Origin: a virus | Strand: one strand, 5' to 3' | Virus record (IMG/VR): IMGVR_UViG_3300031974_003900 | Coordinates: 1-51,350 of that record | Length of the DNA: 51,350 nucleotides | Part shown: in pieces, positions 1 to 51,350 of the stretch | Numbering within the stretch: the first letter of the stretch is position 1 | How the letters are laid out: the number at the start of each line of letters is the position of its first letter | Position numbers and translations under genes: made by a program | Notes under the pieces: model-generated | What the model saw: only the letters and a program-made list of their open reading frames with translations | The model's database searches: none | Told to the model about the DNA's origin: nothing

Positions 1-2
1 AC

Positions 3-638
3 ATATGCGATCTAACCTGTGATGGCTGTTGGGAAGAATGGAGCAGCAGTTGGTGGGTAAAAAAGAATCCACACTTACCTCCTAAACAAGGTATTACTAG
101 CACGGAAGAATTTACACACATACCCGACACTATAAACCGTGTGGTGTTTTTAGGTGGTGAACCACTAATGACAAATAGACACAGACGTTTTTTACAAACA
201 TTTGACAATTTAGAAAATCTATCTGTAGAATATTTTACAAACGGTATGCACAAGTTGCAAGAAGAAGATTTTCAAGTTTTAAGCAAATGCAAACATGTAC
301 ACTTTACAATCAGCATAGACGGTGTAGGAACTTTAAATGAACAGGTGCGTAGTGGTAGCGTTTGGAGCAGAGTTGTAAAAACACTTGATGAAATAGCAGA
401 TACATTTGATTATACAATACACAGTGTTGTACATAAAAACAATTGGCAGGGTTTACCAGAACTTGCAGAATTCGCAAAAAAATATAAAAAATGGACAACA
501 AATGTCTTGACATTTCCAAAAGAACTGGATATAATAAACTTAGAGCAGTGTGACAAAACAAAACTAGAAAAAATATTGGATACATATGATATACCAAACA
601 GGCAATATATAAAGGCACACTTACAAGGAGACGCATAA
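3..638 (+). CDS. Radical SAM protein, 5'-truncated by the window edge
   Basis: The frame is open from the left edge, so the N-terminus lies outside the window. The second codon is the first cysteine of a C-x3-C-x2-C radical SAM cluster motif (CDLTCDGC), followed by a W/S-rich stretch resembling the sequence after the cluster in the N-terminal-twitch radical SAM proteins further along (for example at 31297-32610). A GGEP motif (SAM amino-group binding) lies about 45 residues later, and an SIDG motif follows. It ends one base into the start of the next gene, so the two are probably co-translated. The [4Fe-4S]/SAM chemistry is well supported; the substrate is unknown. It is probably the thirteenth member of the radical SAM set in this window, counting the QueE-like protein. 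Confidence 0.85.
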   Translation: MCDLTCDGCWEEWSSSWWVKKNPHLPPKQGITSTEEFTHIPDTINRVVFLGGEPLMTNRHRRFLQTFDNLENLSVEYFTNGMHKLQEEDFQVLSKCKHVHFTISIDGVGTLNEQVRSGSVWSRVVKTLDEIADTFDYTIHSVVHKNNWQGLPELAEFAKKYKKWTTNVLTFPKELDIINLEQCDKTKLEKILDTYDIPNRQYIKAHLQGDA

Positions 639-1249
639 TGGATATGCGAAGTTATGAAAACTGGAGAGAACACGGTGCTGATGAAAGTTCAGTAGAGGAA
701 GTCACTTGGAATAAAAACGACTTGCTGACACTTCCGTGGTCGCCAACATATATGACAGACGAAATCCCAGAAGATAGTAGTTGGGATACGTTTGCTACAA
801 AAAACAAAAAAGCATTGGAAGCAATGTATGCACAGTGGGGAGTACCCAAAGAAGGTAGCCTACACTATATGAGCATACGTCCAGAACTCACAAAAGGACT
901 TGCTAGTATTATTGCTCCATATGCACATATGAAGTTTAATTACAATTTCCTAAAACTGACACCTGGTTGTAGTTTGATGTGGCACTTTGATACGTATGCA
1001 ACATTTGTAAAATACAACAATATCGCAGAAGACAATGTACACAATGTTTGTCGTACAGTTATTATGATGAACGACTGGGATAGAGGACAAGTGTTGCAAG
1101 TTGGAGATGAAGTTTATACAGGATGGGTTGTAGGTGACACATACACTTGGAAAGGTGATACTTGGCACGGTATGGCAAACTTTGGTCCTAGTGATATTAT
1201 TATCAGTCAAGTAACCTTTTTGGATGAAGATGACCGATATTCCCAATGA
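638..1249 (+). CDS. 2OG-Fe(II) oxygenase-like protein
   Basis: The 203-residue protein carries the H-x-D pair of the double-stranded beta-helix iron site (H116, D118 in WHFD). A distal histidine follows about 60 residues later (H177 in WHGMANFG), in a glycine- and tryptophan-rich C-terminal half typical of this fold. The family couples 2-oxoglutarate decarboxylation to hydroxylation or related oxidations; the substrate cannot be read. The ATG shares one base with the upstream stop, and an AAGGAG ribosome-binding site lies at 625-630. It sits between a radical SAM gene and an aminotransferase gene, which suggests a small-molecule or side-chain modification cassette. No typical RxS 2OG-binding motif is obvious, so cofactor use is inferred. 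Confidence 0.7.
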   Translation: MDMRSYENWREHGADESSVEEVTWNKNDLLTLPWSPTYMTDEIPEDSSWDTFATKNKKALEAMYAQWGVPKEGSLHYMSIRPELTKGLASIIAPYAHMKFNYNFLKLTPGCSLMWHFDTYATFVKYNNIAEDNVHNVCRTVIMMNDWDRGQVLQVGDEVYTGWVVGDTYTWKGDTWHGMANFGPSDIIISQVTFLDEDDRYSQ

Positions 1250-2132
1250 CAAACGCAGTATGGATTTTGGCAGTGCATTTGCTATTCAAGATCCAGAGGC
1301 TATGAAACTGCTACGTAAAAGTAGAAATTTTACTGACTTAAACAGTGATAGTATCATTGATGAATTTTTACACGAGTACGATACTTGGATTAAATCAGGT
1401 ACACTCAATGTGTTTACTGGATTAGAAGATTTTGGATACAAATGTTACAGTAACGGTACTACAGAAGCATTTGATAAGTTTTATATGCGCAATGCTAAAC
1501 GTAGATTTCGCTGCTTCAAAGGTGAATATATGTATCATAAACTTGCATGGCGAGACAAGTTTGTTTGGGCATATTTAGAAGATGAAGAACTACACAGTGC
1601 AGATGCAGTTGTCGTTAGTTTGCCATTTGCAGACACAGGTGACAAGCACGACAAGTATCACGATTTAATGCGTGAATGCAGCGAACTAGGCGTGCCTGTG
1701 CTAGTGGATTGTGCATACTATGGTGCTTGTAGGCACATACACATCGACCTGGCATACCCTTGTATAACCGATGTTACATTTAGTTTAAGCAAAACGTTTC
1801 CTGTTGCATATGCACGTATTGGTATAAGATATACCAAAGTAGACGATGATGACACAATGTTTGTTTATCATAAAATAAATTACAATAACAAAATAGGTGC
1901 ATTGCTAGGACTAGATTATTTAAATAGTTTTACACCAGACTATATTCCAAACAAATATCTTGACAAACAAGCAGATTTCTGTAATAATATAGGAGTATGT
2001 GTAAGTAAGACTGTGCTGTTTGGTATAGATTATAACAACAAGTTTTCGCAGTATAATAGAGGCGGAAAGACAAACAGACTAAGTTTTCACAAACAATATA
2101 TCAAAGGACTAGATATTGCCAGTACAAAGTAA
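1224..2132 (+). CDS. PLP-dependent aminotransferase-like protein (fold type I)
   Basis: The 302-residue protein has the layout of class I/II aminotransferases. There is an SNGTTEAF segment where the phosphate-binding loop is expected (about 76-83), an aspartate in VDCAYYG (D162) expected to contact the pyridine nitrogen, and the Schiff-base lysine in SLSKTFP (K190), followed by ARIGIRY with a candidate arginine. It is shorter than the usual 380-400 residues, mainly in the C-terminal small domain, so activity may be altered. ATGs at 1224 and 1230 are both possible; either overlaps the end of the oxygenase gene. The next gene encodes an amidinotransferase, so an amino-acid-like substrate is plausible but unproven. 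Confidence 0.75.
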   Translation: MKMTDIPNDKRSMDFGSAFAIQDPEAMKLLRKSRNFTDLNSDSIIDEFLHEYDTWIKSGTLNVFTGLEDFGYKCYSNGTTEAFDKFYMRNAKRRFRCFKGEYMYHKLAWRDKFVWAYLEDEELHSADAVVVSLPFADTGDKHDKYHDLMRECSELGVPVLVDCAYYGACRHIHIDLAYPCITDVTFSLSKTFPVAYARIGIRYTKVDDDDTMFVYHKINYNNKIGALLGLDYLNSFTPDYIPNKYLDKQADFCNNIGVCVSKTVLFGIDYNNKFSQYNRGGKTNRLSFHKQYIKGLDIASTK

Positions 2133-3168
2133 CAATGATTGGGATCCATTAGAAGAAATTATAATTGGCACAGCAGAAAACTGTGTGCATCCTACTATGA
2201 ATATCAGCACACATAGTTTTATCTATGGTGGCGAAGATTATGAAGATATCAAACACTTTGATGGGCAGCCTATTGAACAATGGATTGTAGATGAAGCAAA
2301 CGAAGATCTAGAAGGCTTGGAAAAATGTTTGCAAGGACTAGGTGTAAAAACACTACGTCCTGATCCTGTTGATCATAACAAAAAGTTTAGTACACCAGAA
2401 TGGACTACCACTGGCTGGTACACTTTCTGTCCTAGAGATTTGTTATTGCCATTAGACAATATGATTATTGAATGCCCAAGCCCAATGCGAGCACGTTATT
2501 TTGAGACTAGAGCATATTACAAACATTTGTATGGCTGGATGAAAGAAGGCACACAATGGATCAATGCTCCAAAGCCTATTCTGACTGATGATAATTATCA
2601 ACTGGAGGACCGCAGTGAAGCAACCCTTACTAACAAAGAAATTATTTTTGATGCTCCTAATATCGTTCGTCTTGGTAGAGATCTTCTCTGCCAAGTTAGC
2701 AATAGTGGTAACCAACTCGGCTTTGAGTGGCTGAAAACTATACTAGAACCAAAAGGCTATCGTATCCACGTAGCAGAAAAGTATTACAGTTTTGCACACT
2801 TTGACAGCACTGTGTTGCCATTGCGTCCTGGATTGGTACTGCTAAACGCAGGACGTTTAAGTGAAGATTGGTATCCACCTATCTTTAAAGACTGGGATAA
2901 GATTTGGGTAGGCGAAGAAGACTTACACGTTCCGCCGGCAAACACAGGTGTTGCTCCTTGTTCACCTTATATTGGATTAAACTTTTTAAGTGTAAATCCT
3001 GAACTGGTTATTGTAGATGAAAAACAAGAGCAGTTGAGACGCATACTGGGCAAACACGGTATTGACACTATTGGATTGCCCATGCGTCAAGCCCGCAGCA
3101 TGAGTGGTGGATTCCACTGTGCTACACTGGACACCAAACGCAAAGGCACATTGGAGAGCTATTTTTAA
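2116..3168 (+). CDS. Amidinotransferase of the arginine:glycine amidinotransferase type
   Basis: These enzymes move the amidino group of arginine to an amine acceptor through a cysteine intermediate. The 350-residue protein is close to family length and keeps the family blocks: NDWDPLEEIIIG at the start, FDAPN followed by RLGRDL (D179), H228/D230 in AHFDST, and the nucleophile C335 in GGFHCAT, followed by a KRKGTLESY tail. The acceptor amine is unknown; glycine, inosamine or an amine on another product are options. The only start in frame is TTG at 2116, which overlaps the aminotransferase gene by 17 bases. The nearby ATG at 2135 is in another frame. Together with the preceding aminotransferase it could make and then guanidinylate an amine. 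Confidence 0.88.
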   Translation: MPVQSNNDWDPLEEIIIGTAENCVHPTMNISTHSFIYGGEDYEDIKHFDGQPIEQWIVDEANEDLEGLEKCLQGLGVKTLRPDPVDHNKKFSTPEWTTTGWYTFCPRDLLLPLDNMIIECPSPMRARYFETRAYYKHLYGWMKEGTQWINAPKPILTDDNYQLEDRSEATLTNKEIIFDAPNIVRLGRDLLCQVSNSGNQLGFEWLKTILEPKGYRIHVAEKYYSFAHFDSTVLPLRPGLVLLNAGRLSEDWYPPIFKDWDKIWVGEEDLHVPPANTGVAPCSPYIGLNFLSVNPELVIVDEKQEQLRRILGKHGIDTIGLPMRQARSMSGGFHCATLDTKRKGTLESYF

Positions 3169-3392
3169 TGTTACACACAATAGAAGAACTTATCGAACGT
3201 TTAAACGTAATGAAAGACAAAGCAATTGAACTACACCGTGTTCGCAATCAATACAGCAAAATCAGCGGCAAAGAATATGATCGTGTGTATGCTAAAAATT
3301 TACTAGACGATATTCAAGGCATGGCAAAACTTATTGCTGAAGACCGCGAAGGCGATGAAATCAAAACAAAAATGGATGAATGGAAAAAATGA
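3168..3392 (+). CDS. Small uncharacterised phage protein
   Basis: This is a 74-residue, charged, probably all-helical protein with heptad-like leucines at the N-terminus (IEELIERLNVM). I do not recognise a family. The start codon touches the stop of the amidinotransferase gene, and its stop overlaps the next ATG in an ATGA arrangement, which supports a real translated gene in the operon. No catalytic motif, signal peptide or membrane segment is visible. Confidence 0.65.
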   Translation: MLHTIEELIERLNVMKDKAIELHRVRNQYSKISGKEYDRVYAKNLLDDIQGMAKLIAEDREGDEIKTKMDEWKK

Positions 3393-3946
3393 AAAAACAT
3401 CATTACACATACGACGATGTACACAGGGCAGCAACAAACATTTGTTTAAAAATGTACAATGACAACTGGCGTCCAGATTACGTTGTAGGCATTACACGAG
3501 GCGGACTTCCACTAGCATTGCGTATTAGTCAATTACTAGACTGTCGTATGGAAACACTTAAAGTAAAACTGCGTGATGCTGTAGATGGAGAACAATGTGA
3601 AAGCAACTGCTGGATGGCAGAAGAGGCCTTTGGTTATGTTTGGAAAGAAGACCGTGACAAGGTGTTTGGTGAAGCAATTAGTGATCCTAACAAGAAAAAG
3701 AAAATCCTTGTTGTAGATGACATAAACGATACTGGTGCCACATTTGCGTGGATCAAACAAGATTGGCAAAGTGGTTGTTTGCCCGACAATCCAAATTGGG
3801 ACACCATATGGGGCCAGAATGTTCGTTTTGCTGTTATGACAGAAAATTTAAGCAGCGAGTTTGGTGAAGTAAATTATCACTGGCATGAAGTAAACAAAGC
3901 CGAAGAAGATGTTTGGCTGGTATATCCTTGGGAATACGAAAAATGA
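3389..3946 (+). CDS. Purine-type phosphoribosyltransferase
   Basis: The PRPP-binding signature is clear at about residues 106-118: a hydrophobic strand, two aspartates and a DTGAT loop ([14 protein letters not shown]). An early [12 protein letters not shown] strand-loop (about 32-43) matches the pyrophosphate-binding loop of type I phosphoribosyltransferases such as hypoxanthine/xanthine enzymes. The likely reaction is nucleobase plus PRPP to a nucleoside monophosphate. I chose ATG 3389 (185 residues) because it forms ATGA with the upstream stop; an ATG nine bases earlier is possible. The next gene is GMP reductase, so a role in purine salvage or guanine-nucleotide recycling is likely. The base specificity is not readable. 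Confidence 0.85.
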
Positions 3947-5142
3947 GATTAGAAGAAGACATTAAATTAGATTACAAAGATGTGCTTATCCGTCCAAAGC
4001 GTAGTACACTAAAAAGTCGTAGTGAAGTAAGTTTAGAACGTAAAACAAACTTCCGTAATTACGAGCCAGACTTTGATATTGGAGATTATCATTATCGTGG
4101 TATTCCTATTATGGCTGCTAACATGGATGGTGTTGGTACATTTGAAATGGCTGATAAATTAGCAGAAGGTGAAATCTTTACTTGTCTTGTAAAAACTTAC
4201 ACTGCTGAACAACTAATTGAATACTTTAGTGGTCCTATCGAACGTACCGAATGTGTAGCAATGAGCATTGGTACAAGTGATAGCGATTATAATAAATTGT
4301 TTCAGGTTGTTAAAGAAGTTGAAAACAAATTAAAATATGTTTGTATGGACATTGCTAATGGATACAGTGATCACTTTGCTGCACACGTTCGCAAAGTACG
4401 AGAAGAGTTTCCAGACTTGGTAATCATTGCTGGAAATGTTGTGACAAGAGAAATGACGGAGGAACTTATTCTTGCTGGCGCAGATATTGTTAAAGTGGGC
4501 ATCGGCCCTGGAAGTGTTTGTACAACACGGATCCAAACTGGTGTTGGTTACCCTCAGCTTTCCGCTGTTATTGAGTGCGCTGATGCTGCTCATGGTCTTG
4601 GTGGCCATATCATTGCGGATGGTGGCTGCACTACTCCTGGCGATGTAGCCAAAGCATTTGCTGCCGGTGCTGACTTTGTGATGCTAGGTGGGATGCTTGC
4701 CGGACACGACGAAGGCGGTGGCGAAGTTATTACTAAAACTTACCAGACAAATGAAGCAGAAATACAACCTTTTCCTCCGGGAATGCCAGAAGCAGAAAAA
4801 GAACAAGCGGTAGCAGCAATTGAAAGTGGAGAATTTGATCCGCCAATGAAACCTGTATTTGAAAAGAAAAAATTTGTACAGTTCTACGGTATGAGTAGTG
4901 AAAGTGCAAACGAAAAGCATTTTGGCGGGTTGAAAGATTATCGTTCATCAGAAGGACGCACAGTGCTTGTGCCTTATAGAGGACCTGTTGCTGCTACAGT
5001 ACAGGAGATTTTAGGAGGTGTGCGTAGTACTTGTACATATACAGGTGCTAAAAAAATCAAGCAATTACCAAAGTGTGCCACTTTTATTCGTTGTACACAG
5101 ACACATAATTCAGTATATGAATCATCAACAATAGGAAAATAA
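3943..5142 (+). CDS. guaC: GMP reductase
   Basis: It should reduce GMP to IMP with NADPH. The sequence follows bacterial GuaC closely through the barrel: [13 protein letters not shown]-like start, [12 protein letters not shown], the catalytic-cysteine loop [11 protein letters not shown] (C193), [16 protein letters not shown], and FYGMSSES. There are no CBS domains, unlike IMP dehydrogenase. Starting at ATG 3943 (ATGA overlap with the phosphoribosyltransferase) it has 399 residues, about 50 more than the E. coli enzyme. Most of the excess is a charged insertion at about 262-310, between [11 protein letters not shown] and FVQFYGM. Neighbours suggest guanine-nucleotide remodelling: phosphoribosyltransferase upstream and folE/queE downstream. 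GMP reductase is preferred over IMPDH with high confidence. Confidence 0.95.
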
Positions 5143-5143
5143 T

Positions 5144-5272
5144 ATGAGTTGCGGTTGCGGAAGATCGCCAACAGGCAAATGCGTAGGTTGGCACAGTTTA
5201 ACAGAGGAGCAATACCTCGAGAAAAAAGCACAATATGAAGAAAGACAGAGACAGAAGGAATCTAAACAATGA
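5144..5272 (+). CDS. 42-residue cysteine-rich CDGSH-like mini-protein
   Basis: A short ORF starts two bases after the GMP reductase stop codon and ends in an ATGA overlap with the next gene. It opens with C-x-C-x2-S-P-x3-C-x3-H (MSCGCGRSPTGKCVGWH), spacing close to, but one residue shorter than, the CDGSH iron-sulphur motif C-x-C-x2-S-x3-P-x-C-D-G-x-H. The rest is a charged helix ending in QKESKQ. A 2Fe-2S or zinc site is possible; which metal is a guess. The gene is too short for usual ORF cut-offs, but its position and overlaps make it likely real. Confidence 0.65.
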   Translation: MSCGCGRSPTGKCVGWHSLTEEQYLEKKAQYEERQRQKESKQ

Positions 5273-5469
5273 AAGAACAATTAGTCAAAGCAGCACGTAT
5301 GCATGCCGAAGGTGAGCTAGAACGTGCTAAAACTAACATCATGGTTTATATGAATCAAAGTGTTGGTATTGGTGAGCATAGCGATATTGTTGAAGCTATC
5401 CAAGAAGAATTGGATAAAATGGCAGCAGCAGAAGATCGCATTGAAATGTTGAATAAACATTTTGCTTGA
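5269..5469 (+). CDS. Small conserved phage protein, helical
   Basis: A 66-residue protein, predicted helical, with VGIGEHSDIVEAIQEELDKM in the middle. I recall similar short proteins in marine T4-like phages, none with a known function. Its ATG overlaps the stop of the cysteine-rich mini-protein, and its stop overlaps the -35 box of the next promoter. A terminator follows within 50 bases, so it is probably the last gene of the first transcription unit. Confidence 0.75.
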   Translation: MKEQLVKAARMHAEGELERAKTNIMVYMNQSVGIGEHSDIVEAIQEELDKMAAAEDRIEMLNKHFA

Positions 5470-5494
5470 CAAAAACCTAAATATATGGTACACT
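5466..5494 (+). promoter_or_regulatory. Sigma70-like promoter for folE, embedded in a terminator
   Basis: TTGACA (5466-5471), a 17-base spacer and TACACT (5489-5494). The expected start site is near 5501, about 50 bases ahead of the folE ATG. The -10 box is also the left arm of the upstream terminator hairpin. Confidence 0.8.
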
Positions 5495-5517
5495 AAAATA
5501 TGAGTGTACCATTTTTT
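5487..5517 (+). terminator. Rho-independent terminator overlapping the folE promoter
   Basis: A perfect 8-bp inverted repeat (GGTACACT at 5487-5494, AGTGTACC at 5503-5510) with an 8-base loop, followed by A and six T (5512-5517). Transcripts coming from the guaC operon would form it. Transcripts starting near 5501 would lack the left arm and escape it. Confidence 0.8.
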
Positions 5518-5549
5518 ATGACATCCTCGTCTATAACTCGGAGATATAA

Positions 5550-6248
5550 ATGACAGAAGAAGTAAAAGTTAGTCAAGTTGTACGTGAAAGACTACAAAAA
5601 AACAACGTGCGTTTTTATGCAAATGATAATATTAGTGAACACATCAGTGAATTTGAATTGCATGAAATTCAAAACGAATTGACATACAAGTTTCAAGATG
5701 TACTAGATACACTTATCATTGATACAGAAAATGATCCAAACAGCAACGAAACTGCAAAACGTTTGGCAAAGATGTATATCCACGAACTAATGCGTGGACG
5801 TTATTATCCACAGCCCAATGCTACAAGTTTTCCAAATGAAACTGATGATCCGTATGATGGTATGCTAGTAGTACGCAGTGAACTTAAAAGTGTTTGTTCA
5901 CATCACCACCAGCCAGTTACAGGTGTGGCATATATTGGTATTATTGCTGCTGATAAACTAATTGGACTAAGCAAGTATACACGCATTGCACAGTGGTGTG
6001 CTAGACGTGGTACACTGCAAGAAGAACTTGCTATGGATATTGCAAAAGAGATTATGAAGGTTACAGGTGCAACAGACTGTGGTGTTTATATCCAAGCAAC
6101 ACACGGTTGTTGTGAGAATAGAGGCATTATGGCGCATAGTAGTTTAACACAAACAAGTGTGCTAAAAGGTGCTTTTAAAACTGATCCTGGTACAAAGAAA
6201 GAGTTCTTTGATAATATTAAACTACAACAGGAGTTTGCACCAAGATGA
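5550..6248 (+). CDS. folE: GTP cyclohydrolase I
   Basis: It converts GTP to dihydroneopterin triphosphate, the entry step for folate and for 7-deazaguanine (queuosine/preQ0) synthesis. At 232 residues it matches family length. Zinc and active-site motifs are visible: CSHHHQP (C116, H118-H120), and QATHGCCENRGI (H185, C187/C188) where FolE enzymes have a cysteine-containing loop before an RG pair. An ordinary GGAG ribosome-binding site precedes the ATG, and it has its own promoter. It overlaps the QueE-like gene by four bases (ATGA), so the partnership is with deazaguanine metabolism rather than folate. No queD, dpdA or tgt gene is in the window. Confidence 0.92.
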   Translation: MTEEVKVSQVVRERLQKNNVRFYANDNISEHISEFELHEIQNELTYKFQDVLDTLIIDTENDPNSNETAKRLAKMYIHELMRGRYYPQPNATSFPNETDDPYDGMLVVRSELKSVCSHHHQPVTGVAYIGIIAADKLIGLSKYTRIAQWCARRGTLQEELAMDIAKEIMKVTGATDCGVYIQATHGCCENRGIMAHSSLTQTSVLKGAFKTDPGTKKEFFDNIKLQQEFAPR

Positions 6249-7141
6249 AACTAAGATATAGTGAAGCATTTTATTCAGTACAAGGCGAAGGCAAGTTTGT
6301 AGGAGTACCCAGTGTATTCCTACGCACCTTTGGTTGTAACTTCCGTTGTATGAATTTTGGTGTTGATAAAAGCGTAGGAGATCGCTGGAAACAACACGCA
6401 GAAGGTCAGCGTTACAATGCAGAAGTAAAAGCATTGCTAGATGATGGCATTGTAGAAAAGACTGAAAAGTTTGAAGACTTGCCTATTGTACACACAGGTT
6501 GTGATACATACGCAAGTATCTATCCAGAGTTTAAAGACTTTAACAAACTTGCAACTATTGACGAAGTAGTAGAACACTTGCTTAGTTTGTTGCCGGAAGG
6601 CAAATGGACTATGGATAATGGACAAGATGTTCATCTTATTCTAACAGGAGGCGAACCGTTGTTGGCGTGGCAACGACTGTACGTAGAACTATTTGAACAT
6701 CCACGTATGCAGGATCTAAAAAATGTCACAATCGAAACCAACACTACACAGCATCTACACGATGACTTCTACAACTATCTCAACAACCACGACAGAATTC
6801 AGCTCACTTTTAGCTGCTCACCAAAGCTATCCGTTTCGGGTGAGTCTTGGGATGATGCTATCAAGCCTGATGTTGCTCGTGAGTATTCCTGTGTTGATGG
6901 CAGTGATATGTATTTTAAGTTTGTTGTTGCTGATCAAGACGATGTTGATGAAGTTGGCAGAGCTGTTGATGCCTATCGTGCAGCAGGCGTGGACGTTCCT
7001 GTATATCTCATGCCGCTTGGGGGTCGCTCGGAAGAATACACTCTCAACGTACAAGAGGTGGCGAACCTCTGTATGGAACGAGGCTGGAGGTTCTCGCCAA
7101 GACTGCACATTAGCTTATTCGGAAATGCCTGGGGAACTTGA
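6245..7141 (+). CDS. queE: QueE-type 7-carboxy-7-deazaguanine synthase (radical SAM) with a split cluster motif
   Basis: QueE contracts carboxy-tetrahydropterin to 7-carboxy-7-deazaguanine using SAM and a 4Fe-4S cluster. The QueE start (YSVQGEGKFVGVPSVFLR) is present, followed by C31 and C35 in GCNFRC. The usual third cysteine is a phenylalanine (F38). A GCDTYAS block with C86 appears after a 50-residue insertion and probably supplies the third ligand, since GCDT resembles the end of the normal motif. The GGEPLL motif, ETN strand and SPKLS block are also present. At 298 residues it is longer than the usual 210-240 because of this insertion and a longer C-terminus. It overlaps folE. Confidence 0.88.
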   Translation: MKLRYSEAFYSVQGEGKFVGVPSVFLRTFGCNFRCMNFGVDKSVGDRWKQHAEGQRYNAEVKALLDDGIVEKTEKFEDLPIVHTGCDTYASIYPEFKDFNKLATIDEVVEHLLSLLPEGKWTMDNGQDVHLILTGGEPLLAWQRLYVELFEHPRMQDLKNVTIETNTTQHLHDDFYNYLNNHDRIQLTFSCSPKLSVSGESWDDAIKPDVAREYSCVDGSDMYFKFVVADQDDVDEVGRAVDAYRAAGVDVPVYLMPLGGRSEEYTLNVQEVANLCMERGWRFSPRLHISLFGNAWGT

Positions 7142-7214
7142 AGAAAATTTAAAAACTATTCCCCAAGGTATACAGTCTGAAGAACAACTTGAAAAAATAA
7201 GGAGGCAGATATGA
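7125..7214 (+). CDS. Possible 29-residue peptide overlapping the queE end
   Basis: An ATG at 7125 opens a short charged peptide (starts MPGELEENLK) that fills the otherwise empty gap after queE and ends in an ATGA overlap with the next gene. There is no strong ribosome-binding site, so it may be only a spacer that keeps ribosomes moving. Low confidence. Confidence 0.3.
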   Translation: MPGELEENLKTIPQGIQSEEQLEKIRRQI

Positions 7215-7594
7215 AACAATGGTTAAAAAACATAACAGGAATTACTGCTAAAGAAAAAGAACTAGAGGCTAAAGAATTAGCAGTACTAGATAAAACAGAT
7301 CCTAAAGCTGCTGCTACTAAACGTGGCGAGCCTTGGGTAAATGTGTTGGATATGCAAGTAAATGAAGAAAACATTCGCAATGGGTTCTTTGAATTAGATT
7401 GGAACAAATACTTTATCGAAGAATTACTAGCAGCAGGATACGGTAGTGAAGGTGATGAACAGGAACAAATTGTAGATCGCTGGTTCAAGGACATTATTTT
7501 TAACATGTTACAGGAAGAAGGACTTGACACAAACAGAAATGCCGGTTATATTAATGTTGTACCAATAGAAAAAGGCAAAAGTGAAGTATCATGA
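7211..7594 (+). CDS. Conserved phage protein of unknown function
   Basis: A 127-residue acidic protein with a helical, lysine/glutamate-rich N-terminus (about 1-40) and a compact C-terminal region containing ELDWNKYFIEELLAAGYG and IVDRWFKDIIFNM. I recall similar proteins in marine T4-like phages but no assigned role. It has a strong AAGGAGG ribosome-binding site at about 7199-7205. Its last codons overlap the flap endonuclease start by four bases, so the two are probably co-expressed during replication. Confidence 0.75.
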   Translation: MKQWLKNITGITAKEKELEAKELAVLDKTDPKAAATKRGEPWVNVLDMQVNEENIRNGFFELDWNKYFIEELLAAGYGSEGDEQEQIVDRWFKDIIFNMLQEEGLDTNRNAGYINVVPIEKGKSEVS

Positions 7595-8568
7595 CTTATA
7601 TCCTAATTGACACTGCTAACACATTTTTCCGTGCTCGACACGTTGTACGTGGCGACATTGATACTAAAGTTGGCATGGCAATGCATATTACACTAAACAG
7701 TATTAAAAAAGCGTGGCAAGATTTTGACGGTTCGCACGTTGTTTTTTGCTTAGAAGGACGCAGTTGGCGCAAAGACTTTTATGAGCCATACAAGCGCAAC
7801 CGTAAAGAACACCGCGATGCAATGAGTCCACGTGAAGCAGAAGAAGATAAAGTGTTTTGGGAGATCTTTGATGAGTTTAAGAACTTTGTTACAGACAAAA
7901 CAAACTGCACCGTATTACAAAATCCTGTGCTAGAAGCAGACGATCTTATTGCAGGTTGGGTACAAGCACACCCTAATGACAATCATGTTATTATCAGTAC
8001 AGACGGTGACTTTGCACAACTTATTGCACCTAATGTACGACAGTACAATGGGGTAAGTAATACTACTATTACTCATGAAGGATATTTTGATGACAAAGGC
8101 AAGCCCGTGTGCGATAAGAAGACAGGAGAACCTAAGCCTGCTCCACAACCTGAATACATGTTGTTTGAAAAGTGTATGCGTGGCGACACTAGTGACAATG
8201 TGTTTAGCGCCTATCCAGGTGTTAGAAAAAAAGGTACAAAAAACAAAGTAGGTTTACAAGAAGCCTTTGCAGACAAAGATAATAAAGGCTACAACTGGAA
8301 TAACATGATGCTACAGCGTTGGGTAGATCATGAAGGTGCAGAGCATCGTGTGTTAGATGATTATACACGTAATGTTACATTGTGTGATTTAACTGCACAA
8401 CCTGAGCACATTAGACAAGAAATAAATAATACTATCGGTTCAGCAGAAAGTAAGAATATTTCTCAAGTTGGCATGAGACTAATGAAGTTTTGTGCTCGTT
8501 GGGATCTTCAACGTGTTGCAGATAATGCTGCACAATATGCTGAACCATTACAAGCGAGGTATAAATGA
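7591..8568 (+). CDS. rnh: T4-type RNase H / 5'-3' flap exonuclease
   Basis: These enzymes remove RNA primers and 5' flaps on the lagging strand of the phage fork. The 325-residue protein matches the family. Metal-binding acidic motifs are LIDTAN near the start (about 4-9), EADDLIAGW (about 113-121), STDGDFAQLI (about 133-142) and KCMRGDTSDNV (about 191-201) ahead of the helix-hairpin-helix-like region. The arginine/lysine-rich arch region (RSWRKDFYEPYKRNRK) is present. It overlaps both neighbours by four bases. This is one of the few replication genes here and supports assignment to a T4-like phage. Confidence 0.9.
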   Translation: MTYILIDTANTFFRARHVVRGDIDTKVGMAMHITLNSIKKAWQDFDGSHVVFCLEGRSWRKDFYEPYKRNRKEHRDAMSPREAEEDKVFWEIFDEFKNFVTDKTNCTVLQNPVLEADDLIAGWVQAHPNDNHVIISTDGDFAQLIAPNVRQYNGVSNTTITHEGYFDDKGKPVCDKKTGEPKPAPQPEYMLFEKCMRGDTSDNVFSAYPGVRKKGTKNKVGLQEAFADKDNKGYNWNNMMLQRWVDHEGAEHRVLDDYTRNVTLCDLTAQPEHIRQEINNTIGSAESKNISQVGMRLMKFCARWDLQRVADNAAQYAEPLQARYK

Positions 8569-9038
8569 CTTTTAAAGCAAAACCAGTCTTAAAAGATAAA
8601 TTTTGGATTGTAGAGCAAGAAGGTGTAAAAATTGGCACACTTAGCAAAAATGAAGAAGGATTTACTTTAACCAGTGCTGGAAAAATAAATCTTTTTAAAA
8701 CAGAAAGACAACTTAAAAAAACATACGGTAATAATTTCTTAGTTGCCAATATTAAAACAAAAGTAGGCGACACATCAAAAGACGTTCATGGATATCCTAC
8801 TAGGACTATTCCATATAACAGTATGTTTGATATCCAACGTAAATTACCTTTGTTTACAAAAAGTGAAAAATCAAAAAGTGTATATTGTGCAGGATATTAT
8901 CTAATCAAATTCAATGTAAACTGGCTTAAAAGTTATTGTCCTAAACTAATCACTGTTGAACGCAATGATTATATGGGTCCATATAAAACAGAACTAGAAA
9001 TGAAATTGGCTTTAGCAAATGTCAACAGATCCGATTAA
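8565..9038 (+). CDS. Conserved phage protein of unknown function
   Basis: A 157-residue basic protein. Its middle (about 74-112) has VHGYPTRTIPYN, MFDIQRKLPLF and SVYCAGYYLIKF blocks that I recall from proteins shared by marine T4-like phages near the RNase H gene. No enzymatic motif is visible. Four-base overlap with the endonuclease gene and 20-base overlap with the next gene. A DNA- or RNA-binding role would fit the charge but is only a guess. Confidence 0.78.
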   Translation: MTFKAKPVLKDKFWIVEQEGVKIGTLSKNEEGFTLTSAGKINLFKTERQLKKTYGNNFLVANIKTKVGDTSKDVHGYPTRTIPYNSMFDIQRKLPLFTKSEKSKSVYCAGYYLIKFNVNWLKSYCPKLITVERNDYMGPYKTELEMKLALANVNRSD

Positions 9039-9261
9039 TACTATGCCTATTCAGCAACTTATACAAATGGTAAAGGTTGCTGAACAAAGTAGAGCTAAAG
9101 AAGTTAGACTAGATATAAATCAAGCAAAAACTCTTGCGTTTACATTAGGCGAAGTAATGGCAAGATTACATGGCGATTTAGAAGCAGTGCTAGATAAAAA
9201 AATTGAAAAGCTAAACCAAGATCAAGTTATTGAGATTAATATGGACTCAGGGGGCTGGTAA
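9019..9261 (+). CDS. Small conserved phage protein
   Basis: An 80-residue protein with a helical middle (IQQLIQMVKVAEQ) and a helix that could form a coiled coil (about 45-68). It ends with an acidic, glycine-rich tail (INMDSGGW). It starts inside the previous gene in another frame. No known function. It ends just before a late-promoter octamer and closes this transcription unit. Confidence 0.7.
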   Translation: MSTDPINTMPIQQLIQMVKVAEQSRAKEVRLDINQAKTLAFTLGEVMARLHGDLEAVLDKKIEKLNQDQVIEINMDSGGW

Positions 9262-9265
9262 AAAA

Positions 9266-9273
9266 GATAAATA
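9266..9273 (+). promoter_or_regulatory. T4-type late promoter octamer GATAAATA
   Basis: It matches the NATAAATA form of the T4 late promoter. The expected start site is near 9279, inside the left arm of the hairpin that masks the start codon of the following gene. Confidence 0.6.
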
Positions 9274-9305
9274 TATGCGTAGTTTATATTAAAGGATACG
9301 CATAT
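9273..9305 (+). promoter_or_regulatory. Start-codon-sequestering RNA hairpin
   Basis: A perfect 9-bp inverted repeat: ATATGCGTA (9273-9281) pairs with TACGCATAT (9297-9305). The right arm includes the first two bases of the ATG at 9304, and the Shine-Dalgarno AAAGGA (9291-9296) is held in the 15-base loop. Read-through RNA would hide the start; RNA from the late promoter would lack most of the left arm. Confidence 0.65.
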
Positions 9306-9591
9306 GAGTAGACCCAAGCCTACAGTAAAATTAGAGTTCACTAATAAAGTTACATACAAGTGCGAACAAGTTCTTGATGCAGAGGCTATTTGGGCTGTTT
9401 TCTATCAAGATAAACCTTTTAATTTAAAAAGCAGTAATAGTTTGACAGGATATCCTGGACCTAAATATAAGAAAACAAGTTTTAGTAATCCGGGACATGC
9501 ACACAATTTAGCTAAAAAATTAAATGATATGTTTAACACAGATGAGTTTGCTGTTTTTAAATTGACAGCAGGCGAAAAATTGGATCCATGA
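9304..9591 (+). CDS. Conserved phage protein, late-regulated
   Basis: A 95-residue basic protein. LEFTNKVTYKCEQVL, SLTGYPGPKYKKTSF and SNPGHAHNLAKKLND blocks resemble a small protein family I recall from marine T4-like phages; the function is unknown. Its translation start is buried in a hairpin with a late promoter just upstream, so expression is predicted to be late in infection, perhaps for a virion-associated or lysis-time role. It overlaps the next gene by four bases. Confidence 0.78.
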   Translation: MSRPKPTVKLEFTNKVTYKCEQVLDAEAIWAVFYQDKPFNLKSSNSLTGYPGPKYKKTSFSNPGHAHNLAKKLNDMFNTDEFAVFKLTAGEKLDP

Positions 9592-9974
9592 GTAAGGTAA
9601 CTTATACAAAATTATTTCTCAAAGAATTAGGAAAAAGTTATAACGATTTAAGTGTTAAAGAGCATATGCCTCTCTGGTGGTATAACACAAGACAAAAAGA
9701 CGTAGGTGGCCTCAGGCTTACAGATGATGGCTTTGATGTAATAAACAAAATTGAATTACAAACATATGACATTCCATACCCACGTGACATGCCTATGACT
9801 ACACAAGTAATTATATTTCTAGATAAGTTTATTGATTGTCCTTATTACCTTACAAACAGAAGCATTACAGTTACAAATGAACGTAAAGCAGTTGAACTTG
9901 GTTTGTTTAGCGGAGACTTGCGCAAATATGGTTTAACAAAAGCTATGTCAAGGTCAAAGAAGGATGAGGATTGA
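9588..9974 (+). CDS. Conserved phage protein of unknown function
   Basis: A 128-residue protein with MPLWWYNTRQKDVGGLRLT near the start and FIDCPYYLTNRSITVTNE in the second half, blocks I recall in marine T4-like phages. No catalytic motif can be named. It starts with ATG inside the previous gene (four-base overlap) and overlaps the Smr-domain gene by eleven bases, so it belongs to the same late-regulated unit. Confidence 0.75.
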   Translation: MSKVTYTKLFLKELGKSYNDLSVKEHMPLWWYNTRQKDVGGLRLTDDGFDVINKIELQTYDIPYPRDMPMTTQVIIFLDKFIDCPYYLTNRSITVTNERKAVELGLFSGDLRKYGLTKAMSRSKKDED

Positions 9975-10194
9975 TTTACACGGATATCACATTCATACTG
10001 CTTGGCAACACTTCAATAGTAGAATAACCGAGGCATATTTTGCTGGACATAAAAAATGTATTGTAATTACTGGTCAAGGTGCAATGATGCGTGAATTTGA
10101 AACTTGGGCTAGAAATCATCCACGCATCAGAGAATGTAAACAAACACCAAATAATCCTGGAAGTTTTAGTGTAAAACTGAATAAAAAAGGTTGA
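9964..10194 (+). CDS. Stand-alone Smr-domain protein
   Basis: Smr (small MutS-related) domains bind or cleave branched DNA, or cleave RNA. The 76-residue protein is essentially the domain alone. It has the N-terminal LDLHG-type motif (IDLHGYHIHTA, residues 3-13) and the central glycine motif (VITGQGAMMREF, about 34-45), where the family usually has T-G-x-G. The C-terminal FSVKL strand is also present. It overlaps the upstream gene. Nuclease or junction-binding roles in recombination or packaging are plausible. Confidence 0.82.
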   Translation: MRIDLHGYHIHTAWQHFNSRITEAYFAGHKKCIVITGQGAMMREFETWARNHPRIRECKQTPNNPGSFSVKLNKKG

Positions 10195-10219
10195 CTTTAT
10201 TATTTTTTTGCGCTATGTT
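10191..10219 (+). promoter_or_regulatory. Sigma70-like promoter for the secreted protein gene
   Basis: TTGACT (10191-10196), 17-base spacer, TATGTT (10214-10219). The -35 box overlaps the stop of the Smr gene. The expected start site is near 10226, 28 bases before the ATG at 10254. Confidence 0.65.
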
Positions 10220-10253
10220 ATTAGTAAATGTAATAGGCATAGAAGGCAAAAAA

Positions 10254-10562
10254 ATGAAACGTTTAGTACTAGCACTAGCACTACTAGGATCAACTGCACA
10301 CGCAGATCCCGGATATCTCAATCAAGCAGGTTGTCATTATGGTACAACAGATGGATGGCGTGGCATGTGGCATTGTCATCACATGGCTCGTTCGTATTAT
10401 ACAGACCGTGGCTTACAAACTGATCCTCCTGTAGTTGGTGATCCTGTACACGATCGTATCAATAATCGTCAGCCAAACTACAACAATCATAATCATAACA
10501 ATAATGATGCTTTAAATGTATTGCTAGGTATTATTGTTTTAGATGCACTTTTATCAAAATAA
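10254..10562 (+). CDS. Small secreted histidine-rich protein (YHYH-like)
   Basis: A 102-residue protein starting with a textbook signal peptide: MKR, a leucine/alanine core and a STAHA cleavage site near residue 18. The mature part opens with a cysteine/histidine cluster (GCHYG, then GMWHCHH) that resembles the YHYH-type motif of small secreted proteins. It continues with an Asn/His-rich linker and a hydrophobic C-terminal segment (about 86-100). An earlier non-ATG start at 10191 is open, but the signal peptide and the promoter argue for ATG 10254. Metal binding in the periplasm is plausible. Its own promoter suggests a role outside the core replication programme. Confidence 0.75.
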   Translation: MKRLVLALALLGSTAHADPGYLNQAGCHYGTTDGWRGMWHCHHMARSYYTDRGLQTDPPVVGDPVHDRINNRQPNYNNHNHNNNDALNVLLGIIVLDALLSK

Positions 10563-10565
10563 TGG

Positions 10566-10594
10566 TTGACAATCGGTAAAACATATATTATATT
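10566..10594 (+). promoter_or_regulatory. Sigma70-like promoter
   Basis: TTGACA (10566-10571), 17-base spacer, TATATT (10589-10594). The start site is expected near 10601, where the RNA would begin ATAGGGCAAC, similar to the leaders of the two next units. Confidence 0.75.
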
Positions 10595-10630
10595 ATATGT
10601 ATAGGGCAACAAGACAAAGAGGGTTACAAA

Positions 10631-11014
10631 ATGTCTTACACTTTTGACGATACAATTATTTCCGATCTTCACAAAGACGCATATGGATTCCGTCCATCAC
10701 AGCGTTTCTTTGACGATTGGTCAGAGTATACACCTGCTGAGAAGCAAGAGTGTTGGGACCTTTTGGTTGACGCAATGAAAGCGTCTCAAGCACAAGAGGA
10801 GGCTGCTGAAGCGGCTAATCTTGTAGAGTTCCGCAAGCAGGTTGCAGCAACTATGAAGTTCTGCGATTGTAACTGGAAGAAAGCAATTGAGTTTCTTGCT
10901 GATGCTGAAGGCGATGACGTAGACTGCGAGCAAGGATTTGATTACTTCCTTTGGAAGCAAGGCATTGGTTTTAATGATCGTGCTAAGATCCGTAAATTAT
11001 ATAAGGAGTCATAA
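10631..11014 (+). CDS. Conserved phage protein of unknown function
   Basis: A 127-residue acidic, mostly helical protein with an alanine/glutamate-rich central helix (about 48-65), a FCDCNWKKAIEFL segment and a C-terminal FLWKQGIGF block. I do not recognise a defined family. It has a dedicated strong promoter and a short leader. A small zinc-ribbon membrane protein gene starts two bases after its stop, so the two are likely co-transcribed. Confidence 0.7.
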   Translation: MSYTFDDTIISDLHKDAYGFRPSQRFFDDWSEYTPAEKQECWDLLVDAMKASQAQEEAAEAANLVEFRKQVAATMKFCDCNWKKAIEFLADAEGDDVDCEQGFDYFLWKQGIGFNDRAKIRKLYKES

Positions 11015-11016
11015 TT

Positions 11017-11184
11017 ATGATGAATACACAATGTCCTAAGTGCTACAGCGACAAGCCGTTGGGTGCTTCACACTGTCCGCAATGTACACAAAAAGTTACA
11101 AGCGGTGATGTTGTTAAAAACGAAGTAATGGGTATTTTTTGGATGATTGTAATTGGCGCAATTATTTGGAATCTTATTACTTGA
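11017..11184 (+). CDS. 55-residue zinc-ribbon membrane mini-protein
   Basis: A short gene right after the preceding stop. It starts MMNTQ and has two CxxC knuckles (CPKC at about 6-9 and CPQC at about 20-23) like a zinc ribbon. A single hydrophobic membrane segment (about 38-55, FWMIVIGAIIW) makes up the C-terminus. The cytoplasmic ribbon plus C-terminal anchor suggests a membrane-attached adaptor; the partner is unknown. The stop codon overlaps the -35 box of the MoxR promoter. Confidence 0.7.
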   Translation: MMNTQCPKCYSDKPLGASHCPQCTQKVTSGDVVKNEVMGIFWMIVIGAIIWNLIT

Positions 11185-11209
11185 CAAAGTAAAAAAAGTA
11201 TACTACACT
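11181..11209 (+). promoter_or_regulatory. Sigma70-like promoter for the MoxR ATPase gene
   Basis: TTGACA (11181-11186), 17-base spacer, TACACT (11204-11209). The expected RNA start, near 11216, coincides with the TAGGCACTGAT leader element. Confidence 0.8.
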
Positions 11210-11215
11210 AAGACA

Positions 11216-11226
11216 TAGGCACTGAT
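11216..11226 (+). repeat. Leader element TAGGCACTGAT, copy 1
   Basis: An 11-base sequence at the predicted 5' end of the MoxR mRNA, repeated exactly at 12411-12421 at the predicted 5' end of the VWA gene mRNA. Both copies are followed by a similar purine-rich ribosome-binding region. Confidence 0.6.
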
Positions 11227-11243
11227 TAGAAAAGGAATACAAA

Positions 11244-12329
11244 ATGTCAGACGTAATTCGCACAGTATCACCCAACAAAGCAAAAAACGCACTGCGTCAC
11301 GCTATGTTAAAAAAGCGTCCAGTGTTTTTGTGGGGTCCTCCCGGCATCGGCAAAAGTGACATCGTTGCACAAATTACCGATAGCCTAAGTAATTCACTAC
11401 TAATTGATATTCGGTTGAGTCTTTGGGATCCAACCGATATTAAAGGCATTCCATATTTTGACAGCAAAAATGTTAAAATGACATGGGGTGCGCCTGCAGA
11501 ACTTCCAGACGAAGAACTAGCAGCACAATACGACAATATTGTTGTATTTTTTGACGAAATGAACTCAGCTGCACCTGCTGTACAAGCGGCAGCATATCAG
11601 TTGATTTTGAATCGTCGTGTCGGGCAATACAAACTGCCAGACAATGTTATCATCGTTGCTGCGGGTAACCGTGAAGCAGATAAAGGCGTAACATATCGTA
11701 TGCCATCACCACTAGCCAATCGCTTTGTTCACATTGAATTGGCTGTCGACTTTGACGATTGGTTCCAGTGGGCCGTTGATAACAACATTCACAAGGACGT
11801 TGTCGGTTACTTGACTTTCTCCAAGAAAGACCTGTACGACTTTGATCCTAAGTCAGCAAGCCGTTCATTTGCTACTCCACGTTCGTGGTCATTTGTAAGT
11901 GAATTGCTCGATGACGGACTTGACGAAAATACCACTACTGACTTGGTTGCAGGTTCCGTAGGAGAAGGTTTAGGCGTCAAGTTTATGGCACACCGCAAAG
12001 TAGCCGCAAGTATGCCTAATCCAACTGATATTCTTGCAGGTAAAGTAAAAGACATGAGCACGTCAGAAATCAGTGCCATGTATTCACTGACTGTTAGTCT
12101 TTGCTATGAACTAAAAGAAGCATCAGATAAAAATGACAAAAAGTTTGATGATAAAGTCAATAACTTCCTACGTTTTGCAATGGATAACTTTGACACAGAA
12201 CTAGTTGTTATGGGTATTAAACTTGCGCTAACACAATATGCGCTGCCAATTGATCCAGACGAAGTGGCATGCTTTGACGAGTTCCACAACCGTTATGGCA
12301 AATATATCAAAGCAGCACAAGCGGTGTAA
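11244..12329 (+). CDS. MoxR-type AAA+ ATPase
   Basis: A 361-residue AAA+ protein. Walker A is GPPGIGKS (31-38), Walker B is VVFFDEMN (about 100-107), and there is a sensor-like VAAGN stretch followed by PSPLANRFVHIEL. MoxR ATPases work as chaperones that assemble or remodel proteins together with a VWA-domain partner, and the next gene encodes one. The pair is encoded in separate transcription units with matching promoters and leaders. In phages its target is unknown; inserting a metal or remodelling a host complex are possibilities. Start ATG 11244 follows an AAAGGAA ribosome-binding site. Confidence 0.88.
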   Translation: MSDVIRTVSPNKAKNALRHAMLKKRPVFLWGPPGIGKSDIVAQITDSLSNSLLIDIRLSLWDPTDIKGIPYFDSKNVKMTWGAPAELPDEELAAQYDNIVVFFDEMNSAAPAVQAAAYQLILNRRVGQYKLPDNVIIVAAGNREADKGVTYRMPSPLANRFVHIELAVDFDDWFQWAVDNNIHKDVVGYLTFSKKDLYDFDPKSASRSFATPRSWSFVSELLDDGLDENTTTDLVAGSVGEGLGVKFMAHRKVAASMPNPTDILAGKVKDMSTSEISAMYSLTVSLCYELKEASDKNDKKFDDKVNNFLRFAMDNFDTELVVMGIKLALTQYALPIDPDEVACFDEFHNRYGKYIKAAQAV

Positions 12330-12340
12330 TTTGAGTGAAA

Positions 12341-12367
12341 ATGGGTGGCTTAGGCTGCCCATTTTTT
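12341..12367 (+). terminator. Rho-independent terminator after the MoxR gene
   Basis: A 9-bp stem with two G-U pairs (12341-12349 with 12354-12362), loop TTAG, and a run of six T (12362-12367). Confidence 0.85.
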
Positions 12368-12377
12368 CTATTTGAGG

Positions 12378-12405
12378 TTGACATTATAATTAAATATGTT
12401 ATAGT
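12378..12405 (+). promoter_or_regulatory. Sigma70-like promoter for the VWA gene
   Basis: TTGACA (12378-12383), 16-base spacer, TATAGT (12400-12405). The predicted start, near 12412, falls at the second copy of the leader element. Confidence 0.78.
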
Positions 12406-12410
12406 AATGC

Positions 12411-12421
12411 TAGGCACTGAT
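12411..12421 (+). repeat. Leader element TAGGCACTGAT, copy 2
   Basis: Exact copy of 11216-11226, 14 bases before the ATG of the VWA gene. Confidence 0.6.
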
Positions 12422-12435
12422 ATAAGAGGTACAAT

Positions 12436-13716
12436 ATGTCCACTAAAGATACATCAAGTAAACTTAAAAACTGGGAACCTAATCCAGATATTACAGAAAC
12501 AGATCTAGATGAAATGCGCAAAGATGTGCTAGATCGCATCATTGTTGCACGAGTCGGGTTGTTGCTACGTCATCCATTTTTTGGTAATATGGCAACACGT
12601 TTGCGTATTCAATGTGCAGACGAGTGGTGCCCTACAGCCGCAGTAGACGGACGTAATTTGTATTTTAACACACAATTCTTTAACGCAATGAATAATAAAG
12701 AAATCGAATTTGTTATTGCACATGAAATTCTACACTGTGTGTTTGATCACCTAGGCCGCAGAGATGAACGCAATCCAATGTTGTATAACATTGCAGCGGA
12801 CTATATTGTAAACAACTTGTTGGTACGTGATCGTATTGGTGAAAAGCCTAGCATTGTAGACTGTTTCCAAGACTTTAAATACGAAGGTTGGACTAGTGAA
12901 GAAGTATATGACGAACTATTTAAAGAAGCAGAAAAGAACGGACAAGAATTCTTAGAGCAACTAGGTGAAATGCTAGACGAGCATTTGGACTTAGAAGGTG
13001 ACGGCACAGAAGAAGATAACAAAGATGGCAAAGGTCGTCCCAAGTACAGCAAAGCCGAAATGGATCAAATCAAAGACGAGATTAAAGAAGCAATGATCCA
13101 AGCATCACAAAGTGCAGGCGCTGGCAATACACCAGCAGGTATTCAACGTCTTATTAAACAACTAACTGAACCTAAAATGAACTGGCGTGAACTGCTACGT
13201 CAGCAAATTCAAAGCACTATTAAAAGTGACTACACATTTGCTCGTCCTTCACGCAAAGGCTGGCACACAGGTGCTATCTTGCCAGGTATGAATTTCCAAG
13301 ATACAATTGATATTTGTATTACACTTGATATGAGTGGGTCAATTGGTGATGCACAGGCAAAAGACTTTTTAGGTGAAATTCAAGGCATTATGGACGAATA
13401 CAAAGACTACAAAATTAAATTGTGGTGCTTTGATACTGCTGTATATAATGAACAAGACTTTAGTGCAGATGACGGAGATGCACTGACAGATTACGAAATC
13501 TTAGGCGGTGGTGGTACCGACTTTATGGTAAATTGGCAGTACATGAAAGACAACGACATCCAACCTAAAAAGTTTATTATGTTTACAGACGGATACGCTT
13601 GGGATAGCTGGGGCGATCCAGATTGGTGTGAAACTATTTTTATTATCCATAGTAACCATAATAAAAACTTGGAAGCACCGTTTGGTATAACTGCGCACTA
13701 CGAGGAGGCTGCGTGA
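12436..13716 (+). CDS. VWA-like / metallopeptidase-like partner of MoxR
   Basis: A 426-residue protein with two parts. The N-terminal half has a zinc-peptidase helix, AHEILHCVFDH (H96, E97, H100), followed by NIAADYIVN, as in the putative metallopeptidase domain found fused to VWA-like domains (DUF2201 type). After a charged linker (about 180-230) the C-terminal half has the VWA metal site DMSGS (298-302), a later GGGGTDF and MFTDGY. Such proteins are the usual partners of MoxR ATPases. Whether it cleaves peptides is unknown, but the HExxH residues are intact. A four-base overlap leads to the next gene. Confidence 0.85.
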   Translation: MSTKDTSSKLKNWEPNPDITETDLDEMRKDVLDRIIVARVGLLLRHPFFGNMATRLRIQCADEWCPTAAVDGRNLYFNTQFFNAMNNKEIEFVIAHEILHCVFDHLGRRDERNPMLYNIAADYIVNNLLVRDRIGEKPSIVDCFQDFKYEGWTSEEVYDELFKEAEKNGQEFLEQLGEMLDEHLDLEGDGTEEDNKDGKGRPKYSKAEMDQIKDEIKEAMIQASQSAGAGNTPAGIQRLIKQLTEPKMNWRELLRQQIQSTIKSDYTFARPSRKGWHTGAILPGMNFQDTIDICITLDMSGSIGDAQAKDFLGEIQGIMDEYKDYKIKLWCFDTAVYNEQDFSADDGDALTDYEILGGGGTDFMVNWQYMKDNDIQPKKFIMFTDGYAWDSWGDPDWCETIFIIHSNHNKNLEAPFGITAHYEEAA

Positions 13717-13991
13717 AACTAAAAGATCCAAATCCGTTAGATGTTTTAGATCTAAGGAGGGTAGACTTTTGCCCTCCTCACTTTAGTACAGTAGAAGTTT
13801 CTAGAAAGTACAATATCGACAGAGCTATCTGTGATTGGATAGAAGATAATCTAAGTGGAAGATATTTTTTTGGACATGCTATAGGTTTTGATAAAATGAA
13901 AAATCTAACACAATTAAATGTAGTAGGATTTGAGCAGTCAAAAGAAATGAGTTTTTTTGTGCTTGCTTGTCCACATTTGAAATACAATTAA
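13713..13991 (+). CDS. Small conserved phage protein
   Basis: A 92-residue protein with HFSTVEVSRKY, ICDWIEDNLSGRYFFG and FVLACPHL blocks, similar in layout to small proteins I recall in marine T4-like phages; no function is known. The start is GTG at 13713, which overlaps the stop of the VWA gene and has a strong GAGGAGG just upstream. The overlap couples its translation to the VWA gene. Confidence 0.75.
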   Translation: MKLKDPNPLDVLDLRRVDFCPPHFSTVEVSRKYNIDRAICDWIEDNLSGRYFFGHAIGFDKMKNLTQLNVVGFEQSKEMSFFVLACPHLKYN

Positions 13992-14006
13992 AACAGTCAT
14001 TATAAG
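13977..14006 (+). promoter_or_regulatory. Possible sigma70-like promoter
   Basis: TTGAAA (13977-13982), 18-base spacer, TATAAG (14001-14006), 23 bases ahead of the next ATG. Weaker than the other promoters listed. Confidence 0.4.
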
Positions 14007-14028
14007 TAATATACAAGGAGTTTTAAAA

Positions 14029-14292
14029 ATGACAGAAAACACACAAACAAATCAAAACGAATTAAACATTCAAGATTTGGCACTAGCACGGGCTGTGATT
14101 GAACTTGCAACTGAACGTGGTACGTTTAAAGCAAACGAGATTGCTAGTGTGGGTGCTTTATATAATAAACTTGATGCTTTCTTAAAAGAAGTTGAAGCAC
14201 AAGCAAAGGCAGCACAAGAAGGTGCAGCAGCAGCACAAGCAGCACCGGCATCAGCACCGGCGCCAGCAATGGAGGAAACCAATGGCTCTTAA
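14029..14292 (+). CDS. Small protein with an Ala/Pro-rich tail
   Basis: An 87-residue protein. The first 60 residues are helical (ALARAVIELATERGTFKANEIASVGALYNKLDAF region) and the rest is a low-complexity Ala/Gln/Pro linker. I recall similar proteins in marine T4-like phages, without known function. It has an AAGGAG ribosome-binding site. It overlaps the next gene by eleven bases and the two proteins look co-expressed. Confidence 0.75.
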   Translation: MTENTQTNQNELNIQDLALARAVIELATERGTFKANEIASVGALYNKLDAFLKEVEAQAKAAQEGAAAAQAAPASAPAPAMEETNGS

Positions 14293-14911
14293 ACACGTAG
14301 GCAGAATTGCCAGTAACAGAAGAAAAGTAATTGTAGCATATCGAGTTATTCCTGGCGATCCAGATAACTGTTTAGTAGTACAAACTGAAAATCTTAGTGC
14401 AGATGAACACGATAGTCTAATCAAAGCAGTTGAATCAGCTGCTGGTCAACAAGCATATGAATTTGCAGAAGCAATGTCTCGTAATATGCTGCCAGATGGA
14501 AGAAACATGTTAGCAGGATTTAGTAAAACTGGTAAGTTGAACAAGGTTCCAACTAGCAGCGTAGAAATGACTCCTAATAATAATACCTCGATTTTGCTAT
14601 CAGACCTGAACAAAACTATTGCAGAACAGCAAGGTGTAACAGTTGCTGACCTAGCACTAAAAGGTCCTGACGGAAAAACGGTGCAGCCTGAAACAACTAC
14701 CACAGAGTCAGCAGTTGATCCTGTTGCAACTTATACCGAAGATACAACACCTGCAACCGATGGTATTTTAGATGATGCAACACTGGCAGCTCAGTATCGT
14801 TCACAAGCAGATGCATTGTTTAAAGAAGCAAAAGCTCTTAGAGAACAAGCTGAAGAATTGGCACCAACAAAAAAACGTACAACAAAGAAAAAAGAAACCA
14901 GTGACGCATGA
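14282..14911 (+). CDS. Conserved phage protein, possibly structural
   Basis: A 209-residue protein from ATG 14282. The conserved start (MALKHVGRIASNRRKVIVAYR) and DPDNCLVVQTENLSADEHD block are followed by MLPDGRNMLAGF. An acidic Thr-rich linker then leads to a C-terminal helix (about 175-200) ending in a lysine/threonine-rich tail. I recall relatives in marine T4-like phages next to tail genes, but no defined role. The longer open frame upstream (from 14192) reads through the Ala-rich repeat of the previous gene and is probably not used. Confidence 0.78.
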   Translation: MALKHVGRIASNRRKVIVAYRVIPGDPDNCLVVQTENLSADEHDSLIKAVESAAGQQAYEFAEAMSRNMLPDGRNMLAGFSKTGKLNKVPTSSVEMTPNNNTSILLSDLNKTIAEQQGVTVADLALKGPDGKTVQPETTTTESAVDPVATYTEDTTPATDGILDDATLAAQYRSQADALFKEAKALREQAEELAPTKKRTTKKKETSDA

Positions 14912-15197
14912 TAGAAACAGAGACGACTACTGGGACAAAATACTAAGTGAAATAGATATGGATTATATTCCTATGGAATATATGAGTACAGTAGTCGTTA
15001 AATTTTTAGACGGTAAAGAATGGGAAATTGATATAAACAAGTCCCAACAAAATGATCAAGATGTCGAAACTATACTTGACGATTTTTTTGAAGAATATCA
15101 AGATACTATCGATACTGTCGACTTTAGATTAGATTTACAACAATTAAAAAAAGATATAGGTAAAAGAACACACAAATTTTTGAAGCTGAATAAATAA
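14901..15197 (+). CDS. Small conserved phage protein
   Basis: A 98-residue acidic protein. It shares the YIPMEYMSTVVVKFLDG block and C-terminal DFRLDLQQLKKDIGKRTHKFL block with small proteins I recall in marine T4-like phages. No ATG fits the full protein; GTG at 14901 overlaps the previous gene by eleven bases and gives the expected length, while ATG 14959 would remove the N-terminus. A leucine-rich C-terminal helix suggests a protein-protein contact. Function unknown. Confidence 0.65.
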   Translation: MTHDRNRDDYWDKILSEIDMDYIPMEYMSTVVVKFLDGKEWEIDINKSQQNDQDVETILDDFFEEYQDTIDTVDFRLDLQQLKKDIGKRTHKFLKLNK

Positions 15198-15200
15198 ATT

Positions 15201-15773
15201 ATGCTAAAAGAAATTGACATAGAATTTGACTATAATAAAATAGTAGAAGAATACTATAAGTTAGATATAGATAATTTACTTAAGACTGATATTAAACAAT
15301 TAGCAATACAGTGTAGATCAGAAACACCAAAAGAAGATCAACTTTTGGAAAGTTGTGGTAGTCTATATTTTGATTGGGTTGCATATGAAAAAAATCCGGT
15401 AGGTCCAGTACCAGTAAGAAAAACAGATACATTAAAAGAAAAAGATTTTAATGTTACCTGCGATATGTTTAAAGACACAATTTTTGATGAAATTATTCAA
15501 AAATTAAAAGATAAAAATATACATGTTACTAGAGGTAGATTTATGTACATGTTGCATAAAACATGTCTCACAATGCATAAAGATCCATCGCCAAGAGTTC
15601 ATATACCAATTTATACTAATGAAAATTGCATGATGTTATTTAATGACAAGGCTGTAAGATTGCCTTTTGGCAGTGCATATTATGTAGACACAACTATACC
15701 CCATACCGCCTTAAATGCAAGTAAGGACCCTAGAGTACATTTGATCTTTTCAGTAGAAGAGATAAATATATAA
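15201..15773 (+). CDS. 2OG-Fe(II) oxygenase-like (aspartyl-hydroxylase-like) protein, paralog A
   Basis: A 190-residue protein with a metal-site H-x-D (H126, D128 in MHKDPSPR), then a beta-rich core. A distal histidine and arginine (H168 in IPHTALNAS, R178 in DPRVHLIF) complete the expected H-D-H/R pattern. The same layout, including an HKDP-x-PR-x-H block, appears in the protein at 20573-21148, so they are paralogs. The target of hydroxylation is unknown; a protein side chain or the fibre is possible given the next gene. It ends just upstream of a late promoter octamer. Confidence 0.7.
   Translation: MLKEIDIEFDYNKIVEEYYKLDIDNLLKTDIKQLAIQCRSETPKEDQLLESCGSLYFDWVAYEKNPVGPVPVRKTDTLKEKDFNVTCDMFKDTIFDEIIQKLKDKNIHVTRGRFMYMLHKTCLTMHKDPSPRVHIPIYTNENCMMLFNDKAVRLPFGSAYYVDTTIPHTALNASKDPRVHLIFSVEEINI
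15761..15768 (+). promoter_or_regulatory. T4-type late promoter octamer GATAAATA
   Basis: It lies at the end of the previous gene and 32 bases before the ATG of the tail-fibre-like gene, with an AGGAG ribosome-binding site in between. Same octamer as at 9266 and 43172. Confidence 0.6.
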
Positions 15774-15799
15774 AACAGTACATTACCTAGGAGACTATA

Positions 15800-17278
15800 A
15801 TGGCTTTAAAGCTAAGACGCGGATTAAGTACAAACCGTACAGATATTGTGCCTGCAGAAGGCGAATTAATATATACTACTGATACAAAAAGTATATACGT
15901 AGGAGACGGTGCCACACCTGGCGGTAACGTTGTAACTAGCAGCGGCGGCGGCGGTGGTGAAATCACAGGTATTACTGATAACACAACCGGTCCAGTGATA
16001 ACCTTAAATGATACCAATGTTACATTGGGTGTAGATTTAAATTTAGGCGGCGATCTAGATATAACTAGTTATCAAATCAATGGCGACGGCGATATAAGCA
16101 TTACAGGTGATATTACAGCAAGCGGGGTGGGTACTGGAATTATTACTGCTAACACTTTAATATCAGATAGTATAGTTTCTAATTTAACAGGTAGTGTTTT
16201 TGGTGATGATAGTTCTCCTATACTTGATGCAGTAAATGCAACTTTATTTGCAAATAGTATTACTGTTCCTGTAATATCCTCGTCTACTAATACAATTAGT
16301 GTAGGTAATTCAAGTGCTGCTACGTCAGCAAAAGTAATGTTAGATTCAGTTGACGAATCATCTATACTAACACTGCTAAGGTCAAGTGCAGATGATTTAG
16401 CAGGTCAAGATACTATTAATTATGGCGCAATACAATTTGGTAGAGAAGATGCAAACGGATTTACATATACAGGTAACATTATTGCTAGAGAAAATGCTTT
16501 GTTATTTGCATCTACTTCCACAGGTGATTTTGCTTCAGCAACAAATTACATGTCTTGGAAAGAATCTAAATTAGGTGTAGGAACAATTACTCCAACCGAA
16601 GCACTTGATGTTGTTGGAAATGCAAATGTCAGCGGTACACTAACAGCAGACACTATTGTAAGTAATGCAGCAGGTACTCCTGAAATTTCAAGTGCAGCAG
16701 GTATTGTAGTAACAGCAGTAAATGACTTTGAAGTAGATGCTGCAAATATACAAATTGACGATGTTGACTTAAAAGCAAAATTAGATATCTCTACTGAAGG
16801 TGTTTTGATGCTGGGTAAGGAAGCATCAAATGATCCTACAGCTTTTGTACCAGCAGCGGTAAATGCTCCTATACTGAGCACTATTGCCAATGACGATACA
16901 CTAGACGGTACAGACCGCGTAAAAGAAATCCTTAGATATCGTTTTGATAGATATAGTTCAGGGGGCGAAATTTTACTTGCTATCAATGATGTTGGTACAG
17001 CAACAGGTGCTGATCAATTCCTTGTTAAAAAATTCCTGTTCCATGATAGTGCAGGAGATGGAAGTGCTTGGACAGTAACAGAGATTGGCACCAGTGGTAA
17101 TGCAGGATTGTTCACTAGTTTGACTATAGGCGTAGACAATCCTGGTGGCGGAATTGACTTCTTCCTAACATTTACACTTAGATCGCCAGATGCTGCTATT
17201 TCAGGTGCAAGCATGATAGTAACAGGGCAAACAACATTTACATCAAATCCATTAACAATTACAGTAAGCGGTTACTAA
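15800..17278 (+). CDS. Tail-fibre-like virion protein
   Basis: A 492-residue protein. It starts with MALKLRRGLST, PAEGELIYTTDTKSIYVGDG and a glycine-rich turn, the N-terminal block of many phage fibre and tropism-determinant proteins. The body is Thr/Ser/Asn/Ile-rich, beta-structured, with repeats of short strands and few charges, and ends in a long hydrophobic beta region. It lies behind a late promoter octamer and directly ahead of a subtilisin-like peptidase gene. Receptor binding or a baseplate attachment role is likely. Confidence 0.85.
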   Translation: MALKLRRGLSTNRTDIVPAEGELIYTTDTKSIYVGDGATPGGNVVTSSGGGGGEITGITDNTTGPVITLNDTNVTLGVDLNLGGDLDITSYQINGDGDISITGDITASGVGTGIITANTLISDSIVSNLTGSVFGDDSSPILDAVNATLFANSITVPVISSSTNTISVGNSSAATSAKVMLDSVDESSILTLLRSSADDLAGQDTINYGAIQFGREDANGFTYTGNIIARENALLFASTSTGDFASATNYMSWKESKLGVGTITPTEALDVVGNANVSGTLTADTIVSNAAGTPEISSAAGIVVTAVNDFEVDAANIQIDDVDLKAKLDISTEGVLMLGKEASNDPTAFVPAAVNAPILSTIANDDTLDGTDRVKEILRYRFDRYSSGGEILLAINDVGTATGADQFLVKKFLFHDSAGDGSAWTVTEIGTSGNAGLFTSLTIGVDNPGGGIDFFLTFTLRSPDAAISGASMIVTGQTTFTSNPLTITVSGY

Positions 17279-17287
17279 GGAGAAACA

Positions 17288-19348
17288 ATGTCTGAAAAGT
17301 ATTACCAACTAGGTACTCATACTGCTGAACAATTTCATGAGATACACGAATTACTTTGCCAGACTACAAGCGGAGTTGAAAACATTCCAGACAGGTCGTG
17401 TACCTGTTATGATGACAAAGCACATTCTCCTACTCGTGGTACGTTTATGCTTACTGATGAAGAAGCAACTGCTTTAAAAAATGATGCTCGTATTGCTTGG
17501 TTAAACATTGACTATACTCTATATCCAGACGATTATAGACCACCACCCGAAGAACTACAATCAACTAGTGTTCCTACTCTTACTAGACTACAAGGCACAG
17601 TAAAAGTATACAGAGAACACGAAAATTCAAATACACTTCCAGGCACACCTGATGCAACAGATGTAAACAGAGCTCCGTGGAGTTTAACACGTCATGCTCA
17701 AAAACTTGATCCTTGGGTAGATCAAGGGCAAGCAGATAATTATGTGTTTGAGTCAACTTTGACACAATACGGTGATGGCGCCGATGTTGATGTTATTGTG
17801 GCAGACGATGGTGCAGGCTGGATTGGTCATCCTGAATTCCAAAATAATTGTGTAGATAGTCCAGACCCTGATGGTTACACAGGCGGAAATGTACTACCAG
17901 GTAATGGTACTTGCGATGTTTTAGATTTGGTTTTAGATGCACCTTATTATTTAGATCCAGATTTCTTTGACGCCGATCCAGGCGGTAGACTTACTACTCG
18001 TTGGGACGGTACAACTGTCCCTGTTGAAAGTGTGGCAAGAGCATGGTGGACAGGCACTAACAATCGCAGTAGTGTATTCAATGCAAAATACCCAAGTGCA
18101 GGTGTTGTACCCTTTATTACAAGCTCTTATACACGCTCTAACTGTAACGGCAGTAATACTTCACAAAGCGCCGTAGGGCAGCACTGTACGCCCTGTATGG
18201 CGCTTACATACGGTAGAACACAAGGATGGGCATACAATGCTAACAAATGGGCTTTAAACTTGTATGGCACATATGGTGCTGACATTGAATATGGCTTTGA
18301 TATACAAAAAATCTTTCATACAACAAAACCTATAAATTCCAAGTATGGAACAAAAGATCCAACAGTGAGTTCAAACAGTTGGGGATACAGAGCAACCAAA
18401 TCAGGCGGCACCAACTACTATCACTTTAGAGGCGGTGCTGCTGTATCATATACAAGCGAGCCTGCATTTATTTCGCATATGGGCATAACTGGTGACGGTG
18501 GACGTTGGAAAAGTGAAATGAAAACCAACTCTATTACAACAGCACTAGACGAACTAATTGATAGTGGAGTGTTGTTTGTTTGTGCTGCTGGTAACAGTAA
18601 TCAAAAACAAACAAATTACGGACACCAAGATTTTAATAATTACATTTCAACCAGTCCTACTGACTCATTAGAAGACAGTAGTTATAGCGAGTTTGGAATA
18701 GAAGTTACCGGTACAACAAACAGACGTGGTTTTCCACAACAAGGCGGTAGAACTGTTGATCCAGACACAGGTGAAATTACATACAAAACAATAAACATAG
18801 GTGCTTTAGATGACGAGTATGCAACAGGCAACCTAGAACGTAAAGTGAATTACAGCGATAGAGGCGAAGGCATTGATGCATATTTTGCAGCAGATGGTAT
18901 ACTAGCAGCAAATAGATCCTACACCAGCGAAGGAAGATATCCTGTTGTATATCCTGGATTTACTGCTAACAGTGGTAGCGGTAGTGGCGTTCCAGAAGAT
19001 TGCGCATTTGGCGGAACAAGTGCAGCATGTCCTGTAGGTGCTGGATTTATTGCTACACTAGTTGGATTAAATCGTGCTTGGACATACAGTGATGTAAAAA
19101 CTTATTTTGCAAACTTAGACGTCCAAGATGCAAGTGTATTTTACTATGGCACAGAATCAACAAGTGCTACAGATAGCAACTGGAACGATTATAACAGTTT
19201 AGAAGGCGGTCCTGCTAAAGTTGCATATCAAGATCCAGCAGCAATTACACAAACATCATTTCCTAAACGTTCTGCAAATATAGGTACTGGTTTAAATCTA
19301 TCAGGATTAAATATTACTCGTGTAAACAGATTTGATAGAGGAAGATAA
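17288..19348 (+). CDS. Subtilisin-like (S8) serine peptidase, probably virion-associated
   Basis: A 686-residue protein. About 130 N-terminal residues look like a small pro/attachment domain (MSEKYYQLGTH, then a FMLTDEEATAL block). The S8 catalytic motifs follow in order: aspartate in DVIVADDGAG (D173/D174), histidine in GQHCTPCMA (H299), oxyanion asparagine in CAAGNSN, and serine in GGTSAACP (S578). No signal peptide is seen. Position behind the tail-fibre gene in a co-transcribed pair suggests processing of virion or surface proteins. Several cysteines (for example C185, C209, C286, C300) may form disulphides. Confidence 0.88.
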   Translation: MSEKYYQLGTHTAEQFHEIHELLCQTTSGVENIPDRSCTCYDDKAHSPTRGTFMLTDEEATALKNDARIAWLNIDYTLYPDDYRPPPEELQSTSVPTLTRLQGTVKVYREHENSNTLPGTPDATDVNRAPWSLTRHAQKLDPWVDQGQADNYVFESTLTQYGDGADVDVIVADDGAGWIGHPEFQNNCVDSPDPDGYTGGNVLPGNGTCDVLDLVLDAPYYLDPDFFDADPGGRLTTRWDGTTVPVESVARAWWTGTNNRSSVFNAKYPSAGVVPFITSSYTRSNCNGSNTSQSAVGQHCTPCMALTYGRTQGWAYNANKWALNLYGTYGADIEYGFDIQKIFHTTKPINSKYGTKDPTVSSNSWGYRATKSGGTNYYHFRGGAAVSYTSEPAFISHMGITGDGGRWKSEMKTNSITTALDELIDSGVLFVCAAGNSNQKQTNYGHQDFNNYISTSPTDSLEDSSYSEFGIEVTGTTNRRGFPQQGGRTVDPDTGEITYKTINIGALDDEYATGNLERKVNYSDRGEGIDAYFAADGILAANRSYTSEGRYPVVYPGFTANSGSGSGVPEDCAFGGTSAACPVGAGFIATLVGLNRAWTYSDVKTYFANLDVQDASVFYYGTESTSATDSNWNDYNSLEGGPAKVAYQDPAAITQTSFPKRSANIGTGLNLSGLNITRVNRFDRGR

Positions 19349-19366
19349 CACTAAGGTGTTATCTTC
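19341..19366. terminator. Hairpin spanning both convergent stop codons
   Basis: A perfect 11-bp stem (19341-19351 with 19356-19366) and TAAG loop. It covers the stop codons of the peptidase gene (+) and the methyltransferase gene (-). There is no clear U-tract, so it may work as a bidirectional 3'-end stabiliser more than a terminator. Confidence 0.6.
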
Positions 19367-20037
19367 ATATAATTTAGCCATCTTGCTCTGCCGTAATCAA
19401 TTGTTAAACTATCAGATACAACTGAGTGAATTAAACTTTGTAAATATTTAGAATTTATTATCAACCACAGATCGTTCCAGTCTTCTTGTAATTTTGTAAC
19501 AATTTTTTCATGATTTAATATATAATAAAAATTTTTGTTTTGTTTATTTTTTATAATTTGCTCATCTATGTAAATAGGTTTGTATTGCTTTACACCTTTA
19601 AAAAAATCAATATTTGTTGTATCAATATATGTAAAATATAATGTTGATTTTGTTTTTAGCAGTTCTTTAATACAATACAACATCTGTTCTATAGTGTTGT
19701 GAGTAAATACACTATTAGCAAAAATTATATCATACTTTGACAATTTAGGAAAAGGTTCATCTACGTTTCCTAAAGTATTATAAGTTGGATGGTAGGCATT
19801 CCAATGTATACTTTTTACATCTTTAGGCAAATTGTTTAGTCCCACAATACTAATATCCAAGCATGTATAATTTTCTTTTTTAATTTTACCATTACTACTT
19901 TTGATTAGATTTCCGTGATTGCCTCCGAAATCTAAAATGCTTTTGTCTTTATAGTCTTTTATAAGATCATCGAATAATCCAAACGTGTCTGACTTTGTAG
20001 TAAACAATTCTCTATCTAATTCAAAGGTCAATGTCAA
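19351..20037 (-). CDS. SAM-dependent methyltransferase-like protein
   Basis: A 228-residue protein with class I methyltransferase motif I (ILDFGGNHGN, 34-43), an acidic residue at the end of the next strand (LDIS) and a motif IV region (DIIFANSVFTH). The C-terminal part is lysine- and tyrosine-rich with no other family signature. It starts at a TTG at 20037 (or 20031), overlapping the 2OG-like gene by about 17 bases. Substrate unknown; a small-molecule or surface-modification role is possible given its divergent promoter partner. Confidence 0.72.
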   Translation of the reverse strand: MTLTFELDRELFTTKSDTFGLFDDLIKDYKDKSILDFGGNHGNLIKSSNGKIKKENYTCLDISIVGLNNLPKDVKSIHWNAYHPTYNTLGNVDEPFPKLSKYDIIFANSVFTHNTIEQMLYCIKELLKTKSTLYFTYIDTTNIDFFKGVKQYKPIYIDEQIIKNKQNKNFYYILNHEKIVTKLQEDWNDLWLIINSKYLQSLIHSVVSDSLTIDYGRARWLNYMKITP

Positions 20038-20524
20038 AAATATCTTCTTCTATTCCGTTTATTCTTTTTAAAAAATCATCATAGTAAATTTCTGCATTCA
20101 TACTTAATCTAAAGAATAATCTTGTATCTAATGAATCAACTTGATGAGTTTTGCTAACATTTAAAACAGCACATTTATAATTAAATTCGTGTTCATAATC
20201 AAAAATAATAGGTGCAGTACCTTGCAATAGTACATTGATACAAACATTTGTACCTAAATCTTTATGCGGTTTTAAACTTGTATTTGCAACTTGTCTAACA
20301 TATCGAGGTTTTACTTCGCAATTTATTTTGCTAGACAATTTATCTGCAATAATATTTGCATATTTACATTCTTCAACATCTGTAAGTCTAATTATATCTA
20401 CGTTTTCTAAAGTTACATGTCCAGCAGAATATTTTCTTGCTTTGTTTTCGTGTAAATAGAATTCTTTTTTCAAAGCATCAAAAACAGTATCTTTTATAGG
20501 CAAATGTGTCAAATATTTTTTCAT
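20021..20524 (-). CDS. 2OG-Fe(II) oxygenase-like protein
   Basis: A 167-residue protein. H87 and D89 (KPHKDLGT) form the H-x-D pair. The later KTHQVDS (H127), followed by arginines R135/R139, matches the H and R positions expected in this cupin-like fold. The sequence is shorter and more divergent than the other three oxygenases in the window. An AAGGTG ribosome-binding site precedes the ATG, and a late-type octamer lies 27 bases upstream. It overlaps the methyltransferase gene, so the two form an operon. Confidence 0.62.
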   Translation of the reverse strand: MKKYLTHLPIKDTVFDALKKEFYLHENKARKYSAGHVTLENVDIIRLTDVEECKYANIIADKLSSKINCEVKPRYVRQVANTSLKPHKDLGTNVCINVLLQGTAPIIFDYEHEFNYKCAVLNVSKTHQVDSLDTRLFFRLSMNAEIYYDDFLKRINGIEEDIFDIDL

Positions 20525-20550
20525 GTTACACCTTGATAATAAATATAGTG

Positions 20551-20562
20551 TATTTATAAATA
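20551..20562. promoter_or_regulatory. Palindromic, divergent late promoter
   Basis: TATTTATAAATA is its own reverse complement, so each strand carries a TATAAATA octamer: on + at 20555-20562 for the gene at 20573, and on - at 20551-20558 for the gene ending at 20021. A further AATAAATA lies at 20538-20545 on the + strand. Confidence 0.55.
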
Positions 20563-20572
20563 AGGTAGTTTA

Positions 20573-21148
20573 ATGAAATATTTTCAAAATATAGATTTAC
20601 CAACATACAATAATTTACACAATGAATTAGAAAAATTAAATATAGAATGGTTTGAACACAAAGATCCTTTACAAGCAGCACAGATTTGTTTAAATGCGCC
20701 AAAAGGATATACCGATGATGCAAGTTTTGGCGCAGGTTATTTTATTAATGTAAAAGACAACGCAGGTACATTTGTAAGATTTACCGCTAATGGTGAAGAA
20801 CAAATTCGTTTATCCTCAGATAATTTAAAAAATTGGCCAATATGCGATGTTTTTAAAAATACAATTTTTGAAGAAATTTTTGACTTAGTAAATTGTAAAT
20901 ACAAAACTGCTAGAATACGATTCATGAAATCAAAACCTAATACAGCAATGAACTGGCACAAAGATCCTATACCTAGATTGCACTATCCTATACAGACACA
21001 ACAAGGTTGTTTAATGGTAATCGAAGACGAAGTTTATCACTTGCCATTGAACAAATGGACAATGGCACAAACACATACAGGATTTCATACTGCAATCAAT
21101 TGTAGTAGACAAGAACGTATACATTTAGTAGCCGATATCTTACCTTAG
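20573..21148 (+). CDS. 2OG-Fe(II) oxygenase-like protein, paralog B
   Basis: A 191-residue relative of the protein at 15201-15773. Both have the NWHKDPIPRLH type block (here H129, D131) and a later histidine and arginine (H172 in GFHTAINCS, R182), plus a common FKNTIFEEI segment. The N-terminal part differs. Driven by the palindromic late promoter. It overlaps the convergent radical SAM gene by nine bases. Hydroxylation target unknown. Confidence 0.7.
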   Translation: MKYFQNIDLPTYNNLHNELEKLNIEWFEHKDPLQAAQICLNAPKGYTDDASFGAGYFINVKDNAGTFVRFTANGEEQIRLSSDNLKNWPICDVFKNTIFEEIFDLVNCKYKTARIRFMKSKPNTAMNWHKDPIPRLHYPIQTQQGCLMVIEDEVYHLPLNKWTMAQTHTGFHTAINCSRQERIHLVADILP

Positions 21149-22648
21149 TCCTAAAAAAGTTTCAACTTTTGAATAATATGTTTTTTCCATGTAATCTCTA
21201 GCATAATTAATGATATGAGGTTCAAATAATGATTCATAAGTTTTTATTCTTAGTTCATCAAATGTAAATCCCAAGGCTTGATAAAACATTAGCATAAATG
21301 ATGTAACTTTATAATCCATAAGAACACGACTCTGTAATTCGCTTGCAAGTTCTACAGCTTGTTCGCTGTTCCAATCTTTATTGATCCATGTATTATCTTG
21401 TTCGTTTACATCGTATCCATAAAATTTTGCATTTTGTGATAATATAGATGCAGTGCCTAATTCTAATGGACTAAATGAAAAAGCATCAAATAAATCTTTT
21501 CTTTGAAATAAAATTTGTGTCCAATGTTTAATTGTTTGCTTGTTATCATGCGGCAATCCTACTATAAAACTACCAAATACACTTAGTTTATAATCAAACG
21601 CTTTTTTTGATTGTTCTATGGTATCAAATATTTTTTCTCTGGTACACCCTTTACCGATAGATTTTGCTGCTTCTAAATTTAAAGATTCTACGCCTAAAAA
21701 CCAAGCACAGACATTTATACGCCTTAGTAAGTCAATTTGTTCAGGAAAGGCTGCTACTAGATCTATACGTATGAAAGCACTAAACTGTAGACCTTTAATT
21801 CCTGTTTCTTCAATTGCTTGTGCTACAATTTCTAATTTTTCAGTTTGTTCGTTAAATGTATCGTCTATTATTACGTATCTAGTTGTTCCAAATAAGTTAT
21901 AATTTAATAATAATTCTTCTTTTATACGTTCTTTACAACGTAAAAAACTTTTATCACCTTTTTTCTTACCTATAAGAGGGTAGGCACAGAATTTACATTT
22001 AAATATACAACCTCTTCCAAATTCAATACCCATTGCATCTTCTGCACTCCAAAAGTCTTCAGTAACATAGTTTATTTCAGAATTTCTAAAATCAAACAAA
22101 TCACCTTTTTGGTCATAATCAATAATATACGGTGTTGTTCCTAAATCTTTATTGTAATTTATTTCAGTATTATGTTGCAAACTTTTTGTCAAGTCAATTG
22201 CAGGGATTTCTCCCATTCCAACAATATAATAATCTATGTAATCTTTTACATCCGTAGCCCGTTTTGTATCCATAACACCGCCATAAACAGTTTTTACACC
22301 CTTGGCCCTGACATAATCTGTTAGTTTTTTTATTTCTTCGTCTTCTATCGGCCATGTCCAAAGAATGTTTTTTCTAGTTGTATCTCGTGAATGTTTTTTT
22401 CTTACTACATCTTTAGCTTTTCTCATGTATAAAGAAGAGCTAAATCCTGCCCATAAAGTATTTTCTCCGATTAGTTTATCAAGAATTTGATTTATATTTC
22501 CTTTACGTATAAAATGTGTAAAATTATTTAAAACAAATACACTATAGCCTTCATTTCTTAAAGCAGAAGCAATTTTATAAGCACCTACTGCTCTAGCAAC
22601 TTGAAATAATGGATCTCCGCCTTCGGTAAATAAGATAATATCATACAT
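21140..22648 (-). CDS. B12-binding-type radical SAM protein
   Basis: A 502-residue protein. The first about 160 residues look like a cobalamin-binding Rossmann domain, with an S-x-L strand (SSSLY) and a VYGGV GG pair but no visible D-x-H-x2-G, so B12 may be bound without the lower histidine or not at all. The radical SAM core follows with C215, C219 and C222 (GRGCIFKCKFC), and a long C-terminal region. Many members methylate or rearrange unactivated carbons. ATG 22648 is preferred over TTG 22651 because of its spacing to AAAGGA. It is the last gene of the region 4 operon. Confidence 0.85.
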   Translation of the reverse strand: MYDIILFTEGGDPLFQVARAVGAYKIASALRNEGYSVFVLNNFTHFIRKGNINQILDKLIGENTLWAGFSSSLYMRKAKDVVRKKHSRDTTRKNILWTWPIEDEEIKKLTDYVRAKGVKTVYGGVMDTKRATDVKDYIDYYIVGMGEIPAIDLTKSLQHNTEINYNKDLGTTPYIIDYDQKGDLFDFRNSEINYVTEDFWSAEDAMGIEFGRGCIFKCKFCAYPLIGKKKGDKSFLRCKERIKEELLLNYNLFGTTRYVIIDDTFNEQTEKLEIVAQAIEETGIKGLQFSAFIRIDLVAAFPEQIDLLRRINVCAWFLGVESLNLEAAKSIGKGCTREKIFDTIEQSKKAFDYKLSVFGSFIVGLPHDNKQTIKHWTQILFQRKDLFDAFSFSPLELGTASILSQNAKFYGYDVNEQDNTWINKDWNSEQAVELASELQSRVLMDYKVTSFMLMFYQALGFTFDELRIKTYESLFEPHIINYARDYMEKTYYSKVETFLGLR

Positions 22649-22653
22649 CAATT

Positions 22654-23421
22654 TTATCCTTTACGAGGTTTATTAAAGTCAACTGGTATACCATAGCGTC
22701 CAGTATACCAAAGATAGCCGTTATCTTCGATAACAGTGTCTTTAGTGTTAAACCAATTATTGTATACACTATTGCTTCCTTTTACCCATAAACAATTATC
22801 TTTATCAATTTTATATTCGCAATTAAATATATTTCCTAGAATAGTAGTTTTTTTAGGAGCAATTTTTTTTAAAAACTCTATATCCAATTTGTTATAAATT
22901 CTATGCATAATTGCATTCACGCCAATCTCTGTCATACCCCATATACATATTACAGTTGCACCCTTATCTATAAAAGCATCAATAATATCAAACGTTACAG
23001 GTTCAGAACCTATTAGGAAAGTTTTGTTTGTCAAATCCAATTGTTTAAAGCCCTTAGTAGCCATTACACCTTTGGCTTGTTTAGGAGTCAAATGTGTGTG
23101 CGTATATTTACCTGCTACTTTTACATATCTATAAGGATTAAATTTTTCTAGGTCTATTTTTGCTCCGGCAAGCAAACCAGGTATAGTTTGAGCAAATAGT
23201 CCTCCTGCTTTACATGGATTTAGACAAGTATATATTTTACTGTCTTGTGTGATACCCTGTACTTCACAAGCATTTTGTGCATCACAATGTATTTTTTTTG
23301 GTGGTTGAAAAATTTTCTTAGGGGTACCCGACGATCCAGAGGTGTATATATTTACGCCATTTTTTATAATGTTTTGAAAATAGTTTTCATCAAAATTATC
23401 ATACCAGGTGCAAATTGTCAT
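22654..23421 (-). CDS. Minimal ANL-type AMP-forming ligase, copy 1
   Basis: ANL enzymes (acyl-CoA synthetases, NRPS adenylation domains) activate a carboxylate as an acyl-AMP. The P-loop-like motif is YTSGSSGTPKK (26-36); the A5 motif is WGMTEIG (161-167), and NTKDTV with YLWYTGRYG (about 225-242) matches the later A7/A8 region. At 255 residues it is half the usual size: the N-terminal subdomain (about 150 residues) and the lid domain with its catalytic lysine seem absent. The copy at 44704 is also short, so this may be a real minimal form. A GNAT gene lies directly upstream in the operon. Confidence 0.78.
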   Translation of the reverse strand: MTICTWYDNFDENYFQNIIKNGVNIYTSGSSGTPKKIFQPPKKIHCDAQNACEVQGITQDSKIYTCLNPCKAGGLFAQTIPGLLAGAKIDLEKFNPYRYVKVAGKYTHTHLTPKQAKGVMATKGFKQLDLTNKTFLIGSEPVTFDIIDAFIDKGATVICIWGMTEIGVNAIMHRIYNKLDIEFLKKIAPKKTTILGNIFNCEYKIDKDNCLWVKGSNSVYNNWFNTKDTVIEDNGYLWYTGRYGIPVDFNKPRKG

Positions 23422-23424
23422 TTT

Positions 23425-23937
23425 TTACCTTTGCAAAACTTTTAAATAATTAGTAATATTTAATTTCCAAATATTTTGTTTTATACCCATTACATTATCT
23501 AAACCTTCGTGCGAAACTAGATTATTTTTTTCTAAAATATAATATAATTTATTTAATTTTAGCATTTTGCCGCTTGCATCGTTATCAACATTAGTTGTAA
23601 TAAAAATATTTTTATTTTTATACAAGTCTATTACTAAAGGTAAATGATATTTAAACATCCAACAATTCATATGATTCTTACTTAGCCCACCTGGTATACT
23701 ATATAGTTGTGCGCCTCTAAACAATGCTCTAACACCGTTCCTCCAAGGATGAACTCCGCTTATTCCAACTATTCTGTTTTTGTCGTAAGTAACAAACCAT
23801 TTACCTCCTAATCCTAAACACCAAGTAAATTTCATTGCTTGCAAGGAATTATTATTATAATACCCTAAGGCATCACAACTTTGCATAAAATCTTGTAAAT
23901 CATTGCTATTTTGTTTTAGGATTTGGGTTTGGCTCAT
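23425..23937 (-). CDS. GNAT-like acyltransferase, partner of AMP ligase copy 1
   Basis: A 170-residue protein with an N-terminal ALGYYNNNSLQAM segment and a beta-strand pair (WFVTYDKNRIVGISGVHPW) typical of GNAT folds. The second GNAT at 45650 has a GYYNNSSKEML block and an LLYYNDKIVGNSVVH pair at matching positions, so they are paralogs, each next to a ligase of the same family. Acyl transfer from an activated acyl (CoA or AMP) to an amine or hydroxyl is the expected reaction; the donor and acceptor are unknown. It overlaps the P450 gene by four bases. Confidence 0.65.
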   Translation of the reverse strand: MSQTQILKQNSNDLQDFMQSCDALGYYNNNSLQAMKFTWCLGLGGKWFVTYDKNRIVGISGVHPWRNGVRALFRGAQLYSIPGGLSKNHMNCWMFKYHLPLVIDLYKNKNIFITTNVDNDASGKMLKLNKLYYILEKNNLVSHEGLDNVMGIKQNIWKLNITNYLKVLQR

Positions 23938-25181
23938 GAAAATCTCATTTCCAAATTTTTATATACTGTTGTACTACCAAACATAGATGGTAATAATTCT
24001 GGTTCTTGCATAATCTCAAAGTTATCAAATCTGTCTAATAACTTATTAGTAATTATTTCTAAATAATGTTTAACTAAAAAATCTCCTGTGCAATGATGCG
24101 GACCGTATGCAAGAGTAACAGGACTTGGTTCGTCATTTCTTTCTAATTTAAATTTTAAAGGTTCACTATAATATTTAGGATCACGATTAGCAGCATAGGT
24201 ATAGAGCATTATTCTTCCTCCCATGTCAAATTTATGTCCATAAAAATTTACATCTTCGGTTACATCGCGAATGCCGCCTTTGAGAGGAGCTAAACGAAGA
24301 CTCTCTCTAGCAAATGCTGTAACAAGAGATCTGTCTTGTTTTATTCTATGCACGATATCTGGATATTTACATAAATTCATAACTAGATTTTGGTACAGAC
24401 TTAAAGAAAAAGTAGGAATAACTGTAGTCCATAACGATTGTATAAACATGTATGACATCATACGAGGATTATCATTATATTCCCATTGCTTGTCGTTTAA
24501 AGTGCGGGTCATATTCATCATAGTATCTGCATTAGGTTCGTGGTTATGGTAATAATCGATGGCTTCCCAAACTATCTTTGCAAACATATGATAAAATTCA
24601 GTAGTTTCGGCTACTGGCTTGTCATAATCCCAATCAGGATTAAAACTAGAAAAAATATTACCAGGACGCATCCATTCATGATATCCATCTTTAACATGGT
24701 GATCGGTTACGTCTAGCTTATTCCAAGGAAATTCGATGCTTTCAATTGTAGTATCAGTTACAAATCTTCCAATAATTTCATATGAATTAAAAGTTTTATT
24801 TTTTTCTATTTTATCTAAATTATTTGTTAAATTATTTGTAAATATTTTTGTAAAATCAGATGCTCGACGTTTAATCCAATCAAGACTATGTTTTTTTGCT
24901 AAATGGTGATGTGGACCTTCTCTAATTGCTAGTGCATAACCTGCTCTCCATATACCGCCTAAAGGTGTAGGATCAAATGGAACAGGTGTAGTTTTTGCTA
25001 AACTAAAAACTTCATTCATTTTTGATGCTTCTTTTAGTTTATCCATACTGAATATTATCCAATGCTTGTATATTGGATGCCAAAAAAATCCTCTAGGTTC
25101 ATTTTCAAAACAAAACTCAGCATGTTCATCCATTTTATATAAAAATGCCGGATTTACAATTTCAAAATCAATTTTCCTCAT
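23934..25181 (-). CDS. Cytochrome P450
   Basis: P450s use a heme-thiolate to hydroxylate or otherwise oxidise substrates. The 415-residue protein has full length. The ExxR motif is in ARESLRLAP (E293-R296), a PERF-like stretch with KLERND follows, and the heme ligand is C364 in AYGPHHCTG, which keeps G-x-H-x-C-x-G but has leucine and alanine where the classic motif has F and G. The I-helix region contains SLWTTVIPT. No N-terminal membrane anchor is seen, so it looks like a soluble bacterial-type enzyme. It would need electrons from host ferredoxin, since no reductase is in the window. Confidence 0.92.
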   Translation of the reverse strand: MRKIDFEIVNPAFLYKMDEHAEFCFENEPRGFFWHPIYKHWIIFSMDKLKEASKMNEVFSLAKTTPVPFDPTPLGGIWRAGYALAIREGPHHHLAKKHSLDWIKRRASDFTKIFTNNLTNNLDKIEKNKTFNSYEIIGRFVTDTTIESIEFPWNKLDVTDHHVKDGYHEWMRPGNIFSSFNPDWDYDKPVAETTEFYHMFAKIVWEAIDYYHNHEPNADTMMNMTRTLNDKQWEYNDNPRMMSYMFIQSLWTTVIPTFSLSLYQNLVMNLCKYPDIVHRIKQDRSLVTAFARESLRLAPLKGGIRDVTEDVNFYGHKFDMGGRIMLYTYAANRDPKYYSEPLKFKLERNDEPSPVTLAYGPHHCTGDFLVKHYLEIITNKLLDRFDNFEIMQEPELLPSMFGSTTVYKNLEMRFS

Positions 25182-26292
25182 TGCATTTCCTTTTAGGAAT
25201 TTTGCTATCGGCGCTACTTACACAACTATCTGTTATACAAGGCATTGGTTTATCAAAAAGTTTAAATCCTGTTTCAATATTGCCTAATGGAACATCATGA
25301 CAACTGTAGCTGCGTTTTACACTTCCATCAGGTTCACGTATAATAATGCCTTGATAGCCAGCATTACAACTCCAGCCTTTAAACTTATTAAAATTAAACG
25401 CATTAAAACGTTCTGCTTGATCCATGTACCATGCTTTACCTTCTTTGTCTCTAAACTCTACTTGGAAGTGCCAGGGAACACTTGCATCAGGCTTGTGCAT
25501 TGCATCTACAGGTATCTCAAATTTAGGCTTAGGACGTTCTGCCCATACACGTTTACTTTCTGTATATGCACGTTGTGGCATACCGTTCCATAAACGTTTC
25601 AAGTCTTCTTCTTTGTATCCTTCAACGATTCTCGACGCCGTAGGGTCGGACTGCGGTTTAAGGGTGACATTGATACCTTGCTCATGAAAGAACAAAGCGT
25701 TTTCCCAATCACGTTCAAACCAGTCTGGCACCATAACCATATTGATCGTAACTTGTACATCATGCTCCTGACACAGTATCAACTTGTCTGCAAAGTCTTG
25801 CATTTTTTCTACAGTATTTAAGTGTTCTGTGTGTAGGCTTGCTGTAATACTTGCTCTATGGAAAGGTTTTACACGTTCTACATAGTCTTTAAACCAACTC
25901 ATTGGTCGACTACAGTTTGATGTCATGTGTACACTAGTATAGTTGGTGTTGTCTACGTCATCAGCCAGATGCTGTAGAATATCCAAGTAGCCAGGATGGA
26001 AAGTAGGCTCCCCGCCACTAAGACTAAAATGATAACTATTAAATCCGTTTTCACGTGCCTGTCTCTTTATTTCATCTATGGTCCGTAAGCATAGTTCTGT
26101 AGGACGGTGGTCTTTACGGTCACTGCGGGCGTAAGGCCAACAATAACTACAACGATAGTTACAGAATCGTCCAAGGAGCCAACTGACTGTGAATATGTCG
26201 CGGTAGAGTAGAGTACGCTGCCCAACACTGACAATATCATCAAAGGGTATTTTTGTAAAGTCATAATTTGACCATTTTAAATCTTCAGTCAT
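25168..26292 (-). CDS. Radical SAM protein with C-terminal cysteine (SPASM-like) region
   Basis: A 374-residue protein. The cluster motif is C44-x3-C48-x2-C51 (GRFCNYRCSYCWP), followed by LSGGEPTFHP. The C-terminus has GWSCNAG, SYSCHD and PCITDSC cysteines that could hold auxiliary clusters. Together with the protein at 30158 it belongs to the group with the cluster near residue 25-50 and a GGEPT motif. It has its own promoter (26298-26326), with the predicted start site at the first base of the gene. The 14-base overlap with the P450 gene argues for co-translation, so the two enzymes may act on one substrate. Confidence 0.87.
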   Translation of the reverse strand: MTEDLKWSNYDFTKIPFDDIVSVGQRTLLYRDIFTVSWLLGRFCNYRCSYCWPYARSDRKDHRPTELCLRTIDEIKRQARENGFNSYHFSLSGGEPTFHPGYLDILQHLADDVDNTNYTSVHMTSNCSRPMSWFKDYVERVKPFHRASITASLHTEHLNTVEKMQDFADKLILCQEHDVQVTINMVMVPDWFERDWENALFFHEQGINVTLKPQSDPTASRIVEGYKEEDLKRLWNGMPQRAYTESKRVWAERPKPKFEIPVDAMHKPDASVPWHFQVEFRDKEGKAWYMDQAERFNAFNFNKFKGWSCNAGYQGIIIREPDGSVKRSYSCHDVPLGNIETGFKLFDKPMPCITDSCVSSADSKIPKRKCNEEN

Positions 26293-26297
26293 GTTTA

Positions 26298-26326
26298 ATT
26301 ATACTTTATCTTTCTTTTTTTGTCAA
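26298..26326 (-). promoter_or_regulatory. Sigma70-like promoter on the minus strand
   Basis: On the minus strand TTGACA (26326-26321), 17-base spacer, TATAAT (26303-26298), exact consensus. The predicted start is at 26291-26292, the A of the gene's ATG, implying a leaderless transcript. Confidence 0.8.
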
Positions 26327-27079
26327 TAAGTTGTCTAGTTTACCATAAAAGTAATTTTCAATTAGAGTTTCCCATACCATAGGAGATGCGTGAAAGCCGT
26401 CAACATAAAGTTTCTTATTTTTATATATAGAATCATCATTATAATTATACAATCTCCTTATCCTATTATCCAACACATAGTGGGTTATAAGTTCAACGTC
26501 ATGCATTTTAAATTCATCTTTTACACGTTTGTCTTTTATGAGATAGTTATCAAAACTAAACCATAAAACTTTATGATTTTTACTTTTTATAAAGGCGTTT
26601 AACGCTACTATTTTTGAAATAAGATCTTCTTGTTCTAGTGTTCTAATACTATTTACTTTTAATTTCATTAAAGATTTTTCAATCACCCTGTCCCAAGTAG
26701 TCATTCCTGCATCTAATTTTGATATGTTGTAATATTCTATGAAACAATTAAACAAACGATAGTCCCAAAATTTAGGAAAATTATCAACCATACTCCACGA
26801 CTTATATTTTATATCTTTTTTACGTTTGTATTCTTGGTAACGTCCTAATTTTGGTATTTCTGCTAGAATTAAAATATTTTCATTTTGATGCTTGTTTATA
26901 ATGCCATGTATCCTTGAAAAGTAACTTTCTATTCCTAGTGCAACTACACCATAGTTGTATGATTCAACTTCATATCTTTCTGCAACTAATTCACAAAATG
27001 GATTAAATTCAGGCACTGTATGACTTGTACCATGCAGCACTAATGTTTTAAAATTTTCCAAATGCCCAATATCTTTCAT
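26306..27079 (-). CDS. SGNH-hydrolase-like protein
   Basis: A 257-residue protein of the SGNH esterase/acetyltransferase type. The N-terminal block I motif is LVLHGTSHT (S19), and the D-x-x-H pair is in VDGFHASP (D227, H230). SGNH proteins hydrolyse or transfer acyl groups. It overlaps the PP-loop gene by 32 bases; a start at GTG or TTG codons 6-14 would cut this overlap and still keep the GTS motif. Two more SGNH genes follow upstream at 27709 and 28440. Confidence 0.7.
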   Translation of the reverse strand: MKDIGHLENFKTLVLHGTSHTVPEFNPFCELVAERYEVESYNYGVVALGIESYFSRIHGIINKHQNENILILAEIPKLGRYQEYKRKKDIKYKSWSMVDNFPKFWDYRLFNCFIEYYNISKLDAGMTTWDRVIEKSLMKLKVNSIRTLEQEDLISKIVALNAFIKSKNHKVLWFSFDNYLIKDKRVKDEFKMHDVELITHYVLDNRIRRLYNYNDDSIYKNKKLYVDGFHASPMVWETLIENYFYGKLDNLLTKKER

Positions 27080-27716
27080 GACACCACCAACAATCGCCGC
27101 ATACTGTAGAATAGTTATTTGTTACATTTGCTAATCCTTCACAACTGCGTGTAAGAGGCAATAGAGTATCTACTAGGCTATGTTGTTTATATATTTCAGC
27201 CAATTGATCCTTAGTCATTTGTCCCCAGGGTCTGTACTGAGGAGGAATTTTTTTACTATCATGCACCATTTCACTAAAAATTTCAAATCCATCTTGACGT
27301 TTTTTTACAGGACATGTTTCTACAATATCAATAGTTTTACCGTTCAGTTCTATTGTAGCATCTTTACTAGGCGCCATACTTGTTGCATTCATTTGTAAAT
27401 CAATATTATGAAGTTTATATATTTCGAGTTGTGCTTCTGTAAAATACTCCGGCTCAGGCAAATCATAGTAGTAAATATGATGCTTTCTTATTAAAGATGT
27501 TTTGAAGTATCCAACAATAAATCTAATTACACCCTGTGCAACCTGGGGGTTCCAATTATCTTTACGTGCATGTCCTAATGTTAGCACATGTACATTTTTA
27601 TCTTTAATATTGTTTTCTTCGAGTGTTCGTATCAGTTCAAATAACATAATAGAACTATCAGCGCCGCCGCTGCAATTAACTAAAATATTATTGTAATCTT
27701 TTACAATATCAAACAT
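27048..27716 (-). CDS. PP-loop ATPase with a QueC-like zinc knuckle, copy 1
   Basis: PP-loop enzymes adenylate a carbonyl or carboxylate. The 222-residue protein has NCSGGADSS (16-22) and a C-terminal zinc knuckle: C192 in TRSCEG, then C206-x2-C209-x2-C212 (CGDCWWC). This is the QueC pattern with a longer gap between the first and second cysteine. QueC makes 7-cyano-7-deazaguanine; three paralogs are unlikely all to be QueC, so an amide or nitrile-forming role on another substrate is inferred. It sits between two SGNH genes, separated from the other two PP-loop genes at 34286 and 36434. Confidence 0.85.
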   Translation of the reverse strand: MFDIVKDYNNILVNCSGGADSSIMLFELIRTLEENNIKDKNVHVLTLGHARKDNWNPQVAQGVIRFIVGYFKTSLIRKHHIYYYDLPEPEYFTEAQLEIYKLHNIDLQMNATSMAPSKDATIELNGKTIDIVETCPVKKRQDGFEIFSEMVHDSKKIPPQYRPWGQMTKDQLAEIYKQHSLVDTLLPLTRSCEGLANVTNNYSTVCGDCWWCHERYWAFGKF

Positions 27717-28443
27717 TTATTTCTCCTAATCTTAGTTTAATTGTTGGAATAATGTATTCCTTTAACACTTTTTCTTGCCAATATAAATTCATATGTACAC
27801 CATCATTTGTCCAAGATTTTACCCTTCTAGGATCGTAATGCTTTTGAAGTTTGATAAAATGGTATACACTTTTTATATCAGGATGATCACTTGGCAAATG
27901 TGTTCCATTATGAACAGTCCAACATATATCAATAACATTGGCCATTTGACATATTTTTCTAGCATAGTGTAAATCAATACAAGCAATTGTACCTGCTGCC
28001 ATATCATCGTGGAGAAGTTGATTAACATCGCTCCATATTTTAAATTTATGTTTTGGTATATAATCTACATTTTTATAGTCAACAGTAGTTGAATAAAGTG
28101 TTCCATCATACCATAGAGGACTATAAGATGTCATATAATCTTTTTTCAAGCGTTCAAAATTTACATTTGGTTTAGACGGTGTAGGCCAATAAGGACCATT
28201 GTATATATAACGTGTCCCTCTGTTGGTAATTCCTTCAATTAAAACTGCATCTACTTGGTAATCTTCAACTAAATGCATAATACGATTAGCATACAATTCA
28301 CTTCCTCGTCCAGACATTGCTTTACATATAAATTCGTGTTCTGGCATCATTTCATTTAATTGTTCATAAAGTCTAGGTGTCAACTTTGCACCTTTTCCAT
28401 TATATCCATAACTATGACTGCTACCAACTATTCCAATTTTCAT
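27709..28443 (-). CDS. SGNH-hydrolase-like protein
   Basis: A 244-residue protein with N-terminal IGIVGSSHSYG (S8) and C-terminal NDGVHMN (D214, H217), matching the nucleophile and D-x-x-H of the family. It lacks a signal peptide. The middle is tyrosine/aspartate-rich and unlike common esterases. It overlaps both neighbours by four to eight bases. Its relation to the proteins at 26306 and 28440 is by motif only; they share little else. Confidence 0.7.
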   Translation of the reverse strand: MKIGIVGSSHSYGYNGKGAKLTPRLYEQLNEMMPEHEFICKAMSGRGSELYANRIMHLVEDYQVDAVLIEGITNRGTRYIYNGPYWPTPSKPNVNFERLKKDYMTSYSPLWYDGTLYSTTVDYKNVDYIPKHKFKIWSDVNQLLHDDMAAGTIACIDLHYARKICQMANVIDICWTVHNGTHLPSDHPDIKSVYHFIKLQKHYDPRRVKSWTNDGVHMNLYWQEKVLKEYIIPTIKLRLGEINV

Positions 28444-29129
28444 TCTTTATATTTCTCTTTTAACATGTCATAAACTTTTTCGGCTAATGCTTCATTACCT
28501 TCAGGTGTAAAATGATAACCTTTATCTAAAACATATTTGTCTTTAAACTGTATTGTATCCTCTATACACGGATTATCTAAATGTATGTCTCTTTCAAACC
28601 AAGAAAATGTTACATGTCTTCCTTTGAAGTTATTTAATACTGCATCTCCTGCTAATAAAAAAGCCTTGTCTTGTTCGTAAAAAATGTCTGGATGAATATA
28701 TTTAAAAAACATCTTGTGAATTTTTTCACTAGTGCTGCTGTTATATAATCTACCTTTGCCTATTGTTGACAAAGTAAAAATTTGACAATCTTTTTTAAAA
28801 GTGTTTCTGTTTATCAAGTAATAGTTTTCACCTGGTTTTTTTGTAGCATGCCTTACCAAGGCTTTATTTTCTAATTTTTTTTCCATGTTGTATGCAAAAA
28901 ATCTATTCTGTGTTGTAATTTGTCTTACTACTATGTCTGGTTTATAATAACTAATTGCCTGATCCATAAATCTATAAGTTAGATAATTACTACCGCCACC
29001 AATGCCTAAGTTGTATACAGTAGCATCTGGAAAATATTGTAATAATTTATAAGGGTAGGTGTCTTTAAAAGACATAATACCATCTACCCAACCATCTGTA
29101 TAACTACAACCTACACAAACTATTTTCAT
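28440..29129 (-). CDS. SGNH-hydrolase-like protein
   Basis: A 229-residue protein. GCSYTDG (S9) at the N-terminus, an IGGGSNYL block II-type glycine at about 43, an arginine/glutamine where block III usually has asparagine (RQITTQNR), and a C-terminal DKGYHFTPEG with D202 and H206. The separation D-x3-H is one residue longer than usual. Third of three neighbouring SGNH proteins, consistent with sequential acylation or deacylation steps on a glycan or small molecule. Confidence 0.72.
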   Translation of the reverse strand: MKIVCVGCSYTDGWVDGIMSFKDTYPYKLLQYFPDATVYNLGIGGGSNYLTYRFMDQAISYYKPDIVVRQITTQNRFFAYNMEKKLENKALVRHATKKPGENYYLINRNTFKKDCQIFTLSTIGKGRLYNSSTSEKIHKMFFKYIHPDIFYEQDKAFLLAGDAVLNNFKGRHVTFSWFERDIHLDNPCIEDTIQFKDKYVLDKGYHFTPEGNEALAEKVYDMLKEKYKE

Positions 29130-30161
29130 TTATATACCACACTTTTCTGTACATAAAGGCAATAATCTATTTGAAAAGTTATCTTCTAAATCTTCTTCAT
29201 AAAATTTATGATTTAATATTTCAAAAATATTATAATAATTCAAATTGTTAAAATTACTACCGTATTCACTTATTCTTTCATCAAGCCAGACAAAACGTCT
29301 CCGGTCATTTGCCCTACCAGTATGCATACTAAAATAACAACAAGGCCATACTTCTCCCATTTGATTTATTTGAATTCTGGCATCTTTCATCCACGGGCAA
29401 ACAGGTTTAGAAACTTCTGTACTGTTGCTAGTCTTTTTATCATTATTTTTTATTTCATCTTCGGCCCATTCAACATCTTTACGTAGATTATCTACAGTTT
29501 GTTTATTAGGAGACGTAATTAGTCCAGCAGGCATTCCTTTGTATTCAACAACAGGTATACTGTTATCAAAACTTCTATTTAAACTAAATGCAATAAAACC
29601 CATTTCTTTTGCTAGATTACTTGCTTCCTGTAACTGATGTAAGTTATGGTCAAATACAATCATACGCCATCTAGCAGGACCTCCTGCATCTATATATGCT
29701 TTAGCATTTTTCATAATATCGCCAAAATCTACACCTCGTCTATATATGTGATTTGTATCTTCTAATCCGTCAATACTAAATGTAACCACACTTCCCGGAA
29801 ATTTCTTTACAATGTTTGCTAAAGAAATCCAAAAGTCTTTAGATCTTGCTCCGCCATTAGTGTGTATATTTAATCTAACATTTTGATTTGGTTTATCATA
29901 TAATAATTCTAACATTTCAATAAATTTTGGATGACTTGATATGTCTCCAAAATTGCCGTTGAAACTAATTTTTTCTAATTTAGTTTTATCAGCAAAATCA
30001 CAAACTTGCTGCCAAACGTCCCAATCTATATGTTGCAATTTTACTAAAGGATTGACTGCACCGCCTTTAATGTTTCTTACACACGCACCACAAAAACTAT
30101 TACAATAACTTGTAACATCTATTTGTATTTCAAAAACATTAAAAGGATCTATTACATTCAT
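29130..30161 (-). CDS. Radical SAM protein with a GNxGD motif (group B) and C-terminal cysteines
   Basis: A 343-residue protein. The cluster is C20-x3-C24-x2-C27 (SYCNSFCGACVR). The expected GGEP is replaced by NGNFGD, shared as G-x-x-G-D with the proteins at 38715 and 39782, which also share the HTNGG and DTNHIYR blocks. The C-terminal half has CPW, WPCCYFS and CTEKC motifs that could hold SPASM-type clusters. It abuts the SGNH gene and overlaps the next gene by four bases. Function unknown; the altered motif still allows SAM binding in principle. Confidence 0.85.
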   Translation of the reverse strand: MNVIDPFNVFEIQIDVTSYCNSFCGACVRNIKGGAVNPLVKLQHIDWDVWQQVCDFADKTKLEKISFNGNFGDISSHPKFIEMLELLYDKPNQNVRLNIHTNGGARSKDFWISLANIVKKFPGSVVTFSIDGLEDTNHIYRRGVDFGDIMKNAKAYIDAGGPARWRMIVFDHNLHQLQEASNLAKEMGFIAFSLNRSFDNSIPVVEYKGMPAGLITSPNKQTVDNLRKDVEWAEDEIKNNDKKTSNSTEVSKPVCPWMKDARIQINQMGEVWPCCYFSMHTGRANDRRRFVWLDERISEYGSNFNNLNYYNIFEILNHKFYEEDLEDNFSNRLLPLCTEKCGI

Positions 30162-31297
30162 TCCTCTAGATGACCTTCCATCACTTTATTATAATTGTCT
30201 ATGTATTTGCTTTTAGGCGCACACAGTCCGCATCCACATGTGTGCTTTGGACAAATAATTGTAGGTAATGTATTTGTATTGAGTTTGTGTTTTAGGTCTG
30301 CTAATATTTTATCACCTTCACTAATTTTACCAATTGGACCTCGTGTTTGATCAAAGCGGGCTTGACAAGTTTGATGATGGAAAACACTATCAGTTTGTTG
30401 TTCTAAATGTAAAAAGAAATAATTTACACTACAATGCCAACCTTTAAATTCTCTTAAATCAACAAATGTGCTTTTTCTACTTTCGCCGTTCAAACTCAAA
30501 CACATTTCTCGACTACCGCAACACGGTCTACCGATTGTCATACCTAGTTTTTTCTTTTCACTAGTCTTTTCTCCAGCATTGCTAAGTTGTGCTGCTTCTT
30601 CTTGTGTCTCGTTTAATTCTGCATTTTTATATGTCCAGTAATTTTTCATGTAATCTAATTGTTCATCAGTATACATATGTGCAAAATTACTTTTACTGTC
30701 AGGCTCTTCTCCAATAATTCTTGGTACATATTTTACGCCTAAATTGTGTAGATAATCACATAAATCTTTACATTCGTCAAAGTAAGCAGCATGAAACATA
30801 ACATTACAACTAATACTATAATCAGCATCATGAAACTGTTTTATTCTATCACGCACTTGTTGTTTAAGTTTGTTATCACTTTCTGCGTGATAGCTAACTG
30901 TAATGTGTCCCAAATTTTCCATTACTGCATCAGCCATTTTTGCGCTCATTGCACCATTACTTGTAAGTGCAAAACCACAAGCCCATTTATCTTGATACTT
31001 AGCTTCGTATTCTTCTTTTAAATATTTTACAAAAGGAATAAAGTTTGGATTTACTGTTGGTTCTCCACCAGTAAAACTTATGCTAGTATGCTTGTAACTT
31101 CTTTTCTCCATATAAACATCAATATATTCAAAAAGAAAATCAACTGCACTTTTAAGTTCGTCTAGACTTGCATGAGGACTAAAATTATCATGTCTATGTG
31201 CTGGGCAATAACTACAATCATAATTACAACGTCTGCCTAAATCCCAAGTAACTTGAAATACTTTACCTGTAAGTAGGTCAACTGTATCAAAACTCAT
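30158..31297 (-). CDS. Radical SAM protein with SPASM-like C-terminus
   Basis: A 379-residue protein. The cluster is C24-x3-C28-x2-C31 (GRRCNYDCSYCPAHRHD), with FTGGEPTVNP and a lysine/glutamate-rich linker at about 230-250. Many later cysteines follow: CCGSREMC, GWHCS, HQTCQ, CPKHTCGCGLC. It resembles the protein at 25168 in the cluster and the GGEPT motif. Its start overlaps the next gene by one base. It may work with the N-twitch protein that precedes it in the operon. Confidence 0.87.
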   Translation of the reverse strand: MSFDTVDLLTGKVFQVTWDLGRRCNYDCSYCPAHRHDNFSPHASLDELKSAVDFLFEYIDVYMEKRSYKHTSISFTGGEPTVNPNFIPFVKYLKEEYEAKYQDKWACGFALTSNGAMSAKMADAVMENLGHITVSYHAESDNKLKQQVRDRIKQFHDADYSISCNVMFHAAYFDECKDLCDYLHNLGVKYVPRIIGEEPDSKSNFAHMYTDEQLDYMKNYWTYKNAELNETQEEAAQLSNAGEKTSEKKKLGMTIGRPCCGSREMCLSLNGESRKSTFVDLREFKGWHCSVNYFFLHLEQQTDSVFHHQTCQARFDQTRGPIGKISEGDKILADLKHKLNTNTLPTIICPKHTCGCGLCAPKSKYIDNYNKVMEGHLEE

Positions 31298-32610
31298 TAT
31301 ATATAATCCTTAAATATCGGTTCTACGTCTAACAAACTTTCTGCTCTAATTTTGTCTAATGTAGCAGTATAATTTTTAAAATAATCCCAATGCTCTTTAT
31401 AGTAACTTTCACTAGTCATATAACTTACTACACTGTTTCTTATACCCTTTGCCTTTGTTTTTGTATTATCTGGTAAATCTGTATCTTCTATCCAGTCTAC
31501 AAAATTATCAAAATTTGTTTCAATGTGTTTTTTTAAATCATCTGGCAACACTCTGATATTTAAGTGTTTAGGATGATGTGCCATATGGAATGTGATTATA
31601 GGTTTTCCTTTAAAGCAATTTAATTTTTTAAAACCACTCTCTGTAAGTTTCCATTTCATAAAATCAATCATATGGTTTACGTTATATGCTGTAACTGTAA
31701 AGGCAAGCCATCCCATTATGTTAGGCGGCGATCCGTCTAATGTATATAGATTTTTTAAAAGTTTATTCCATTTTGCTGGATTTCTTTGGTATTCTAAAAC
31801 TTTGCCATATCCATCTATACTTGCACCAACTCGGACTTGTTTAAAGTTTTTCCACAAATCGATTACTCTAGGTGGCAATGTACTCATGTTTGTGTTATAT
31901 TCAACAATAATATTTTTTGCGCTATCAGTATCAATGCAATGTTGTAAAAAATCATAGTGTCTATCTATTAGCATCGGTTCGCCACCTGCAAAATAAACAT
32001 GTTCAATGTTTTGCACATTACTATACAATTGTTTCCAAAAACTGTCATTATGTACCCAGTTATATGCATCAGATACAAGTTTGTTTCCTTTACGATATAT
32101 CTGCACTTCACCGCTAGTTTCTTTGTAAGTAGTTTTACCTGTAAGTTTTTCCCAATCTTCATACCACGTATCACTGTCAGTTGGACCGCACATTCTACAT
32201 TTTAAATTACAAAAATTACCAAATCGCAAATCGTAATATTGTACAGGATTTTTTTCGGTATCAATTTCGCCTAAATTGTTGGTAATTTTTTGTGCTTTTT
32301 GTAAGGTAAAATTTGGCCAGTTTTTTTCTTCATATAGACGTCTGCTGCTTAGTCCATTTTCTTCTTCATTACGACAACGACCGCACTCTTCACTCCACTT
32401 ACCCGATAACATATTTAATCTTACATTTTTCATTAAATCTGCATTACGTGCTTCGTTTAAATTATCAACACCAACATTATATGCAGTGCCATCTGACTTT
32501 CTAATTACACCTTGATTTTTTGTAATGTTTGCTTGACAGCATACACGGATATCTCCATTAGATCTAGCTGCTTGGAATATCCACGGTATAGGGCAAAATG
32601 TATCAGACAT
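31297..32610 (-). CDS. Radical SAM protein with N-terminal twitch cysteine domain
   Basis: A 437-residue protein. The N-terminal segment carries C6, C24, C25, C76 and C79 (FCPIPW, VCCQA, CGRC) as in a family I recall as twitch-domain radical SAM proteins. The core cluster follows late, at about C134, C138 and C141 (NFCNLKCRMCGP), and the FAGGEPML motif after it. This reversed order (auxiliary-cluster domain first) is shared with 32610, 35109, 37272 and 46276. ATG 32610 overlaps the preceding stop in TGATG; a TTG three bases earlier is less likely. Confidence 0.88.
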   Translation of the reverse strand: MSDTFCPIPWIFQAARSNGDIRVCCQANITKNQGVIRKSDGTAYNVGVDNLNEARNADLMKNVRLNMLSGKWSEECGRCRNEEENGLSSRRLYEEKNWPNFTLQKAQKITNNLGEIDTEKNPVQYYDLRFGNFCNLKCRMCGPTDSDTWYEDWEKLTGKTTYKETSGEVQIYRKGNKLVSDAYNWVHNDSFWKQLYSNVQNIEHVYFAGGEPMLIDRHYDFLQHCIDTDSAKNIIVEYNTNMSTLPPRVIDLWKNFKQVRVGASIDGYGKVLEYQRNPAKWNKLLKNLYTLDGSPPNIMGWLAFTVTAYNVNHMIDFMKWKLTESGFKKLNCFKGKPIITFHMAHHPKHLNIRVLPDDLKKHIETNFDNFVDWIEDTDLPDNTKTKAKGIRNSVVSYMTSESYYKEHWDYFKNYTATLDKIRAESLLDVEPIFKDYI

Positions 32611-33755
32611 CAAAATAACTCCGGTGTAATTAGTTTTTCTATTTTATTCCAAAGTTCAGGATTTTTATCTATCCAATGTTCTGCACGTATTTTATTTAAT
32701 TGAGCATCATTACGTACAAACAAACCAAAATCGCCTTCTACATTCATTTCATTTTTTAATAAATTTATAATTTTTTTATAGGTTACAGGAACTTTTTTAT
32801 TTAGATTTTCTAAATAATCATTTATCCATGGTTTAATTTGCTTTGGTAAATTCCTAGGTTGCATCCATTGCGGGCCATCTACAACAACACATTCATGGTA
32901 TAATTCATTATCATTGCAGTAATCAATTATTTCGTGTAACTTGTTTACATTATATATACTGATAGCACTATGTACATTTATATTGTTAAAATTTTGTTTG
33001 TACCATTGCACATTTTTATCAACATTATTCCAATCACTGTCTTTACGCAAAAAATCATTTAATTTGCCATAACTATCAATGCTTAAATCAATATTTACAT
33101 TTTTACACTGTTTTAACAAATCTAATAATTCGTCATCGGGCAATAAACTAACATTTGTTACTAATAATATTGTTATATTTTCAAGTGTGCATTTTTTTAA
33201 TACTTTTTTAAGTTTCTTTTGCTCCATCATAGGCTCTCCGCCTAGTACTTTGATAAAACGCAAGTCACTCAAGTCGTAAGAATCTACAATTGTGTTATCA
33301 GTAACGACACCTCTGGGTATTTCCATTCCTAATTTTTTTGCATCGCTGTACCAGTGCGTACTCAATTGAGGCATACACATTCTGCATTTGTTATTACACA
33401 CGTTAGATAATGCTAAATCAATGTTTGTAAGTTTTTTTACACGCCCTAACCCTTCTTCTTTGCTAGGTAATCCAAAATCACCACCCCAGGGTGCAATTAA
33501 ATCAGTACGCATACTTCTAGCACTGTGTTTTTCATCTTCATAACATTTATTGCAACCATGCACATACTCATCGTTGAGCATTTTTTGTCTTAACCAGTTC
33601 ATATATTCGTGATTAAATGGATCAGGGTGCGAAACATTCAAATCTTCAGGTACTTCTTCCTGTTTAAACACACAACAAGGAAAGATTTGTCCGTCTGGGC
33701 GCATAGCCATATGATGAAATGGCATAACACATGCATGTTTAGGTATCTTATTCAT
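32610..33755 (-). CDS. Radical SAM protein with N-terminal twitch cysteine domain
   Basis: A 381-residue protein. N-terminal cysteines C9, C27, C28, C68 and C71 (HACVMPF, FPCCVF, CNKC); core cluster C120-x3-C124-x2-C127 (NVCNNKCRMC); LGGEPMM motif following. It is the shortest of the five complete N-twitch proteins. The upstream neighbour in the operon is an SDR-like gene, overlapping by eight bases, rather than the PP-loop partner found with two of the paralogs. Confidence 0.87.
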   Translation of the reverse strand: MNKIPKHACVMPFHHMAMRPDGQIFPCCVFKQEEVPEDLNVSHPDPFNHEYMNWLRQKMLNDEYVHGCNKCYEDEKHSARSMRTDLIAPWGGDFGLPSKEEGLGRVKKLTNIDLALSNVCNNKCRMCMPQLSTHWYSDAKKLGMEIPRGVVTDNTIVDSYDLSDLRFIKVLGGEPMMEQKKLKKVLKKCTLENITILLVTNVSLLPDDELLDLLKQCKNVNIDLSIDSYGKLNDFLRKDSDWNNVDKNVQWYKQNFNNINVHSAISIYNVNKLHEIIDYCNDNELYHECVVVDGPQWMQPRNLPKQIKPWINDYLENLNKKVPVTYKKIINLLKNEMNVEGDFGLFVRNDAQLNKIRAEHWIDKNPELWNKIEKLITPELF

Positions 33756-34302
33756 ACCACATTTCCGGCTGCATAGGATCTATGCTCAATTCATTTATAT
33801 TTAAATGCTTTGGTTGATCAACAATCCATTTAATGTAGCTCGCAGCTACATCTATGTCCATGCATTTTCTGTCTGGGTGTTTTTGTTGATTATTGCTTAG
33901 TGTTCCAAAACTAATATATGTAATTTTAGGACCGCTTGCCCATACACCTGTCAATCCCAATGTGTTAGAGTAATCGCGGAGTGCTTTCTTTTCTGCATTA
34001 TACAGCCAAGCACCGCCTTTTTTTACTCTGTCAGTTGTACTACCTATGTTGATAATATGACAATTATGTTTTTCTAGCACACATTTTTTGTAGACAATAT
34101 CTAACAAACTCGTTTGATTGAATCTAAACAAAGCACTACAATTGATAAAAACGTCATGTGTCAATACTGCTTCAGCACAACGTTCCATATCTAACTTTTT
34201 ACCAAAATCATATCCAGTTGCTCTACTAATAAACTCTGCGTTTGGATAAATTTTTGCTAATGCAGCAGAAACGCCTACATCCTTGTTACCTGTTATAATC
34301 AT
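33748..34302 (-). CDS. Short-chain-dehydrogenase-like protein (small)
   Basis: A 184-residue protein, shorter than the usual 250. The N-terminal TGNKDVG takes the place of the TGxxxGxG dinucleotide motif in degenerate form; NCSA (about 54-57) is where NNAG lies. Catalytic-like residues follow: S88 in INIGS and Y101-x3-K105 in LYNAEKKAL. The catalytic serine-tyrosine-lysine set is therefore intact, so NAD(P)-dependent oxidoreduction is plausible. It lies between an N-twitch radical SAM gene and a PP-loop gene. Confidence 0.72.
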   Translation of the reverse strand: MIITGNKDVGVSAALAKIYPNAEFISRATGYDFGKKLDMERCAEAVLTHDVFINCSALFRFNQTSLLDIVYKKCVLEKHNCHIINIGSTTDRVKKGGAWLYNAEKKALRDYSNTLGLTGVWASGPKITYISFGTLSNNQQKHPDRKCMDIDVAASYIKWIVDQPKHLNINELSIDPMQPEMWYE

Positions 34303-35116
34303 TTATTTCCTTTATTAAACTTCCTACACGTTTATTTGCCCATTCACGTTCTTCACACCACCAACATTCGCCACATTCTGGTATATGCATACCTGCTTGA
34401 TAATCTTTAAAATGACCACAAGCGTCTTTTACAACATCGTGATGATTTATATCGCCTTCACAACTGCGTGTGGTTTCGTATAAATCCAATATATTGTGTA
34501 TATAATACTGTGTTACTATCCAATCTTTTTTAACAAATCTAAATGGGTGTACAAATGTTGCATTTACTTTGCCGCTGTAAAACCACAAATCAGTTAGTTG
34601 TCCGTCTTCAGCATCTTTGTCTCTGTTGGTCATGCGATCTTCACGCAAATCATCAGGATTTTTACTAGTTGCATTATAAACAGCATCCAAGTTGTATTCC
34701 CATGCAGCAAATTTGTTGAAACTGCCAACAATGATTTGATCGCCGCTGCGTCCGTCTATTACAGGACCAATAACTCCGTGTTCTAATTCTGGTGGAATAT
34801 ATGTTGTATACCTGTTTTCAATAATGTAAGGAAACAAGTCTTTCAATTTGTTAAAAACTTGCATAGAAATATGGCCTTGCCACGGTCTTGTTTCCCAACA
34901 ACGTTGATATGTTATAACATCAACTTTAGTATTTAAGTTATATCTTTGTATCATACTACAAAGTAAATATGTAAGTAATGCACTATCTGCACCACCGCTT
35001 AAATTTACACCAATACGTTGCCATTTTTCGTCTATAGGAATGCTTAGATGCGACACAGTATGTAGCAAAACATTATCAGCAATATTTTTATAAAGACTAT
35101 TGTTTACTTCATACAT
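34286..35116 (-). CDS. PP-loop ATPase with a QueC-like zinc knuckle, copy 2
   Basis: A 276-residue protein. LSGGADSAL (39-47) is the PP-loop. The zinc knuckle is C219 in TRSCEG and C248-x2-C251-x2-C254 (CGECWWC) with a following ER-x-W. It is longer than copy 1 at both ends. It overlaps the N-twitch radical SAM gene at 35109 by eight bases. The same pairing occurs at 36434/37272, which argues that each PP-loop enzyme has its own radical SAM partner. Confidence 0.85.
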   Translation of the reverse strand: MYEVNNSLYKNIADNVLLHTVSHLSIPIDEKWQRIGVNLSGGADSALLTYLLCSMIQRYNLNTKVDVITYQRCWETRPWQGHISMQVFNKLKDLFPYIIENRYTTYIPPELEHGVIGPVIDGRSGDQIIVGSFNKFAAWEYNLDAVYNATSKNPDDLREDRMTNRDKDAEDGQLTDLWFYSGKVNATFVHPFRFVKKDWIVTQYYIHNILDLYETTRSCEGDINHHDVVKDACGHFKDYQAGMHIPECGECWWCEEREWANKRVGSLIKEINDYNR

Positions 35117-36437
35117 TATATACTAGTTCTCCGTCTACAAACTTAAAACGTTGTATATGATCATTAAAGTTTTGATTCCATAATGTATCTGATTTAGGAA
35201 TATACTTTAACAATGCTTGATAATCTTTATTTGTGGCTTGGTGTTTCATAACATATTCTCGTACTTGCTCAATGGCTTGTAATGCACTGGTAATATCAGT
35301 CCACCATCCGTATTTTATTTCTTCATCCCAAACATAATTATACATTTCTTTGGTTGTAAGTATATTTCTTCTACGTTCTTTATCTATTTTAATTACAGCA
35401 TTCCTAGCGTTTTCAATTTCGTTTAAAGTAGGACCTCTAAATTTTAACATCATTACACTTGGATTTAAATATGCAGGTGTGTAAACAATGCTGCAATTTA
35501 TGTAATCTAATTCAAGTGATAAGAATCCACGCATAACATCTTCAAATTCCATTATCTGATATACACTTGTAGTGCATACTAGGTTTATATGACTGTGCTT
35601 GTTATCAACTGCTTTGAATTTTTCTATGTTTTCTTTAAGTTTATTCCAATCGCCTTGCCTAAAGTATGGATACAAGCGAGGTCCTGCATCTACACTTATC
35701 ATTATATTACAATATCCAAATTTTTTCAAGAGAAAACTTAGGGCTTCTGGATCAAAATCTGCATTAAAGTTACTGTGGAATATAATTTTTATGTTTTTAG
35801 CATTTGGGTGTTCACTAAGTTTTTCCAGTGTAGGCAAAAACTGCTTTTGATATAGTACTTCTCCGCCTGCAAAATCAATGCGTTCCAAGTTAGGAAAGTT
35901 TTTGTTTAAATCTTCTGCTATTTCCAATGCACGTTTGGTGCTAATTTGCATAGTAAAATCATCATCCGTTGACGATCTATGCATACGTCCAGTAAGTTGA
36001 TGTAATTGATGCTTGTGATCTTCCTCGTCGGGTGTATATCCTTTGAGTTTTTTCATCCAACCGCTGCTAAACACTTGACTACAGTGCAAACAAGCCATAT
36101 TACAACTATGACTAAAACGTATTTCTACTGTTTTCAATCCTGCAAAATCTACTTCGCCTGTTTCTGGATTATAATGTTCAAGATCTGCTTCTTGTTCTTG
36201 GCGCATACTTGTACCACTACGGTCACGTTCAACATGCTCGCACATGTCGCAACCAAAACTCCATTCACCACGCATCATTTCTAATCTATGTTTGCGGAAT
36301 AGTTCGTTGTTGTAAAACTCGCTGGGTAACCAAGCATCATCTAGTATTTGCATTTTTTCATGCTGCTGCGGACAACTTGTTACAAAGCCATTTTTAAAGT
36401 TCAATCCACCTATTGTGTAGTAGCAAGGTAAACTCAT
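35109..36437 (-). CDS. Radical SAM protein with N-terminal twitch domain, divergent
   Basis: A 442-residue protein. N-terminal cysteines C5, C22, C63 and C66 (one fewer than most of its relatives, as the CC pair is a single cysteine); core cluster C112-x3-C116-x2-C119 (HSCNMACLHC). The usual GGEP reads FAGGEVL, with valine for proline. It overlaps the PP-loop gene on both sides (34286 and 36434). Divergence in the auxiliary and SAM sites suggests a changed substrate or activity. Confidence 0.85.
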   Translation of the reverse strand: MSLPCYYTIGGLNFKNGFVTSCPQQHEKMQILDDAWLPSEFYNNELFRKHRLEMMRGEWSFGCDMCEHVERDRSGTSMRQEQEADLEHYNPETGEVDFAGLKTVEIRFSHSCNMACLHCSQVFSSGWMKKLKGYTPDEEDHKHQLHQLTGRMHRSSTDDDFTMQISTKRALEIAEDLNKNFPNLERIDFAGGEVLYQKQFLPTLEKLSEHPNAKNIKIIFHSNFNADFDPEALSFLLKKFGYCNIMISVDAGPRLYPYFRQGDWNKLKENIEKFKAVDNKHSHINLVCTTSVYQIMEFEDVMRGFLSLELDYINCSIVYTPAYLNPSVMMLKFRGPTLNEIENARNAVIKIDKERRRNILTTKEMYNYVWDEEIKYGWWTDITSALQAIEQVREYVMKHQATNKDYQALLKYIPKSDTLWNQNFNDHIQRFKFVDGELVYNV

Positions 36438-37282
36438 ATGTTCTCCAATAAGAAGCCATTACAATTATCCAAACCCCATTGCTTTTCTTGGCAGAAAAAA
36501 CAATGTCCGCACTCTGGTGGATATTGTCTATTGTGTCTGTATTCTTCACCAAACTCTGCAACATCGCCTTCGCAACTTCTAGTAAGTTTTAACAAGTCCC
36601 ATTGATTATAATTATGATACTGTGCCATTGTAAAGTTTTTGCGTAATAGTCCAAATGGATTGATAGCAGGGCCGCTAATAGCCCAATCCCAATTGTCTTT
36701 CATATATTCTTCATTGCGGAATGTAGGTTCGTCTTCAGTAGCGAACGGAGGATTCATTGTAATACCTGTATAAATCAAATCAATCTTATACCTATGCATT
36801 ACATATTCTTGAAAATCTAATGTGCATAACACATCACAGTTTGCTTCTCTTGGTAGTTTTGTAAAAATATGTTCTTTGCCTAAACGTGTAAGAGGCACAT
36901 CTTCAAACTCTGGCGGTAAAAAGCCCCATACCTGTTCTTGTATAATATTTGGAAAACGTGCCTTTAAATAATTATACACATCTTCTGCCATAGGAGCAAG
37001 CCAAGGCTTTTCTTTCCAAAAACGTACAAGCGTCATACAATAAATTTTATTATTGTAATTATTCTTTTCTATGTAATCACAAAGCATATAAGTTAGGATA
37101 CTACTATCTGCACCACCACTTAAACTAACCAGCAAGTTTTTTGCATTTGGATCAAAATGTACAGGTAAACCATTTATTCTATGTATCTCAGGATAAGGGC
37201 GAAATAGAAGTTCGTATGTGTTTACAAACTTTTCATCTTTATAACCTGATTCTAAATAGTCAAGATAATGTTTATCGTCCAT
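36434..37282 (-). CDS. PP-loop ATPase with a QueC-like zinc knuckle, copy 3
   Basis: A 282-residue protein. LVSLSGGADSSIL is the PP-loop (about 51-63). The zinc knuckle is a cysteine in TRSCEG (about 237) and C-x2-C-x2-C (CGHCFFC, about 258-264). It is most like copy 2 at both ends. ATG 37282 is chosen over the TTG three bases upstream. It overlaps the radical SAM gene at 37272 by eleven bases, making the second rSAM/PP-loop pair. Confidence 0.85.
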   Translation of the reverse strand: MDDKHYLDYLESGYKDEKFVNTYELLFRPYPEIHRINGLPVHFDPNAKNLLVSLSGGADSSILTYMLCDYIEKNNYNNKIYCMTLVRFWKEKPWLAPMAEDVYNYLKARFPNIIQEQVWGFLPPEFEDVPLTRLGKEHIFTKLPREANCDVLCTLDFQEYVMHRYKIDLIYTGITMNPPFATEDEPTFRNEEYMKDNWDWAISGPAINPFGLLRKNFTMAQYHNYNQWDLLKLTRSCEGDVAEFGEEYRHNRQYPPECGHCFFCQEKQWGLDNCNGFLLENI

Positions 37283-38672
37283 CAAATATGTCCTTCATCT
37301 CAGGAAATACTTCTGCAAAACTGTTACCACGTTGTGCATCACATCTTTGTAAAAATTCTTGCATTTCAGGCAAGCGCCTACTCCAGTCTTCACTTTCCAT
37401 AAAACTCAACATACCTTTTAGACGTTTAATACCATAAGGTGCAGCATCAAACATTTCTTTTGTGATTTTACCTTTGTGCCAAACAGGTACGCCAAGTTCC
37501 CAATTTTCTTCCCACCAAGGATAAAACTCTTCATACTTTTTACGTACTTCTGCTTTAAACCATTCTGGTAATACTTTAACATTGAGGTGTGGTGGATGGT
37601 AAACAAAGTGATAGTTGATTCCTCCTGCACCAAATGGCCACATATTGATTTTGTTAAAGTTTTGTGTTAGTTTCCATTTTATAAAGTCTGGCAAATAATA
37701 AATGTTCAATGCTTGTACTGCACAAGCAACTGTAATTTCTACGTTATTGCTTGTTTCTTTGTCTAGTATATGAAATACTTCTTCTGTACGTTTCCATTTG
37801 CTCGGATAACGAATGTAATCGTTCATTTCGTGTATACTGTCTACCGAATAGTGAAAACGCACCAGTTTGAATTCTTTCCATAGATCAAATAAATCCTCTC
37901 GCCATTCAACTCCATTTGAGTTATAACGTAGTTCAAGATCTTTTGCAATACCTTGTCGTATTGCTTCTTCAAGTATTTCATAATGCTCCTCAATAATAAG
38001 ACTTTCACCGCCTGCAAAATAAATTTGCTGCATATTTGGCATCTGTTCATAAAACTGTTCCCAGAACACAGGATTTTGCTTGTGCCAGTTATAACTACTG
38101 CCATTAGTACTGCCTTTATCCTGCCATTGCATCGTTTCTTTTAACGATTCATTTTTTACTTCTGGAAAGATCTTTTTGTAGTCTTTTATCCAACCTGAAC
38201 TATCATGCGGGCTACACATAACACATGCTAACTGGCATTTTGTACCAAAACGCAAATCAATATATGCTAGTTGCGGTGGTACTTCTCCATCTTCTGTTGT
38301 GTTTGCAATAAGTTCATCTACATTTGTACGCTGGCTCCAATATGCAGTTTCCCACATACGCTTACTATTATGTCCTGCTGCTTCTTCCTTATAACACTTT
38401 AAGCAACTAGGAGGCTTTTCGCCGTTCATCATTTGCTTACGTACATTTTTCATATACTCACTGTTCCATGCAGTTTGAAAATCAGTAACATTTAAATTGT
38501 TAGGTTTGCCATCATCTGTTTTAAGAATACCAACTTGTCCGCCGTGTTCTTTGTCATTGGTTGGTCCAACACTACTAGCGTTTGCTGTGCAGCACACTCT
38601 CATACTGCCGTCTGGTCTTGTGCTTAGATGCACCCAAGGAAGGATGCAAAATGTATCCGATACTTTGCTCAT
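37272..38672 (-). CDS. Radical SAM protein with N-terminal twitch cysteine domain
   Basis: A 466-residue protein, the largest of this group. N-terminal cysteines C9, C27, C28, C90 and C93 (FCILPW, VCCTA, CLKC); core cluster C146-x3-C150-x2-C153 (TKCQLACVMC); FAGGES in place of GGEP. The LPWVHLSTRPDGSMRVCC N-terminal block is close to that at 31297. A 42-base gap separates it from the next gene, the largest gap in the minus-strand run, but no good promoter is seen there. The partner PP-loop gene overlaps its end. Confidence 0.88.
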   Translation of the reverse strand: MSKVSDTFCILPWVHLSTRPDGSMRVCCTANASSVGPTNDKEHGGQVGILKTDDGKPNNLNVTDFQTAWNSEYMKNVRKQMMNGEKPPSCLKCYKEEAAGHNSKRMWETAYWSQRTNVDELIANTTEDGEVPPQLAYIDLRFGTKCQLACVMCSPHDSSGWIKDYKKIFPEVKNESLKETMQWQDKGSTNGSSYNWHKQNPVFWEQFYEQMPNMQQIYFAGGESLIIEEHYEILEEAIRQGIAKDLELRYNSNGVEWREDLFDLWKEFKLVRFHYSVDSIHEMNDYIRYPSKWKRTEEVFHILDKETSNNVEITVACAVQALNIYYLPDFIKWKLTQNFNKINMWPFGAGGINYHFVYHPPHLNVKVLPEWFKAEVRKKYEEFYPWWEENWELGVPVWHKGKITKEMFDAAPYGIKRLKGMLSFMESEDWSRRLPEMQEFLQRCDAQRGNSFAEVFPEMKDIFDGR

Positions 38673-38714
38673 ACTGTACTTACCTAATTATCTGCGTAGT
38701 TTATGATGATATGA

Positions 38715-39785
38715 TTATTTACGTGTTTCGTTTGTTTCAATGTAATACAATTCATTATGATATGCTTTATTTTTTGCACAAGTTTTAATACATCTTGTCA
38801 AATGTAAAGGATGTCCTGGTGTCCAACTTGCTTCCAATAGTTTTTGATACCAACTATGATTTAATATTTCTTCTAAACTGTGATGATTTAAATTATTCCA
38901 GCCGTTATCAAAATAATTTAATTTATCAATTATCTTTTCAGAATTTTTAAAAAAACTGTCCCATAAAAAACAACACGGCCATACACTCAAATCGTTAGCA
39001 ATGAAAATTTCTTGCTCATGTATGTACTTGCAAGTAATACTACTTACAATTTCTGTTACTTTGGTTTTATCAGTTTGTTGTTTTTTTGTTTTGTACTCTA
39101 GAATAAATTTATCTAACTCTTTTGCAATTTCTTTTTGTTTGTGTTCTTTACTACCAGTTGTAGTAATTACTTTTGTTTCTTTTGAATTTTTCTTTCCCAC
39201 TTGTGATAACCATTGATGATAACTATTACGCATTCCTGTTCTAGTTGCAAAGTCAAAACCTAACACAGCAGCGTGAGCCCTGGCAGTAACTAAATCTTTT
39301 TCATTATGATCAAACTCAATAAAAATCCATGTTGCATGTTTTTCGGGTGCAGTTTCTGCAAACGCTGTAATATTACGTTCTACAACATTCCACTTAGTGT
39401 TTACACGATATATATGATTAGTTTCTTTGTGTCCATCTATGCAAAAATGCACATGCAATTTTCCTAAATACTTTGTAGCAAGTTTTCCTAGTTCTTTCCA
39501 CCAATCTTCTTTATTATAACCTCCGTTTGTACTGTATTCGCAATAGGCACCTCTTTCTAAAAGATATTCAGTCATTGCAAAGCAATCCTTGTTTAATATA
39601 GGATCGCCTAAGACACCGCAAAACTTAAATTCAACATCACTATAATCATCTGATGGAAAAATACGTTGTAAATCTTGCAACGTAAATGAATTTATTTGTA
39701 ACAAGTCTTTGTTTAAAGTTCTAGCACAGCCCGGACATGCAGCATTACAATCACTGGTAATTTCTAATTCAACTTTACGTATCAT
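38715..39785 (-). CDS. Radical SAM protein with a GxxGDP motif (group B)
   Basis: A 356-residue protein. The cluster is near the start: C13-x3-C17-x2-C20 (SDCNAACPGC). CGVLGDPI replaces the GGEP motif. It shares STNGG and ETNHIYR blocks with the proteins at 29130 and 39782. The middle is lysine/threonine-rich (about 200-245), and the C-terminus has CKYI, WPCCFLW and CIKTC cysteines that could bind auxiliary clusters. It overlaps the next gene by four bases (ATGA). Confidence 0.85.
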   Translation of the reverse strand: MIRKVELEITSDCNAACPGCARTLNKDLLQINSFTLQDLQRIFPSDDYSDVEFKFCGVLGDPILNKDCFAMTEYLLERGAYCEYSTNGGYNKEDWWKELGKLATKYLGKLHVHFCIDGHKETNHIYRVNTKWNVVERNITAFAETAPEKHATWIFIEFDHNEKDLVTARAHAAVLGFDFATRTGMRNSYHQWLSQVGKKNSKETKVITTTGSKEHKQKEIAKELDKFILEYKTKKQQTDKTKVTEIVSSITCKYIHEQEIFIANDLSVWPCCFLWDSFFKNSEKIIDKLNYFDNGWNNLNHHSLEEILNHSWYQKLLEASWTPGHPLHLTRCIKTCAKNKAYHNELYYIETNETRK

Positions 39786-40861
39786 TTAAATTGAGCTCCA
39801 AACGGATCAAACTCTTTACCGCACTTCATACTACACACTTTTAATTTGCCATCGGCACAACTTGACTTGTTCCAACTGGCTTCTATGTTGTCAAATATAC
39901 CTGTATCAAACACTGCACGTAAACCGTGTGTTTTAGCACTAATTGCTTCTTTACCACCTACAGAATCAATAAAATTCCATACTTGTTCAACCTTAGGATC
40001 TTTGTGCCACCATTTGTACATACGCCCAGCTGTCCAGCAGCAAGGCATAGCAAGTCCTTCTGCTGTGATAAACAAGTTGCCTTCATCTTTTACTTTGCAT
40101 TGTATTTCTGCACGATCATAATATGCATCCATACTACCGTGTTTGTTTTTTACGTTATCGTACTGTTTAATTGCATCATTTTGAAATTCTGTTTTTGGTT
40201 TTGCTAACTTTTGTGTTTCTTTGCCTTTGCGATTCACTGCTTGATGCGATTCTTTCTTTTCACTGCTGGCAGTAACAAATCTGCCTGTTTTCTTTTTAAT
40301 AAATCTTTCACATCCCCATTCATCTGCAAGTGCTTCTGCTTGTTCGACTTGATGTTGATTATGTTCGAATATTAGGAAGTCCCAACGTGCTCTACCGCCT
40401 GCATCTATAAATGCTCGCATATTGCGTTCTACATTGTCCCAGACAACACCCTGCCTGTATAAATGATTAGTGTCACTAAGACCGTCCACGCTGAAAATAA
40501 CAGCACCCATCCTACCAAAGACTTTGGCCAATTCACGCCACCACGTTTCATCTTTTGCTCCTGCATTTGTATTCATACTCAGCCACATTTTGCTGTTGTG
40601 TTCTCTAAAGTATTTGAATATGTCAAGTGTGTCCCGTGCAACAATAGGATCACCCAAGTTACCACACATATACATAGTTTCTAATTGTGCAATAAATTCT
40701 GGTTCAAATATTCTTTTACAATCATCCAGTGTTAGTTCGCTTAAATCAATGTGTGGATTCAATGCACCGCCATTTTGATTGCGGTCACACATAGGACAAC
40801 TGGCTTGACAGTTCTGTGTATTTTCTAAGTGTATAGTTTTTATGTCTTCATACCTATACAT
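39782..40861 (-). CDS. Radical SAM protein with a GNLGDP motif (group B)
   Basis: A 359-residue protein. The cluster is C18-x3-C22-x2-C25 (QNCQASCPMCDR), with MCGNLGDP for GGEP and NTNAG plus DTNHLYR shared with its two paralogs. C-terminal cysteines IQCKV, MPCCWT, SSCAD and VCSMKC suggest SPASM-type clusters. ATG 40861 is preferred over TTG 40864. It overlaps a small tryptophan-rich gene upstream by eight bases. Confidence 0.86.
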   Translation of the reverse strand: MYRYEDIKTIHLENTQNCQASCPMCDRNQNGGALNPHIDLSELTLDDCKRIFEPEFIAQLETMYMCGNLGDPIVARDTLDIFKYFREHNSKMWLSMNTNAGAKDETWWRELAKVFGRMGAVIFSVDGLSDTNHLYRQGVVWDNVERNMRAFIDAGGRARWDFLIFEHNQHQVEQAEALADEWGCERFIKKKTGRFVTASSEKKESHQAVNRKGKETQKLAKPKTEFQNDAIKQYDNVKNKHGSMDAYYDRAEIQCKVKDEGNLFITAEGLAMPCCWTAGRMYKWWHKDPKVEQVWNFIDSVGGKEAISAKTHGLRAVFDTGIFDNIEASWNKSSCADGKLKVCSMKCGKEFDPFGAQFK

Positions 40862-41078
40862 CAAGCACCAACTTTACATCTTTACCAGGGCCAGTTTTAC
40901 TAGGCAAATTGCCATACTGATCAATATACCATTCAATAACTGCCTTGTACCAATTTTGGCTGTTGTGATGCGCACGTTTGTTAAACTGCCAAATATTATT
41001 GTTTGTTGCTTGCATTGTGCTTAGAGCTCTTGCACTTTCTGTTTGAAGTTCACGTAACGTTAAATCATTTATATCCAA
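40854..41078 (-). CDS. Small uncharacterised protein (tryptophan-rich)
   Basis: A 74-residue protein with a helical N-terminal half (MDINDLTLRELQTE) and a NWYKAVIEWYIDQYG segment. The only start is TTG at 41078, giving a 14-base overlap with the methyltransferase-like gene upstream; the next methionine would remove 21 residues. It ends inside the start of the radical SAM gene. Size and position suggest an accessory subunit or peptide of the pathway; a precursor peptide for the radical SAM enzymes is a possibility but no recognition motif is visible. Confidence 0.55.
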   Translation of the reverse strand: MDINDLTLRELQTESARALSTMQATNNNIWQFNKRAHHNSQNWYKAVIEWYIDQYGNLPSKTGPGKDVKLVLDV

Positions 41079-42105
41079 TTTTCATAAACCTTTTATATTT
41101 GTCTAATTGTAATTCGCCTTGATATAAAACTTTAGACATAGGCGCACTAGCACTAAAATTATCTAAAGTTTTGTGACAATTTACGTGTTCTTCTATTTCA
41201 AAATAATCATTTCCTTGTAGTATTACTAATTGATTTTTTTGTATACAATCATACCATTCTTTAAAATTTTCGATATGTTCTGTACTGGTATTTATAACTG
41301 TGTTAGGATACCCCCATAGTCTTTCAGTTGTTCCGTCTGATTTGTTTACATCGTATATATGTTCATCAAACATAATTTCAAATATATCCTGTGTACATGC
41401 CTTGAAACGCCAATCCTCTAACACCCATTTTTTATTAAACGTTTCGGCAATTTTCCAAACATTAGGATCGATATCAAAACTTACAATTTTATCAATTTTT
41501 AATTTACTTTCAAATAACATTGTAGCCAATGTAGCATACCAACCAGCACATAAAAATACTGTGCCTAAAACTACATCTAAATCTTTTAATGTATCAACTA
41601 ACCAAATTTTGCTTTTTAGTTGTCCTCGGCTAAAACAATCTTTATCAAATTCGATATCATTTGTAATTAAATCTTTTAACGCTTTCACAAAATAACTATC
41701 GGTATATCTTTTTAATACTTTAAACAAACTCCATATATTGTCATCAGTAATTAGTTTTTTTAAATCTTCATCTCCGATTAGTCTAAAAGTACTGTAAATA
41801 TTATCTTCTAATACTGCCTTACGTAAATCTTCATTTCCTGGTAATAATCTAAATAAACTGCGAAGGTTTTCTTCTAATACTGCCTTACGTAAATCTTCTA
41901 TATCGCCAACACAACGTTTGTTATCAACCAGTCTAAACACACTATGCGGACTTTTACTTACAATAGCTTTGCTTAGTTCTTCTTTATTTGCTAATTGCAA
42001 AATAGTATAGATATCTTTATCGTTATAGCACCGGCGTAGTAGGCTAATTTTTTCATTGTCTACATTTAATATTTCAAATCTATCTAGTATTTCAAATATT
42101 TCCAT
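41065..42105 (-). CDS. Methyltransferase-like protein with four N-terminal repeats
   Basis: A 346-residue protein. The N-terminal half carries four about-22-residue repeats with the consensus E-(D/E)-L-x-K-A-(V/I)-x-E-x-N-x-x-S-x-F-R-L (about 42-131). The C-terminal half is Rossmann-like: VVLGTVFLCAGW (motif I), FDIDPNVW (acidic loop) and a VINTSTEH strand, as in SAM methyltransferases or related NAD-binding proteins. ATG 42105 is preferred over TTG 42108. The repeats probably mediate protein binding. It overlaps the glycosyltransferase gene by 14 bases. Confidence 0.65.
   Translation of the reverse strand: MEIFEILDRFEILNVDNEKISLLRRCYNDKDIYTILQLANKEELSKAIVSKSPHSVFRLVDNKRCVGDIEDLRKAVLEENLRSLFRLLPGNEDLRKAVLEDNIYSTFRLIGDEDLKKLITDDNIWSLFKVLKRYTDSYFVKALKDLITNDIEFDKDCFSRGQLKSKIWLVDTLKDLDVVLGTVFLCAGWYATLATMLFESKLKIDKIVSFDIDPNVWKIAETFNKKWVLEDWRFKACTQDIFEIMFDEHIYDVNKSDGTTERLWGYPNTVINTSTEHIENFKEWYDCIQKNQLVILQGNDYFEIEEHVNCHKTLDNFSASAPMSKVLYQGELQLDKYKRFMKIGYK
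41804..41898 (-). repeat. Exact 29-base DNA repeat in the methyltransferase N-terminus
   Basis: The 29-base segments 41804-41832 and 41870-41898 are identical, spaced by 66 bases (22 codons), showing a recent duplication of one repeat unit. Both encode EDLRKAVLE. Confidence 0.85.
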
Positions 42106-43126
42106 CAAACTTTTCCTTTAACCAGTCAAAGTCATTGATACGTTTCAATTCTTCTGTATTGTTCCTATGACGAGCACCATAAGCAGCACCTGCTTTAGCA
42201 CCTTTTAACGCATATTCTGCAAAAGGAGGATCATTTTCAGTATAAGTACACCATGCTCTCAATCTTTTATTTGTTTCTTCATCTTTTTGTCTGTCAATAA
42301 TTTTACTACTCAATTTGACACATTCTCTAAAAGCACTCTTCCATGTGTTAAAAGGATCAGTATTAAATGCTGTTACATTAGATATCTTATCCATTGCTAC
42401 AAATTTATTACTTATACTTGTTGTCATATCAGGTTTGCTTGTATCCATCATAAGTGTTTTTTCTGTAGGAAAAAGTTTTACACCGCCATATCCGTATACT
42501 AGCCCATTTACTGGATTTAAACTACGCCATACATGCACTGCTTCTTTGTTATGATGTTCAGGAATATGATTAAACTTAAAATAATCTGTTAGTTGTGCAT
42601 CACCATCAATAATCCAAAACATTTCTGTTTCACATAAACTTGCTGCGGCGATGTGTGCTTGATGAATACCTTTCACACCATGTATACGTTTTACATCTGG
42701 AAAACGTTCTAGTATACGTTCATAATTTTCGTCAGCATTTGGCTCATTGTAACTTATAAAAACTTTGTCAAATTCACTACCAACTGGTTTGCTTGCTTGT
42801 ATCTCAACAAACTTTTTATTGATATAAAAACGTGCTTTTAATTCACCTGGTCCGTGATGACTGTTTTTTGGCATCAATGCTACACCGTCGTAAAACTTGC
42901 CATTTAAAAAAACGTGTGTTATGTCTTGACTATAATCGTCTGGCACATAATCAAATTCAAAATCATATTTTACAATTAGGTTATTATAAACAATCCAAAC
43001 AAACTTGGTTAGACATTTTTGTTTTGCTTCTGGTACAGTGCTTGCACATTTAGCCGTAGGAACAGATTGCTTTAAATCTAAAAATAATTTTTCAGACGGA
43101 TCGCCTATAAAATAAACATCATACAT
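42092..43126 (-). CDS. Glycosyltransferase-like protein
   Basis: A 344-residue protein from ATG 43126. FISYNEPNADENY (about 123-135), VHG/IHGVKGIHQAH and the DGD metal motif (WIIDGDAQ, D174-D176) match a glycosyltransferase-2-like family that also occurs at 47649. The first 110 residues are unique to this copy. An open frame continues to 43198, but the promoter at 43133-43161 would start transcription at 43126, so the mRNA would be leaderless. Sugar donor and acceptor unknown; capsid or surface glycosylation is possible. Confidence 0.78.
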   Translation of the reverse strand: MYDVYFIGDPSEKLFLDLKQSVPTAKCASTVPEAKQKCLTKFVWIVYNNLIVKYDFEFDYVPDDYSQDITHVFLNGKFYDGVALMPKNSHHGPGELKARFYINKKFVEIQASKPVGSEFDKVFISYNEPNADENYERILERFPDVKRIHGVKGIHQAHIAAASLCETEMFWIIDGDAQLTDYFKFNHIPEHHNKEAVHVWRSLNPVNGLVYGYGGVKLFPTEKTLMMDTSKPDMTTSISNKFVAMDKISNVTAFNTDPFNTWKSAFRECVKLSSKIIDRQKDEETNKRLRAWCTYTENDPPFAEYALKGAKAGAAYGARHRNNTEELKRINDFDWLKEKFDGNI

Positions 43127-43132
43127 ACAGTA

Positions 43133-43161
43133 ATTATATGATAATATAACTTTTAAGTCAA
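43133..43161 (-). promoter_or_regulatory. Sigma70-like promoter for the main minus-strand operon
   Basis: On the minus strand TTGACT (43161-43156), 17-base spacer, TATAAT (43138-43133). Predicted start at 43126, the first base of the glycosyltransferase ATG. Confidence 0.8.
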
Positions 43162-43171
43162 GAACAGAATA

Positions 43172-43179
43172 GATAAATA
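43172..43179 (+). promoter_or_regulatory. T4-type late promoter octamer GATAAATA
   Basis: 18 bases before the ATG of the fibre gene at 43197; a GGAGG ribosome-binding site (43186-43190) lies in between. It diverges from the operon promoter at 43133. Confidence 0.6.
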
Positions 43180-43196
43180 ATGTAGCGGAGGATGAC

Positions 43197-44657
43197 ATGG
43201 CGGATTTTATACCAGGTGAAGCATATAGATTAGATATCGTTGGTGCAGACGAATCGATTATCGTAGATAGTTGGCAAGGAACTATTAAAGCAAATACAGT
43301 ATCAGATTTAGGTATGGTACAAGTTGATGTATCTACTGGAAAACTTTATGGACCTATGGTAGGCGATATTGAAGACACCGAAGGCAATATTGTATTTGAT
43401 GCAACTGCTCAAACACTAAAAGCAGATGTATTTGGTAGTGTGTATGATAACAGTGGCGCTATTAAAATAATAGACGGTATGACTGGTAAAATTACTGGTC
43501 CTCTAAGTGGTAATGTGATTGCTTCAGATAATACCATAATGGTTGATACTGCTAGTAAAACAATCACAGCAAATACTTTTACCGGTGACCTATACGGAGA
43601 TGTTTATGGTAACCTTACAACAGACAGTGTTGTATATGGTACATTTAGTGGTGATTTTAATGGTACTTCATATGGTGAATTTTTTGGTAATAGTGTAGGA
43701 GAACACACAGGCGATGTAATAGGTGATGTTACTGGTCATGTTACTGGTAATCTTACAGGTAGCGTTACAGGAGAATTACTTGCAGTAAGAGAAGGCGAAG
43801 ATGTTGCTACACGTCTTACAGCATGGAATGAACATTTCCAACAATGGGAATGGTATGGCGGCGTCGGTAATCCATTTCCAGCAGATGAGACAGACATTGC
43901 CAAAGGTCCTATTATTTTAACTAGTACAGACAGATCTCAAACTGCACTAAGAGCAAATGTTATACACTACAATGGCACTGAAATTATTAAATTACACACC
44001 GACGAACTAGACCCAGATTGTCCTACTGCACCAGCAACCATAAGAGGTCAGTTTGATGGTAATTTTATTCACATGGACGAAACTGATATTGCTCATACTG
44101 TTTTAAGTGCAGATACCATTGGCGGTAGTGTGTTACATCCAGTAAATGGAAAACTAAATATTGGTATGCATAACGATCCTGTTGAGGATATTCAGATCAA
44201 TGCAAGTAATTTTACAATAGAATCAAAACTTACACGTATAGATACAGCCGGTGTAGAAATTAAAACTCATACGTACAGAGGCGATGTTGATGCAAAACAA
44301 GCAGTGCGTGATGAAGATTTAATCGGTGGCTTTCACGTTCATGCATATAACGGAAACGAAATGGTTGTTGCCGGCGGTATGGGATTCACTGTTGCAGGTG
44401 ATGTAAGCGAAACTGGAATTGGTATACCTTCGAGATTTGTAGTAGGAACATCAACTAATACACATAAATTCCATCCAAACAACGAACATCAACTTGAATT
44501 CTGTAACGGGGTACTCACTGTGCCTGTAATGCAAGCAGATCCTATGGACTTTGTAACAAGAGATGAAATAACTGCCGAAGCTGGAATGATTATTTTCAAT
44601 AGTAGCAGTAACACATTCCAAGGATTTAATGGCACTTCTTGGGTTGACTTACACTAA
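43197..44657 (+). CDS. Repeat-rich tail-fibre or adhesin-like virion protein
   Basis: A 486-residue protein. The region about 124-200 is a run of short G-x-x-x-G repeats (GDVYGNL, GDVIGDVTGHVTGNLTGSVTG type) typical of trimeric fibre shafts. Before it is a beta-rich attachment region (about 1-120). After it comes a domain with WYGGVGNPFPADETDI, and the C-terminus ends in SSNTFQGFNGTSWVDLH, a fibre-tip type block. Late promoter upstream. It is separate from the fibre gene at 15800, so the phage has at least two kinds of fibre or whisker. Confidence 0.82.
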   Translation: MADFIPGEAYRLDIVGADESIIVDSWQGTIKANTVSDLGMVQVDVSTGKLYGPMVGDIEDTEGNIVFDATAQTLKADVFGSVYDNSGAIKIIDGMTGKITGPLSGNVIASDNTIMVDTASKTITANTFTGDLYGDVYGNLTTDSVVYGTFSGDFNGTSYGEFFGNSVGEHTGDVIGDVTGHVTGNLTGSVTGELLAVREGEDVATRLTAWNEHFQQWEWYGGVGNPFPADETDIAKGPIILTSTDRSQTALRANVIHYNGTEIIKLHTDELDPDCPTAPATIRGQFDGNFIHMDETDIAHTVLSADTIGGSVLHPVNGKLNIGMHNDPVEDIQINASNFTIESKLTRIDTAGVEIKTHTYRGDVDAKQAVRDEDLIGGFHVHAYNGNEMVVAGGMGFTVAGDVSETGIGIPSRFVVGTSTNTHKFHPNNEHQLEFCNGVLTVPVMQADPMDFVTRDEITAEAGMIIFNSSSNTFQGFNGTSWVDLH

Positions 44658-44671
44658 ATGTATGTTATAAT
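44644..44671 (+). promoter_or_regulatory. Sigma70-like promoter for the second AMP ligase
   Basis: TTGACT (44644-44649), 16-base spacer, TATAAT (44666-44671), inside the end of the fibre gene. The start is expected near 44678; GGAGG (about 44691-44695) precedes the ATG at 44704. Confidence 0.72.
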
Positions 44672-44703
44672 TAAAACACTAGAAATTTGGAGGTTCTTTC
44701 AGT

Positions 44704-45693
44704 ATGATCTACATTGATGGCGTAGAATATTTAAAAAGCGATAACGAACATGTTAGAGAATCTGTTATCAATTATCTTGATAACTGGAATATTACAGTTA
44801 GTACAAGTGGAACAACAGGCAAACCAAAAACATATCAACACAGTGAAAAACTAATGAGACAAGTTGCAGAATACAATGCAGAATATTTTATGCTTGACTC
44901 CAATAGTAGCATGATGGCATTGTACAATCCACGAGGCATTGGATTTACAAGTATGAGCTTGTATCCTTGTCACGTTGCAAACTGCGACACATTTATTGAA
45001 ACTACAGTTGCTAATCTACCGGATAGAATTAGTGAAGTACAGCCAACAAATATGTTGATACTTCCTAATGTTTGGAAAACCTGGCATAGACACAAGAAAT
45101 GGAAAAACTTAGATTTAAGTTGTATGAAGCAAATGCAGGTAGGTAGTGATATCACTCCTACAGGACTAATGGAAGATTTACGAGCTCGCGGAGCACAACA
45201 AGTAAATACAGGCTACGGCAGCACAGAAGTACCGCCTGTTATTATGAGCACAGAACGTCAAGACGTGTATAACTTTAGTGATATAAATCCAAATATTGAT
45301 TTTAAATTTGTCGAACACGATGACGGCAGTACTGAATTTTACTGCAAATACAAAGAACAAACAGAATGGTGGGACAGCGGCGATCTTGTAGAATTTAACA
45401 GCGCAGATGAATTTAGATTGTCTGGAAGAAGATACAATGCATTCAAAATGGAAAACTGCGGCGACAGGGTATATCCAGAACAAATTGAAAAAGTTGCTAT
45501 TGAAAATGGTGCAAGTTTAGCACTGTGTAGAAAAGTTGCTCATGAATGTGTTGTGTATTACACTGGCGAGTTAGATGTTGAAAACTTTACCAAACAACAT
45601 AAATGTGCTTATGAAATCAAACCCGTTAAAGTAAATGAAATTAAAGTAGATGACAATCTACGTAAAATTTCTAGGAATCAAGAATTTGTATAG
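44704..45693 (+). CDS. Minimal ANL-type AMP-forming ligase, copy 2
   Basis: A 329-residue protein. STSGTTGKPK (33-42), TGYGSTEVPP (about 169-178), SGDLVEF (225-231) and GRRYNAFK (241-248) are the A3, A5, A7 and A8-type motifs. A C-terminal DDNLRKISRN may hold the catalytic lysine (K321). The usual large N-terminal subdomain is missing, as in copy 1, but this copy keeps more of the lid domain. Expected reaction: acid plus ATP to acyl-AMP, then transfer to CoA, a carrier or an amine. It overlaps the GNAT gene by 44 bases or, with a later GNAT start, only eight. Confidence 0.82.
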   Translation: MIYIDGVEYLKSDNEHVRESVINYLDNWNITVSTSGTTGKPKTYQHSEKLMRQVAEYNAEYFMLDSNSSMMALYNPRGIGFTSMSLYPCHVANCDTFIETTVANLPDRISEVQPTNMLILPNVWKTWHRHKKWKNLDLSCMKQMQVGSDITPTGLMEDLRARGAQQVNTGYGSTEVPPVIMSTERQDVYNFSDINPNIDFKFVEHDDGSTEFYCKYKEQTEWWDSGDLVEFNSADEFRLSGRRYNAFKMENCGDRVYPEQIEKVAIENGASLALCRKVAHECVVYYTGELDVENFTKQHKCAYEIKPVKVNEIKVDDNLRKISRNQEFV

Positions 45694-46279
45694 ATTTGAA
45701 GCGTACGACGGATCACAGGATCTAACACAATGGTTTGTAGATGCCGAAAAGCATGGATACTACAATAACAGTAGTAAAGAAATGCTTATTGATTATATTG
45801 CAAAATACGAAGATGCAACACTGTTTTTGCTTTACTACAACGATAAAATTGTAGGTAATAGTGTTGTACATAGTTTAAAAGGCTTAGGTATACTAGGTAA
45901 GGATGCTTACAGAATTGGTGCTAGAACTTGTCTAGTAAGAGATCATATCGACGGTAATAGAGTTTATGCTCCTAGATCGTGGGGACCAATAAACCATCAT
46001 ACACTGCAAATGTTATTTCCAGTTTGCATTGAACATGTTGGTAGAGATAAACCAGTTTACATTAGTACGCACGAAGGTGGTGTAGGCAGTCAAAATCGTG
46101 TTCATAGAGTATGGACAAAACGTTTCACTAATCAACTTGGTGTAACAAAAGACCCTATTGAATTAGAGTACAAAGGTACGTTTCAAACATTTTATCGTAT
46201 CGATGTAGATCGCTTGTACGAATTGCTAAAAGATGCAAGATGGCCAGAAGCAGAACAAGCCATTCCTCTTTTTAGTTAA
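45650..46279 (+). CDS. GNAT-like acyltransferase, partner of AMP ligase copy 2
   Basis: A 209-residue protein (or 197 from TTG 45686, which has AGGA upstream and a smaller overlap). The HGYYNNSSKEML and LFLLYYNDKIVGNSVVH blocks match those of the GNAT at 23425. A TCLVRDHIDGNRVYAPRSWG stretch lies where the CoA-binding core is expected, but no classic Q/R-x-x-G-x-G/A is clear. Acyl transfer with the neighbouring ligase is inferred from the duplicated gene pair. Its stop overlaps the convergent radical SAM stop. Confidence 0.65.
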   Translation: MTIYVKFLGIKNLYRFEAYDGSQDLTQWFVDAEKHGYYNNSSKEMLIDYIAKYEDATLFLLYYNDKIVGNSVVHSLKGLGILGKDAYRIGARTCLVRDHIDGNRVYAPRSWGPINHHTLQMLFPVCIEHVGRDKPVYISTHEGGVGSQNRVHRVWTKRFTNQLGVTKDPIELEYKGTFQTFYRIDVDRLYELLKDARWPEAEQAIPLFS

Positions 46280-47649
46280 ACGTATTTTCTGCAAAGTTCA
46301 AAAAAGTCCGACATTTCAGGAAACGCTGCGGTAAAATCATTGCCGCGGCGTTTGTCTTGTTCAGTAAAGAAATTGTGAAAATCTCTGCGTCCTTGAATAA
46401 TTTTATCCAATGGATATTCAGTAGTTTCCATATAATCTACTACACGTCTAAACTTTTCATATTCTATAGTGCTAAACGCATCTTTGCGATTGTCATCTAC
46501 ATTTTCTTTAATAAATTGTAAATGATCATGCATATAACTCATGTAGTTTTTAGGTAGTATGTTTATGTCATATTGTAGCGGTTCTTTTAAATGTGGTGTA
46601 TCAAAACCCAAACGCTGCCATCTGTGTGTTTCTACATCATTGTATTTTGCACGCCATTCTAATATTTTTTCTAACAGTGTGCGGAATGTTGTAACACTAA
46701 AGATATTAAATGTAATCATCAACACCATAGGCGCTTCACAGTTACGCATAAAGTAATCCAAATTACGTTCAAATGTTTTGATGTCTAAGCCATCACGAAT
46801 ATACTCTGCCCGTTTTCCCCAGGTATCAATACTTGTAAACATTTTGAATCGTCTAATCTTATTGTTTGTAAGCAAATCATTTACACGGTTAGTAAACTTT
46901 TCTAGTTGCTTTGGCTTACCACCTAAGTTGCTGTTGCAGTTTAATTCTAACTCTGGCTTAGGATCTGCATCCAGCATATCAAACAACTTGTATGTACTTT
47001 TTTGTATTGTAGGTTCGCCGCCTGTAATACGCAGTATATGTAGCTCTTTACTAAGCTCAGGCCACCAACGCCAAAATGCATCTAAATACGGATTGTTTTC
47101 TTCTTCAAAAATTTGAAACCAATCAATATCGCATCTATGATTTTTTACATTTGTATATGGACCGTGTTGAGCAATTTCTTGATAATATCTACTACTTGCT
47201 TTAGGATGACAATATCCGCAGCGGAAGTTACATTCGTTTCCAAAACTGACTTCTAAGTATTCTGGGTTTACGTCAAACTCTGCTCCGCCTTCTTTCACTG
47301 CTGCTAATCTGTGCTTAAAAAATATAGTTTGATTACGCTGTTTCCTATCACTAACATAATCTTTACCCATTGCTTCAATTTTCCAGCAATAATTACAACC
47401 ACTAGGTTGTTCACCACGCATCATAGCAGCACGTTCTTGTTTCTTTTGTGCTGTGTTATGTATTGCACTTGGATTTTCTAATAATGGTGCTGTATCAATC
47501 TTGTGCGGTGCTGGATGATAACAACTGTGTGTTTCACCTGTTTGGAAATATATGTTAGCATGATACCATTTAGCAAAACAAAACGTAGGTGATATTTCCT
47601 GCGTAATAGTATCAATACGCTTTATTTCTTCGCTTTCGCTGCGTTCCAT
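46276..47649 (-). CDS. Radical SAM protein with N-terminal twitch cysteine domain
   Basis: A 457-residue protein. N-terminal cysteines C24, C43, C85 and C88 (TFCFAKW, HSCYH, CNYC); core cluster C140-x3-C144-x2-C147 (NECNFRCGYC); ITGGEPT motif. It belongs with the four N-twitch proteins of region 4 but is encoded next to glycosyltransferases. It ends convergent with the GNAT gene and overlaps the glycosyltransferase gene by one base. The N-terminal 15 residues are charged and unlike its paralogs. Confidence 0.88.
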   Translation of the reverse strand: MERSESEEIKRIDTITQEISPTFCFAKWYHANIYFQTGETHSCYHPAPHKIDTAPLLENPSAIHNTAQKKQERAAMMRGEQPSGCNYCWKIEAMGKDYVSDRKQRNQTIFFKHRLAAVKEGGAEFDVNPEYLEVSFGNECNFRCGYCHPKASSRYYQEIAQHGPYTNVKNHRCDIDWFQIFEEENNPYLDAFWRWWPELSKELHILRITGGEPTIQKSTYKLFDMLDADPKPELELNCNSNLGGKPKQLEKFTNRVNDLLTNNKIRRFKMFTSIDTWGKRAEYIRDGLDIKTFERNLDYFMRNCEAPMVLMITFNIFSVTTFRTLLEKILEWRAKYNDVETHRWQRLGFDTPHLKEPLQYDINILPKNYMSYMHDHLQFIKENVDDNRKDAFSTIEYEKFRRVVDYMETTEYPLDKIIQGRRDFHNFFTEQDKRRGNDFTAAFPEMSDFFELCRKYV

Positions 47650-48575
47650 TATACTTCTCTATCTAAAAATTGTTTGCTATTATCTCTTGCAGGATTTTGA
47701 TACACACTTTTAAAAAACATACTCTGATTTGCATCTAATGGATCAGCAGCAATAGGAATATCTAATTCATTTATAAGTTTATCGCCTAATTCTTGAGTGT
47801 AATATTCAATATCTTCTTCGACTAAGTCTCCCTTTTCTTTCCAATAATTATTTAGATATTCAAAATCACGTACATTTACATAATCCCAATCGGTACACAT
47901 TGTTTTGTACAAACCTTCTCTAGCACCGTATATTGCCCAGCGACCATTTTCAACATCTGCGCCGATCATTAACCAAATGTAAAGGCGATGCAGATTTTTC
48001 CAATGATTGCGTTTAAAGCCTTCGTAATCCGGACGTACACCTTGATCCAGTGCCATTTTAACACCTTCACGGAAGCCAGCACGCCATGCTTGCTGTGGTG
48101 TAGCATTATTGTGTATTGTACTAAATGTGCCGTTCATTTGAATGTATTGTGTATCCCAACAGAAGTCTACCTGGGCATGTGGATTATCATCTGGTGCATT
48201 TTCATGTGTACGCATGTTTAAGACATGTTGTTTAGGCCAACACTTTAGCCCACCATTTCCGTAACTAAGACCATTTATAATGTTTTTTGCAGTCCAACTG
48301 ATTACCTTGTTTGTAAGGTCTGTGTTTTCGTCAAAATCAATTGCTTGATTTAAAAAATCTGCATTTATAATATTGTCTGCGTCAACTGTAATAAATCTAT
48401 CTGTAGTAGATTTTTCAGCTGCGGCTTTGTGTGCGCTATCGCTGCCTTTTACGCCTTTTACATGCTCAGCCCAAGGACATTTGCTGACTAAGTCTGCATA
48501 ATTTTTTTCTGCATTTGGTTCATCGTAACTAAGATAGATTACATCATAGTCAACAACTCTAAAGGTGTTAGTCAT
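47649..48575 (-). CDS. Glycosyltransferase-like protein
   Basis: A 308-residue paralog of the protein at 42092. YLSYDEPNAEKNY, VKGVKGSDSAHKAAAE and the D-x-D motif (TVDADN, D65-D67) align with that protein. It lacks the first about 110 residues of the other copy. GT-A-type activity with a nucleotide sugar and metal is expected. It overlaps the unknown gene at 48568 by eight bases and the radical SAM gene by one base, suggesting coordinated use. Confidence 0.8.
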   Translation of the reverse strand: MTNTFRVVDYDVIYLSYDEPNAEKNYADLVSKCPWAEHVKGVKGSDSAHKAAAEKSTTDRFITVDADNIINADFLNQAIDFDENTDLTNKVISWTAKNIINGLSYGNGGLKCWPKQHVLNMRTHENAPDDNPHAQVDFCWDTQYIQMNGTFSTIHNNATPQQAWRAGFREGVKMALDQGVRPDYEGFKRNHWKNLHRLYIWLMIGADVENGRWAIYGAREGLYKTMCTDWDYVNVRDFEYLNNYWKEKGDLVEEDIEYYTQELGDKLINELDIPIAADPLDANQSMFFKSVYQNPARDNSKQFLDREV

Positions 48576-49116
48576 TTATTTCCTCGTAATAATAAGAATC
48601 AAATCTACGTGTAGTATACACAGAAATTTGTGTTCCGTCAAACTCAAACTCGTCAGTAAAAGGCAAATAATTTCCTTTGTCAAATTTTAATAATTTATAC
48701 AAAACATTTGGATCGTCTTTTTTTGTAACACTAAAATAATAATTTGCTAAATCAATTGACATTTTTTGATCTAATAATTCTAATTCGAATTTATCATCAA
48801 GCATAATGTGCCAAGATTTGTTTTTGTTATTCTTTGTAATTATTATTTGTTTTTCTTCGGGTTCCTCAGTTGGAATTTCATACAAAAATGCCCACATAAG
48901 TTTATCTTCGTCTACTTGTTTTAAACTTTTTATGCTGTATTTTTTTGTAACAAAGTCAAATTCAACTCTGTGTTCTAATAAACTCAATTTACCAGTTATA
49001 AAATCTTCAACTTCGGCAAAGTCTAATTCTAAATTCTTAAATCTTTCATCAGGTGCATTAGTAACCTTATAGATTGTTCCGTCATCTTGAAAGCACACAT
49101 ATCTTTTTAGATTCAT
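48568..49116 (-). CDS. Uncharacterised protein, beta-rich
   Basis: A 182-residue protein with alternating hydrophobic and charged strands (RYVCFQDDGTIYKVT, VEFDFVTKKYSIKSL, YLPFTDEFEFDGTQISVYT). I do not recognise a family. There is no catalytic motif or signal peptide. It lies between two glycosyltransferase genes, with eight bases of overlap on one side and a two-base gap on the other. A structural or adaptor role is possible. Confidence 0.65.
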   Translation of the reverse strand: MNLKRYVCFQDDGTIYKVTNAPDERFKNLELDFAEVEDFITGKLSLLEHRVEFDFVTKKYSIKSLKQVDEDKLMWAFLYEIPTEEPEEKQIIITKNNKNKSWHIMLDDKFELELLDQKMSIDLANYYFSVTKKDDPNVLYKLLKFDKGNYLPFTDEFEFDGTQISVYTTRRFDSYYYEEIND

Positions 49117-49117
49117 A

Positions 49118-49966
49118 TTATATTCCTAAATATTTTTCATACTTTTTAATGATTTTACCTGTAACAAAATCTTTTTCCGTATAATGAAACACACCCGATT
49201 GCTTATAGTTTCCAATTTTTAAATTTAGATCGTCATCGATGTAAACACCTAATCTATCCTGCCATCTATAGGAAAATCTTTCCTGCCAATTTTGTACTTT
49301 TGGTTTCATATGTACAAAACTGGGATATCTAGTTTTGTTATTGGTAATTAAATGTTGATTATCCATTATTAAACTTGCTATTGCTGCTGTCATATCCATA
49401 CTAGGATGAGGTAGGTGCTTTAAAGAATTATTAACTTGCATATAAAATTGTTGCCAATTATTAGTAATTAATTCTAAACAATCATTAAACTCATGTGCTG
49501 TGTCACTCTTTTTAAAGTAATGAAATCCGTTATATAAATTGGGCAAATTAAAATTATAAAATACTTTTCTATAATGCGAATCTTTTGGAATTTGTTCACC
49601 TCTATATGTAGTAACAGTACTTGTGTAAAATAGATCATAAGTTTTTAAAAAATCAAACCATAAAGAAAGGTCATCTAAAACAAGCATGTCAGTATCAATT
49701 ACAGCCGTTTCTGTATAAGGTACTGCATGATATATTTTCCATCTGTTGCTTATTTTCCAATCTTCCTTTTCAGCGTGGTCGCCCCAAGGTATTTCTACTA
49801 TGTGGTCAAACACTTGCTTATACTTTGTAGGCACTGGATCATTTGTAACTAGGCAGGTACTACTATTTTGATTTGTTGATTTTATACTCATTGCAGCAAG
49901 ATATGCTTGTCTAATATAATCAAAGTCACTGTTTTGAGCAAGCATTGTAAAATTATTGGTTGTCAA
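49118..49966 (-). CDS. Glycosyltransferase-like protein (GT8-type layout)
   Basis: A 282-residue protein. The AVIDTDMLVLDD block (D91-x-D93) is the metal motif of GT-A enzymes of the glycogenin/GT8 type. A later MDMTAAIASLIMDN and FVHMKPK are consistent. It is a paralog of the next gene (49953). The start is TTG at 49966, overlapping the upstream stop, or ATG 49945, which shortens the N-terminus. Sugar transfer to phage or host surface is likely; the sugar is not readable. Confidence 0.75.
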   Translation of the reverse strand: MTTNNFTMLAQNSDFDYIRQAYLAAMSIKSTNQNSSTCLVTNDPVPTKYKQVFDHIVEIPWGDHAEKEDWKISNRWKIYHAVPYTETAVIDTDMLVLDDLSLWFDFLKTYDLFYTSTVTTYRGEQIPKDSHYRKVFYNFNLPNLYNGFHYFKKSDTAHEFNDCLELITNNWQQFYMQVNNSLKHLPHPSMDMTAAIASLIMDNQHLITNNKTRYPSFVHMKPKVQNWQERFSYRWQDRLGVYIDDDLNLKIGNYKQSGVFHYTEKDFVTGKIIKKYEKYLGI

Positions 49967-50786
49967 TGATTCTCTCCAAACTAAACTTATTCATTACATG
50001 ACAATTACTACCTTTTAGTTTTACAGCAGTATATTCGCCTAATCTATTTGTTTTTTGCACTAAAATTTTTATTTCGTCATCAACTATATCAAATAACACA
50101 TCTTTATCTATACTATAGAACTTAGTTCCTGGCAATTTTCCAGCAAAATCACCTTGCTGATATCCATTCATAATATGTATTGCAATACTAAATGCAAAAT
50201 CATTTCTAAACACAGTTGTTCGGAATTGATACATACTACGATAATGCATATAGTTTTTTGAAATGTGTTTAATTAGATCAAAGAAAATTTTTGTCTCATT
50301 TGTCTTTCTAAAAAAGAATACAGTAGCCCAATAAAAATCTACACTAGTGTCGCTTACTCTTAAAAATTCACTAGTACCATTATGAATACCAACATGAGTT
50401 GCATCCTTGTATAGCAAAAGATCTTTTTGCTGTACAAAACAATTATTTAAAATATCATTACTAACAATAAAATCAGTATCCATTACAATTGTTTGATCAT
50501 AAGGAGTTAAATCATATGCGTCTGCACGATTGTAATTGTAAAATCTTGTAATTTTATTATACAAATCGCCGTCGTGGTGTCTTTTGTCTGTAGTTTGTTT
50601 TTCATCAATAGCATGTGCTATTACCTTATCAAAACAACTTTTTTGTTTGTCAGTGAGTTCTATAGATGTCACAATGCTAGTAGGCAAATTCATATACTTG
50701 CGTATACGTTTAGCAAGGAAAACAGCTTGCTTTACATAATTTATTGACCTATTGTTATTTGCAAATAACAGAATACCTTTTGTCAT
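49953..50786 (-). CDS. Glycosyltransferase-like protein (GT8-type layout)
   Basis: A 277-residue protein, related to the protein at 49118. ILLFANNNRSINYVKQA and TIVMDTDFIVSND (D103-x-D105) line up with the same blocks there. The C-terminal halves differ. ATG 50786 follows the previous gene with a four-base overlap. Two neighbouring paralogs suggest successive sugar additions or different acceptors. Confidence 0.75.
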   Translation of the reverse strand: MTKGILLFANNNRSINYVKQAVFLAKRIRKYMNLPTSIVTSIELTDKQKSCFDKVIAHAIDEKQTTDKRHHDGDLYNKITRFYNYNRADAYDLTPYDQTIVMDTDFIVSNDILNNCFVQQKDLLLYKDATHVGIHNGTSEFLRVSDTSVDFYWATVFFFRKTNETKIFFDLIKHISKNYMHYRSMYQFRTTVFRNDFAFSIAIHIMNGYQQGDFAGKLPGTKFYSIDKDVLFDIVDDEIKILVQKTNRLGEYTAVKLKGSNCHVMNKFSLERIIDNQ

Positions 50787-51130
50787 ACACTAACAATGCT
50801 TTCTACAGTTCTACTTTTTTTTAATTTGTTGTATTCCATTAAATATTTGTTAGACGCTTCAAAATATTTTGTGTATATTTCACTTGTAAATTTATCTAAA
50901 TTTTCTACTAAAATAGGAAGATCATTGTCGTCGATTAGAATTGTATCAGATTGTTCCATGTTTACTAAACTTTGACAAAAACTAACTAACTCTTGGGTTA
51001 CTGTAAATTGTCCACCATTGTAATAGTACACAAGATTTTCTCTATATTGTTCTGTCAACAATCTTTTTTGATTGTTTAATGTAATCATGTAATTGCTGTG
51101 GTCTAATGCTTTCTGCAGACGTTCGTCCAT
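50783..51130 (-). CDS. Small conserved phage protein
   Basis: A 115-residue protein, helical, with a conserved-looking start (MDERLQKALDHSNYMITLNNQKRLL) and NLVYYYNGGQFTVTQELVSF. I recall close relatives in marine T4-like phages near structural genes; no function is assigned. It is the first gene of the minus-strand unit that runs to 46276, and has a clear promoter and AGGAG ribosome-binding site. Confidence 0.78.
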   Translation of the reverse strand: MDERLQKALDHSNYMITLNNQKRLLTEQYRENLVYYYNGGQFTVTQELVSFCQSLVNMEQSDTILIDDNDLPILVENLDKFTSEIYTKYFEASNKYLMEYNKLKKSRTVESIVSV

Positions 51131-51151
51131 ATAAATCTCCTATATGCTAGT

Positions 51152-51180
51152 ATTATATAGTAGTTTTTTTAAAAAGTCAA
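51152..51180 (-). promoter_or_regulatory. Sigma70-like promoter for the glycosyltransferase operon
   Basis: On the minus strand TTGACT (51180-51175), 17-base spacer, TATAAT (51157-51152). Start expected near 51145, with AGGAG between it and the ATG at 51130. The -35 box begins right after the stop codon of the upstream gene. Confidence 0.8.
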
Positions 51181-51350
51181 TTAAAAGTCGGAATCTTTTG
51201 TTCCAGTTGGGACATCTAAAACTATGCCATTGTATGTTACACCGTCATATACAAAAGTGCTTGCAGGAGTTTTTGTGTAAACAGTGCTTGTAATATTTGC
51301 TGTAACACTTTCGTCAGTTGGAGCACCTTGTTCGCCAACTTCTACCTGAT
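51181..51350 (-). CDS. C-terminal end of a probable virion protein (partial)
   Basis: An open minus-strand frame runs from the right edge to a TAA at 51183-51181. The visible 55 or so residues are Thr/Val/Gly-rich (VEVGEQGAPTDE, then FVYDGVTYNG) with no cysteines, typical of phage structural proteins such as tail or neck components. The gene continues outside the window, so the family cannot be named. Confidence 0.6.
   Translation of the reverse strand, partial: QVEVGEQGAPTDESVTANITSTVYTKTPASTFVYDGVTYNGIVLDVPTGTKDSDF

Follow-up and report, generated by a model that had tools for sequence, protein, structure and literature searches.

The closest described systems come from phage T4 and its relatives. 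In T4 genes e and soc, the late promoter lies in the region that encodes the 5' strand of a helix masking the Shine-Dalgarno sequence (SD) and the AUG; the long early RNA is silent and the late RNA is translated (PMC3014915). A late promoter combined with a hairpin also gives late-only translation of I-TevI, I-TevII, I-TevIII, segB and Aeh1 mobE, which are carried on early or middle polycistrons (PMC2988022). In T4 gene 49, which encodes endonuclease VII and is a late gene carried on early transcripts, AATAAATA runs directly into the left arm ACCCTTA, whose pairing partner TAAGGGT immediately precedes the AUG. The promoter word NATAAATA is the late promoter of the T4-like cyanophages S-PM2 and Syn9 (PMC2984593), for which no hairpin-nested late promoter was found in the literature examined. 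Here, we analyzed a 51,350-base IMG/VR record, referred to as the window herein, in which a promoter of this type, a hairpin and a start codon come together in front of a gene for a 95-aa protein (Table 1).

Table 1. Features of the window and of related loci
Feature	Position or locus	Strand	Basis or remark
Sigma70-like promoter with its -10 inside a hairpin arm	5466..5512		
Sigma70-like promoter TTGACA, 17 nt, TATATT	7524..7552	+	11/12 consensus matches; proposed read-through RNA source
Exonuclease (phrog_107), first gene of upstream co-directional operon	7591..8568	+	PHROGs E 2.5e-38
157-aa ORF (phrog_15898), function unassigned	8565..9038	+	overlaps exonuclease gene
80-aa ORF	9019..9261	+	stops 5 nt 5' of late promoter
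Late promoter GATAAATA (T4-type NATAAATA)	9266..9273	+	sequence, conservation in orthologue leaders
Hairpin left arm ATATGCGTA	9273..9281	+	bases through 9278 missing from predicted late RNA
Predicted late transcription start	9279	+	promoter first base = -13, inferred from T4 layout
SD AAAGGA, inside hairpin loop	9291..9296	+	sequence
Hairpin right arm TACGCATAT	9297..9305	+	covers start codon's first two bases; tracks left-arm changes in relatives
95-aa conserved late gene (MSRPKPTV...)	9304..9591	+	no Pfam/PHROGs family
128-aa ORF	9588..9974	+	start overlaps 95-aa gene's stop (ATGA); sequence
Smr-domain ORF, overlaps 128-aa ORF	9964..10194	+	Pfam Smr E 1.4e-9
Mtd_N-domain structural protein, window orthologue	15800..17278		
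Asp/Arg beta-hydroxylase domain protein	20573..21148	+	
Radical-SAM-like protein	35109..36437	-	
Radical-SAM-like protein	46276..47649	-	
CTRCGYAKWTAACT/TRCGYAKWTAAY element, example	window 38698	-	
CTRCGYAKWTAACT/TRCGYAKWTAAY element, further examples	G003:37282; G002:95525		
Stem ACTGTGCA/TGCACAGT	L053		
Stem ATATCATACT/AGTATGATAT	L242		
Stem CACCAATCTTTAA/TTAAAGATTGGTG	L413		left arm 5' of promoter
Stem GTTAACTCCT/AGGAGTTAAC	L013		left arm 5' of promoter; SD covered
Stem ATATGTGTA/TACACATAT	L402-L405		
Mtd_N gene sites	L123-L142; G002:52494; G004:74053; G001:81330		
Mtd_N gene stem CTCCTAGGTGATA/TATCACCTAGGAG	L123		
Mtd_N gene stem CTCCTAGAGTGATA/TATCACTCTAGGAG	L134		

A sequence-only reading of this DNA had described a perfect 9-bp inverted repeat that takes in the start of an ATG and holds the SD in its loop. 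Both parts of this description were borne out, as the two arms are complementary at 9/9 positions across a 15-nt spacer, the ATG begins within the right arm, and AAAGGA lies between the arms. A U9272-G9306 wobble extends the predicted stem to 10 bp, in which the whole AUG is paired. When positions 9256-9326 were folded, the stem was the predicted minimum-energy structure (-13.1 kcal/mol), while shuffles of the same segment gave -7.5 ± 2.3 kcal/mol (z -2.4). The stability of the hairpin in this single sequence is suggestive and only moderately unusual; since 5/200 shuffles folded equally well, the case rests on the relatives of this locus.

The first base of the 8-mer in T4 late promoters is -13 (PMC2988020). 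An RNA beginning at the corresponding position in the window would lack 6/9 left-arm bases and keep 3/9 pairs, which fits the earlier proposal that late RNA starts at about 9279 and loses most of the left arm. As a measure of the mask, we used the free-energy cost of opening positions -13 to +3 in RNA arriving from upstream versus RNA whose 5' end is set 13 nt downstream of the first promoter base. For the window, the predicted cost fell from 10.2 kcal/mol for the read-through transcript to 1.9 kcal/mol for the late one (difference 8.3 kcal/mol), in line with the claim of a masked read-through RNA and an open late RNA. The same script returned differences of 14.4, 7.3, 12.8 and 11.9 kcal/mol for the T4 positives e, soc, I-TevII and gene 49, respectively. 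When the 5' end was stepped along the window, the opening cost was 6.3 kcal/mol at 9277, where five pairs are left and the predicted mask persists, 2.5 kcal/mol at 9278 and about 2 kcal/mol at 9279, so that the predicted mask is gone only when the RNA begins at 9278 or later. T4 gene 49 showed a similar drop across equal promoter distances. Given this sharp edge at 9277-9279, the left arm appears to be positioned so that a late start at the usual distance is just enough to remove it.

The sequence-only reading had likened the locus to T4 e and soc. The predicted device is the same, with the late promoter placed within the region of the masking helix's 5' strand; the genes are different, e has two late promoters, and unlike e and soc the window has its SD in the loop and its AUG in the stem. 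By geometry the nearest system is instead gene 49, in which the arm follows the promoter at once and spans the start site, and late RNA is likewise predicted to be free of the mask, although gene and stem sequence are unrelated to those of the window and published work covers T4 only. The homing endonuclease leaders share the combination of late promoter and hairpin but belong to mobile endonuclease genes, whereas the 95-aa gene is conserved, small and without an endonuclease match. With the marine T4-like cyanophages the window shares the promoter word (PMC2984593). No sequence match to the 95-aa protein was found in Pfam, PHROGs or PDB. Its AlphaFold model (mean pLDDT 77.5) had no match below E 1 among PDB folds, and its sole hits at E <= 0.001 in a comparison with viral models were two uncharacterised phage proteins.

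The three ORFs upstream of the promoter overlap serially and are co-directional with the 95-aa gene, and no terminator-like sites were found on the + strand between the 7524 promoter and 9304. Since promoter-like sites near 7524 were as frequent as in shuffles (22 vs 21, no enrichment), the consensus match at 7524 is a lead, not proof. Together, the overlapping ORFs, the 7524 promoter and the lack of a terminator place the late gene inside an apparently early operon, which is also where T4 employs the masking device. The 128-aa ORF probably belongs to the late unit of the 95-aa gene. Elsewhere in the window, at 5466, a sigma70-like promoter (TTGACA...TACACT) has its -10 in the left arm of a 10-bp hairpin with TTTTTT behind it; a transcript arriving from upstream could fold into a terminator there, which one started locally would lack. 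Among 190 promoter-like sites, one other such design was seen, and it was weaker.

To the late promoter itself, several observations apply. Across four long related contigs, there are 56 copies of GATAAATA versus 11 of the reversed word, and most of its sites are a short way 5' of an SD and start codon, in many cases those of a large ORF; the distance to the SD and ATG of these large ORFs is commonly 22-45 nt. ATAAATA is depleted across the window, with 9 copies observed versus 30 expected. Homologues of the T4 late sigma factor gp55 were found in 3/4 of the long related contigs, and the one checked matched phrog_12791, annotated 'sigma factor for late transcription' (PHROGs E 1.1e-78); a gp55-like sigma factor was not found within the 51-kb window, which is a genome fragment. 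Thus, two elements of gp55-type late transcription, NATAAATA promoters before late genes and a phage-encoded gp55-like sigma factor, were found, the latter in relatives. A further element, CTRCGYAKWTAACT, lies 7-10 nt 5' of GATAAATA in about 34 of the 80 loci first collected for the 95-aa protein (e.g. L010, L042, L054), and the left arm and loop that follow the promoter consist of a second copy of its core, TRCGYAKWTAAY. This core was counted 15 times in five contigs versus 2 times each for the reversed and complemented patterns.

Orthologues of the 95-aa gene were found at IMG/VR loci and in the phages Phosso, PA5oct, Atu_ph07 and SCTP-2. The first IMG/VR search with the protein yielded 80 loci, and with three further searches the collection grew to 318 loci. 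Their upstream regions comprise 222 distinct sequences, and 218 of these combine a start codon with a NATAAATA-type promoter. Nearly all of the first 80 loci keep GATAAATATATRCGTA upstream and TACGYAT at the start codon. In this first set, the central stem pair 9277/9301 is GC in 52 cases, AU in 17, GU in 5 and UA in 2, with no mispairs, and pairing of each left arm with its own right arm beat pairing with swapped arms (0/20,000 permutations as good). A MAFFT alignment scored on the given stem had 92.7% of its cells paired, with 18 cells changed on both sides; this score exceeded all 500 shuffles and collapsed when the partner was slid by one column. More than 10 unrelated stem sequences occur among the orthologues (e.g. 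L053, L242, L271, L413, L384, L404, L013), the left arm may follow the promoter or precede it by as much as ~20 nt, and the distance between the arms (loop length) ranges continuously over 6-17 nt in the first set. Across the orthologues, the predicted structure is preserved while the stem sequence is replaced.

The difference in opening cost between read-through and late RNA was then compared across leaders. Over the 218 distinct leaders its median was 6.6 kcal/mol, and it was at least 4 kcal/mol in 169/218, versus 32/300 non-late genes of related contigs. Chimeric leaders, in which the upstream part of one locus was joined to the downstream part of another, had a median of 3.2 kcal/mol, or 1.7 kcal/mol where the arms differ, and none of 20,000 permutations reached the true mean difference (70-locus subset). 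Co-variation of the arm bases, which the sequence-only reading had proposed looking for, is therefore present, with self-pairing ahead of every swap in both permutation tests (20,000 each), and the inverted repeat on whose conservation that reading depended is retained in relatives as a predicted mask. Parsimony on the protein tree gave 11 G/A-pair switches; as the tree is poorly resolved, with few supported forks, it is uncertain how many of the compensatory events were independent, and an independent-pairs test had too few pairs for significance.

These data also bear on what else the repeat could be. It might be a DNA operator at which a dimeric repressor, perhaps the gene product itself as with I-TevI, blocks the late promoter: the repeat overlaps the downstream edge of that promoter, I-TevI binds an operator over its own late promoter (PMC2988022), and the left arm includes a copy of the recurrent element TRCGYAKWTAAY. 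We regard this as improbable, since arm spacing runs continuously, the left arm lies on either side of the promoter, its sequence takes more than 10 unrelated forms, and the conserved feature is pairing with the SD or AUG, not a site. The hairpin might also work in the late RNA, as a thermosensor, a protein-binding operator or a 5' stabiliser, if the late start were upstream of the arm. With the 5' end at 9277 or further upstream, at least five pairs would survive, and the fold, predicted to hold from 4 to 37 C, loosens on warming, but the T4 late promoter layout gives +1 at 9279, and in L013, L413 and L384, as at the second gene described below (L123-L142), the arm is 5' of the promoter and is excluded from any downstream start; the likelihood of this explanation is accordingly slight. 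A functionless palindrome produced by chance or composition in AT-rich DNA would agree with the modest single-sequence z-score and the shuffles that fold as well, but is out of reach, with a negligible probability, because own arms outdid all swapped arms in both 20,000-fold permutation tests, and co-variation and the recurrence of the mask in 169/218 leaders likewise stand against it. A mini-ORF in the left arm and loop (ATG CGT AGT TTA TAT TAA, 9275-9292) was also considered and rejected, as many relatives read ATA for the ATG.

The late-activated lock is not universal, since 49/218 leaders have a mask below 4 kcal/mol and a Phosso-related group (e.g. L364-L373) has little or no predicted mask. 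In the cultured phages, the mask difference was 8.8 kcal/mol for Agrobacterium phage Atu_ph07, 4.2 kcal/mol for PA5oct, 2.4 kcal/mol for Phosso and -0.6 kcal/mol for SCTP-2; the late promoter is conserved across these phages despite the varying mask, which is strong only in Atu_ph07 and absent in SCTP-2. Terminator-like hairpins lie 5' of the orthologue's late promoter in PA5oct and Phosso (L083, L082), possibly as another way to limit read-through. A literature search found no usable RNA data on the PA5oct orthologue.

Masks of at least 5 kcal/mol were predicted for 20/64 genes with NATAAATA promoters versus 23/300 other genes in the four related contigs and the window. A stricter control by dinucleotide shuffling of the upstream region was less clear, with 19/64 late genes in the top 10% versus 8/100 controls; this control is weak for arms in the 5-nt gap between promoter and start, because so short a stretch hardly shuffles. 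It is conceivable, if somewhat doubtful, that read-through masking controls late genes generally across this phage lineage and is not a trick of a few genes. On this reading, the mask of one gene would be maintained through repeated exchange of the entire stem, the left arm lying upstream of the promoter, across it or downstream of it. A second late gene, encoding an Mtd_N-domain structural protein, convincingly shares the design of a late promoter within a hairpin in relatives, where the first half of the promoter lies within the left arm, the right arm is the SD, and the mask amounts to 5.9-14.5 kcal/mol (L123-L142). The window's own Mtd_N gene has a difference of 2.8 kcal/mol and is not clearly masked. 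The window also encodes two radical-SAM-like proteins and an Asp/Arg beta-hydroxylase domain protein, which are unusual phage cargo.

In the mechanism that we propose, RNA reading in from the upstream, apparently early operon would carry both hairpin arms, and since the hairpin would bury the AUG and constrain the SD, the 95-aa gene would be silent early. Late in infection, polymerase with a gp55-type sigma factor would start inside the left arm, at about 9279, and the resulting 25-nt leader would be unable to re-form the stem, allowing the 95-aa gene to be translated, presumably along with the overlapping 128-aa ORF. From the computed elements, namely the conserved promoter word, the hairpin with its co-varying arms, the predicted difference in accessibility and the gp55 homologue in relatives, we infer the early read-through, the exact start and the translational effect, and consider it highly probable that the 95-aa gene is under a late-activated translational lock. 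As in the class formed by T4 e, soc, gene 49 and I-TevI, SD/AUG sequestration and loss of the arm in late RNA are predicted, and the structure is conserved and co-varies. This strong comparative evidence supports the prediction of the T4 device at a new, widely distributed gene.

A few coliphage and Aeromonas phage genes are known to use the hairpin-nested late promoter of T4. In the loci compared here, one small gene appears to show the device across hundreds of uncultivated, largely metagenomic contigs and some cultured jumbo phages. The many natural variants make its rule testable, both in where the arm must lie relative to the start site and in how much masking is needed, and the cultured relatives allow direct tests of the lock. 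The predicted lock also marks the 95-aa protein as one whose production these phages seem to hold back until late in infection.
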